Positions 1 through 43,652 of a stretch of 43,652 bases of DNA are shown here, in pieces (within the stretch, counting starts at the first letter, position 1; each line of letters begins with the position of its first letter). Made by a program: the position numbers and the translations under genes. Origin of the DNA: an uncultured Ruminiclostridium sp. (GTDB lineage: Bacteria; Bacillota; Clostridia; Oscillospirales; Ruminococcaceae); contig CANQXF010000019.1 of assembly GCA_947627695.1 (NCBI GenBank), positions 1 through 43,652 on the forward strand, read 5' to 3'. Below the pieces are notes generated by a model that did no database searches, was not told the DNA's origin, and saw nothing but the letters and a program-made list of their open reading frames with translations.

Positions 1-58
1 TTACTAAATTCTTTACTGTTCAATTTTCAAGGAGCAGCTTCCCCTCTCGGGGACAGCT
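1..58 (-). other. rRNA operon leader (partial, runs off left edge)
   Basis: Read on the minus strand, this stretch contains a CCCC-GAGA-GGGG hairpin inside an AGCT/AGCT outer stem (36-58), followed by TGCTCCTTGAAAATTGAACA (17-36). That resembles the boxA-like antitermination sequence and the 'TTTGAAAACTGAACA' motif common in Firmicute pre-16S leaders. Together with the two upstream promoters it suggests the transcript is a ribosomal RNA operon whose 16S gene begins left of the window. The rRNA itself is not visible, so the identity is an inference from the leader. Confidence 0.65.
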
Positions 59-63
59 TTATT

Positions 64-92
64 ATTTTAGCACATCTCTCGCCTTTTGTCAA
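64..92 (-). promoter_or_regulatory. Strong sigma-A promoter, proximal rrn promoter (P2)
   Basis: On the minus strand, TTGACA (87-92) and TAAAAT (64-69) are separated by exactly 17 bp. Directly upstream of the -35 (about 93-125) lie repeated A-tracts (AAAAAAG/TTTTAAAAAG), which resemble an UP element, as at rRNA promoters. Confidence 0.85.
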
Positions 93-185
93 TACCTTTT
101 TAAAACTTTTTTCAACTTTTTTCAAGGCTTGTACATATAGGCTTTTCAATGCGCTTCAGCGCTCCCTTTTTTCGAGCGCTTGATT

Positions 186-214
186 ATTATATCACTTGTG
201 GTTGGGCTTGTCAA
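186..214 (-). promoter_or_regulatory. Consensus sigma-A promoter, distal rrn promoter (P1)
   Basis: TTGACA (209-214) and TATAAT (186-191) on the minus strand are separated by 17 bp, a perfect consensus. Between P1 and P2 there is an AGCGCT inverted pair (158-163 and 175-180). Two consecutive strong promoters facing the same way are typical of rRNA operons. Confidence 0.85.
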
Positions 215-237
215 GGGGGTAAATGAAAATAAAACAG

Positions 238-268
238 AAAAACGGCGAAGGATTTTTTCGCCGTTTTT
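238..268 (-). terminator. Rho-independent terminator of nrdR
   Basis: A 12-bp perfect stem (238-249 with 257-268, core CGGCGAA/TTCGCCG) has a 7-nt loop and a T-run on the minus-strand 3' side. It lies 32 bp beyond the nrdR stop and separates it from the rrn promoters. Confidence 0.85.
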
Positions 269-299
269 GTCGATTTTTAACAAAGGGTAAGCTAAAATG

Positions 300-752
300 T
301 CACTTTTCCTCCTCGGACAGCTCGGTGATGATCTTCATAAAGCTGTCGATGTCGTTGAAATCACGGTATACGGAGGCAAAGCGTATATACGCAACATGGT
401 CGATGTTCTTCAGCTTGTGCAAAACCATTTCGCCTATCTTGTCGCTGGTGACCTCGCGCTGTAGGCTGTTTTTCAGCTCGTTCACTATCTCGTCCACCAT
501 ATTCTCCACCGTTTCAAGCTGGATGGGGCGCTTTATTGTCGCTCTCAGGAGCCTGTCTATCAGCTTCTGGCGGTCGAAGGGCTCGATAGAATGGTCCTTC
601 TTTATTACCACTAAGGGGATATTTTCGATTATCTCATAGGTGGTAAATCTGCATTTGCATTTCAAACATTCCCTGCGGCGGCGTATCTTGTTTTCCGTGG
701 GGCGGGAGTCAATGACCTTGCTGTCTTCATATCCACATTCGGGGCATCTCAT
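300..752 (-). CDS. nrdR: Transcriptional repressor NrdR
   Basis: This is the nucleotide-sensing repressor of ribonucleotide reductase genes, acting on NrdR boxes when bound to ATP/dATP. The 150-aa protein has the normal family length. An N-terminal zinc ribbon (C3, C6, C29, C32, with RRRREC basic stretch) is followed by an ATP-cone domain at about residues 46-136 ([18 protein letters not shown] start). The ATG at 752 is preceded only by a weak GTGAGAAG ribosome site. It appears monocistronic, with its own promoter (797-825) and terminator (238-268). No ribonucleotide reductase gene or obvious NrdR box pair is seen in the window, so its targets lie elsewhere. Confidence 0.96.
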
Positions 753-796
753 AGGCTTCTCACTTTCACAATATTGTCGGATTTTCGTACAATTTT

Positions 797-825
797 ATTT
801 TAACACTTTTACAGCGGTTTTGCAA
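797..825 (-). promoter_or_regulatory. Sigma-A promoter of nrdR
   Basis: On the minus strand, TTGCAA (820-825) and TAAAAT (797-802) are separated by 17 bp. A second TAAAAT lies 5 bp downstream. The promoter falls just after the stop of the isomerase-like gene, so nrdR can be transcribed independently. Confidence 0.7.
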
Positions 826-831
826 GGGGTT

Positions 832-1608
832 TCAGAAAAATGAGCGCATAAACTCCACGCTTTTGTAAAGCTCCTCCGCTTTTTCAAAGCCGCTGCTGTA
901 CAGCTCAAGGATTATGCTGCCGCTGTAATTGCTTTCTTTAAGCGCTTTTGCAAGGCGTGGAAAGTCGAAATTCCCCTTTCCTACGGGAACGCAGTCTTTT
1001 TCGAAATCGTTGTCGCTCAGGTGGTAATGCACTATCGAAGGTCCCAAAGCGTTCATTATTTCAAAGGGGTCAATGCCGCTTCTTAAAGCCTGTTTCACAT
1101 CAAGGACGAAGGAGCAGTCCTCCCCAAGCTGTCTTTTCATATTTGTAAGGAATTGCAGGCTGCCGCTTTTGCAGTAGCTGACGTTTTCCTGTGCGACGGT
1201 GACGCCGAAGGAATTTCCCAAAGCACGAAGCATAGAATAACGCTCAAAGTAAAGGCTTTCGGGACATTTTGCGCTTTTCAGTGCGCCGTGAAGAACGAAA
1301 ATTTTCGCTCCGAGGCAGTTCATTATCTCAAAATAACGGCGGTAAACGTCAAGTATCTCGGTGAGGCGGCGGGGGTAATCTCCGAAGAGGGACATTGTTT
1401 CTATTGCGCTGGTGTAGGGGTGAACGGAGGGGATATTTATGCCGTTTTCCAGAACGGTATTTTTTATTTTCTCGTATATTTCGCCGTGCAGCTCGCAGTC
1501 GGCGTTGAAAAATATCTCGGCGGTACTTACGCCGCCGTCCGCCAGCAGGCTCAGCGCCTTTTCCGTTTCCATAGGATAAAAGCAGGCGGTGGATATTCCT
1601 ATCTCCAT
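832..1608 (-). CDS. Sugar phosphate isomerase/epimerase-like TIM-barrel protein
   Basis: A 258-aa protein of the AP endonuclease 2 / xylose isomerase-like TIM-barrel superfamily. It starts with the typical first strand MEIGISTACF. Plausible metal ligands occur in order: Glu in VAQENVS, Asp in FVLDVKQ, His in VHYHLSD, Glu in ILELYS. The ATG at 1608 is chosen because AGGGAGG sits just upstream and because a longer reading would overlap secF. It lies downstream of secF, separated by a hairpin, so it may receive secDF read-through. The substrate cannot be told from sequence. The family includes hydroxypyruvate, tagatose and inosose isomerases/epimerases as well as endonuclease IV; the sugar isomerase type is more likely because of length and the lack of endonuclease IV signature motifs. 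Confidence 0.85.
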   Translation of the reverse strand: MEIGISTACFYPMETEKALSLLADGGVSTAEIFFNADCELHGEIYEKIKNTVLENGINIPSVHPYTSAIETMSLFGDYPRRLTEILDVYRRYFEIMNCLGAKIFVLHGALKSAKCPESLYFERYSMLRALGNSFGVTVAQENVSYCKSGSLQFLTNMKRQLGEDCSFVLDVKQALRSGIDPFEIMNALGPSIVHYHLSDNDFEKDCVPVGKGNFDFPRLAKALKESNYSGSIILELYSSGFEKAEELYKSVEFMRSFF

Positions 1609-1633
1609 TTGTTCCTCCCTTCTCAAAATCAAA

Positions 1634-1661
1634 CAGAGCCGACTGAACAAGATCGGCTCTG
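1634..1661 (-). terminator. Possible weak terminator or spacer hairpin after secF
   Basis: A 9-bp stem (1634-1642 with 1653-1661, AGAGCCGA/TCGGCTCT core) lies between the secF stop and the next gene. It is followed on the minus strand by an interrupted T-tract (GTTTGATTTTGAG), so termination would be partial. Confidence 0.5.
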
Positions 1662-1667
1662 AATACG

Positions 1668-2618
1668 TTATTTTGCTGCTGCCTGTTTTTTGCTCTTGTG
1701 AAGCTGCCACATTACCCACAATGAACCTGACAGGAACACTGATGAATAGAAGCCCGCAATAAGACCGATAAGCAGCGGGAATGCAAAGCTGATTATCGAT
1801 TCAACGCCGCATATCCATGCTACCACGCATATTGCCAAAGCTGCGAAAGCGGTGGTTATGGTGGTGTTTATGGAACGTGTCATAGTCTGGGTTACGCTGG
1901 TGTTCATCAGCTCTACAAGTCCCATTCTCTTGCCGTAAAGGGTTCTGTTTTCACGGATACGGTCGTAGGTTACGATAGTATTGTTGATAGAGTAACCGAG
2001 GATAGTCAGTATTACCGCCATAAAGTTTGCGTCAACGGGCAGGCGGAAGAAGATGAATACCGCAAACACGATTATGATGTCGTGCATAAGCGCTACCAGA
2101 GCGAAGATACCTGCGGAAAGACCGCCTATCTTCTTAAAGCGGAAGGCAATGTAAATTACCAGCAGCAGGAATGAGAACAGCACCGCTACAAGGCATTTTA
2201 CGAAGAATTTAACGCCTGAGGTGGGATTTACGTCCTGCGTGTTCTGGTGGGTCAACTGATTGGAGGCAAACTGTTCCTCCAGTTTGTCGCTAAGCTCGTT
2301 CTGAGCGTCCTCTGTGAAGGCGTCGTTTGCGGAGAAGGAGAGGGTCACGCTGTTGGTCATTCCTCCTGTGGAAACGATAGCGCTGCCCGTGGATACTCCC
2401 ACGGTGCCGTAGCCGTAGCTTTCGGCGGCGGATTTTACCGCGCCTGTGTCAAGGTCGCCTGTGTAGCTGTACGTTACAAGAGTACCGCCCTTGAACTCGA
2501 TGTCCACCTCAATGCCGAATATCAGCGCAACTACAAGCGCGATAAAGGCAATGACGATGGGGACTGCGAAGAATATTTTTCTTTTTCCGAAGATGTCTAA
2601 AATCTTTTTATTTTTCAT
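1668..2618 (-). CDS. secF: Protein translocase subunit SecF
   Basis: The membrane partner of SecD that uses the proton-motive force to help SecYEG-driven protein export. The 316-aa protein has an N-terminal membrane segment (FFAVPIVIAFIALVVALIFG), a SecF motif near VDIEFKGGTLVTYSY, a periplasmic P4-like region to about residue 130, and five C-terminal membrane helices including GYSINNTIVTYDRIRENR. The ATG at 2618 was chosen over an upstream ATG at 2633 because GGAGGTG is placed 7 nt before it. It overlaps the secD end by 11 bp, so the two are translationally coupled. SecD and SecF are separate polypeptides, unlike the fused SecDF of Bacillus. Confidence 0.96.
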   Translation of the reverse strand: MKNKKILDIFGKRKIFFAVPIVIAFIALVVALIFGIEVDIEFKGGTLVTYSYTGDLDTGAVKSAAESYGYGTVGVSTGSAIVSTGGMTNSVTLSFSANDAFTEDAQNELSDKLEEQFASNQLTHQNTQDVNPTSGVKFFVKCLVAVLFSFLLLVIYIAFRFKKIGGLSAGIFALVALMHDIIIVFAVFIFFRLPVDANFMAVILTILGYSINNTIVTYDRIRENRTLYGKRMGLVELMNTSVTQTMTRSINTTITTAFAALAICVVAWICGVESIISFAFPLLIGLIAGFYSSVFLSGSLWVMWQLHKSKKQAAAK

Positions 2619-4017
2619 TGGTGACACCTCCATAGAAGAAAGGCTTTCTGAAGGTCTTAAAGCGTGCTATGGACGCTGTCATCAGCCTTGAGAAGAGAAT
2701 ACCGAACAGGAAGTTCAGCACAACGCCCACCGCAAGAGTGTAGCCGAAGGAGAATATCGTGCCCTCGGTAGAGGCGCCGAACCAGGTGAATATGGGCGAA
2801 AGGATTATCGCGCATATGCTGTCGGTGGTACCGAATGCGCCCATAAGGATTATCGCCACGATTATCATTGTGATGTTGCCGTCAAATACTGCGGAGAAGG
2901 CTCTCTTGTAGCCTGTACGGATAGCGCCGTCAATGGATTTGCCCGCATACATCTCTTCCTTTATTCTCTCGGCGGTGATAACATTGGCGTCAACGCCCAT
3001 ACCTACCGCAAGGATTATACCTGCAATACCGGGAATAGTAAGGGTAAAGCTGTCGTTGAAGGGGAAGAAGCCTGTTATTGCGGCAAAGGTTCCCGCAACC
3101 TGTCCCACAAGGGCAATAGACGCGATACAGCCGGGGAGACGGTATTTAAGTATCATAAAGATAACGATGAAAGCAAAGCCAATAAGTCCCGCAATAGCCA
3201 TTGCATCTCTTGCGCCCTCGCCCAGAGTGGGGCTTATTGTGCTGAAGTTTTCACGTTCCATTCTGAAAGGCAGTGCGCCGCCGTTTATCTTATCGGCAAG
3301 CTCCTTGGCGCTTTCTGCGTCAAAGGAACCGCTTATGGTAGCCGTGCCGCCTGTTATCTGCTCGTTTACCGACGGATAGGAAATGCAGTCGTCGTCCATC
3401 CAGATGGAGATAGAGCCTTTTCCCGCAAGACGTCCAGTTGCGTCGGAAAATGCCTGCTTTCCGCTTTCCTTAAGGACAAGCTGTATCTGATATTCCTTTT
3501 CCTCGGTGTTGTAATAGGGAGTAGCGCTTTCAACATCGGAGCCGCTGAGCACCAGAGGAAGGTCCTCATAGGTTTTTCCCTCCTCTATTGCGGAGGGGGT
3601 TCCCTCACGGAAAGTGAGCATAGCGGTCTCGCCTAACTCCTTTACAGCCGCCTCGGGATCGAAGTCGGTGTCCTCAGACTGCCAAGGGAAACGCACAATT
3701 ATCTGATCGGCGGTGTAGTCCATATAAAGGTCGTAGTCTGTGATGTTGTTGTTCAGCATACGGGTCTCGATTATGGAGCGTGCGGCGTCCATTTCCGCGT
3801 CGGTGGCGTTGTATCCCTCGGGCGGGGTAAAGGTAACGTCCACGCCTCCTCTTATATCAATTCCCCAGCGTATATCGCTCAACCCGTTTATCCATGTTCG
3901 GGTGACGTCGCCGTAATGGGTATGCACGCCAACGAGGGCAAGCACCGAAAATACGGCTATGACCACGAACACTATGAAGAAAACGGGCTTTCCAATTCTT
4001 TTCAACTGAAATTTCAC
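2608..4017 (-). CDS. secD: Protein translocase subunit SecD
   Basis: The larger subunit of the SecDF export motor. The 469-aa protein has an N-terminal membrane helix (residues about 10-30), the D1 motif DIRWGIDIRGGVDVTF, an extracytoplasmic P1 domain to about residue 270, and five C-terminal helices with GMGVDANVITAERIKEE, the conserved SecD motif D5/D6 region. The start codon is GTG at 4017, with AGGA a few bases upstream; no in-frame ATG is close. Its promoter lies at 4116-4143. The leader between promoter and start contains two small hairpins (CGGGA/TCCCG near 4040 and AAGCTG/CAGCTT near 4070-4095). Confidence 0.96.
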   Translation of the reverse strand: MKFQLKRIGKPVFFIVFVVIAVFSVLALVGVHTHYGDVTRTWINGLSDIRWGIDIRGGVDVTFTPPEGYNATDAEMDAARSIIETRMLNNNITDYDLYMDYTADQIIVRFPWQSEDTDFDPEAAVKELGETAMLTFREGTPSAIEEGKTYEDLPLVLSGSDVESATPYYNTEEKEYQIQLVLKESGKQAFSDATGRLAGKGSISIWMDDDCISYPSVNEQITGGTATISGSFDAESAKELADKINGGALPFRMERENFSTISPTLGEGARDAMAIAGLIGFAFIVIFMILKYRLPGCIASIALVGQVAGTFAAITGFFPFNDSFTLTIPGIAGIILAVGMGVDANVITAERIKEEMYAGKSIDGAIRTGYKRAFSAVFDGNITMIIVAIILMGAFGTTDSICAIILSPIFTWFGASTEGTIFSFGYTLAVGVVLNFLFGILFSRLMTASIARFKTFRKPFFYGGVTNEK

Positions 4018-4115
4018 TCCGTTCCTGTATTTTTCAAGGCGGGAACGCTCCCGTCTGTGTTTTACCTTGTAAGCTGCCGAAAATCAGACAGCTTTATCAA
4101 AAAATAACCTTATAT

Positions 4116-4143
4116 ATTATAACAGAAATTTCAAATAAGTCAA
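4116..4143 (-). promoter_or_regulatory. Sigma-A promoter of secD-secF
   Basis: On the minus strand, TTGACT (4138-4143) and TATAAT (4116-4121) have a 16-bp spacer, about 100 bp before the secD start. A GAATTTTC/GAAAATTC inverted repeat without a T-run (4154-4170) lies just upstream, after the purB stop. Confidence 0.8.
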
Positions 4144-4173
4144 GGCTTTAAGAGAATTTTCAGAAAATTCACG

Positions 4174-5613
4174 TTAAACGGACAGCTCCGCTTTCTCTCC
4201 CAGAAGCTCCTTATTCCTTTCCAGAACGGGCTGTACGCATTCTTTCAGGAAGCTGTCGACCTGGGACGGACAGCGCCCGATATAATTTTCGGGCTTAAGC
4301 ACCGCCTTTATCTCCTCGGCGGTTATCATAAACAGCGGGTCAGCGGCTATGCGTTCAACAAGGTCGTTTTCGCCGCCCTCCTCCTTTACGACTTTAGCGG
4401 CGGCTATGCTGTGCTGACGGAGAGCCTCGTGAAGCTCCTGGCGGTTGCCGCCTTTTTCAACTGCTCGCATCATTATATTTTCAGTCGCCATAAAGGGGAG
4501 CTCCTTCATCACTCTCGCCCTTATGGATTTTTCGTATACCACAAGCCCGTCGGTGACGTTCAGCATAATGTTCAGGATAGCGTCTACGGCAAGGAAGGCT
4601 TCGGCTACGGAAATGCGCTTGTTGGCGCTGTCGTCAAGGGTGCGCTCGAACCACTGGGTGCCGCTGGTGAAGGCGGGGTTCAAGGCGTCTATCATAACGT
4701 AGCGGGCAAGGGAGGTTATGCGCTCGCAGCGCATAGGGTTGCGCTTGTAGGGCATTGCGGAGGAGCCTATCTGATTTTTCTCAAATGGCTCTTCCATTTC
4801 CTTGAAGCCGGCAAGGATACGCATATCGTTGCTGAATTTGGAGCAGCTTGCGGCAATTCCCGCAAGGACGTTCACAACGCCTGTGTCTATCTTTCTGGAA
4901 TAGGTCTGACCGCTGACGGGAACGCATTTTTCAAAGCCCATTTCCTGGGCTATCATCTGCTCTAATCTGTCTATCTTTTCCTCGTCGCCGTGGAAAAGCT
5001 CCATAAAGCTGGCTTGTGTGCCTGTTGTTCCCTTTTGCCCGAGGAGCTTCAGAGTGCTTATGCGGTACTCAAGATCCTCAAGGTCCATCAAAAGCTCGTT
5101 GGTCCAGAGGGCAGCGCGCTTTCCCACCGTGGTGAGCTGCGCAGGCTGAAGATGAGTGTAGGCAAGGCAGGGCAGGGATTTGTATTTTTCCGCAAAGGAG
5201 GCGAGGTTCGATATCACGTTTACCAGCTTGCGGCGGATTATTTGCAGAGCGTCACGCATAATGATTATATCGGTGTTATCTCCGACGTAGCAGGAGGTGG
5301 CTCCCAGATGGATTATCCCTGCGGCGTCGGGGCAGACCTGACCGTAGGCGTAAACGTGGGACATTACGTCGTGACGGACGAGCTTTTCACGCTCCTCGGC
5401 AACGTCAAAGTCTATGTTGTCCACGTTTGCCTCAAGCTGAGCCACCTGCTCGGGGGTGATGTTCAGCCCAAGATTCATTTCCGCCCTGGCAAGGGCTACC
5501 CAAAGGCGGCGGAAGGTGCTGAACTTTTTCTGCTCGGAAAAGATGTACTGCATTTCCTTGCTTGCGTAGCGGCTGCAAAGGGGGCTTTGATAGGTGTTGT
5601 GATCTCTTGACAT
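4174..5613 (-). CDS. purB: Adenylosuccinate lyase, animal-type
   Basis: Catalyses two steps of purine synthesis: SAICAR to AICAR plus fumarate, and adenylosuccinate to AMP plus fumarate. The 479-aa protein belongs to the fumarase/aspartase superfamily. The signature loop GSSAMPYKRNP (residues 283-293) carries the catalytic serine, with active-site histidines in RHDVMSHV (H81/H86 region) and THLQPAQ (H154). Length and several exact blocks (AAGIIHLGATSCYVGDNTD, KGTTGTQASF, WFERTLDDSAN) match the human ADSL type, about 480 aa, rather than the roughly 430-aa Bacillus PurB. The ATG at 5613 has AAGGAG upstream. It is monocistronic with its own promoter and is not in a pur operon here. No T-rich terminator is obvious after it. 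Confidence 0.96.
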   Translation of the reverse strand: MSRDHNTYQSPLCSRYASKEMQYIFSEQKKFSTFRRLWVALARAEMNLGLNITPEQVAQLEANVDNIDFDVAEEREKLVRHDVMSHVYAYGQVCPDAAGIIHLGATSCYVGDNTDIIIMRDALQIIRRKLVNVISNLASFAEKYKSLPCLAYTHLQPAQLTTVGKRAALWTNELLMDLEDLEYRISTLKLLGQKGTTGTQASFMELFHGDEEKIDRLEQMIAQEMGFEKCVPVSGQTYSRKIDTGVVNVLAGIAASCSKFSNDMRILAGFKEMEEPFEKNQIGSSAMPYKRNPMRCERITSLARYVMIDALNPAFTSGTQWFERTLDDSANKRISVAEAFLAVDAILNIMLNVTDGLVVYEKSIRARVMKELPFMATENIMMRAVEKGGNRQELHEALRQHSIAAAKVVKEEGGENDLVERIAADPLFMITAEEIKAVLKPENYIGRCPSQVDSFLKECVQPVLERNKELLGEKAELSV

Positions 5614-5673
5614 ATGCTGCTCCTTTTCTTTATTTGTATTTATTTAAATGCGTGTAATTTTCATAACTGATTT

Positions 5674-5702
5674 ATTTTAACATATTTTGTAGTTTTTTGC
5701 AA
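5674..5702 (-). promoter_or_regulatory. Sigma-A promoter of purB
   Basis: On the minus strand, TTGCAA (5697-5702) and TAAAAT (5674-5679) are separated by 17 bp, about 60 bp before the purB ATG. No PurR box or purine riboswitch is recognisable in the short leader. Confidence 0.75.
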
Positions 5703-5712
5703 TATGGGGAAT

Positions 5713-5747
5713 AAAAAAGCCCTCTGAAAATTTCAAAGGACTTTTTA
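5713..5747 (-). terminator. Terminator of the desulfurase/DUF3343 unit
   Basis: A long imperfect hairpin (outer AAAAAG/CTTTTT arms, inner CCTCTGAAA/TTTCAAAGG) begins right after the desulfurase stop codon. On the minus strand its descending arm ends in a run of six T. Confidence 0.7.
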
Positions 5748-5750
5748 TTT

Positions 5751-6875
5751 TTATTTTGCTAATTTCTTTACCGTTCTCACAAAGGCGTTTACCTCGCATT
5801 TGGTGGTGTAGACTGAGGGAGCAAAGCGCACCGTTCCAGTGTCCAGCGTTCCCAGCTTTCGGTGGGCGAGGTAGGCGCAGTGAAGTCCTCCGCGCAGGTA
5901 AAAGCCGTTGTCGCTGAGTCTGGCGGCGGTTTCCTCCGAGGACGAGCCTTTTACGTTGAAGGAAAACAAAGGCGCATTTTTGCGGGTGAAATCGCCGTAA
6001 AGGATTATTTTCGGAATTTTGGAAAGCTGTTGGTGAGCGTATCTGCAAAGCCGCCATTCGTGTTCGTATATCGACGCTCCCCTTTCGGCTGTGAATTTTA
6101 CTCCCGCGCCTAAAGCGATAACGCCTGATGTGTTTATAGTGCCGCTTTCAAAGCGGTCGGGGAGAAATTCGGGCTGCTCGGCGCTGGAGGAGGCGCTGCC
6201 TGTTCCGCCCTCGATAAGCGTTTTAAGGCGGAATTTTCCATCGGTTATCATAAGTCCCGTTCCCATAGGACCGTAAAGTCCTTTGTGCCCTGCGGCGCAG
6301 ATGATGTTTATACCGTCATCAAGGCTTATTGGCAGGACGCCTGCTCCCTGCGCGGCGTCAAGGATAAAGCAGATGTTATTTTCCCTGCAAAGGGCGGCTA
6401 TCCGCTTGTAGGGGAGGATAAAGCCTGTGACGTTGCTTGCGGCGGTGCAGACTATCGCTTTTGTGTTTGGTTTTATCAAACGGCGGAAGCTTTCCACCGT
6501 TTCATCGTCATTTTCACTTACTTTTGCTATGGAAAAGGTTATGCCGCCGCTTTTTGAAACGGCGGTAAGGGGACGGAAAACTGCGTTATGCTCAAGGTCG
6601 CTGGTTATTATGTGAGAGTTTGGCGTAAGTATGCCTTTTATAGCGGTATTAAGCGCCTGGGTGCAGTTCAGCGTAAAGCAGACGTTTTCGGCCTTTGCGC
6701 CGAAAAAATCCGCACATTCCTTTCTTGCGCCGTATACCGCCTCCGCCGTTTCCATTGACAGCTTGTGTCCTGCTCTTCCCGGATTTGCGCCGTAATTTAC
6801 CATAGCGAAGGAGCCTGCGCTTATCACCGAGGGCGGCTTCGGATAGGTGGTGGCGGCGTTGTCAAGGTATATCAT
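5751..6875 (-). CDS. Class V aminotransferase, cysteine desulfurase family
   Basis: A 374-aa PLP enzyme of the NifS/SufS-like cysteine desulfurase family, predicted to release sulfur (or selenium) from cysteine (selenocysteine) as an enzyme-bound persulfide. It shows the family start MIYLDNAATTYPKP, H96 (LEHNAV), D173 (ILDAAQG), the PLP lysine K198 (AAGHKGLYG), the FESGTINTSG stretch, and a candidate catalytic C333 in RGGLHCAYLAH. It resembles the subgroup often found beside selenium or molybdenum-hydroxylase genes rather than the housekeeping IscS or SufS. Its ATG overlaps the stop of the DUF3343 gene by 4 bp (ATGA), so the two are coupled. A sulfur-carrier partner is therefore likely; true substrate unknown. 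Confidence 0.9.
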   Translation of the reverse strand: MIYLDNAATTYPKPPSVISAGSFAMVNYGANPGRAGHKLSMETAEAVYGARKECADFFGAKAENVCFTLNCTQALNTAIKGILTPNSHIITSDLEHNAVFRPLTAVSKSGGITFSIAKVSENDDETVESFRRLIKPNTKAIVCTAASNVTGFILPYKRIAALCRENNICFILDAAQGAGVLPISLDDGINIICAAGHKGLYGPMGTGLMITDGKFRLKTLIEGGTGSASSSAEQPEFLPDRFESGTINTSGVIALGAGVKFTAERGASIYEHEWRLCRYAHQQLSKIPKIILYGDFTRKNAPLFSFNVKGSSSEETAARLSDNGFYLRGGLHCAYLAHRKLGTLDTGTVRFAPSVYTTKCEVNAFVRTVKKLAK

Positions 6876-7093
6876 GGCTTGCGCTTACCGCCTGTTATCC
6901 TGTCGGCGTTAAGTCCCACGGCTCCCAGCAGCCTTGACGCCTTATCAGGGTCGCCTTTTACCTTTATTCCGTAAGTGCAGCCGTTTTTGCCGCTTCGCTT
7001 TTCCACTGAGCATTTTATATTAAGGCTTTGCAGGAAATTTTTTCCACTCATAGCCTCGGTGTAGCTGTTCATTGCGATAAAATACGTTTCCAT
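6872..7093 (-). CDS. DUF3343 small putative S/Se carrier protein
   Basis: A 73-aa protein starting METYFIAMNSYTEAM, which matches the DUF3343 family, annotated as putative sulfur/selenium carrier-like proteins. It is cytoplasmic, with no signal peptide or membrane segment. It carries two cysteines (in IKCSVEK and NGCTYGI) that could hold persulfide, though it lacks a CxxC pair. The ATG at 7093 has AAGGAAGG upstream. The gene is the first of a two-gene unit with the desulfurase-like enzyme and overlaps it by 4 bp. That pairing supports a role in passing activated sulfur or selenium onward. The acceptor is not in the window. Confidence 0.75.
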   Translation of the reverse strand: METYFIAMNSYTEAMSGKNFLQSLNIKCSVEKRSGKNGCTYGIKVKGDPDKASRLLGAVGLNADRITGGKRKP

Positions 7094-7174
7094 TAAAGAC
7101 CTTCCTTTCTTTGTATTCTGCGGACATTCTCCCGTCCTTCTTCCTTTTTTATAAAAAGGTACTATATATTATGC

Positions 7175-7186
7175 CGTACAAGTACG
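7175..7186. repeat. Short inverted repeat in divergent intergenic region
   Basis: CGTAC-AA-GTACG is a near-palindromic site in the 179-bp gap between the divergent DUF3343 and sugar-nucleotide transferase genes. It could be an operator. No convincing -35/-10 pair was found for either gene in this gap, so the promoters here remain unassigned. Confidence 0.3.
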
Positions 7187-7272
7187 TTTTGATATTGAAC
7201 AACTTTTGCTGAATATGAAAGGGGCAGTGTTGGGATAATAATAAAATAAAATACGGCAAAGGAGTGTTTTCT

Positions 7273-9543
7273 ATGAAAGCTGTTATTATGGCGGGCGGCG
7301 AGGGGAGCCGTCTGCGCCCTATGACCTGTTCGGTCCCCAAGCCTATGGTAAAGCTGTGCGGCAGACCTGTCAGCGAGTATATCCTCGACCTGCTGGCAAA
7401 GCACGGCTGTGATGAGGCAGTGTTTACCCTGAGATACAAGGGAAAGCAGATAGAGGAGCATTTCAAGGAGGGCTTTTACAAGGGGATAAGGCTGGATTTT
7501 TCCTATGAGAGCGAACCGCTGGGGACGGCGGGGTGCGTTAAAAAGGCGGCGTTTGACGAGGATTTTCTGGTAATAAGCGGGGACGCTATGTGCGACTTTA
7601 ATCTTACCGCAGCCGTAAATTACCACAAGAAAAAAGGCGCGGACGCAACGATAATCACAAAAAAAGTGGACGACCCGAGAGAGTACGGCTGTGTTATCTC
7701 AAAGGACGGCTTTGTGACGGGATTTTCAGAAAAGCCGTCCTTTACGGGGGCGGTAAGCGACTGCGTGAACACGGGGGTCTACGTTATCTCAAAAAGCGTT
7801 ATGGAGCTTGTTCCTGAGGGAAAGGAGTTTGATTTTTCCAAGGACGTTTTCCCGCTTATGCTGAAAAAGGGAATGAAGCTGGCGGCGTATGAGGAAAGCG
7901 GATACTGGTGCGATATAGGGGATTTCAGCTCCTACAAGAAATGTCAGGCGGATATGCTTTACGGCAGGGTGAGGTGCGAATTTAAAAGAGCCGTTCCCGA
8001 ATTTGCGGGGGTGAGGATAAACGAGCCCTGCTTTATCGGAGAAAACGTTAAAATAGGCATTGGTACAACGGTAGAGGCGGGGTGCGTAGTCAATGAAAAC
8101 GTCACGGTAGGCAAAAATTGCAGGCTGAGGGACTGCGTGATACTGGAGGGGGCGTTTTTGTCCGACAGGGTGAAGTGCAACGGCGGCATAATCTGCGAAA
8201 ACGCTTCTCTCGGACAGGGGGCTGCGGTATATGAGGACGCGGTGCTGGGCTGCGACGGGTCGATGGGCGCAGACAGCGTGCTGGAGCCCGGCGTTAAGGT
8301 GTGGGACAAAAAAAGGATACCCGACGGGGTGCAGCTTAAAAAGGATTTGAAATACGGCAGAAGTCCGGGTGAAAGGACGGACGAAAATGGGGTGAGTGGA
8401 GGGACAAATTCTGACATAACCCCTGCGTTTATGACCGTGCTGGGGAGCGCCGCCGCTGCCGCTTTCGGCGGGAGCGTTATCGTTTCCTGTGGGTGCGGGA
8501 ATGCCGCGTCGGTGCTGAAGGCTTGCTTTTGCGCAGGATTTTCGGGAGCAGGGACAAAGGTGATAGACTGCGGTACCGCTTCCCTCCCCTCCTTGATCCA
8601 TCTGAGCAGGATAATGAACGTTAAAGGGCTTGTCCACGCTGAGGTCACCTCAAAGGCAAAAATTACCATGCTGTGCAAGGGCGGACTTCCACTTACAAGA
8701 GTTATGGAGAGAAAGCTGGAGGCGGCGCTGAACCGAGGGGACTACCCCAATGCTCCGTGGGACGGATTTGGGGAGATAAAGACCTTTCGCAACGCTTCCC
8801 TGCTTTACTCGGGTATTCTGGAGGCGGCAAGCGATTTTTCCTGCCGATATAATGTGACAGTCAGCTGCAACGACCCGCTGATAAGCGCCGCCGCTGTCGC
8901 TCCATTCAAAAAAATAAGTGACCCGAAGGGTGAAGAGCTGACTGTGAATATCAGTCGCGACGGTTCAAAGGCGGAGCTTTACGTCAGCGACGAGGAAAAG
9001 GCGGACTATACCAAGCTGGTGGCTCTGGTGGGGAAAAATCTGATGGAGCAGGGCTTTGACGTGGCTGTGCCTTTGGAATTTCCCTCTGTTATGGAGGAGG
9101 CGGCTAAGGGGACGGGGCGTAAGGTCTACCGCTTTTTCCGCTGTCCCAACGACAACGGGGACAAAAAGGCGAGAGAGCTGGCGGCGGCACAGCCGTTCCT
9201 GTTTGACGGGCTTTTGCTGGCTCTGAACGCTTTGGAGATAATCTCAAGGTCGTATATGACTTTGGGGAGATTTCTGGAGAGCAGCCCTCATCTGGCGACG
9301 GAAAACAGGTTCATCAGGATAGACTGCCCGCCTCAGCGGGTGCTGAGCAGGCTGGCAAAGGACGCGTCGTCCTCCTCCGAGGGAGTTTTTCTGGGAGACG
9401 AGGGGAACCGTGTGCTTCTTCGCTCCTCACGAAACGGAAAGGGGCTGTTTATGTACGCGGAAAGTCGCTCGCAGGAGACTGCAAAAGCGCTTTGCGACGA
9501 CGTGGAAAAAAGAGTAAGAACGCTGCTTGAGGGTAAGGTCTGA
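7273..9543 (+). CDS. Sugar-1-phosphate nucleotidyltransferase fused to a degenerate phosphohexomutase domain
   Basis: A 756-aa three-part protein. Residues 1-230 form a nucleotidyltransferase domain with the signature MAGGEGSRLRPMT...PKPM, expected to join NTP and a hexose-1-phosphate (GDP-mannose or dTDP/UDP-glucose type). About 245-345 is a left-handed beta-helix hexapeptide region. About 375-740 is a phosphohexomutase-like domain. The mutase active-site loop, normally TASHNP with a phosphoserine, is replaced around residues 453-462 by LVHAEVTSKA, and no DGDxDR metal loop is evident, so mutase activity is probably lost. Similar 'Mpg'-type fusions occur in other bacteria. The ATG at 7273 follows AAAGGAG by 8 nt. 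No glycan cluster surrounds it. The exact nucleotide and sugar are not decidable here. Confidence 0.88.
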   Translation: MKAVIMAGGEGSRLRPMTCSVPKPMVKLCGRPVSEYILDLLAKHGCDEAVFTLRYKGKQIEEHFKEGFYKGIRLDFSYESEPLGTAGCVKKAAFDEDFLVISGDAMCDFNLTAAVNYHKKKGADATIITKKVDDPREYGCVISKDGFVTGFSEKPSFTGAVSDCVNTGVYVISKSVMELVPEGKEFDFSKDVFPLMLKKGMKLAAYEESGYWCDIGDFSSYKKCQADMLYGRVRCEFKRAVPEFAGVRINEPCFIGENVKIGIGTTVEAGCVVNENVTVGKNCRLRDCVILEGAFLSDRVKCNGGIICENASLGQGAAVYEDAVLGCDGSMGADSVLEPGVKVWDKKRIPDGVQLKKDLKYGRSPGERTDENGVSGGTNSDITPAFMTVLGSAAAAAFGGSVIVSCGCGNAASVLKACFCAGFSGAGTKVIDCGTASLPSLIHLSRIMNVKGLVHAEVTSKAKITMLCKGGLPLTRVMERKLEAALNRGDYPNAPWDGFGEIKTFRNASLLYSGILEAASDFSCRYNVTVSCNDPLISAAAVAPFKKISDPKGEELTVNISRDGSKAELYVSDEEKADYTKLVALVGKNLMEQGFDVAVPLEFPSVMEEAAKGTGRKVYRFFRCPNDNGDKKARELAAAQPFLFDGLLLALNALEIISRSYMTLGRFLESSPHLATENRFIRIDCPPQRVLSRLAKDASSSSEGVFLGDEGNRVLLRSSRNGKGLFMYAESRSQETAKALCDDVEKRVRTLLEGKV

Positions 9544-9600
9544 TAACGTCGTTTTTTCCCGCCGTAAAGGGCATTTGCAGAGTGCGGGGACGGATTTTTC

Positions 9601-9629
9601 TTGACAATCGGCAGGAATTGGTATATACT
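9601..9629 (+). promoter_or_regulatory. Strong sigma-A promoter of the rnj-gdpP-rplI-dnaB cluster
   Basis: TTGACA (9601-9606) and TATACT (9624-9629) are separated by 17 bp; an overlapping TATAAT follows at 9629-9634. It starts a leader of about 175 nt before the RNase J ATG. The 269-bp gap holds no other gene. Confidence 0.88.
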
Positions 9630-9812
9630 ATAATAGTATTTTTATGCGGTGCTTTCAAAAAGCTGACCGAACAAAAACGATAATTAAAGCGTATGCTTAA
9701 AATAAAAACAAAACAGAAAAATTGCAAAGGCCGTACTATTTTCCATTCAATTTAACGAGGGCGGGCGCTTGTGGACGGCGTGCCGCCGCCTTTGCGGACG
9801 AAAGGAACATCT

Positions 9813-11762
9813 ATGCCCAAAAACAACAATTTTATTCCCAATTTCAGGGGGAAAAACGACGGCGCGCAGGACAAGTCGGGAAAATTCCGCCGAAAAGCGG
9901 GTTGGAAAAAGCCGACTGCCGAACAGGCAAAGTCTGCGCCGCCGCAAAAGCAAAATCCCAAAAAGACGGCAACGCAGAAAAAACAAAGCGTTCCCCAGAA
10001 AAAGCAGAATACCGCCATAAAAAAACAGCCTGCTCCGCAGGAGCAGAAAACGCTCTTTGAAAAAAAGCCCCAGCCTCAGCAGAAAAAGCAGAGAGAGCTG
10101 AAAACAACGCCGCTGAAGATATTTTCCCTCGGCGGACTTAACGAGATAGGAAAAAATATTTACGTTTACGAATGCTCGAACGATATTTTCGTGGTGGACT
10201 GCGGACTGGCGTTCCCAGATGAGGAAATGCCGGGAGTGGATTCGGTCATACCCGATTTCACATATCTTGAAAAGAATAAGGACAGAGTGAGGGGTATCGT
10301 TCTGACCCACGGTCACGAGGACCATATAGGAAGTCTGCCCTATTTGCTGAAAAAGGTGAACGTGCCCGTTTACGGCACAAGGCTGACCCTTGGGCTTGTG
10401 GAGGGAAAGCTGAGAGAACATGGGATACTGGCGTCCTCTCACCTTGTGACGGTAAAGCCCGGAGATACGGTAAAGCTGGGCTGTATGAGCGCAGAATTTA
10501 TCAGAGTCAATCACTCTATCCCCGACGCCTGCGCGATTGCGGCGCATACTCCTGCGGGAGTTGTGGTGCATACGGGGGATTTCAAGATAGACTATACTCC
10601 CATTGAAGGTGGGATAATCGACATCGCCCGCTTTGGTGAGCTTGGAAACAGGGGAGTTCTCGCTCTGCTGTCGGAAAGCACCAATGCGGAGCGCCCGGGC
10701 TACGCTATGTCGGAAAGCACGGTGGGCGGCAGCTTCAAGAACATTTTCAATCAGGCGGAGGGGCGCAGGATAATCGTCGCCTCTTTCTCCAGCAATATAC
10801 ACAGGATACAGCAGATAGTTGACAACGCCGCCGTTCAGGGGCGCAAGGTGGCGGTAAGCGGCAGAAGTATGCTCAACGTTATACAGACGGCTATCGAGCT
10901 GAATTATATCCACCTGCCCGCCGATATGCTGATAGATATTGAGCAGATAAAGAAATATCCGCCTGAAAAGTTAGTCATAATCACAACGGGAAGTCAGGGA
11001 GAGCCGCTGTCTGCTCTTACAAGAATGGCGAACAACGACCACAGGCAGGTGACCATAACTCCAAACGACCTTATCATAATTTCCGCAACGCCTATCCCCG
11101 GCAACGAAAAGCTGGTGGGCAATGTGGTGAACGATCTGATGAAGCTGGGCGCAGACGTGGTCTACGAAAAGATGTATGACGTTCACGTTTCGGGTCACGC
11201 CTGTCAGGAGGAGCTTAAAATGATGATATCCCTGACAAAGCCCAAATATTTCGTTCCCATACACGGAGAATACAAGCACCTTAAAAAGCACGCTATGCTG
11301 GCGAGAAAAATGGGTATACCCGAAGAAAATATCTTTATCGCAGACATAGGTCAGGTGCTTGAAACGAACAACGTGAGCATGAAGTTTGCGGGGACCGTTC
11401 CCGCAGGGCAGGTGCTGGTGGACGGACTGGGCGTAGGCGACGTGGGCTCGGTGGTGCTGAGGGACAGAAAGCACCTTGCTCAGGACGGTCTTATTATAGT
11501 TGCGGCAACGGTGAAAAAATCAAATGGCAATATCCTGGCGGGTCCCGACATAGTTTCAAGAGGATTCGTATACGTGAGGGAGTCGGAAAAGCTGATGGAG
11601 GACGCCAAGGCCGTTGCAAAGAAAGTGCTTGAAGAACAATGCTCCGCAAGCGTGCGGGAGTGGGGCAGCATAAAGCCCGCTCTCAGGGACGCTCTGAGCA
11701 GTTTCATATATCAGCAAACAAAGAGAAGCCCTATGATACTTCCTGTTATAATGGAGGTATAG
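9813..11762 (+). CDS. rnj: Ribonuclease J with long basic N-terminal extension
   Basis: A metallo-beta-lactamase/beta-CASP ribonuclease with endo- and 5'-3' exonuclease activity, central to Firmicute mRNA turnover and RNA maturation. In the 649-aa protein the catalytic core begins at about residue 102 (KIFSLGGLNEIGKN), with the metal motif HGHEDH at 166-171. The core of about 548 aa matches the usual RNase J1/J2 length. The first 100 residues are a low-complexity Lys/Gln/Pro-rich tail with repeated QKKQ units, probably disordered and RNA-binding. The ATG at 9813 with AAAGGA upstream is preferred over a GTG at 9771. It is first gene of a cluster with gdpP, 19 bp downstream. Confidence 0.95.
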   Translation: MPKNNNFIPNFRGKNDGAQDKSGKFRRKAGWKKPTAEQAKSAPPQKQNPKKTATQKKQSVPQKKQNTAIKKQPAPQEQKTLFEKKPQPQQKKQRELKTTPLKIFSLGGLNEIGKNIYVYECSNDIFVVDCGLAFPDEEMPGVDSVIPDFTYLEKNKDRVRGIVLTHGHEDHIGSLPYLLKKVNVPVYGTRLTLGLVEGKLREHGILASSHLVTVKPGDTVKLGCMSAEFIRVNHSIPDACAIAAHTPAGVVVHTGDFKIDYTPIEGGIIDIARFGELGNRGVLALLSESTNAERPGYAMSESTVGGSFKNIFNQAEGRRIIVASFSSNIHRIQQIVDNAAVQGRKVAVSGRSMLNVIQTAIELNYIHLPADMLIDIEQIKKYPPEKLVIITTGSQGEPLSALTRMANNDHRQVTITPNDLIIISATPIPGNEKLVGNVVNDLMKLGADVVYEKMYDVHVSGHACQEELKMMISLTKPKYFVPIHGEYKHLKKHAMLARKMGIPEENIFIADIGQVLETNNVSMKFAGTVPAGQVLVDGLGVGDVGSVVLRDRKHLAQDGLIIVAATVKKSNGNILAGPDIVSRGFVYVRESEKLMEDAKAVAKKVLEEQCSASVREWGSIKPALRDALSSFIYQQTKRSPMILPVIMEV

Positions 11763-11781
11763 GCTTCCGAAAGGCAGTCAG

Positions 11782-13758
11782 ATGAAAAACTATTTCCGTG
11801 ACGGCGGTCTGGTAATTTCCATAATCGCCTTGATAATCCTGCTTGGGTTGATGTCCGTGGTGACGTTCAACTATTCGAGAGACGTGTTCTGGATAGCGGC
11901 GCCGTTTATAGTGCTGGTGTCAGGCTTTGCCATAGGCAAGCTGGTGCAGGTCACAAGGCGCAACTTCCAGTATTCCGCCCTGCTGAACGAGGAGATAACC
12001 CAGGAAAACAAGCTGTCATTGTACAGCCTGCCAATGAGCGTTGTCATCGTTGACAAGACGAGAAAGATAGTGTGGTTCAACAAGAATTTCGCAGACGCTT
12101 TTTCAGACGACGCAGTTTACGGCGGCTCCTTTGACGCTATCAGCACGCTCCCGCTGGAAAGGTTCACCAACGGGGACGGCGTGGAGATAAGCCACGACGA
12201 CAGATATTACAAGGCGTATATGAATATCCCCGCCGATGAGAGCGAGCCTGATATTTTCCTCATCTATCTCAGTGACATAACCGAGCTTATAAATATGCAG
12301 ACGGAGAAAAAGCTGTCTCACCCCGTTGTGCTACTGATAATGATAGACAGCTTTGACGAGCTTTTCGGAAGCAGTCTTGAAAGCGAAACGGCGCACGTTA
12401 CAGTACAGATAGACAGGCTGCTGGAGGATTTCATAGCGGAAACGACGGGTATACTGAGAAAGCAGACAAGGGACCGTTTCTGGGCGGTCATCGAAGAAAG
12501 GCATGTCGCAAAGCTCATCGAAAGCAAGGTAAAGCTGCTGGACAAGGCGAGAGAGATACAGGTGAACGACCGAATGAACGTCACCCTGTCAATAGGCATA
12601 GGGCGAACCGCAAACACTATTTCCGAAAGCGAAAGCTACGCCAAGCAGGCGCTTGAAATGGCGCAGGGACGAGGCGGGGATCAGGCGGCTATCAAGACGG
12701 TCTCGGGCTTTGAATTTTACGGCGGCGTTTCCAAGGGCGTTGAAAGAGCTAACAAGGTAAAAGCGAGAATCATCGCAAATCAGCTTATACAGCTTGCGGA
12801 AAACGCCGACAGGGTCTACATAATGGGTCACAAGTTCAGCGACCTTGACAGCGTGGGCTCGTCAGTGGGGCTTGCCTGCGCAATAAGAAATCTGGGCAAG
12901 CGTGCGGAGGTGGTTGTAAACAGCACCGCTTCTCTCAGCACACAGCTTATCGACAGGATACGAACGGCGGAGGAGTCAAAAGAGCCGCTGTTTATCCAGC
13001 CTCAGCAGGCGGAGGAGGGCATAACCGAAAATTCCCTGCTGATAATCACGGATACTCACAATCCCCTTATGCTGGAAAGTCCCGAGCTTCACGCAAAGGC
13101 GAAAAAGGTAGTCATCATCGACCACCACAGAAAGACAGTGAATTTCATCGACAACTCGCTGATATTCTATCACGAGCCTTATGCGTCTTCCGCCTCGGAA
13201 ATGGTGACGGAGCTGCTGGGATATTTCGGCAAGGCGGGAAAGATAACCGCTTTGCAGGCGGAGGCTTTGCTGGCGGGAATTATGCTGGATACGAAAAACT
13301 TCACTATCAAAACGGGCGTGAGAACGTTCGAGGCGGCGGCTTTCCTGAGAAAGCTGGGGGCGGATACCGTAAACGTGAAGAGCCTGTTTGCAAACACGAT
13401 AGAAAATTATCAGCAGAAGGCGTCCCTTGTTTCAAGGGCGCAGATATACAAGCGGTGCGCTATTGCGTATACCTCGGTGTACAGCCCTGAAATGAGGCTT
13501 ATTGCTCCTCAGGCGGCGGACGAGCTGCTGAGCATTGAGAATGTGGACGCGTCGTTCGTTTACTACAAAAGCGGCGGCGATGAAATTTACATCAGCGCAA
13601 GGTCGCTGGGCGCTATGAACGTTCAGCTTGTAATGGAAACGCTGGGCGGCGGCGGTCATCAGACTATGGCGGGAGCACAGCTTCACGGCGTGGGTATAGA
13701 CCAGACGGGAACGCAGATAAGACAGGCTATCGACAAATACTACAAGGATATTGCTTGA
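11782..13758 (+). CDS. gdpP: Cyclic-di-AMP phosphodiesterase GdpP
   Basis: A membrane-bound enzyme that hydrolyses c-di-AMP to pApA, affecting cell-wall and potassium homeostasis. The 658-aa length equals that of Bacillus GdpP. Two N-terminal membrane helices (about residues 9-28 and 34-53) are followed by a PAS-like region (about 75-170), a degenerate GGDEF domain (about 175-305, no GGDEF motif), and a DHH/DHHA1 phosphodiesterase. The DHH part shows MGHKFSDLDS (D354, D356), IIDHHRK (D447-H449), and a C-terminal GGGGHQTMAGA. The ATG at 11782 follows AAAGG. It lies between rnj and rplI, the conserved gdpP-rplI-dnaB order. Confidence 0.95.
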   Translation: MKNYFRDGGLVISIIALIILLGLMSVVTFNYSRDVFWIAAPFIVLVSGFAIGKLVQVTRRNFQYSALLNEEITQENKLSLYSLPMSVVIVDKTRKIVWFNKNFADAFSDDAVYGGSFDAISTLPLERFTNGDGVEISHDDRYYKAYMNIPADESEPDIFLIYLSDITELINMQTEKKLSHPVVLLIMIDSFDELFGSSLESETAHVTVQIDRLLEDFIAETTGILRKQTRDRFWAVIEERHVAKLIESKVKLLDKAREIQVNDRMNVTLSIGIGRTANTISESESYAKQALEMAQGRGGDQAAIKTVSGFEFYGGVSKGVERANKVKARIIANQLIQLAENADRVYIMGHKFSDLDSVGSSVGLACAIRNLGKRAEVVVNSTASLSTQLIDRIRTAEESKEPLFIQPQQAEEGITENSLLIITDTHNPLMLESPELHAKAKKVVIIDHHRKTVNFIDNSLIFYHEPYASSASEMVTELLGYFGKAGKITALQAEALLAGIMLDTKNFTIKTGVRTFEAAAFLRKLGADTVNVKSLFANTIENYQQKASLVSRAQIYKRCAIAYTSVYSPEMRLIAPQAADELLSIENVDASFVYYKSGGDEIYISARSLGAMNVQLVMETLGGGGHQTMAGAQLHGVGIDQTGTQIRQAIDKYYKDIA

Positions 13759-13795
13759 GTACAAATTTTCATAAATCAGGAAAGGACAAACAAAG

Positions 13796-14245
13796 ATGAA
13801 AGTAATACTGCTTCAGGACGTACAGGGAACAGGCAAAAAGGGCGATATAAAAGAGGTCAAGGACGGCTACGCCCGCAACTGCCTTATTGCAAAAAAGCTG
13901 GCTGTTGAGGCTACTCCGCAGAACATAAACCTGCTGGAGGGGCAGAAGGCTTCTGCACAGCACAAAATAGACGTGGAGATAGCAAACGCAAAGTCCGTTG
14001 CGGAAAAGCTGGAAGGAAAGACTGTGAAGATCGTTACCAAAGGCGGCGCAGGGGGAAAGCTGTTCGGCTCCATTACAGGCAAGGATATTTCATTACAGCT
14101 CAAAAAACAGTTCGGACTTGACGTGGACAAGAGAAAGCTGGCGCTTCAGACGGATATAAAGACCTTCGGCGCTTTCGGAGTTGAGGCGAAGCTGTATAGC
14201 GGAGTTTCTGCAAAGTTCACTGTTCTGGTGGAAGAAGAAAACTGA
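13796..14245 (+). CDS. rplI: 50S ribosomal protein L9
   Basis: A 149-aa ribosomal protein binding domain V of 23S rRNA. The N-terminal signature [18 protein letters not shown] and [16 protein letters not shown] matches L9. A central helix connects to the C-terminal domain that ends KFTVLVEEE. The ATG at 13796 has AGGAAAGGA upstream. It is 37 bp after gdpP and 29 bp before dnaB. Confidence 0.98.
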
Positions 14246-14274
14246 TATTCAAATAAATTTTAGGAGAAAGCATT

Positions 14275-15621
14275 ATGGCAGAGGCAGATTTCACAGAGCT
14301 CAATCTTCCGTTCAGCCTTGACGCAGAGCAGGCGGTGCTGGGCTCTATGCTCGTTGACCCGTCCACGGTGCCGAAGGTGCTGGAAAGATTGTACCCTGAG
14401 CATTTCAAGGTACAACTGCACAGCGACATTTATTCCGTGATATATCAGATGAGCATTGCGGGAAAGCAGATAGATATCGTTACCGTGATAGAATCATCAT
14501 TAAGACAGGGAGTTTTTGAAAACAGCGACGAGGCAAGAACCTATCTTCTTAAACTGGCGGAGTCCGCAATAAATCCGTCGGGAGTGGAAAACCATATTTC
14601 CATTATACTGGACAAGTATATGGTAAGACAGCTGATGAGCGTTTCCAAGGAGATATACGACCTTGCCGCTTCGGGAACGGAGGAGACTTCTTCCCTGCTG
14701 GAGCTGGCGGAGCAGAAGATATTCGGCATAAGGGACAAGCGCGATATAGACGGGCTCACTCACATAAAGGAGCTGGTGACAAGACAGCTCGACCTGCTGA
14801 CGGAGCTTTCGGAAGACCCTGAGGCGGTGAATGCAAGGGGGCTTAAAACCACATATAAAAAGCTGGACGAGATCATTTACGGACTGAACCCCTCAGACCT
14901 TATACTTATCGCCGCACGTCCGGGTATGGGAAAGACTTCTTTTGCCACCAACATTGCTGTAAACGTGGCGAAAAAATATCTTGACAAGGAGATATGCATT
15001 TTTTCCCTTGAAATGTCAAAGGATCAGATAGCCGCGCGAATACTTTCCAGTGAGGCAAGGCTTTCCTCCGACGATATGAAAACAGGTAACATAAAGGACT
15101 CAAAGTGGAGCGATATAGGGCAGGCGGTGGACGTGCTGTCAAGGACCTCCATATACATCGACGATACCGCAGGGATAACTATCGGCAATATGAAGGCAAA
15201 GCTGATGAGAATGAAAAATCTGGGGCTGGTGATAATCGACTATTTACAGCTTATGTCAACGGGAAGAAAGGACGGCAACCGCGTAGCTGAAATTTCGGAG
15301 ATAACCAGAAGTCTGAAAATAATGGCGAAAGAACTGAACGTCCCCGTTATAACGCTGTCACAGCTTTCGAGAAGCCCCGAACAGCGTCCCGACAAGCGTC
15401 CCATGCTGTCGGATCTGCGTGACTCTGGCTCTATCGAGCAGGACGCGGACATCGTGCTTTTCCTGTACAGAGAGGGGTATTACAATCACGAAACGCAGTA
15501 TCCCAACGCCTGCGAATGTATCGTGGCAAAGAACCGTCACGGCGAAACGGACACCGTTCCTATGAACTGGGACGGACAGTATACGCGTTTTTCGGGAGTT
15601 GATTTCGCTCATGGAAAATAA
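14275..15621 (+). CDS. dnaB: Replicative DNA helicase DnaB
   Basis: The hexameric 5'-3' helicase of the replication fork (the protein called DnaC in Bacillus). The 448-aa protein has an N-terminal domain (LPFSLDAEQAVLGSML, residues 11-26 onward), a linker, and a RecA-like ATPase with Walker A ARPGMGKT (214-221), Walker B region LVIIDYLQLM, and the C-terminal SDLRDSGSIEQDAD motif. There is no intein. AGGAG precedes the ATG at 14275. Its end overlaps the tilS start by 11 bp. Confidence 0.98.
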   Translation: MAEADFTELNLPFSLDAEQAVLGSMLVDPSTVPKVLERLYPEHFKVQLHSDIYSVIYQMSIAGKQIDIVTVIESSLRQGVFENSDEARTYLLKLAESAINPSGVENHISIILDKYMVRQLMSVSKEIYDLAASGTEETSSLLELAEQKIFGIRDKRDIDGLTHIKELVTRQLDLLTELSEDPEAVNARGLKTTYKKLDEIIYGLNPSDLILIAARPGMGKTSFATNIAVNVAKKYLDKEICIFSLEMSKDQIAARILSSEARLSSDDMKTGNIKDSKWSDIGQAVDVLSRTSIYIDDTAGITIGNMKAKLMRMKNLGLVIIDYLQLMSTGRKDGNRVAEISEITRSLKIMAKELNVPVITLSQLSRSPEQRPDKRPMLSDLRDSGSIEQDADIVLFLYREGYYNHETQYPNACECIVAKNRHGETDTVPMNWDGQYTRFSGVDFAHGK

Positions 15622-16594
15622 TGTGAGGGAAAATATACTGAAAGCCGTAAAACAGTACGATATGCTTTCTCAGGGGGATAATGTCGTCGCCGCAGTCAGC
15701 GGCGGTGCGGACAGCGTTACGCTGCTCCACGGGCTGAAGTCTTTGGAGGAGGAGCTTGGGATAACGGTTTATGCCTGTCACGTGAACCATAATCTCAGAG
15801 GTGCGGAAAGCGACGCGGACGAAAGCTACGTCAGGGAGCTTTGCAAAGGTATGGGCGTTGAGCTTGAGGTGTTTTCGGTGGACGTGAAAGGCTCGCAGTC
15901 AAAGCACGAAAGCACTGAGGAGACGGCAAGAGCCTTGCGGTATCAGGCGTTTTCCCAGATGGCGGAAAGGCTTGGGGCAAAGGTGGCTACTGCGCATAAT
16001 GCCTGCGACAACGCTGAAACGGTGCTGCTGAATATGCTGAGAGGAACAGGGCTGAAAGGGCTTTGCGGCATACCGCCTGTAAGGGACTATCTGATACGCC
16101 CGCTAATCTTCTGCGAAAGAGAGGAGATCGAGGAATACTGCCGACTGAACGGGCTGAAATTTGCAGTGGATAAGACAAATTTTTCCACTGCTTATACAAG
16201 GAATAAAATAAGGCTAGAGCTTATGCCGCAGCTTTTGAAGATAAATCCGTCGTTTTATGCGGGGATAGGGAGAATGACCTCCTCGCTGATACAGGACAGT
16301 ATTTTTCTTGAGGAGCAGGCGAAAACTGCGCTTGACAATGCAAGGACGGGGGACGGGGTTTATTCCGCAAAAATGCTGAAAGAACTGCCTGAGCCCATAT
16401 TTGACAGAGCGATCTCAATGATATTGAGAGAAAAGGACGTTGAGCCAAGCGCGCTGAGGATAAACGGTTTTGCCGAGATAATAAGGGCGGGAACGGGAAA
16501 GATAAATCTTGAAAAAAACAAATTTGCTGTTGTGAAAAAGGATATGGCGGAGGTGCAGTTCATAACGCAGAAATATCGTAAAAAAATCAGCTAA
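15611..16594 (+). CDS. tilS: tRNA(Ile)-lysidine synthase TilS (short form)
   Basis: Modifies C34 of the tRNA-Ile CAU anticodon to lysidine using lysine and ATP, so that AUA is read as isoleucine. The 327-aa N-type ATP pyrophosphatase shows the PP-loop VAAVSGGADSVTLLHGL near the N terminus, plus HVNHNLRGAESDADE and ETARALRYQAF. It ends soon after the TilS substrate-binding region, so it lacks most of the C-terminal domain of the roughly 430-470-aa E. coli and Bacillus enzymes, and is closer to the compact Aquifex type. The ATG at 15611 overlaps dnaB by 11 bp. The order tilS-hpt-ftsH is conserved. Confidence 0.95.
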   Translation: MENNVRENILKAVKQYDMLSQGDNVVAAVSGGADSVTLLHGLKSLEEELGITVYACHVNHNLRGAESDADESYVRELCKGMGVELEVFSVDVKGSQSKHESTEETARALRYQAFSQMAERLGAKVATAHNACDNAETVLLNMLRGTGLKGLCGIPPVRDYLIRPLIFCEREEIEEYCRLNGLKFAVDKTNFSTAYTRNKIRLELMPQLLKINPSFYAGIGRMTSSLIQDSIFLEEQAKTALDNARTGDGVYSAKMLKELPEPIFDRAISMILREKDVEPSALRINGFAEIIRAGTGKINLEKNKFAVVKKDMAEVQFITQKYRKKIS

Positions 16595-16609
16595 TTTTCA
16601 TTTTGGGAT

Positions 16610-16638
16610 TTGCTTTTTAATAAGTTATATGTTATAAT
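16610..16638 (+). promoter_or_regulatory. Sigma-A promoter of hpt-ftsH
   Basis: TTGCTT (16610-16615) and TATAAT (16633-16638) are separated by 17 bp in the 85-bp gap between tilS and hpt, about 42 bp before the hpt ATG. It gives hpt-ftsH a transcription start separate from the upstream cluster. Confidence 0.8.
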
Positions 16639-16679
16639 TGCAATATTGGAAAAATTTACATCATTTTATTGGAGCAAAA

Positions 16680-17252
16680 ATGCACGAGGACGTTGAAAGA
16701 ATTCTGTATTCCGAAGAAGAGATAAGGGCTAAAGTCGCCTTGACGGGGAAAGCTATATCAGCGGACTATAAGGGAAAAGATATTCTCCTTGTGGGAGTGC
16801 TTAAGGGCGCAGTTGTTTTTACGGCGGATCTTATGAGGGCGCTGGATAATGACGTGAACTGCGAGATAGGCTTTATCACCGCCCGTTCTTATGGGAAAAG
16901 CGCCGTTTCGGGCGGCAAGGTGGATATGGACGATATAAAAAGGCAGCTTGGCTGTGAGATAAAGGGGCGGCATATTATCATCGCCGAGGATATTCTTGAC
17001 AGCGGGCTGACTCTTGACACTATAAAAAAGGGATTTTTGAAGGAATCCCCCGCTTCGCTGAAAATATGCGTTTTGCTGGACAAAAAGGCGGCGAGAAAAG
17101 CGGATATAACTCCTGATTACAAATGCTTCGACGTGGAGAACGAATTTATTGTAGGGTACGGGCTGGATTACGCAGAGCGTTACCGCTGTCTGCCCTACAT
17201 AGGAGTTTTGAAAAAAGAATTATACGAAAATGAAATAAATACAATAAAGTAA
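16680..17252 (+). CDS. hpt: Hypoxanthine phosphoribosyltransferase
   Basis: A purine salvage enzyme joining hypoxanthine or guanine to PRPP to give IMP or GMP. In the 190-aa protein the PRPP-binding motif is [14 protein letters not shown], with the family's flexible-loop region [10 protein letters not shown] and [11 protein letters not shown] near the N terminus. The ATG at 16680 (MHEDVERIL) with TTGGAG upstream was chosen; an upstream TTG lies inside the -10 region and cannot be used. It sits 17 bp before ftsH. Confidence 0.96.
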
Positions 17253-17268
17253 CAAGAAAGGCGGCATT

Positions 17269-19185
17269 ATGCAGAAAAGAACAAGAGGAACACTTATCTA
17301 TATCCTTATTATAATTTTCCTTGTTGTGGGACTTATCTCCATTCTCAATTCCTTTACGCCGAGGGTAGCGCCTGAGTCGTATTCCTCCGTAATGGAACAT
17401 TTTGACAAGCTGGAGGTAAGCTCCTACACCCTCGACCTTAACTCGGGACAGTTGGAATACACGCTGAGAGGGGACAGCAAAAGGCATACTTACTACGTTC
17501 CGTATGTGAGTCTGTTCATAAGCGATCTGTACGGGAATTTTGACGGCGACAGCTACCGTGACGCCTATAACGCAAAATATCCCGATGAACCGTTAAAAGA
17601 GGACTATATAGCGGTGGCGGACAATTCGTTCCTCACCAGCTTTTTGCCGTATCTCCTGCTTATCGCGCTGATGATAGGCTTCACCTTCATCATTATGCGG
17701 CAGGCGTCGGGCGGCGGAAAGATGAATCAGTTCTCAAGGGCGAATACTCACAATCAGCCTTCAACAGGCAAGCGGGTGACGTTTGAGGACGTGGCGGGCG
17801 CAGATGAGGAAAAGGCTGAGCTTGCCGAGATAGTGGACTTTTTGAAAAATCCGAAAAAATATGTGGATATAGGCGCGCACGTTCCCAAGGGCGTGCTGCT
17901 TATGGGCCCTCCCGGTACTGGTAAGACCTTGCTGGCAAAGGCTGTTGCGGGTGAGGCGAACGTTCCCTTCTTCTCTATCAGCGGCTCGGACTTCGTGGAA
18001 ATGTTCGTGGGCGTAGGCGCTTCCCGTGTGAGAGACCTGTTCGACCAGGCGAAAAAGCACACTCCCTCCATTATCTTCATAGATGAGATAGACGCAGTCG
18101 GACGTCAGAGAGGCGCAGGTCTTGGCGGCGGTCACGATGAACGCGAGCAGACGCTGAACCAGCTGCTTGTTGAAATGGACGGCTTCTCGGAAAATCAGGG
18201 CATTATCATAATCGCCGCTACAAACAGACGTGATATCCTCGACCCCGCTTTGCTCCGTCCCGGACGCTTTGACAGACAGATAGTGGTAAACTATCCCGAC
18301 GTTAAGGGGCGTGAGGCTATCCTGAAAGTCCACACGAGAAACAAAAAGCTGGCGAGCGACGTTAATCTTGAAACTATTGCTAAATCCACGGCAGGCTTTA
18401 CAGGCGCCGATCTGGAAAACCTTGTGAACGAGGCTGCTCTGCTTGCGGCAAGAGCCGACAGGAGAGCCGTTACCGAGGAGGATATCGAGGAAGCTACCAT
18501 CAAGGTAATAGCGGGTCCAGAAAAGAAATCGAGAGTTGTTACGGAAAAAGAGCGCAAGCTCACCGCATATCATGAGTCGGGGCATGCGATTTGCACCTAC
18601 TACTGCCCGTCGCAGGACAAGGTGCATCAGGTGTCTATCATACCAAGAGGTATGGCGGGCGGATACACGATGTCACTGCCTGAGCACGACAGGAGCTTTA
18701 TAAGCAAGACGCAGATGGAAGAAAACATCGTTACGCTACTTGGCGGACGTGTGGCTGAAAAGATAATCCTTGACGATATTTCAACAGGCGCGTCAAACGA
18801 TATTGAGAGAGCTACGGGAATTGCCCGCAGTATGGTGACGAAGTACGGTTTCAGCGAAAAGCTGGGTCCTGTGGTTTACGGTCACGACGAGGCGGAGGTG
18901 TTCCTTGGCAGAGATTATTCTCAGGGCAGGAATTACTCCGAGAATATTGCCGCTGAGATAGATGCTGAGATAAGAGAGCTTATCGAAACCGCTTATGAAA
19001 AGGCAAAGGATATCCTGACAACGCATATTGATCAGTTGCATATGCTGGCAAAATATCTGATGAAGAATGAAAAGATAGACGGCGAGGAGTTTGATAGAAT
19101 GATGAAAAAGCCCGCCTGGGACGAAGGTCCTGCGGAGGCTCCTGCTGAAAGTGAAAATACGGAAGATACGAATAAGAGCGAATAA
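17269..19185 (+). CDS. ftsH: ATP-dependent zinc metalloprotease FtsH
   Basis: A membrane-anchored AAA+ protease that degrades misfolded membrane proteins and regulatory proteins. The 638-aa protein has two membrane helices (about residues 9-27 and 123-143) enclosing an extracytoplasmic segment. The AAA domain has Walker A GPPGTGKT (213-220), Walker [12 protein letters not shown], and the second region of homology ending [10 protein letters not shown]. The zinc motif is HESGH (435-439), with the third-ligand region in [13 protein letters not shown]. The tail is acidic. AAAGG precedes the ATG at 17269. It is last gene of the cluster, closed by a terminator. Confidence 0.98.
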
Positions 19186-19192
19186 TAAAAAT

Positions 19193-19228
19193 TCCCGCAT
19201 TTCGGTTGGAAATGCGGGATATTTTTTT
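19193..19228. terminator. Bidirectional terminator between ftsH and the toxin gene
   Basis: A 10-bp perfect stem (19193-19202 with 19210-19219, TCCCGCATTT/AAATGCGGGA) and 7-nt loop is followed by TATTTTTTT on the plus strand. On the minus strand the other arm runs into TTTTTATTATT. It can end both ftsH and the convergent toxin transcript. Confidence 0.9.
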
Positions 19229-19238
19229 GATCAGAATG

Positions 19239-19517
19239 TCAGAATAAATCGCTGTGAGTTCCCGTTCTGATAAGCCGTAAAATAAGGGTCTCCTCAACTA
19301 TCTGATATATCAGCAGCCAATCGGGTTGGATATGACATTCTCTCATTCCCTTGTAGTTTCTTGAAGTTATGAGCGAGTGGTCGTGATATATTTCGGGCAG
19401 GGGTTCTTCCCTGCACAGCAGTTCGACGACGGTTTCCAACTTTTTCGAGTCAAAGCCGCGCTTAACGGCAAGCCTAAAATCACGCCTAAATTGCCCTGAA
19501 AATTCCGGTTTAAGCAT
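19239..19517 (-). CDS. yafQ: YafQ-family mRNA interferase toxin
   Basis: A 92-aa RelE-superfamily toxin expected to cleave mRNA on the ribosome. It retains residues equivalent to the YafQ active site: H47 (YHDHSL), H62 and D66 (RECHIQPDW), and H88 in the C-terminal RTGTHSDLF. It therefore looks intact. The ATG at 19517 overlaps the antitoxin stop by 8 bp, the usual coupled antitoxin-toxin arrangement. It is convergent with ftsH and shares its terminator. Confidence 0.93.
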   Translation of the reverse strand: MLKPEFSGQFRRDFRLAVKRGFDSKKLETVVELLCREEPLPEIYHDHSLITSRNYKGMRECHIQPDWLLIYQIVEETLILRLIRTGTHSDLF

Positions 19518-19776
19518 TCAGCGCCTCCATAAGCTCAGCAACGCTGTCGAAAGGTCCGTACATATCCTCGCCCTTATTTGCGGATTCTATAGCGGCAAGA
19601 GTTGTTTTGTTGGGAATTTCCCGTGTAATATTGAATGGTATGCCGCCTTCATATATCATTTGCTTTAAAAAAATGTTTACAGCGGTGGAAAGGTCCATAC
19701 CAAGCTCAGCGAGCAAAGCCTGCGCTTTTGCTTTCGTTTCAGCGTCAATGCTGATGTTGGCGGATACTTTTGCCAT
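19510..19776 (-). CDS. dinJ: RelB/DinJ-family antitoxin
   Basis: An 88-aa antitoxin. The N-terminal half (MAKVSANISIDAETKAKAQ, LGMDLSTAVNIFLKQM) is the ribbon-helix-helix DNA-binding fold of the RelB/DinJ family. The C-terminal half (IPFNITREIPNKTTLAAI...FDSVAELMEALNA) would wrap and neutralise the toxin. AAAGGGG precedes the ATG at 19776; a longer upstream reading lacks a ribosome site and covers the -10. It is first gene of the pair, and the operator-containing promoter just upstream implies autoregulation by the complex. Confidence 0.93.
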   Translation of the reverse strand: MAKVSANISIDAETKAKAQALLAELGMDLSTAVNIFLKQMIYEGGIPFNITREIPNKTTLAAIESANKGEDMYGPFDSVAELMEALNA

Positions 19777-19800
19777 TATATCAACCCCTTTCTGTAATAT

Positions 19801-19842
19801 AGTATAACGTATTATGCGCATTTTGTCAATATATTATGCGCA
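19801..19842 (-). promoter_or_regulatory. Toxin-antitoxin promoter with direct-repeat operator
   Basis: On the minus strand, TTGACA (19824-19829) and TATACT (19801-19806) have a 17-bp spacer. An exact 11-bp repeat, TATTATGCGCA on the plus strand, occurs at 19810-19820 (in the spacer) and 19832-19842 (just upstream of the -35). The copies are 22 bp apart, i.e. two helical turns on the same DNA face. The placement suggests binding by the antitoxin complex. Confidence 0.85.
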
Positions 19843-19849
19843 AATATAC

Positions 19850-20872
19850 TCATAATATAATCATACTGTCCCCAAAGCTGAAAAAGCGGTATTTTTCCTG
19901 TATCGCAGTCTGGTATGCCGCAAGGGTCTTTTCCCTGCCGAGAAAGGCGCTTACAAGCATTATCAGCGTGCTTTCGGGGAGATGGAAGTTGGTTATCAGT
20001 CCATCTATCACCTTGAATTTATAGCCCGGGTAGATAAAAATTCCGGTGTCGGCGCTGCCTGCTGTAAGGTTTCCGCTGTCGTCGGCGGCGGATTCAAGGG
20101 TGCGGCAGCTTGTGGTGCCGACGGAAATAACTCTGCCGCCGTTGGCTTTGCACTGCTTGATTTTGTCAGCCGTTTCCTGCGGGACGGAGTAATGCTCAAC
20201 GTGCATTTTGTGGTCGAGAATGTTATCCTCCTTTACTGGGCGGAAGGTGCCTAAGCCGACGTGGAGGGTCACAAAGGCGGTATCTACGCCCTTTTCTTTC
20301 AGGGAGGAAAAGACGTTTTCGGTAAAGTGAAGTCCTGCGGTTGGGGCGGCGGCGGAGCCTTCCTCACGGCAGTAAACTGTGTTGTAGCGGTCCTTGTCCT
20401 TCAGCTTTTCCTTTATGTAGGGCGGCAGGGGCATTTGTCCTATCCTGTCGAGAATGTCAAAGAAAACGCCGTCGTAACTGAATTTCACTATCCTGTTGCC
20501 GTCGTCCTTTACCTCGGTCACCTCGGCGGAAAGCTCGGGGGAAAAGTCCACCCTCGCGCCCTTTTTCAGTCGGCGTCCGGGACGGACGATAACTTCCCAC
20601 AGGTCAAGCTCCAAATGCTTTAAAAGGAGAAATTCAACAGGGACGCCCGTTTCCTGCTTTATGCCGTAAATTCGGGCGGGAAAGACCTTGGAGTCGTTCA
20701 GCACCAGCAGGTCACCTTTGTTAAGGTAATTGCATAGATTATAAAAGCGGTCGTGAGTTATACCGCCGCTTTGTCTGTCTATCTTCATAAGGCGGGAGCT
20801 GTCACGAGGCTCGGCGGGAGTCTGGGCGATAAGCTCCTCGGGAAGTTCATAGTAAAAGTCGGATTTTTTCAT
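19850..20872 (-). CDS. queA: S-adenosylmethionine:tRNA ribosyltransferase-isomerase QueA
   Basis: Transfers and isomerises the ribose of SAM onto preQ1-modified tRNA to give epoxyqueuosine, late in queuosine synthesis. The 340-aa protein has the family start MKKSDFYYELPEELIAQTP, the block PAEPRDSSRLM, and conserved AAPTAGLHFT and TLHVGLGTFRPV. The ATG at 20872 has AGGAA upstream, and a good promoter lies at 20905-20933. Its stop is only 7 bp from the toxin-antitoxin promoter elements and no terminator is visible, so it may read into the toxin-antitoxin genes. No other que gene is nearby. Confidence 0.97.
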   Translation of the reverse strand: MKKSDFYYELPEELIAQTPAEPRDSSRLMKIDRQSGGITHDRFYNLCNYLNKGDLLVLNDSKVFPARIYGIKQETGVPVEFLLLKHLELDLWEVIVRPGRRLKKGARVDFSPELSAEVTEVKDDGNRIVKFSYDGVFFDILDRIGQMPLPPYIKEKLKDKDRYNTVYCREEGSAAAPTAGLHFTENVFSSLKEKGVDTAFVTLHVGLGTFRPVKEDNILDHKMHVEHYSVPQETADKIKQCKANGGRVISVGTTSCRTLESAADDSGNLTAGSADTGIFIYPGYKFKVIDGLITNFHLPESTLIMLVSAFLGREKTLAAYQTAIQEKYRFFSFGDSMIIL

Positions 20873-20904
20873 TTTGTTTGTTCCTGTGTTTTTTGTTTTT
20901 TATT

Positions 20905-20933
20905 ATTGTAGCACAAAATGGTTAAAAAAGCAA
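20905..20933 (-). promoter_or_regulatory. Sigma-A promoter of queA
   Basis: On the minus strand, TTGCTT (20928-20933) and TACAAT (20905-20910) are separated by 17 bp. The leader is about 25-30 nt and contains no preQ1 riboswitch that I can recognise. Confidence 0.8.
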
Positions 20934-20939
20934 TTGCGG

Positions 20940-20976
20940 CATATGAAAATATCCTTTATACGGATATTTTCATATG
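20940..20976. repeat. 15-bp perfect inverted repeat upstream of queA
   Basis: A stem of 15 bp (20940-20954 with 20962-20976; CATATGAAAATATCC and its complement) has a 7-nt loop. It starts 6 bp upstream of the queA -35 and has no T-run on either side, so it is not a standard terminator. It could be an operator or part of a palindromic repeat element. The 517-bp gap between queA and asd contains this, a second hairpin and the lysine riboswitch. Confidence 0.7.
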
Positions 20977-20991
20977 GCGGCTGATCGGAAA

Positions 20992-21023
20992 CGGAGAGGG
21001 GAACCCTGATGGTTCCCCCTCCG
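20992..21023. repeat. GC-rich hairpin between queA and the lysine riboswitch
   Basis: CGGAG-A-GGGGAACC (20992-21005) pairs with GGTTCCCC-CTCCG (21011-21023) around a CTGAT loop, with one bulged A: 13 bp in all. No T-run follows. It lies about 60 bp upstream of the riboswitch -35. Confidence 0.65.
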
Positions 21024-21083
21024 AGCCTCCTCTTCCTTACGAAAGTTTTAACAGTCCCAAATGCTTAAATAAGCAATTATCTA

Positions 21084-21112
21084 TTGACAAAGGATAATAA
21101 TTGTGCTATCAT
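21084..21112 (+). promoter_or_regulatory. Sigma-A promoter of the lysine riboswitch-asd operon
   Basis: TTGACA (21084-21089) and TATCAT (21107-21112) are separated by 17 bp, with an extended -10 TG at 21104-21105. Transcription should start near 21119, just before the aptamer. Confidence 0.88.
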
Positions 21113-21123
21113 TGGAAAAGTGA

Positions 21124-21287
21124 GATAGAGGTGCGGTGCTGATAAGTAGCCGCTGCGGTAACACGTCTGTGTGTTGCGGCGGTGAAAGGCAGATACCGCC
21201 GAGGAAGTCCGTTTGCAGACAGGCGGCTTTCGGGCGCAGTTCCGAACAGGACTGTGACTGTCATCGTTAAAGCGGTGGAGAGCTATC
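21124..21287 (+). promoter_or_regulatory. Lysine riboswitch (L-box) aptamer
   Basis: Conserved L-box blocks occur in order: GATAGAGGTGCG (21124-21135), AAGTAG, GGTGAAAGGCAGATACCGCC and GAGG around 21180-21203, ACTGTGACTGTC, and the closing GTGGAGAGCTATC, whose CTATC (21283-21287) pairs with GATAG (21124-21128) as P1. The match to the Bacillus lysC leader is clear. It lies in front of asd-dapA-dapB, so high lysine should reduce expression of the diaminopimelate/lysine pathway. Confidence 0.94.
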
Positions 21288-21328
21288 GGCGGCGTAACGC
21301 ATTTGTATGCGGTGCGGCGATAATCTTT

Positions 21329-21351
21329 GCCGACATTATGTCGGTTTTTTT
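21329..21351 (+). terminator. Riboswitch-controlled intrinsic terminator
   Basis: A 6-bp stem CCGACA/TGTCGG (21330-21335 with 21339-21344, possible extra G-U pair) is followed by seven T. It lies 42 bp after P1 and 38 bp before asd. The intervening CGGCG/GCGGCG segments could form the competing antiterminator. Lysine binding is expected to favour termination. Confidence 0.85.
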
Positions 21352-21389
21352 ATTTGAAAAATAAACATACATAAAAGGAAGGAACGACT

Positions 21390-22469
21390 ATGAAAAATTA
21401 CAGAGTGGGAATTATCGGAGCAACAGGAATGGTGGGACAGCGCTTTGCAGTCCTGCTGGAAAATCACCCCTGGTTCACCGTTACGGCGCTGGCGGCTTCT
21501 CCCCGTTCTGCGGGAAAGACTTATGCCGAGGCGGCGGGAAGCAGGTGGCTCCTCGACAAGCCTATGCCCGAAAAGATGAAGGATATGGTCATTTTTGACG
21601 CAACGGCGGATATTGACAAGATCGCTGAAAAGGTGGATTTTGTGTTCTGCGCCGTGGATATGAAAAAGGACGAGATAAAAGCGCTGGAGGAGGCTTATGC
21701 AAAGCATGAGATACCTGTTATGTCAAACAACTCCGCAAACCGCTTTACCGACGACGTTCCTATGATAATCCCTGAGATAAACGACGCTCATATGGCTATA
21801 GTTGAGGCGCAGAAAAAACGTCTCGGCACAAAGAGAGGATTTATTTCAGTAAAGTCCAACTGCTCGATACAAAGCTATGTGCCTGCGCTGAGTCCTCTGA
21901 GGAAATTCGGTATCACAAAAGTCCTCGCCTGCACATATCAGGCTATTTCGGGGGCGGGAAAGAATTTTGAGACCTGGCCCGAAATGGTGGATAACCTGAT
22001 CCCCTACATCGGCGGCGAGGAGGAAAAGTCGGAGCAGGAGCCTTTGAAGGTATGGGGGCATATCGAGGGGGATAAGATAGTTAAGGCGCAGTCGCCCTCT
22101 ATCACTACTCAATGCCTGCGCGTGCCTGTTTCGGACGGACATTTTGCGGCGGTGTTCGTGAGCTTTGAAAATAAGCCTTCTAAAGAGGAGATACTGAAGA
22201 TATGGAAGGAATTCAGCGGAGTTCCTCAGGAGCTGGAGCTGCCCTCTGCGCCTAAGCAGTTCATCAACTACTTTGAAGAGGACAATATGCCGCAGGCTAA
22301 GCTCCACCGCAATCTGGAGAACGGTATGGCTATCTCCGTGGGACGTCTGAGAGAGGATTCGCAGTACGACTACAAGTTCGTTTGCCTGTCACACAACACG
22401 CTGAGAGGCGCTGCGGGCGGCGGTGTGCTTATGGCGGAGCTGTATGCGGCAAAGGGTTATTTTGACTGA
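21390..22469 (+). CDS. asd: Aspartate-semialdehyde dehydrogenase
   Basis: Reduces aspartyl-4-phosphate to aspartate semialdehyde with NADPH, the branch point to lysine/diaminopimelate, threonine and methionine. The 359-aa protein has an N-terminal Rossmann motif [13 protein letters not shown] and catalytic C158 in SNCSIQ. The C-terminal region includes [15 protein letters not shown]. Its length and motifs fit the archaeal/fungal-type branch of the family, about 350-360 aa. AAGGAAGG precedes the ATG at 21390. It is first gene behind the lysine riboswitch, 16 bp ahead of dapA. Confidence 0.97.
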
Positions 22470-22485
22470 CGAAAGGAATATACTT

Positions 22486-23367
22486 ATGAAAAAGACTGTT
22501 TTTACAGGGGCGGGCGTTGCCATAATAACGCCGATGTTCAGTGACGGAAGCGTAAATTACGACAAGCTGGGGGAAATGATAGAGGAGCAGATAGCGGGCG
22601 GCACTGACGCAATAGTTATCTGCGGAACGACAGGCGAAGCCTCCACACTGGACGACGACGAGCATATCGAATGTATAAGATACGCTATAAAGAAAGTAAA
22701 CAAGCGTGTTCCCGTTATTGCGGGAACGGGGAGCAACGATACCGCTTATGCAACGTCGATGTCGATTGACGCTCAGTATGCGGGGGCGGACGCTTTGCTG
22801 CTGGTGACTCCATACTACAACAAGACCTCGCAGAGGGGCTTGGTGCAGCATTTTATCCATACGGCGAACGCTGTGGATATTCCCATAATACTGTATAATG
22901 TGCCTTCAAGGACTGGGTGTAAGATAGAGCTTGCAACCTACAAGGAGCTGGCAAAGCACCCTAACATTGTTGCCGCAAAGGAGGCAAGCGGAGACATTGG
23001 TCTGGTGGCGAAGATAGCGGCGGAAACTGATCTTGATATTTATTCGGGCAACGACGACCAGACGGTGCCGATAATGTCACTTGGCGGAAAGGGCGTTATT
23101 TCGGTGGCGTCAAACGTTATTCCCAAGGAAGTACACGAGATGACGAGCCTTGCGCTGAACGGGGATTTCAAGGGGGCGGCGGAGCTGCAGCTTAAATATC
23201 TTGAGCTGATGAACGCTTTGTTCTGCGACGTAAATCCTATTCCTGTGAAAGAGGCTATGAACCTTATGGGAAAAGGCGTGGGAGAGTGCAGGCTGCCGCT
23301 GGTGAAGATGGAGGATAAGAAGATCGAGGCGCTGAAAAAGGTGCTGGAGAAGTATGGGTTGGTGTGA
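22486..23367 (+). CDS. dapA: 4-hydroxy-tetrahydrodipicolinate synthase
   Basis: Condenses pyruvate with aspartate semialdehyde, the first committed step of the diaminopimelate/lysine pathway. The 293-aa TIM-barrel aldolase has the pyruvate-binding [10 protein letters not shown] motif, Y137 in LYNVPSRTG, and the Schiff-base lysine K165 in VAAKEASGD. The ATG at 22486 has GAAAGGA upstream; a longer in-frame reading would overlap asd without a ribosome site. An unusual hairpin array follows before dapB. Confidence 0.98.
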
Positions 23368-23418
23368 CACTGGCTTTGAAATTTTGACGCTGTTGGGTAA
23401 GGTTTAAGGAGTGTTGGC

Positions 23419-23522
23419 GGGCGGCGAAGCCGCCTTTGGCTTGGCGTATGCCAAGCCAAAGTGCCGCTTGTCGCAGACAAGCGGCAGGCGCCCCCGAAGG
23501 GGGCGCCGCGGCGAGCCGTGGC
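23419..23522. repeat. Array of four to five tandem hairpins between dapA and dapB
   Basis: Consecutive inverted repeats lie almost without gaps. H1: GGCGGC-GAA-GCCGCC (23420-23434). H2: a 12-bp stem (23434-23445 with 23450-23461), loop GTAT. H3: an 11-bp stem (23462-23472 with 23476-23486), loop GCA. H4: GGCGCCCCC-GAA-GGGGGCGCC (23487-23507). H5: an overlapping stem around GCCGCGGC/GCCGTGGC (23505-23522). The region is far richer in GC than its surroundings and has no T-run. It looks like an intergenic palindromic repeat element, transcribed within the dap operon. No second copy was found in this window. Confidence 0.85.
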
Positions 23523-23619
23523 AGGCATAAAATGAGGGGCAGTTCCCTGCTGTTAAGACGCGGGAGCTTACCTTCTACGAAAAGGGCAATCACAATAATT
23601 ATATCGGGAAGTGAAAATT

Positions 23620-24375
23620 ATGGTAAGGATAGCTATAACAGGCGCCTGCGGAAAAATGGGCAGAGTTATCGCAGGGCTTATCGCTCAGCGGGAGGACTGC
23701 GAGGTTTGCGGGGGGATAGATATTGCGGGAGAGCAGTATGATAATTTTCCCGTTGTGAAAAAGGTGTTCGACCTGCCTGAAAAGCCTGACGTTATCATCG
23801 ACTTTTCTCACCCGTCGGCGCTGGAGGACCTGCTGAGCTACTGCAAGATGAAGAACGTTCCCGCCGTTATCGCTACGACGGGATATGATGAGGAGCAGAT
23901 TGAAAAGATAAAGCTGGCGGCGCAGCAGATACCGCTGTTCTTTACCTTTAACCTGTCGCTGGGGATAAATCTGCTGGCAGACCTTGCAAAGAGGGCGGCA
24001 AAGGTGCTGGGCGGTCAGTTTGACGTGGAGATAGTGGAAAAACATCACAATCTCAAAAAGGACGCTCCCTCAGGAACGGCGATAATGCTGGCGGAGGCGG
24101 TGAGCGAAGAGCTGCCCCGCAAGTCCAGATACGTTTACGACCGTCACAGTGTGAGAAAGCCGAGAGAAAAGGAAGAGATAGGTATTCATTCCGTCAGGGG
24201 CGGCACTATCGTAGGCGAACACGAGATAATCTTTGCGGGGCACGACGAGGTGATAACCCTGTCACACTCTGCTCAGTCGAAAGAGGTCTTTGCTGTGGGC
24301 TCGGTGAATGCGGCGATGTTCCTTATCGGCAAGCCTGCGGGGCTTTACGATATGTCAGATCTGCTGAAAGGGTAA
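23620..24375 (+). CDS. dapB: 4-hydroxy-tetrahydrodipicolinate reductase
   Basis: Reduces the dapA product with NAD(P)H in diaminopimelate/lysine synthesis. The 251-aa protein has an N-terminal nucleotide-binding GACGKMGR and the signature EKHHNLKKDAPSGTA with the catalytic His/Lys pair. The C terminus KPAGLYDMSDLL is typical. The ATG at 23620 fits GGGAAG 8 nt upstream; a GTG at 23611 is the alternative. It lies 252 bp after dapA, the gap holding the hairpin array, and 3 bp before the ACT gene. Confidence 0.97.
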   Translation: MVRIAITGACGKMGRVIAGLIAQREDCEVCGGIDIAGEQYDNFPVVKKVFDLPEKPDVIIDFSHPSALEDLLSYCKMKNVPAVIATTGYDEEQIEKIKLAAQQIPLFFTFNLSLGINLLADLAKRAAKVLGGQFDVEIVEKHHNLKKDAPSGTAIMLAEAVSEELPRKSRYVYDRHSVRKPREKEEIGIHSVRGGTIVGEHEIIFAGHDEVITLSHSAQSKEVFAVGSVNAAMFLIGKPAGLYDMSDLLKG

Positions 24376-24378
24376 GAA

Positions 24379-24819
24379 ATGGTTGATATACAGATTTTCG
24401 AGGGAGTATGCTCGGTGGCGTTCAGCGAAAAAATTTCCGACGGGATAAGCGCTTGTGAAATTTTTGACAGGATAGGTAAGGGCGGCATTGACATTGATAT
24501 GGTTTCTATGGAGATGACCGCAGGAGATATGCTGAACGTAGGCTTTACTTTAAAGGACGACGATCTGCCGAAGCTGCTGCCGCTGATAAAATCAGACAGG
24601 ATAACAACGCCTGTCATAAACTGCGGCAACGTCAAGCTGCTGATAAAATCAGATGAAATGGTGGGCTGCCCGGGCTTTGCGGCAAGGATCTTCACTGCGC
24701 TGCAAAGCAAAAATTGCATGCCTTTGATAGTCACAACGGGAATAAATGAAATTTCCCTGCTGGTGAGGGAAAGCGAAGGTGCGGAGGCGGAAAAGACGCT
24801 GAGGGAGATGTTTTCCTGA
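24379..24819 (+). CDS. Stand-alone ACT-domain protein, aspartokinase-regulatory-like
   Basis: A 146-aa protein with no catalytic domain. Two halves, about residues 1-72 and 73-146, resemble the paired ACT domains at the C terminus of aspartate kinases: GIDIDMVSMEM followed by LNVGFTLKDDDL in the first, and KLLIKSDEMVGCPGFAARIF...ALQSKNCMPLIVTTGINEISLLV in the second. These normally bind lysine or threonine. The ATG is 3 bp after the dapB stop, so it belongs to the lysine-riboswitch operon. A role as a lysine-sensing regulator or as a partner of an aspartokinase encoded elsewhere is inference. No aspartokinase gene is present in the window. Confidence 0.8.
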   Translation: MVDIQIFEGVCSVAFSEKISDGISACEIFDRIGKGGIDIDMVSMEMTAGDMLNVGFTLKDDDLPKLLPLIKSDRITTPVINCGNVKLLIKSDEMVGCPGFAARIFTALQSKNCMPLIVTTGINEISLLVRESEGAEAEKTLREMFS

Positions 24820-24859
24820 AAAAACAGGTGCTGTGGCGTTACCAATAATATAACGAATA

Positions 24860-24903
24860 AAAGACCGTTGACTTATCGGAAAATCGATGTGTCAACGGTC
24901 TTT
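24860..24903. terminator. Terminator after the lysine operon
   Basis: A 13-bp perfect stem (24860-24872 with 24891-24903, AAAGACCGTTGAC) has an 18-nt loop that can form an inner ATCG/CGAT stem. The plus-strand tail is TTTATGTATAT and the minus-strand tail TTTTATT, so it may serve the convergent acetyltransferase gene as well. Confidence 0.75.
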
Positions 24904-24945
24904 ATGTATATCGGAGAGGGTTGCGGCAGCTTGATAAATGGGAAT

Positions 24946-25548
24946 TTATTGCTCCATTCTATCCGCATCCGTCAGCGTTCGGATGACACGACAGGGATTC
25001 CCCACCGCCAGACTGTGTGGAGGAATATCCCGCGTGACCACACTGCCGGCACCGATCACACTGCCCTCTCCGATGGTCACACCTCCGCAAACTACAACAT
25101 TTGCTGCCAGCCAGCAGTCATTCCCTATCGTGATGGGTTTTGCATACTCCAAGTTGTAAAAACTGCCGTTTGCTCTTTGCCTTATGTTTCTTTCTTCCGG
25201 CAAAAGAGGGTGCATAGGCGTTGCCAATGTCACATTCGGACCGATCAACACATTGTCCCCAATATGGACGTGGCATACGTCGAGGCAGGTAAAATTGAAA
25301 TTCGCACTGCTAAACCTGCCGAAATAAGTATTGCAGCCATAGTCAAAATAGACAGGTGCCTGCAAGCTCGGCAAATACGGCGTGTTCGGCAAAAGATCCC
25401 GGAGGACTGCTTCTCTTTGCTCCGGTTGGTCCTCATCAATCTGGTTATAGCGTCTGGCCAGCTTTCGCGCTTTTACCAGCAATGTGCTCAATTCCGGATC
25501 GGACGGGTCATACAACATCCCCGCCAGCATTTTTTCTTTTTCTGTCAT
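24946..25548 (-). CDS. Sugar O-acetyltransferase, left-handed beta-helix (maltose/galactoside acetyltransferase type)
   Basis: Transfers acetyl from acetyl-CoA to a sugar hydroxyl. The 200-aa protein has the family's N-terminal motif (MTEKEKMLAGMLYDPSDPEL), hexapeptide-repeat coils (IGDNVLIGPNVTL, ITIGNDCWLAANVVV, VTIGEGSVIGAGSVV), the likely catalytic H113 in ATPMHPL, and the C-terminal GNPCRVIR. GAGGAG precedes the ATG at 25548. It stands alone, convergent with the lysine operon. Its codon choice looks somewhat different from the neighbours (more evenly C- and T-ending codons), which may hint at acquisition, but this was judged only by eye. Confidence 0.93.
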   Translation of the reverse strand: MTEKEKMLAGMLYDPSDPELSTLLVKARKLARRYNQIDEDQPEQREAVLRDLLPNTPYLPSLQAPVYFDYGCNTYFGRFSSANFNFTCLDVCHVHIGDNVLIGPNVTLATPMHPLLPEERNIRQRANGSFYNLEYAKPITIGNDCWLAANVVVCGGVTIGEGSVIGAGSVVTRDIPPHSLAVGNPCRVIRTLTDADRMEQ

Positions 25549-25684
25549 ATCGTTTCTCCTCAACCTTCGATTCCATATTTTCAATACTTGAATAACAAAT
25601 CGCCGATTTGTCGGCTAACCGTCCATTCAACATTTTAATATTATACCTCTCAAATGTAAAAAAATCTACTGCCCGCTGAAACGG

Positions 25685-25715
25685 TTGATAAAATTTTTTA
25701 CAAATATGTTATATT
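25685..25715 (+). promoter_or_regulatory. Possible extended -10 promoter for a small RNA
   Basis: TTGATA (25685-25690) lies 19 bp before TATATT (25710-25715), which is preceded by an extended -10 TGT (25707-25709). The spacer is long but the TGn element compensates. The 326-bp gap between the acetyltransferase and tuf has no protein gene; this promoter and the structured region below are what it holds. Confidence 0.45.
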
Positions 25716-25721
25716 GTTTTT

Positions 25722-25842
25722 TATTCCAAAAAGAAAAATTCCGCCTGTTGCTCACGTTGTCAAGGAAAGGTCCCATTCGGGGGAGAACAGTTGTCCATCT
25801 CAAACGGTTAGTTCCCTCAGCGCCATGCAGGTGGAATTTTTT
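25722..25842 (+). ncRNA. Candidate structured small RNA (or complex tuf 3' end)
   Basis: A 14-bp closing helix joins 25734-25747 (AAAAATTCCGCCTG) with 25828-25841 (CAGGTGGAATTTTT, one G-U), enclosing about 80 nt of GC-richer sequence with a small TCCC/GGGA hairpin. The plus strand ends in six T after the helix and begins near a promoter-like sequence. The overall form recalls 6S-type RNA, but it is short and I recognise no family. On the minus strand the same helix ends TTTTTCTTTTT and could instead terminate the tuf transcript. Confidence 0.4.
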
Positions 25843-25847
25843 CTATG

Positions 25848-25863
25848 CTATTTAATTAAATAG
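25848..25863. repeat. 16-bp perfect AT-rich palindrome after tuf
   Basis: CTATTTAATTAAATAG is its own complement and lies 11 bp beyond the tuf stop. It has no adjoining T-run, so it is not a clear terminator alone. Confidence 0.5.
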
Positions 25864-25874
25864 TTTTTGTGCTA

Positions 25875-27077
25875 TTATGCGTTGATCTTGGTAACAACGC
25901 CGGAGCCTACGGTCTTGCCGCCTTCACGGATAGCGAAACGCAGACCCTCTTCAACTGCGATAGGAGTGATAAGCTCAACGTCCATCAGTACGTTATCGCC
26001 GGGCATGCACATTTCCTTGTCGGGAGGAAGAGTGATAACGCCGGTAACGTCGGTGGTTCTGAAGAAGAACTGAGGTCTGTAATTGCTGAAGAAGGGCTTA
26101 TGACGGCCGCCCTCGTCCTTTTTCAGTACGTAAACCTGACCTGTGAACTTGGTGTGGGGATGAATTGAGCCGGGCTTGCAGAGAACCTGACCACGCTCGA
26201 TCTCGCTTCTCTGGATACCACGGAGCAGAACGCCGATGTTGTCGCCTGCTTCAGCGTAGTCAAGGAGCTTGTGGAACATTTCGATACCGGTAACAACGGT
26301 GGACTTGGGTTCTTCAGTCAGACCGGTGATCTCAACGGGGTCGTTCATCTTCAGTACGCCACGCTCTACACGACCGGTTGCAACGGTACCACGACCGGTG
26401 ATGGTCATAGTGTCCTCAACAGGCATCAGGAAAGGCTGATCTGCCTTACGGTCAGGAGTGGGGATATAGTTGTCAACAGCGTCCATAAGCTCGAGAATGC
26501 ACTTGTATTCGGGAGCGTTGATGTCGGTGCTGGTGGAATCAAGAGCAACCTTAGCGGAGCCTCTGATTACAGGGATATCGTCGCCGGGGAAGTCATGGTT
26601 GTTCAGAATGTCTCTGATGTCCATTTCAACAAGGTCGAGCAGCTCGGGGTCGTCAACGTCGTCGCACTTGTTGATGAATACTACCATAGCGGGAACGCCT
26701 ACCTGGTGAGCAAGCAGAATGTGTTCCTTGGTCTGAGCCATAGGACCGTCAGTACCTGCAACAACGAGGATAGCGCCGTCCATCTGAGCCGCACCGGTGA
26801 TCATGTTCTTGATATAGTCAGCGTGGCCCGGGCAGTCAACGTGAGCATAGTGACGCTTGTCAGTCTCATACTCAACGTGTGCGGTGTTGATCGTGATACC
26901 ACGTTCTCTTTCCTCGGGAGCCTTGTCGATCATATCATATGCTTCGAACTGAGCCTGTCCCTTGAAAGCCAGAACCTTGGTGATAGCTGCGGTAAGAGTG
27001 GTCTTGCCGTGGTCAACGTGACCGATTGTACCAATGTTTACGTGGGGTTTGGTACGTTCAAACTTTTGTTTTGCCAT
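25875..27077 (-). CDS. tuf: Elongation factor Tu
   Basis: The GTPase that delivers aminoacyl-tRNA to the ribosome. The 400-aa protein has G1 [10 protein letters not shown] near residue 19, G3 DCPGHADY, G4 NKCD and the [12 protein letters not shown] switch I region, followed by two beta-barrel domains. AGGAGG precedes the ATG at 27077. It is last gene of rpsL-rpsG-fusA-tuf but has a promoter of its own in the 99-bp gap after fusA. No elfamycin-resistance change was searched for in detail. Confidence 0.99.
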
Positions 27078-27119
27078 TAGAATAATCCTCCTAAACGTTT
27101 TGGTGGTTCCTTGCATTTC

Positions 27120-27148
27120 ATTTTACCAAATTTTATTGAAAAATACAA
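27120..27148 (-). promoter_or_regulatory. Internal sigma-A promoter of tuf
   Basis: On the minus strand, TTGTAT (27143-27148) and TAAAAT (27120-27125) are separated by 17 bp, in the AT-rich fusA-tuf gap. It would allow extra tuf transcription beyond the str operon level. Confidence 0.7.
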
Positions 27149-27176
27149 GGGTTTTTTGTAAAAATTTTAAAATATT

Positions 27177-29255
27177 TTATTCCTTGCTTCTGGACTTCAT
27201 AATTCCGTCTGCAATATTCTTGGGAACCTGAACGTAGCTGTGGGGTTCCATTACATACTGTCCGCGTCCCTGCGTCTTTGAACGCAGGTCGTTGGAGTAG
27301 CCGAACATCTCCGACAGAGGAACGAGAGCCTCTATCTGCTTGGCGCCGTTTCTGTCCTCAAAGCCTTGTACAAGACCTCTGCGGGCGTTAAGGTCGCCGA
27401 TTACGTCGCCCATATAATCCTCGGGGACGATGACAACTACTTTCATAATGGGTTCGAGAATTACAGGATTTGCCTTGCGGCAGGCTTCCTTAAGAGCCAT
27501 AGAGCCTGCGATCTTGAACGCCATTTCCGAGGAGTCTACCTCGTGGTAAGAGCCGTCGTAAAGAGTTACCTTCAGGTCGACTGTGGGGAAGCCTGCAAGT
27601 ACGCCTGACTGCATTGCGCCCTGGATACCTGCGTCAACGGCAGGAATATATTCCTTCGGGATAGCGCCGCCCACAACGCTGTTGATGAACTCGTAGCCCT
27701 TGCCGCTTTCGTTAGGCTCAACGTGGAGCTTAACGTGACCGTACTGACCTTTACCGCCTGACTGACGGGCGTATTTGGTGTCAACGTCGGTAGCGGTGGT
27801 AATTGTTTCCTTATAAGCTACCTGAGGTGCGCCTACGTTTGCTTCCACCTTGAATTCACGAAGAAGTCTGTCTACGATTATCTCCAGGTGAAGTTCGCCC
27901 ATACCTGCGATGATGGTCTGACCTGTTTCCTCGTCCGTCCATGTCTTGAAGGTGGGGTCTTCCTCTGCAAGCTTTGCAAGAGCAAGAGCCATCTTTTCCT
28001 GACCTGCTTTGGTCTTGGGCTCGATTGCAAGGTCGATAACGGGATCGGGGAATTCCATTGATTCCAATATAACAGGGTTGTTCTCATCACAAAGGGTGTC
28101 GCCCGTGGTGGTATTTTTAAGACCTACCGCCGCTGCGATATCGCCGCAGTAGCAAACCTCAAGGTCTTGTCTGTGGTTTGCGTGCATTTGCAGGATACGA
28201 CCCATACGCTCCTTCTTGCCCTTGGTGGCGTTGAGCATGGAAGAACCTGCTTCAACTATACCTGAGTAAACTCTGAAGAAGCAGAGCTTGCCGACAAAGG
28301 GGTCGGTAGCGATCTTGAATGCCAATGCGGAGAAAGGCTGATCGTCGCCTGCGTGTCTTTCACATTCCTCGCCTGTTTCGGGATTTACGCCCTTGATAGC
28401 GGGAATGTCCAGAGGAGAAGGCATATAGTCTACAACTGCGTCAAGGAGCTTCTGTACGCCCTTGTTCTTGTAGGAGGTGCCGCAGATAACAGGTACTATC
28501 TCGTTGGCGATAGTAGCCTTGCGCAGGCATCTCTTTATCTCCTCTTTGGTTATCTCTTCGCCTTCCAGGTACTTGTTCATTATTTCCTCGTCCTGTTCGG
28601 CTACTGCTTCGAGAAGCTGCTCTCTGTACTGAGCTGCAAGCTCCTTCATATCTTCGGGGATATCCTCGACTCTCATATCCTTGCCGAGGTCGTCGTAGTA
28701 AACGTCGGCGTTCATTTCCACAAGGTCAACTATGCCTCTGAAGGTGTCCTCAGCGCCGATAGGCAGCTGAATGGGGACTGCGTTTGTTTTCAGACGATCC
28801 TTCATCATTTGTACTACGTTGAAAAAGTTCGCGCCCATAATGTCCATCTTATTTACATAAGCCATTCTGGGAACGTGATATTTGTCAGCCTGACGCCATA
28901 CCGTTTCCGACTGGGGCTCAACGCCGCCCTTTGCGCAGAAAACGGTAACGGAACCGTCAAGCACTCTGAGTGAGCGCTCTACCTCAACGGTAAAGTCAAC
29001 GTGACCCGGAGTATCGATTATATTTATTCTGTGCTTGTTCCAGTATGCAGTAGTAGCGGCGGAGGTTATCGTGATACCTCTCTCCTGCTCCTGCTCCATC
29101 CAGTCCATCGTGGCAGCGCCTTCGTGAACTTCGCCTATCTTATGGTTGATACCGGTGTAAAACAGGATACGTTCCGTCGTGGTGGTCTTACCTGCGTCGA
29201 TGTGCGCCATGATACCGATATTACGGGTCATTTCAAGAGATACATCTCTGGCCAT
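27177..29255 (-). CDS. fusA: Elongation factor G
   Basis: The translocation GTPase. The 692-aa protein has G1 AHIDAGKTT (residue about 16 onward), [14 protein letters not shown] switch I, DTPGHVDF and NKMD, then domains II-V. Length is standard. GGAGGAATT precedes the ATG at 29255. It sits 19 bp after rpsG. Confidence 0.99.
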
Positions 29256-29274
29256 AATTCCTCCGTTCTACCGA

Positions 29275-29745
29275 TCACCACTTGAAATGTGCGAATGCCT
29301 TGTTAGCTTCTGCCATTCTGTGTGTATCTTCACGCTTTTTGAAAGACGCGCCCTGTCCGTTGACAGCGTCAAGGATCTCGTTTGCAAGTCTTTCTTTCAT
29401 AGTCTTTTCATTTCTTTTTCTGCTGAACTGCGTCAGCCATCTCAGACCCAGTGTTCTGCGTCTGTCGGGGCGTACTTCCATAGGAACCTGGTAGGTGGAA
29501 CCGCCCACGCGGCGAGCCTTTACCTCCAGCTGCGGCATAATGTTCTCCATCGCCTGCTCAAAAACCTCAAGGGGATCCTTGCCGGTCTTTTCGTTCACGA
29601 TCTCGAATGCGCCGTATACTATCTTCTGGGCAACGCCCTTTTTACCGTCAAGCATGATATTGTTGATAAGTCTTGTTACCAGCTCCGAATTGTACATAGG
29701 ATCGGGCAATACTTCACGCTTGGGTACATTACCTCTTCTTGGCAC
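29275..29745 (-). CDS. rpsG: 30S ribosomal protein S7
   Basis: A 156-aa primary 16S rRNA-binding protein that starts 3' domain assembly. Conserved [15 protein letters not shown] at the N terminus and [13 protein letters not shown] at the C terminus are typical. The start is GTG at 29745 with AAGGAGG 7 nt upstream; the longer open frame upstream is not conserved and has no ribosome site. The 158-bp gap before it is unusually long for this operon and holds two hairpins. Confidence 0.98.
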
Positions 29746-29770
29746 TTTATTCCCTCCTTCATAAGTTTTC

Positions 29771-29831
29771 GCCGTGCTGTTCACGGCAATGAAATCATCG
29801 GTACTCGAAAGCCCGGCGGGTTTGTCCCGCC
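29771..29831 (-). repeat. Two hairpins in the rpsL-rpsG spacer
   Basis: GCCGTG-CTGTT-CACGGC (29771-29787) and GGCGGG-TTTGT-CCCGCC (29815-29831) both form 6-bp stems with 5-nt loops. They may take part in S7 translational feedback, known for the rpsL-rpsG spacer in E. coli, or in mRNA processing; the function here is inference. Confidence 0.5.
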
Positions 29832-29903
29832 TTCTCCCGCCGTCCATTCAAGAGGCAATAAATATATATTACCTCCGCAAATGCGGCAGTTATCTGCATT
29901 TCG

Positions 29904-30326
29904 TTATTTCTTACCGGCCTTGGGGCGCTTGGCTCCGTACTTTGATCTGCCCTGCATTCTTCCGTCAACGCCCTGAGCGTCAAGAGTTCCTCTGATGATG
30001 TGGTAACGCACACCAGGGAGATCTCTTACACGTCCGCCTCTGATAAGAACGACGCTGTGCTCCTGCAGCTTGTGTCCGATGCCGGGAATGTAAGCGGTAA
30101 CTTCGTATCCGTTGGAAAGTCTTACTCTGGCGATCTTTCTCATAGCCGAGTTAGGCTTCTTGGGAGTTGCGGTCCTTACGGCTGTGCATACTCCACGCTT
30201 CTGGGGAGAAGACATATCCGTAGTTTCCTTTTTCAGAGTATTAAGGCTCTTCTGCAAAGCAGGCGCCTTGGACTTCTTCGTGGATAACTCTCTACCTTTT
30301 CTTACAAGCTGATTAAAGGTTGGCAA
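29904..30326 (-). CDS. rpsL: 30S ribosomal protein S12
   Basis: A 140-aa decoding-centre protein. It has the Firmicute-type insertion after PALQK and conserved [11 protein letters not shown] and [20 protein letters not shown]. The start is TTG at 30326 with AGGAGGTG about 10 nt upstream; no in-frame ATG or GTG exists between the ribosome site and the conserved [10 protein letters not shown]. Residue 101 is Arg (codon 30024-30026) where E. coli K87 and Bacillus K101 are Lys, a position linked to streptomycin response. It is first gene of the str operon, with its own promoter. Confidence 0.98.
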
Positions 30327-30357
30327 TTCGTTTACACCTCCTGTTTTATTTTTTGCG

Positions 30358-30384
30358 GCGCAAAGCGGCTTAAATGCTTTGCGC
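30358..30384 (-). promoter_or_regulatory. Leader hairpin of the str operon
   Basis: A 9-bp stem GCGCAAAGC/GCTTTGCGC (30358-30366 with 30376-30384) with a 9-nt loop lies between the promoter and the rpsL ribosome site. No T-run follows, so it is not a classical attenuator. Confidence 0.5.
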
Positions 30385-30394
30385 AGACTTTATT

Positions 30395-30423
30395 ATTATA
30401 CACAAAAATACGGCAAAAGTCAA
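30395..30423 (-). promoter_or_regulatory. Strong sigma-A promoter of rpsL-rpsG-fusA
   Basis: On the minus strand, TTGACT (30418-30423) and TATAAT (30395-30400) are separated by 17 bp. It lies about 100 bp after the rpoC stop, and no terminator is seen between, so rpoBC read-through may add to it. Confidence 0.88.
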
Positions 30424-30518
30424 TATTTCCTGACTTTCAGCAGAAAATATCGTTGATTTTGCCGTATAATTTGTTTATTTATGCGGAAATTTGTGGAAAA
30501 TCACCATATAATCGGTAT

Positions 30519-34040
<3,522 letters not shown>

Positions 34041-34087
34041 TTATGTTTTACCTCGATTCTTTAAATTTGCCGTGAAAGCGGCGTGTT

Positions 34088-37000
34088 TTATTCGTCCTCT
34101 TCGGGAATGTCGTCCCCGTAGAAATCATCGCCGGGGAAATCCTCTTCCTCATCGTATTCGTCATCCTCGTCGCCAAGCTCGTCCGCAGGCGCGTCCTCGG
34201 TGATAAAGCCGGAATCAAAGTCGCTTTCATCTGCTACATATTCAAAGTCGTCCGCATTTACCATACCGACTTCTCCGTCGTCGTCGAAGGTCTGTTTCAG
34301 ATCTATCTCCTCGTTGTCCTTGTCAAGCACCTTGACGTCAAGTCCAAGGGACTGAAGCTCCTTGACAAGCACCTTGAAGGATTCGGGTACGCCGGGCTTG
34401 GGAACGCTGTCGCCCTTTACTATCGCTTCGTAGGTCTTTACACGTCCTACGATATCGTCGGATTTTACGGTGAGTATTTCCTGCAAGGTATAAGCCGCGC
34501 CGTATGCTTCCAGCGCCCAAACTTCCATTTCACCGAAACGCTGACCGCCGAACTGCGCTTTACCGCCTAAGGGCTGCTGAGTTACCAGCGAGTAAGGTCC
34601 TGTGGAACGGGCGTGTATCTTATCGTCTACAAGGTGGTGGAGCTTGAGGTAGTACATATATCCCACTGTTACGGGGCTGTCGAACTTTTCGCCTGTACGT
34701 CCGTCGGTGAGCTGTGTTTTTGCGTCCTCGGGGATACCCGCCATTTTCAGACATTCACGGATATCTTCCTCACGGGCGCCGTCGAATACGGGGGTCATAA
34801 CCTGCCAGCCCAATGCTTTTGCGGCGTAGCCCAGGTGGACTTCCAGAACCTGACCGATGTTCATACGGGAAGGAACGCCCAGAGGGTTCAGAACTATATC
34901 GAGAGGTGTTCCGTCAGGGAGGAAAGGCATATCCTCCTGTGGGAGTATGCGGGAAACAACGCCCTTGTTTCCGTGACGACCCGCCATTTTGTCGCCTACG
35001 CTTATCTTTCTCTTCTGAGCGATATAGCAGCGCACTACCATATTAACGCCCGGAGCAAGCTCGGAGCAGTTTGTTCTGTCAAATACCTTTACATCAACGA
35101 TAACGCCGCTTTCGCCGTGAGGAACTCTCAATGAGTTATCACGGACGTCTCTTGCCTTTTCACCGAATATTGCACGGAGCAGACGTTCCTCGGCGGTGAG
35201 GTCGGCTTCGCCCTTGGGAGCGACCTTTCCTACCAGAATGTCGCCTGCGTGTACTTCCGCGCCTATTCTGATTATTCCACGCTCGTCAAGGTCTTTCAAA
35301 GCGTCCTCGCTGACGTTGGGTATCTCTCTTGTTATCTCTTCGGGTCCCAGCTTGGTGTCACGGCACTCAAGCTCGTATTCCTCGATGTGTATTGATGTGT
35401 AAACGTCGTTGTAAACAAGCTTTTCGTTTATCAGAACGGCGTCCTCGTAGTTGTAGCCTTCCCAGGTCATAAAGCCGATAAGGGCATTTTTGCCCAGAGA
35501 AATCTCGCCGTTGTGGGTGGCGGGACCGTCGGCAATAACGTCGCCTTTCTTGACTTTATCGCCCTTCTTTACGATAGGCTTCTGATTTATGCAGGTGCCC
35601 TGGTTGGAGCGTTTGAACTTGATAAGCTCGTACCTGCGCTCCTTGCCCTCGGTGGAAACGATGGTGATAAAGTCGGCGGTGACGTTGGTGACAAGTCCGT
35701 CCTCTTTTGCAAGGACGCATACGCCTGAGTCAACTGCCGCCTTGTATTCCATACCCGTTGCAACGATAGGATTTTCAGTTACCATAAGAGGCACAGCCTG
35801 ACGCTGCATGTTGGCGCCCATAAGGGCACGGTTGGCGTCGTCGTTTTCAAGGAAAGGTATCATAGCGGTAGCGACGGATACCATCATCTTAGGAGATACG
35901 TCCATATAATCTACCGTTTCGTTGGGGACTTCCAGTATCTCGTCACGGTGACGGGCGGTAACACGGGGACGCATAAAGTGTCCCTCCTTGTCCAGCGGCT
36001 CGTTCGCCTGAGCGACGATATACAGGTCCTCAACGTCGGCGGTCATATATACAACTTCGTCGGTAACTATTCCCTTTTCCTTGTCCACCTTGCGGTAGGG
36101 GGCTTCGATAAAGCCGTACTCGTTTATCCTTGCGAAAGAAGCAAGGTAGGAGATAAGTCCTATGTTAGGACCTTCAGGGGTCTCGATAGGGCACATTCTT
36201 CCGTAGTGGGAATAATGTACGTCACGAACCTCAAATCCTGCTCTGTCACGGGAAAGACCGCCGGGACCCAATGCTGAAAGTCTTCTCTTGTGAGTAAGCT
36301 CCGCCAAAGGATTGTTCTGGTCCATAAACTGAGAAAGGGGAGATGAACCGAAAAATTCCTTGATTGCGGCGATAACGGGACGTATATTTATCAGGGAGGC
36401 GGGAGATACCTTCTCCATTTCCTGCGACTGAAGTCCCATTCTTTCTCTTATAACACGCTCCATACGGGCAAAGCCTATTCTAAACTGGTTTTGCAGCAGC
36501 TCGCCTACGGAACGGATACGTCTGTTGCCAAGGTGGTCGATGTCGTCAACGTTTCCCACGCCTTCGCAAAGATTGATAAAATAGCTTACGGTGGCAAAAA
36601 TATCGTCAAGGGTGATGTGCTTGGGCACAAGGCGCTCCGCATTCTCTGCAAGAGCCTCCTCTATTTCAGCCTCGGAATTGGCGGTGTCAAGTATGTTTTT
36701 CAGCACATTGAAGGATACTTTTTCGTTTATGCCGTATTTGAGGGGGTCGATAGAATCGGGAATGTAGGGCTTTATGTCTACCATTCCGTTGCCGACTACC
36801 TTTACTTCCCTGCCCTCGACCTCAAGGAGGACCTCCATAACGCCAGCCTGTTCGATCTGGGCGGCTCTGTCCATTTTGATGAACTCGCCTGCCTCAGCCA
36901 GAAGCTCGCCTGTCATAGGGTCGATAACGGGAGCAGCCAGCTTGTGACCCGCTATACGGTTGGAAACGCCAAGCTTTTTGTTGTACTTGTATCTGCCGAA

Positions 37001-37813
37001 ACGGGACAGGTCGTAGCGCTTTGCGTCAAAGAAAAGGGCGTTCAGGTGGTTTTGTGCGGAATCCACCGTGGGAGGTTCGCCGGGGCGCAGCTTCTTGTAT
37101 ACTTCAAGAAGAGCTTCCTCGGTGTTCTTGGTGGTGTCCTTTTCGTTCATGGTCTGGCGCAGACGCTCGTCCTCGCCGAAAAAGTCGATTATATCATCGT
37201 CAGTTCCCTTTCCCAATGCACGGATAAGGGTGGTGGCGGGTATTTTGCGGTTCTTGTCTATTCTGACGTAGAATACGTCGTTGCTGTCCATTTCGTATTC
37301 CAGCCATGCGCCGCGGTTGGGGATAACGGTGGATTTGAACAGCTTTTTGCCTGTTTTATCGTAATCAAAGCCGAAATAAACGCCCGGAGAACGGACAAGC
37401 TGAGATACGATAACTCTTTCCGCACCGTTTATCACAAAGGTTCCGCTTTCGGTCATAAGCGGAAAATCGCCCATAAATATAGTATTTTCGGTAATTTCAC
37501 CTGTTTCCTCGTTTTTAAGGCGGGCCTTGACGCGCATGGGGGCGGCGTAGGTCACGTCACGTTCCTTGCACTCGCTGATGGTGTACTTTGGGGTCTCGTC
37601 GATGGTATAATCCACAAAGCTGAGCGTCAGCTTGCCGTTTGCGCTGGTTATGGAGGAAATATCGTTGAATACCTCCTTTATACCTTCGTCCAAAAACCAC
37701 TGATAAGAATTTTTCTGAATTTCGATAAGGTTCGGCATTTCCAGAACTTCGTCGATTTTTGAAAAACTCTTTCGTGTAGTTCTGCCCAATTGTACTTCCT
37801 TGACATTCACCAT
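34088..37813 (-). CDS. rpoB: DNA-directed RNA polymerase beta subunit
   Basis: The 1241-aa subunit forming the active-site cleft with beta'. The rifampicin region reads [20 protein letters not shown] then [11 protein letters not shown]; the catalytic [18 protein letters not shown] block is present. The C terminus is followed by an acidic tail of about 60 residues (Asp/Glu-rich, ending DDIPEEDE). AAGGAG lies 11 nt before the ATG at 37813; a GTG at 37825 overlaps the ribosome site and is rejected. Unlike the common order, rplJ-rplL do not precede it. Confidence 0.99.
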
Positions 37814-37856
37814 TGGCTTGATCACTCCTTCATAAATTCAGCAATATCACGCATTT

Positions 37857-37889
37857 AAAGCGGATCCGGCAGGTGCTGCCAAACGCTTT
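37857..37889 (-). promoter_or_regulatory. Leader hairpin of rpoBC
   Basis: A two-part stem (AAAGCG/CGCTTT outer, GGCAG/CTGCC inner) lies between the rpoB promoter and the ribosome site. There is no T-run. A role in leader stability or beta feedback is only a guess. Confidence 0.45.
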
Positions 37890-37923
37890 GAACACATAAC
37901 ATTCCATTATGATACAGTATATT

Positions 37924-37952
37924 AGTATAACTCAAATGAAGGAGGTTGTCAA
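37924..37952 (-). promoter_or_regulatory. Strong sigma-A promoter of rpoB-rpoC
   Basis: On the minus strand, TTGACA (37947-37952) and TATACT (37924-37929) are separated by 17 bp. A-T tracts (37953-37990) precede the -35 and may act as an UP element. The leader is about 105 nt. Confidence 0.9.
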
Positions 37953-38028
37953 GCAGTTTTTTACAATTTTTTGAAAAAATTTTCCTTTTTTAAAGGTACG
38001 GTTTTTGTGTGATGTGACGGAATTTGTC

Positions 38029-38059
38029 AAAAAAGAGGACTTTGTGGTAAAGTCCTCTT
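38029..38059 (-). terminator. Rho-independent terminator of glgP
   Basis: An 11-bp perfect stem AAGAGGACTTT/AAAGTCCTCTT (38033-38043 with 38049-38059) has a 5-nt loop and a T-run on the minus-strand exit, directly after the glgP stop. Confidence 0.9.
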
Positions 38060-38066
38060 AAAATTT

Positions 38067-40445
38067 TTATTTCAGCTTTTCGATATGCCATACGTTCTCG
38101 GCGTAATCGGCGATGGTGCGGTCGGAGCTGAATTTTCCCGCTGTGATGAAGTTTTTCCAGCATTTGCGTGAAAACTCGGCGATATCGCGGCGGTAATCGG
38201 CGTTCAGCCTCAGCTTTGCCTCAACGTAGCTTTCCAGATCGCCCAGAACGTAGTAATGGTCGGGTCTGTGCCAGCTTGCGCCCTCAAGAAGTGCGAAGTA
38301 AAGCTCACGGAAAATTCCCGTTCCGCCGTCGCTTACGGTGCCGTCTATCAGAGTTCTCACAACTCTGCCTATCTTTTCGTTGTTTTCGGCTATCTCTCTC
38401 GGGTCGTAGGTTTTCATTATGTCGGAAAGCTCCTCTACCCTTGCGCCGAAGATGTAGTTGTTTTCCTCGCCCGCTTCCTCGACTATCTCAATATTTGCTC
38501 CGTCGTAAGTTCCCAAAGTTACTGCGCCGTTGAGGGAGAGCTTCATATTTCCCGTGCCGCTGGCTTCCGTTCCCGCCATGGATATTTGCTCGGAAACGTC
38601 GGCGGCGGGGACGATATGCTCGGCGTAAGTCACACGGTAGTTGCTGACGAATACCACCTTGAGCAGGTCTTTTGTTTCAGGGTCGGAGGACACCAGCTTG
38701 CCTATCTCGTTGATATACTTGATTATACCCTTTGCTCTGGCGTAGCCGGGAGCAGACTTTGCGCCGAAGATGAAGGTGGTGGGGTAGAAGTTCTTTATTG
38801 AGCCGTCCTTTATGCCGAAGTAAATGTAAAGTATGCTGAAGGCGTTGAGAAGCTGGCGCTTGTACTCGTGGAGGCGTTTTATCTGAACGTCGTAAATGCT
38901 GTTCACGTCAATGTCCACGCCCTCGGTTTGTTTGATATAATCGGCAAGCTGCTGCTTTTTCTGCTTTTTGATATCCATAAAGGACTGTATCGCAGGGCCG
39001 TCATCGGAATATTTGTCCAGCTCCTTCAGCTTGTCAAGGTCGTTTATCCAGTCCTCGCTTCCAAGGAGCTTGGTTGCAAGGGCGGAAAGCTCGGGGTTGC
39101 ACAATCTTATCCAGCGGCGGGGAGTTATGCCGTTGGTTTCGTTGAGGAATTTGTCGGGGTACAGTCTGTACCAGTCGTTTAAAACATCGTTTTTCAGTAT
39201 CTCGGTGTGGATAGCCGCAACGCCGTTTATCCTTGTGGAGCAGTAGGACGCCATTTTCGCCATATGGACGGTGTTTCCGCTGACAGGCTTCATATCGTCT
39301 ATCTTGTTCCTCGGCATTTTCAGGCGGTACATTTCGCCTATGAACGCTTCGTTTAACTGCAAAATAATTGCGTAAACGCGGGGGAGTATCTCCTCCATTA
39401 TGTCTGCTCCCCACTTTTCAAGAGCCTCGGACATTACGGTGTGGTTGGTGTAGTTAAAGGTCTTTTTCGCTATCTCAAGGGCTTCATCAAAGGCTATTCC
39501 CTCTTCGTCTACAAGTATTCGGATAAGCTCGGGGATAGCTATTACGGGGTGGGTGTCGTTGAGCTGGACGGAAATTTTTTCGTAAATCTTGCGAATGTCG
39601 CCGCCCTGCGCCTTGTACTTTTTCACAATATCGCGGATAGAGGCGGCGGAGAAGAAATATTCCTGCTTTAAGCGGAGTATCTTCCCCTCTCTGGCGTCGT
39701 CATTGGGGTAAAGCACGCGGGAGATATTCTCGGCGGCTATCTGGGCGGCGGAAGCATCTGCATATCTCTGCGCGTTGAACAAATCAAAGTCAAATTCCTC
39801 AACAGGCTCGCACTGCCAGAGGCGGAGAGTGCCGATATTATCGGTGTTATAGCCGATAACGGGCATATCGTAGGGGACGGCTTTTACTGTCTGGTCGGCG
39901 TATTCTATGATAATTTCGTCGGCGTTCGCGCGCTTGCTCCAGGGGTCGCCGTATTTTGTCCAGTTGTCGGCGCTCTCGTGCTGAAAGCCGTCTACAAAAT
40001 CCTGCTTGAACAGACCGTATTTGTATCTTATTCCGTAGCCGTCAAGGGGCAGGTCGAGGGTTGCGGCGCTGTCAAGGAAACAGGCGGCAAGCCGTCCCAG
40101 TCCGCCGTTGCCGAGGGCGGCGTCCTCTATCTCCTCCATATCCGAAAGACTTGCTCCCACTTCGGAAAGGGCGGACTCCACCTCTTTTTCTATCCCTAAG
40201 CACAGGAGATTGTTGTATATCGCTCTGCCTACAAGAAATTCCATTGAGAAGTAGCAGGCTCTGCGGGCGGAAAGGTGCTTTTCCCTGCTTTTCTTCCAGT
40301 CGGCGGAAATGCCGTTCATCACCGCTTTTGAAACAGCGTCGTGAAGCTGTTGGGGAGTGGCGGCGGCAGGGGTGACGTCATGTTCCTCCGAAAGTATTTT
40401 TGTAAATTCCTCGGTGAATTTTGCTTTATCAAATACGGTTTTCAT
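38067..40445 (-). CDS. glgP: Glycogen/maltodextrin phosphorylase
   Basis: Releases glucose-1-phosphate from alpha-1,4-glucan ends using phosphate and PLP, in cytoplasmic glycogen or maltodextrin use. The 792-aa protein has the N-terminal YFSMEFLVGRAIYNNL block, the ALGNGGLGRLAACFLDS motif, and the PLP lysine in EASGTGNMKLSLNGAVT. Length is standard for family GT35. GGAGGA precedes the ATG at 40445. It is monocistronic, with its own promoter and terminator; no other glg genes are nearby. Confidence 0.98.
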   Translation of the reverse strand: MKTVFDKAKFTEEFTKILSEEHDVTPAAATPQQLHDAVSKAVMNGISADWKKSREKHLSARRACYFSMEFLVGRAIYNNLLCLGIEKEVESALSEVGASLSDMEEIEDAALGNGGLGRLAACFLDSAATLDLPLDGYGIRYKYGLFKQDFVDGFQHESADNWTKYGDPWSKRANADEIIIEYADQTVKAVPYDMPVIGYNTDNIGTLRLWQCEPVEEFDFDLFNAQRYADASAAQIAAENISRVLYPNDDAREGKILRLKQEYFFSAASIRDIVKKYKAQGGDIRKIYEKISVQLNDTHPVIAIPELIRILVDEEGIAFDEALEIAKKTFNYTNHTVMSEALEKWGADIMEEILPRVYAIILQLNEAFIGEMYRLKMPRNKIDDMKPVSGNTVHMAKMASYCSTRINGVAAIHTEILKNDVLNDWYRLYPDKFLNETNGITPRRWIRLCNPELSALATKLLGSEDWINDLDKLKELDKYSDDGPAIQSFMDIKKQKKQQLADYIKQTEGVDIDVNSIYDVQIKRLHEYKRQLLNAFSILYIYFGIKDGSIKNFYPTTFIFGAKSAPGYARAKGIIKYINEIGKLVSSDPETKDLLKVVFVSNYRVTYAEHIVPAADVSEQISMAGTEASGTGNMKLSLNGAVTLGTYDGANIEIVEEAGEENNYIFGARVEELSDIMKTYDPREIAENNEKIGRVVRTLIDGTVSDGGTGIFRELYFALLEGASWHRPDHYYVLGDLESYVEAKLRLNADYRRDIAEFSRKCWKNFITAGKFSSDRTIADYAENVWHIEKLK

Positions 40446-40484
40446 AATTGTCCTCCGATATTTTTACGAAGTAAATAATAATAT

Positions 40485-40513
40485 AGTATAACATTATTTT
40501 TTGTTTCTTGCAA
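40485..40513 (-). promoter_or_regulatory. Sigma-A promoter of glgP
   Basis: On the minus strand, TTGCAA (40508-40513) and TATACT (40485-40490) are separated by 17 bp, about 40 bp before the glgP ATG. No cre-like site was noticed near it. Confidence 0.8.
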
Positions 40514-40619
40514 GTACAGGCTGACAAAATCGTAAGAATATCCATAATTCTTTCTTATTTATGCACAAATTTCTACACGCAGACCGCAAAAGTTTTTTGA
40601 TATTTTTCACATTGGCATA

Positions 40620-40648
40620 TTGTTTTTGAAAAAGATTTTTGATATAAT
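40620..40648 (+). promoter_or_regulatory. Sigma-A promoter of the Na/Pi cotransporter gene
   Basis: TTGTTT (40620-40625) and TATAAT (40643-40648) are separated by 17 bp, in the divergent gap with glgP. Confidence 0.7.
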
Positions 40649-40690
40649 TATTCTTGTGTGTGAATTGATTTTTTGGGCAAAGGATAACAT

Positions 40691-42478
40691 ATGGAATACG
40701 TTTTGATGTTTCTGACGTTCGTGGGCGGACTGGCTATGTTCCTGTACGGTATGAACGTTATGGGCGGCGGACTTGAAAAGCTGTCAGGCGGGAAGCTGGA
40801 AAAGATCCTTGAAAAGCTCACCAGCAACAAGATAAAAGGCGTGCTGCTGGGTATGCTCACTACCGCCGTGGTACAGTCCTCTTCCGCTACCACCGTTATG
40901 GTGGTGGGTTTCGTAAACTCGGGCATAATGCAGCTTGAACAGGCGGTAAGCGTTATTATGGGTGCGAACATAGGCACTACCGTTACCGCATGGATACTGT
41001 CGCTTTCCGGCATACAAGGCGGGGAAAGTCTTTTCTTACAGCTTTTAAAGCCTACCTCGTTTGCTCCTATAATGGCGATAATCGGCGTTATCATAATGAC
41101 CTTTATGAAAAAGGCAAAGGGCAAAAAGCAGGAAGTGGCTTCCATTCTCATCGGTTTCGCCCTGCTTATGCTGGGAATGAACAGTATGTCCTCCGCAATT
41201 TCGCCGCTGGCAGAAGTGCCTGAGTTCACAAACATTCTGACTATGTTCTCAAACCCGCTGTTGGGTGTGCTGGTGGGTGCGGCTATGACGGGCATTATGC
41301 AAAGCTCCTCCGCAACGGTAGGTATTTTGCAGGCACTGTCGCTGACGGGCTCTCTGCCGTACAGCAGTGCGATCCCTATAATTCTTGGTGAGAATATCGG
41401 CGCCTGCGTCACCACCCTGCTTTCCAGCGTGGGTGCAAACAAGGACGCAAAGAGAGCCGCTTTTGTCCGTCTGTACGTCAACATCATAGGAAACGTGGTT
41501 TTCCTGACCTTGTATTACAGCCTTGACGCTATATTTGATTTTGCGATAGCGGATCAGCCCGCATCTATGTGGGGAATCGCAGTTATTCACACTGTGTTCA
41601 ACGTGGCTACAACCTTGCTCCTCCTGCCGTTTACAAATCTGCTTGTTAAGCTGGCAAAGCTGACGGTGAGAGAGGGAAAGCACAACAAAGATGATGTCTT
41701 CGCCCTGCTGGACGAAAGATTTCTGTCCACTCCTTCCTTTGCGATAGACCAGTGCCGCACTATGGCGTTTAAAATGGCGGAGCTTACAAAGCAGACGCTG
41801 AACGACGCTATCGGACTGCTGAAAAATTACGACAGCGAACACGGCGAGGAGGTCGTTGCTAACGAAAATCTGGTTGACGAATATGAGGACAAGCTGGGAA
41901 CGTATCTGGTAAAGCTCAGCTCCCGCAATCTTACGGAAAAGGACAGCAAGCAGATATCTGTCCTGCTCCACTGTATAAGCGATATCGAGCGCATTTCCGA
42001 CTACGCTGTGAACACTATGGAGGCGGCGGAGGAGATGAGCGAAAAGGGGCTTTTCTTCTCCGACAAGGCACAGGAGGAACTGAGGGTATATATCGCCGCT
42101 ATAAAAGAGATAGTTTCCCTTACATTCACCGCATTTGAAACGGGGGATATAGTTAAGGCAAAGACGGTAGAGCCGCTTGAAGAGGTCATCGACAACCTGC
42201 GCAACGAGCTGAAAAAGCACCACGTTAAGCGTCTGCGCAAGGGAAAATGCACTATCGAGGCGGGATTTATACTGTCAGATATGCTGACGAACTTTGAGCG
42301 TATCGCAGACCACTGCTCAAATATCGCGGTGTGCCTTATACAGATCCAAGAGGGCACGTTCGATACTCACGAATATATCAACGAGCTGAAAAAGGCGGAG
42401 GACGCTTTCTTCCTGGATTATTTCGCCGCTTATTCAAGAAAATATGCGCTTCCCAAAAAGGGGAAGGAGCAGGGTTAA
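40691..42478 (+). CDS. Na/Pi cotransporter family protein with C-terminal PhoU-like domain
   Basis: A 595-aa membrane protein predicted to take up (or export) phosphate with sodium. Residues 1-320 hold about eight helices with the two inverted QSSS repeats that define the family: VVQSSSATTVMVVGF and GIMQSSSATVGILQAL. Residues from about 350 to 580 form a helical PhoU-like domain (ERISDYAVNTMEAAEEM, FERIADHCSNIAVCL), likely sensing or gating phosphate transport. AAAGGA precedes the ATG at 40691. It is a single-gene unit closed by a terminator. Its placement beside glycogen phosphorylase, which consumes phosphate, may be coincidence. Confidence 0.95.
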   Translation: MEYVLMFLTFVGGLAMFLYGMNVMGGGLEKLSGGKLEKILEKLTSNKIKGVLLGMLTTAVVQSSSATTVMVVGFVNSGIMQLEQAVSVIMGANIGTTVTAWILSLSGIQGGESLFLQLLKPTSFAPIMAIIGVIIMTFMKKAKGKKQEVASILIGFALLMLGMNSMSSAISPLAEVPEFTNILTMFSNPLLGVLVGAAMTGIMQSSSATVGILQALSLTGSLPYSSAIPIILGENIGACVTTLLSSVGANKDAKRAAFVRLYVNIIGNVVFLTLYYSLDAIFDFAIADQPASMWGIAVIHTVFNVATTLLLLPFTNLLVKLAKLTVREGKHNKDDVFALLDERFLSTPSFAIDQCRTMAFKMAELTKQTLNDAIGLLKNYDSEHGEEVVANENLVDEYEDKLGTYLVKLSSRNLTEKDSKQISVLLHCISDIERISDYAVNTMEAAEEMSEKGLFFSDKAQEELRVYIAAIKEIVSLTFTAFETGDIVKAKTVEPLEEVIDNLRNELKKHHVKRLRKGKCTIEAGFILSDMLTNFERIADHCSNIAVCLIQIQEGTFDTHEYINELKKAEDAFFLDYFAAYSRKYALPKKGKEQG

Positions 42479-42519
42479 AGCGGCGGGAAACGAGTGTTTA
42501 AGTAATCAATTGCATAATA

Positions 42520-42550
42520 AAAGCAGACGTAACATTACGTCTGCTTTTTG
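42520..42550. terminator. Bidirectional terminator
   Basis: A 12-bp stem AAAGCAGACGTA/TACGTCTGCTTT (42520-42531 with 42536-42547) has a 4-nt loop and T-runs on both exits. It lies between the convergent Na/Pi gene and the lipoprotein gene. Confidence 0.9.
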
Positions 42551-42570
42551 TTTATTACTGTGAATTATTT

Positions 42571-43617
42571 TCAAACTACTATCAGGTCGCCCTCTTTAAG
42601 TCCGCTTAAAATGACGGTGTAACCGTTTATGGTAGGCCCTGTTTCAACGGGTATGCGGACCTTGTGGTCGTCCTCGTAAATGTAAACGTAGCTTCGGTTG
42701 CTGACAGCGCTTGAGGGAACGCAGACTACGTTGTTCATCTGTGAAGTAACGACGGATACCGTCGCCCATCCTGCTATCACCGCATTTGAAGTTTCCTCCA
42801 GCATTGCGGCAAGAACGTCGGGTTCAAAGCCGATTATGGCGTTTTTACTGCTGTCTACGGAGGGGAGATTGTTCCCGCCGAAGCCGCCCCATACAAGAGG
42901 TTGGATATCCACCTGATCCTGTTTCTGATAAGAGCGACTGCTGGGTATGCTGACCACCGTTCCCTCGTAGGAATTTCCCGTCAGGGTGACGTTCACCTTG
43001 CTGCCAAGCTGGAAGGGGCTGACCGTATCGGAGGAGGAGTCCACGGCGGTGTAAACGTAGATCTCGTCCGCCTTTGCAACGGAGCAGACGTAAGTTCCCT
43101 GTGGCAGCTCTGCTCCTATCTCAAGGGAGGCTACGTGGGAAACTATGCAGTCGTAGGGCGCTTTTATGGTATAGCTGTCTATCTCGTACTGAATGGCGTC
43201 AAGCCTTGCCTTTTCGTATTCGTATCTGATACGGTCAGCCTGACTGCCGCTTTGCTGATAGTCGGCGTATGCGCCCTCCATAATGATTTCCTGCTCAAGG
43301 TAGGTGTAGTCCAGCGCAGAGCTGTCTATCACGGCGATAACGTCACCCTCGTTCAAATACTGGTACTGCCTTATGTCCATTGAAACGAGGTTGCCGTCAT
43401 AAGCTGTGGAAAGAGCGTCGGACATGGCGTAGCCGATAGACGCCGCCATGGACTGAGATTCGGACAGATCCTGACGGGTCACTTGATAGGTTTCCACCTT
43501 TTCCTCGGCGTTGTAGATAGGAATTTGTATCTCGCCGCTAACGTCGTCTGCCGCTGAGCAGGCGGTGAGAGTCAGGGCGATAAATGCCGCAGAAATTGCT
43601 TTAATGCTGTTTTTCAT
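42571..43617 (-). CDS. Lipoprotein, membrane-fusion (HlyD/MacA-like) efflux adaptor
   Basis: A 348-aa exported lipoprotein: basic N terminus, hydrophobic segment, and lipobox LTAC with C20 as the lipidated residue. The following order fits a periplasmic adaptor/membrane-fusion protein: barrel-sandwich half (YLNEGDVIAVIDSSAL), a short helical hairpin (about residues 105-150), second lipoyl half (YTIKAPYDCIVSHVASLEIGA, residue about 150 on), a beta-barrel (VNVTLTGNSYEGTVVSI), and a C-terminal membrane-proximal part. In Firmicutes such proteins pair with MacB-like ABC transporters. The ATG at 43617 has AGAGGTGA upstream. It is the last gene of an operon whose earlier genes lie beyond the right edge. 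Substrate unknown. Confidence 0.88.
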   Translation of the reverse strand: MKNSIKAISAAFIALTLTACSAADDVSGEIQIPIYNAEEKVETYQVTRQDLSESQSMAASIGYAMSDALSTAYDGNLVSMDIRQYQYLNEGDVIAVIDSSALDYTYLEQEIIMEGAYADYQQSGSQADRIRYEYEKARLDAIQYEIDSYTIKAPYDCIVSHVASLEIGAELPQGTYVCSVAKADEIYVYTAVDSSSDTVSPFQLGSKVNVTLTGNSYEGTVVSIPSSRSYQKQDQVDIQPLVWGGFGGNNLPSVDSSKNAIIGFEPDVLAAMLEETSNAVIAGWATVSVVTSQMNNVVCVPSSAVSNRSYVYIYEDDHKVRIPVETGPTINGYTVILSGLKEGDLIVV

Positions 43618-43629
43618 AAAAGTCACCTC

Positions 43630-43652
43630 TTATGCTTCACGCTTTATGACCT
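43630..43652 (-). CDS. C-terminal end of an upstream gene (partial)
   Basis: Minus-strand codons reading V-I-K-R-E-A then TAA (43630-43632) end 12 bp before the adaptor ATG. This would suit the tail of a co-transcribed gene, but only six codons are visible and the frame is assumed. Confidence 0.3.

Follow-up and report, generated by a model that had tools for sequence, protein, structure and literature searches.

A dispersed three-armed palindromic DNA element in Ruminiclostridium, with paired stem changes and inverted loops and cores between relatives

The stretch of DNA that was analysed (43,652 nucleotides from an uncultured Ruminiclostridium sp., henceforth referred to as the window) contains a dapA-dapB gene pair whose intergenic gap is occupied by five abutting palindromes, as found by reading and parsing the sequence (Table 1). 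A terminal unit, T1 (GCGGC-GAA-GCCGC), is followed by three perfect hairpins and by a decayed counterpart, T2; T1 can form a hairpin of its own or a closing stem with T2. The stems, loops and order given in the first-pass annotation were correct on parsing, with the last C of its 6-bp stem shared with the next hairpin, and the fifth unit that it placed at the end of the cluster is the degenerate T2. The dapA stop lies 243-252 bp from the dapB start, depending on the dapB start codon chosen, in agreement with the 252-bp gap noted earlier.

Table 1 Features of the dapA-dapB region, in window coordinates.
Feature	Position	Strand	Basis or remark
dapA, upstream neighbour	22486..23367, including stop	+	ORF list
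Whole cloverleaf core (T1, three arms, decayed T2)	23421..23521	.	sequence read, hairpin parse
Terminal unit T1, GCGGCGAAGCCGC	23421..23433	.	same unit ends the other copies
Arm 1, 12-bp stem, loop GTAT	23434..23461	.	sequence read, hairpin parse
Arm 2, 11-bp stem, loop GCA (GAA in relative G048)	23462..23486	.	
Arm 3, 9-bp stem, loop GAA	23487..23507	.	sequence read, hairpin parse
Degenerate terminal unit T2, GCGGC-GA-GCCGTGG	23508..23521	.	GCGGCTGAGCCG in G048 and G034
dapB, downstream neighbour	23611..24375; start GTG 23611 or ATG 23620	+	ORF list

The hairpin cluster exceeds chance, as the first-pass annotation had held. Five perfect hairpins with a stem of at least 8 bp and a loop of 3-4 bases were counted in the window, three of them the arms in the dap gap, against a mean of 1.45 and no adjacent pair in simulated windows (n = 20). 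The window copy folds at -53.3 kcal/mol as DNA (z = -7.7) and at -84.3 kcal/mol as RNA (z = -7.3), values equalled by 0/200 shuffles in each case. T1 pairs with T2 in both folds, so that the whole cluster is one three-armed cloverleaf closed by a stem, a pairing which, like the dispersal of the element described below, goes beyond the earlier description. An intrinsic terminator was rejected, in line with that description: the hairpins are G+C-rich, but neither strand of the sequence shows a T-run next to the element. Elsewhere in the window, further perfect hairpins at 42519-42548 and 4717-4735 (13-bp and 8-bp stems) are perhaps terminators, and an adjacent ORF pair at 19239-19821 on the minus strand resembles, by eye from the ORF list, a YafQ/RelE-type toxin with a DinJ/RelB-type antitoxin.

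The genome-wide palindromic repeat family proposed in the first-pass annotation was recovered in the genome of origin by several searches. With the element as query, blastn at an E cut-off of 10 returned 56 matching pieces, a count that takes in the query. The 19-base T unit, allowing up to 3 mismatches, occurs at 39 places in the 67-contig assembly compared to 2 for a reversed control; 37 of these are element ends, one is a solo T and one is unrelated (C27:74). Parsing yielded 25 copies with both T units intact, plus the window copy. A covariance model, R1, was built from 17 sequences drawn from the genome of origin, G048 and G034. It finds 26 places in the genome of origin and 9 in G048; the window copy, itself among the building sequences, is matched at 23429-23512 on the minus strand with an E value of 2.5e-7.

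The architecture of the copies is uniform. Exactly three abutting arms, which together with the closing stem make a four-way junction, are present in 25/25 cores of the genome of origin with any T loop letters allowed, in 23/23 cores of its relative G028 and in 8/8 of G048. The T1 and T2 loops are complementary in 25/25, 22/23 and 7/8 parsed copies of these three genomes, respectively, and in 2/4 of G034. The first parses fixed the permitted T loops, and repeating them with any T loop left the counts for the genome of origin unchanged; that repeat omits one non-compact row of G048 and five of G034, and two T-T stretches having no compact fold (L008:1297 and L052:743) were dropped from the arm, loop and architecture counts. 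In those copies of the genome of origin that leave two bases between the T core and the arms, these are a C-G pair that lengthens the closing stem. Arm loops in the genome of origin are of the GNA/TNC type in 54/75 arms and AAA/TTT in 15/75, and the loop-closing pair is 5'-C...G-3' in 74/75. C-G-closed GNA-type loops are the context of very stable DNA mini-hairpins, hairpins of the d(GCGAAGC) type being exceptionally stable.

A scan for structure only, accepting two to five abutting perfect hairpins enclosed by an inverted repeat, gave a single match in 400,000 sampled bases of the genome of origin, and it was three-armed. Within 100,017 bases picked for their copies, the scan recovered 12/14 known copies, all three-armed; each of the two that were missed contains a mismatch. 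There were two matches in 396 kb of G321, in a sample that took in its two known places, and none in G013 or G067 (400 kb each) or in Markov controls.

The copies are clustered, with 7 on contig C7 and 7 on C10 (14/26 on 7.5% of the assembly) and none on C1-C4 (822,594 bases). They occupy gaps between ordinary genes: 19/20 neighbouring proteins picked for scanning have Pfam matches, including isocitrate/isopropylmalate dehydrogenase, asparagine synthase, an ABC transporter and a response regulator, and long ORFs overlapping some copies are taken to be spurious stop-free frames. For the 23 copies with both neighbours called by mechanical ORF calling, the neighbours are co-directional in 17 cases, divergent in 4 and convergent in 2. 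A TGTGC/CTGC-type motif is present in 46/50 flanks compared to 304/1,463 control stretches, which suggests either longer degenerate ends or a target preference. Additionally, GGGG directly precedes CGGC at the end of 30/50 flanks. The left flank of a copy resembles its own right flank no more closely (7.4) than that of another copy (7.8).

The distribution of the element is narrow in the genomes searched. At E <= 0.01, R1 matches 9/71 genomes of the genus and leaves 62 without a match. Strong matches are found in the genome of origin, G028 (which had no part in model building), G048 and G034. G015 and G001 have the same architecture with flanks similar by eye, one G015 copy having A+T-rich stems, and stems are lineage-typical in G034, G015 and G001; the matches in G036, G021 and G059 were rejected as other multi-hairpin structures by fold. 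Among 295 genomes of the order, six match at E <= 1e-4, namely the four strong carriers plus G321 and G336, which belong to a second genus of the family (g42) and show the same fold with different T units (GGGCGAAGCCC-type). Because filters in such large searches are stricter, these genome counts are lower bounds.

Several other candidates were set aside. Matches in G019 belong to tandem repeats of another kind. On contig C3 of G028, four pattern matches are unlike the element. That contig also carries a separate repeat of ~95 bases, CGGCAAAGCCG...CTTTCCCGCC..., at L175, L176 and L177, outside the cloverleaf family. A three-armed cloverleaf with a long closing stem and the terminal letters GCGGCGTGCCGC in G021 (L248, G021:C42, locus 1501-1605) may be convergent or of a related kind, and a locus in G036 (L247, G036:C25, 1501-1591) holds a single long near-perfect hairpin with a GCGGCGAAGCCGC end unit. 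Phage or plasmid cargo was rejected, as the exact pattern had no match in viral_contigs and one 187-base query had no blastn match in phages or plasmids. Loss of SbcD was likewise rejected as a cause: SbcD is over the cut-off in 13/71 genus genomes and in 0/6 carriers, but it is also missing in 52/65 non-carriers.

The copy at the dap site has orthologues in G028 and G048, where the 1,871-base dap stretch is 95% identical. In the more distant G034 (76-80% identity), a T-three-arms-T structure stands at the same place with unrelated stems, inner unpaired bases in one arm, the T2 variant seen in G048 and a homologous right flank. The dap copy is an old resident, as judged from the like structure at this place in G034, and its stems have been rewritten or replaced. 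An independent insertion in G034 was rejected because having the T2 variant and the right flank in common speaks for descent, though the interior may have been exchanged by recombination. From 590 stretches encoding DapB relatives, 80 other dapB loci were kept, and three adjacent perfect hairpins were found in 0/80. By tblastn, dapA relatives adjoin dapB in the 40 loci examined; the gap measures 12-93 bp at 34 of these loci and 192-589 bp at the other 6. In one dapA-dapB gap of another species (L068), a run of N lies between two copies of a distinct hairpin repeat.

Stem letters vary widely from copy to copy while the fold is kept. In 10 aligned long-type copies, 18/49 pairs changed on both sides (55 cells), 99.4% of cells were paired with 3 unpaired, and no cell carried a one-sided change to another standard pair, wobble included; the covariation score was reached by 0/500 shuffles. 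With the 26 copies of the genome of origin oriented alike, the arms contain 861 Watson-Crick pairs, no G-T pair and 3 mismatches, a count that leaves out mismatched ends of arms, which the fold trims. Read the other way round, L016 shows G-T at one such end, as any A-C mismatch does on the opposite strand. Transcribed structures usually tolerate G-U pairs. A DNA cruciform or a copying process would account for pairing this strict on both strands, which points to a fold of DNA and not of RNA. The first-pass annotation had looked to dispersed copies, conserved unit order and compensatory change as signs of such a family; all were found, the last on a massive scale, and the hairpins persist in close relatives.

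Changes between relatives were followed in orthologous copies, 21 paired with G028 and 8 with G048. Flank identity to G028 is 94.2% over 41 flanks, which omits two short flanks and one at 75.5%, and 93.8% over all 44, the flanks of neighbouring copies overlapping. In 57 equal-length hairpins, 3 of 628 stem pairs changed on both sides and 4 on one side only, or 0.8% per site, while 28/56 triloops changed (33% per site); both rates omit 6/63 hairpins, three of unequal length and three of L008, and a separate both-side count for G028 (32) is inflated by those six. All 29 changed triloops comprise 12 that differ at one site, 4 at two and 13 at three; with inversion allowed, 9 show no difference, 15 differ at one site, 4 at two and 1 at three. 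Loop orientation could be scored in 57/63 hairpins, and 13/57 were flipped: 9 are exact inversions, and the other 4 carry a substitution as well. Exact inversion accounts for 9/33 changed loops, where random draws from the pool of loops would give 4.1 (p = 0.012), a moderate excess. In G048, 4/18 scorable loops were flipped. T loops, although they stand in the same C-GAA-G context, are nearly unchanged in the genome of origin and G028, as expected if the T1 and T2 loops pair mutually. The earlier suggestion that GAA loops mark selection is not supported by these data, since arm loops change fastest and flip to TTC.

Inversion was also observed on a larger scale. In L003/L178 and L006/L213 (G028) and in L011/L199 (G048), the whole core is turned round while the flanks are kept; in L008/L212, inversion is combined with loss or gain of an adjoining copy, and L051/L216 lies within a longer inversion, of 439 bases, at an outer repeat. 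The latter inversion, between the genome of origin (L051:617-1055, G000:C10) and G028 (L216), is bounded by another inverted repeat, GTTGACAGTGTACAG..., that has TTTTCGCC-type hairpins; similar pieces occur elsewhere in the fetched stretches. Pairs L018 and L048 with G048 have weak or one-sided flank support and were excluded from all claims. Assembly errors could be a source of false changes.

A functional RNA, in which a stable cloverleaf in the transcript stabilises or punctuates mRNA and sets the dapA:dapB ratio, is in our judgement quite improbable. Such a role would suit the low free energy of the RNA fold of the window copy, the 17/23 copies between co-directional ORFs, and the presence of the dap copy in G028 and G048 with a like structure in G034. 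However, there are no wobble pairs among the varied cells, loops flip and cores turn round at their sites, six copies have divergent or convergent neighbours, and none of the 80 other dapB loci has three adjacent perfect hairpins. For 17 loci and the window region, Rfam gave only matches that fall short of the gathering score, so that a known RNA family was rejected. The loop flips, in-place core inversions and wobble-free paired changes together indicate DNA rather than RNA. An operon-specific role in mRNA stability, offered by the first-pass annotation, is thus not upheld as the main reason for the family, in view of the missing wobble pairs and of neighbours in every orientation. Such a role is probably absent; the dap copy may have a local effect on dapA:dapB. 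Overall, that annotation is confirmed in its observation of the hairpin cluster and partly supported in its interpretation.

Single sites differ between relatives as well. At two sites, one genome has a single T and the other the full element. The solo T at C6:56889 in the genome of origin represents a deletion, as judged from a GCGGG repeat at the junction and an arm remnant; the second, in G028 at the place of C10:52349, fits a deletion. The place of L009 has other repeats in G028 and no element, and no G028 counterpart of L018 or L052 was found in the stretches fetched. These losses bear on the idea that the element is a selected chromosomal landmark bound by a four-way-junction protein such as a nucleoid protein or junction resolvase. 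The invariant three-armed junction and the clustering on C7 and C10, with C1-C4 empty, would suit such a site, but the copy number differs (26 versus 9 in G048), the 62/71 genus genomes have no model match under strict filters, and single sites are lost, from which it follows that no landmark role is essential. We regard this explanation as very unlikely.

The element is best read as a REPIN-like, non-autonomous palindromic repeat. REPINs, as described in PLoS Genet 2011 (PMC3116915), are extragenic, dispersed REP doublets with inverted palindromic ends and a spacer, show compensatory changes in the folded form, and can adopt a "clover" as one of two named folds; singlets are taken there as remnants. 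The 25 copies likewise have two inverted palindromes, T1 and T2, around a short spacer. They differ in the arms that fill it, which are perfect, abutting and always three, in loop and core inversion between orthologues and in the GTAG tag, present within 20 nt in 0/50 flanks. Y1_Tnp (PF01797, RAYT) has no match in the genome of origin, G048, G034, G015 or G001; G028 has one partial copy with an internal stop, and 20/71 genus genomes have a match. A RAYT-driven REPIN in the strict sense was therefore rejected, there being no GTAG/CGTC tags and no Y1 gene in 5/6 carriers. GTAG- and CGTC-tagged REP dimers are described in BMC Genomics 2013 (PMC3733652) as head-to-head, in some cases with spacer stem-loops, and heterogeneous in their letters, the CGTC class having no transposase link. 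The missing transposase link is common to that class and to our element, but the CGTC tag occurs within 20 nt in only 2/50 flanks here, CGTC units have 8-9 bp stems with 4-5 base loops (same paper) compared to 5-6 bp and 3 bases in T, and the three arms are invariant here. Our literature search did not find the element described, though earlier reports may exist.

MITEs and fungal mitochondrial double-hairpin elements are short, non-coding, palindromic and dispersed. The element resembles MITEs in having terminal inverted repeats (T1/T2 and the degenerate flank motif), but differs from both in its closed three-armed junction, and no parent element was found among the 39 T matches of the 67-contig assembly. 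A non-autonomous transposon moved in trans, with a recombinase or transposase recognising the folded single strand, selection keeping the arms and template switching minor, would account for dispersed copies with related interiors in different surroundings, for the flank motif and GGGG/CGGC ends, and for lineage-typical stems that change more slowly than flanks. It is nevertheless unlikely, given the Y1_Tnp results and the absence of a target-site duplication signal (longest left/right shared word 5.7 within versus 5.6 across copies, the outer ends not being fixed), and it would not yield exact triloop inversion. Mobility by copying, as in the favoured explanation below, is likewise putative: that signal is absent, both solo-T sites are read as deletions (one of them clearly so), and the change at the L009 site could have run in either direction.

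The favoured explanation, which we hold to be reasonably probable, is a dispersed non-coding DNA element in which template switching re-copies and flips the arms, with some added constraint. T1 and T2, in inverted order around three hairpins, let one strand fold with no unpaired bases at the junction centre, and the arms and the whole core would fold back during replication. Inter- or intra-strand template switching could then re-copy one arm from the other, giving paired changes with no wobble intermediates, and could invert both the arm loops and the core between T1 and T2, at two nested scales. Wobble-free paired changes, inverted loops and inverted cores are all possible products of template switching at inverted repeats. 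The dap-operon copy would be an old insertion passed on by descent. Unbiased template switching alone predicts that pairs change at about the pace of the flanks, ~36/628 by our estimate, compared to the 7 seen. Stems thus change at roughly a fifth of the predicted rate, from which we infer that something further constrains the fold; selection for spread or persistence, acting on the folded form, is the probable cause and would keep stems slower than flanks.

A precedent exists in hairpins of rRNA genes. Monttinen and Loytynoja (PNAS 2022, PMC8794818) describe hairpins made by template switching with one-step paired stem changes and inverted loops, derive fully inverted loops as a footprint of inter-strand switching, and report loop inversion alone in 69 mutation clusters in all rRNA data, with compensatory change and loop inversion together being rare and unenriched. 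Paired stem changes and inverted loops are found here too; the difference is that 13/57 loops are flipped between just two genomes, in a dispersed DNA element that is no RNA gene.

The family bears on an old question: does selection maintain perfect palindromes, or does copying produce them? It offers dozens of hairpins with orthologues in genomes ~6% apart, whose stems, loops and cores can be scored separately, and so makes hairpin template switching measurable in natural bacteria. It is also a warning against taking compensatory change as proof of functional RNA, and it adds a REP-like family that has neither the usual tag nor the usual transposase. More tentatively, and with rather low expectation, the element may be selfish DNA defined by structure, in which a perfect three-armed four-way junction is inherited and copied while its sequence is not. 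Such DNA would spread and be renewed without its own transposase, by replication template switching and the processing of junctions. If so, its stems could be rewritten and its loops and cores flipped while the fold persists.
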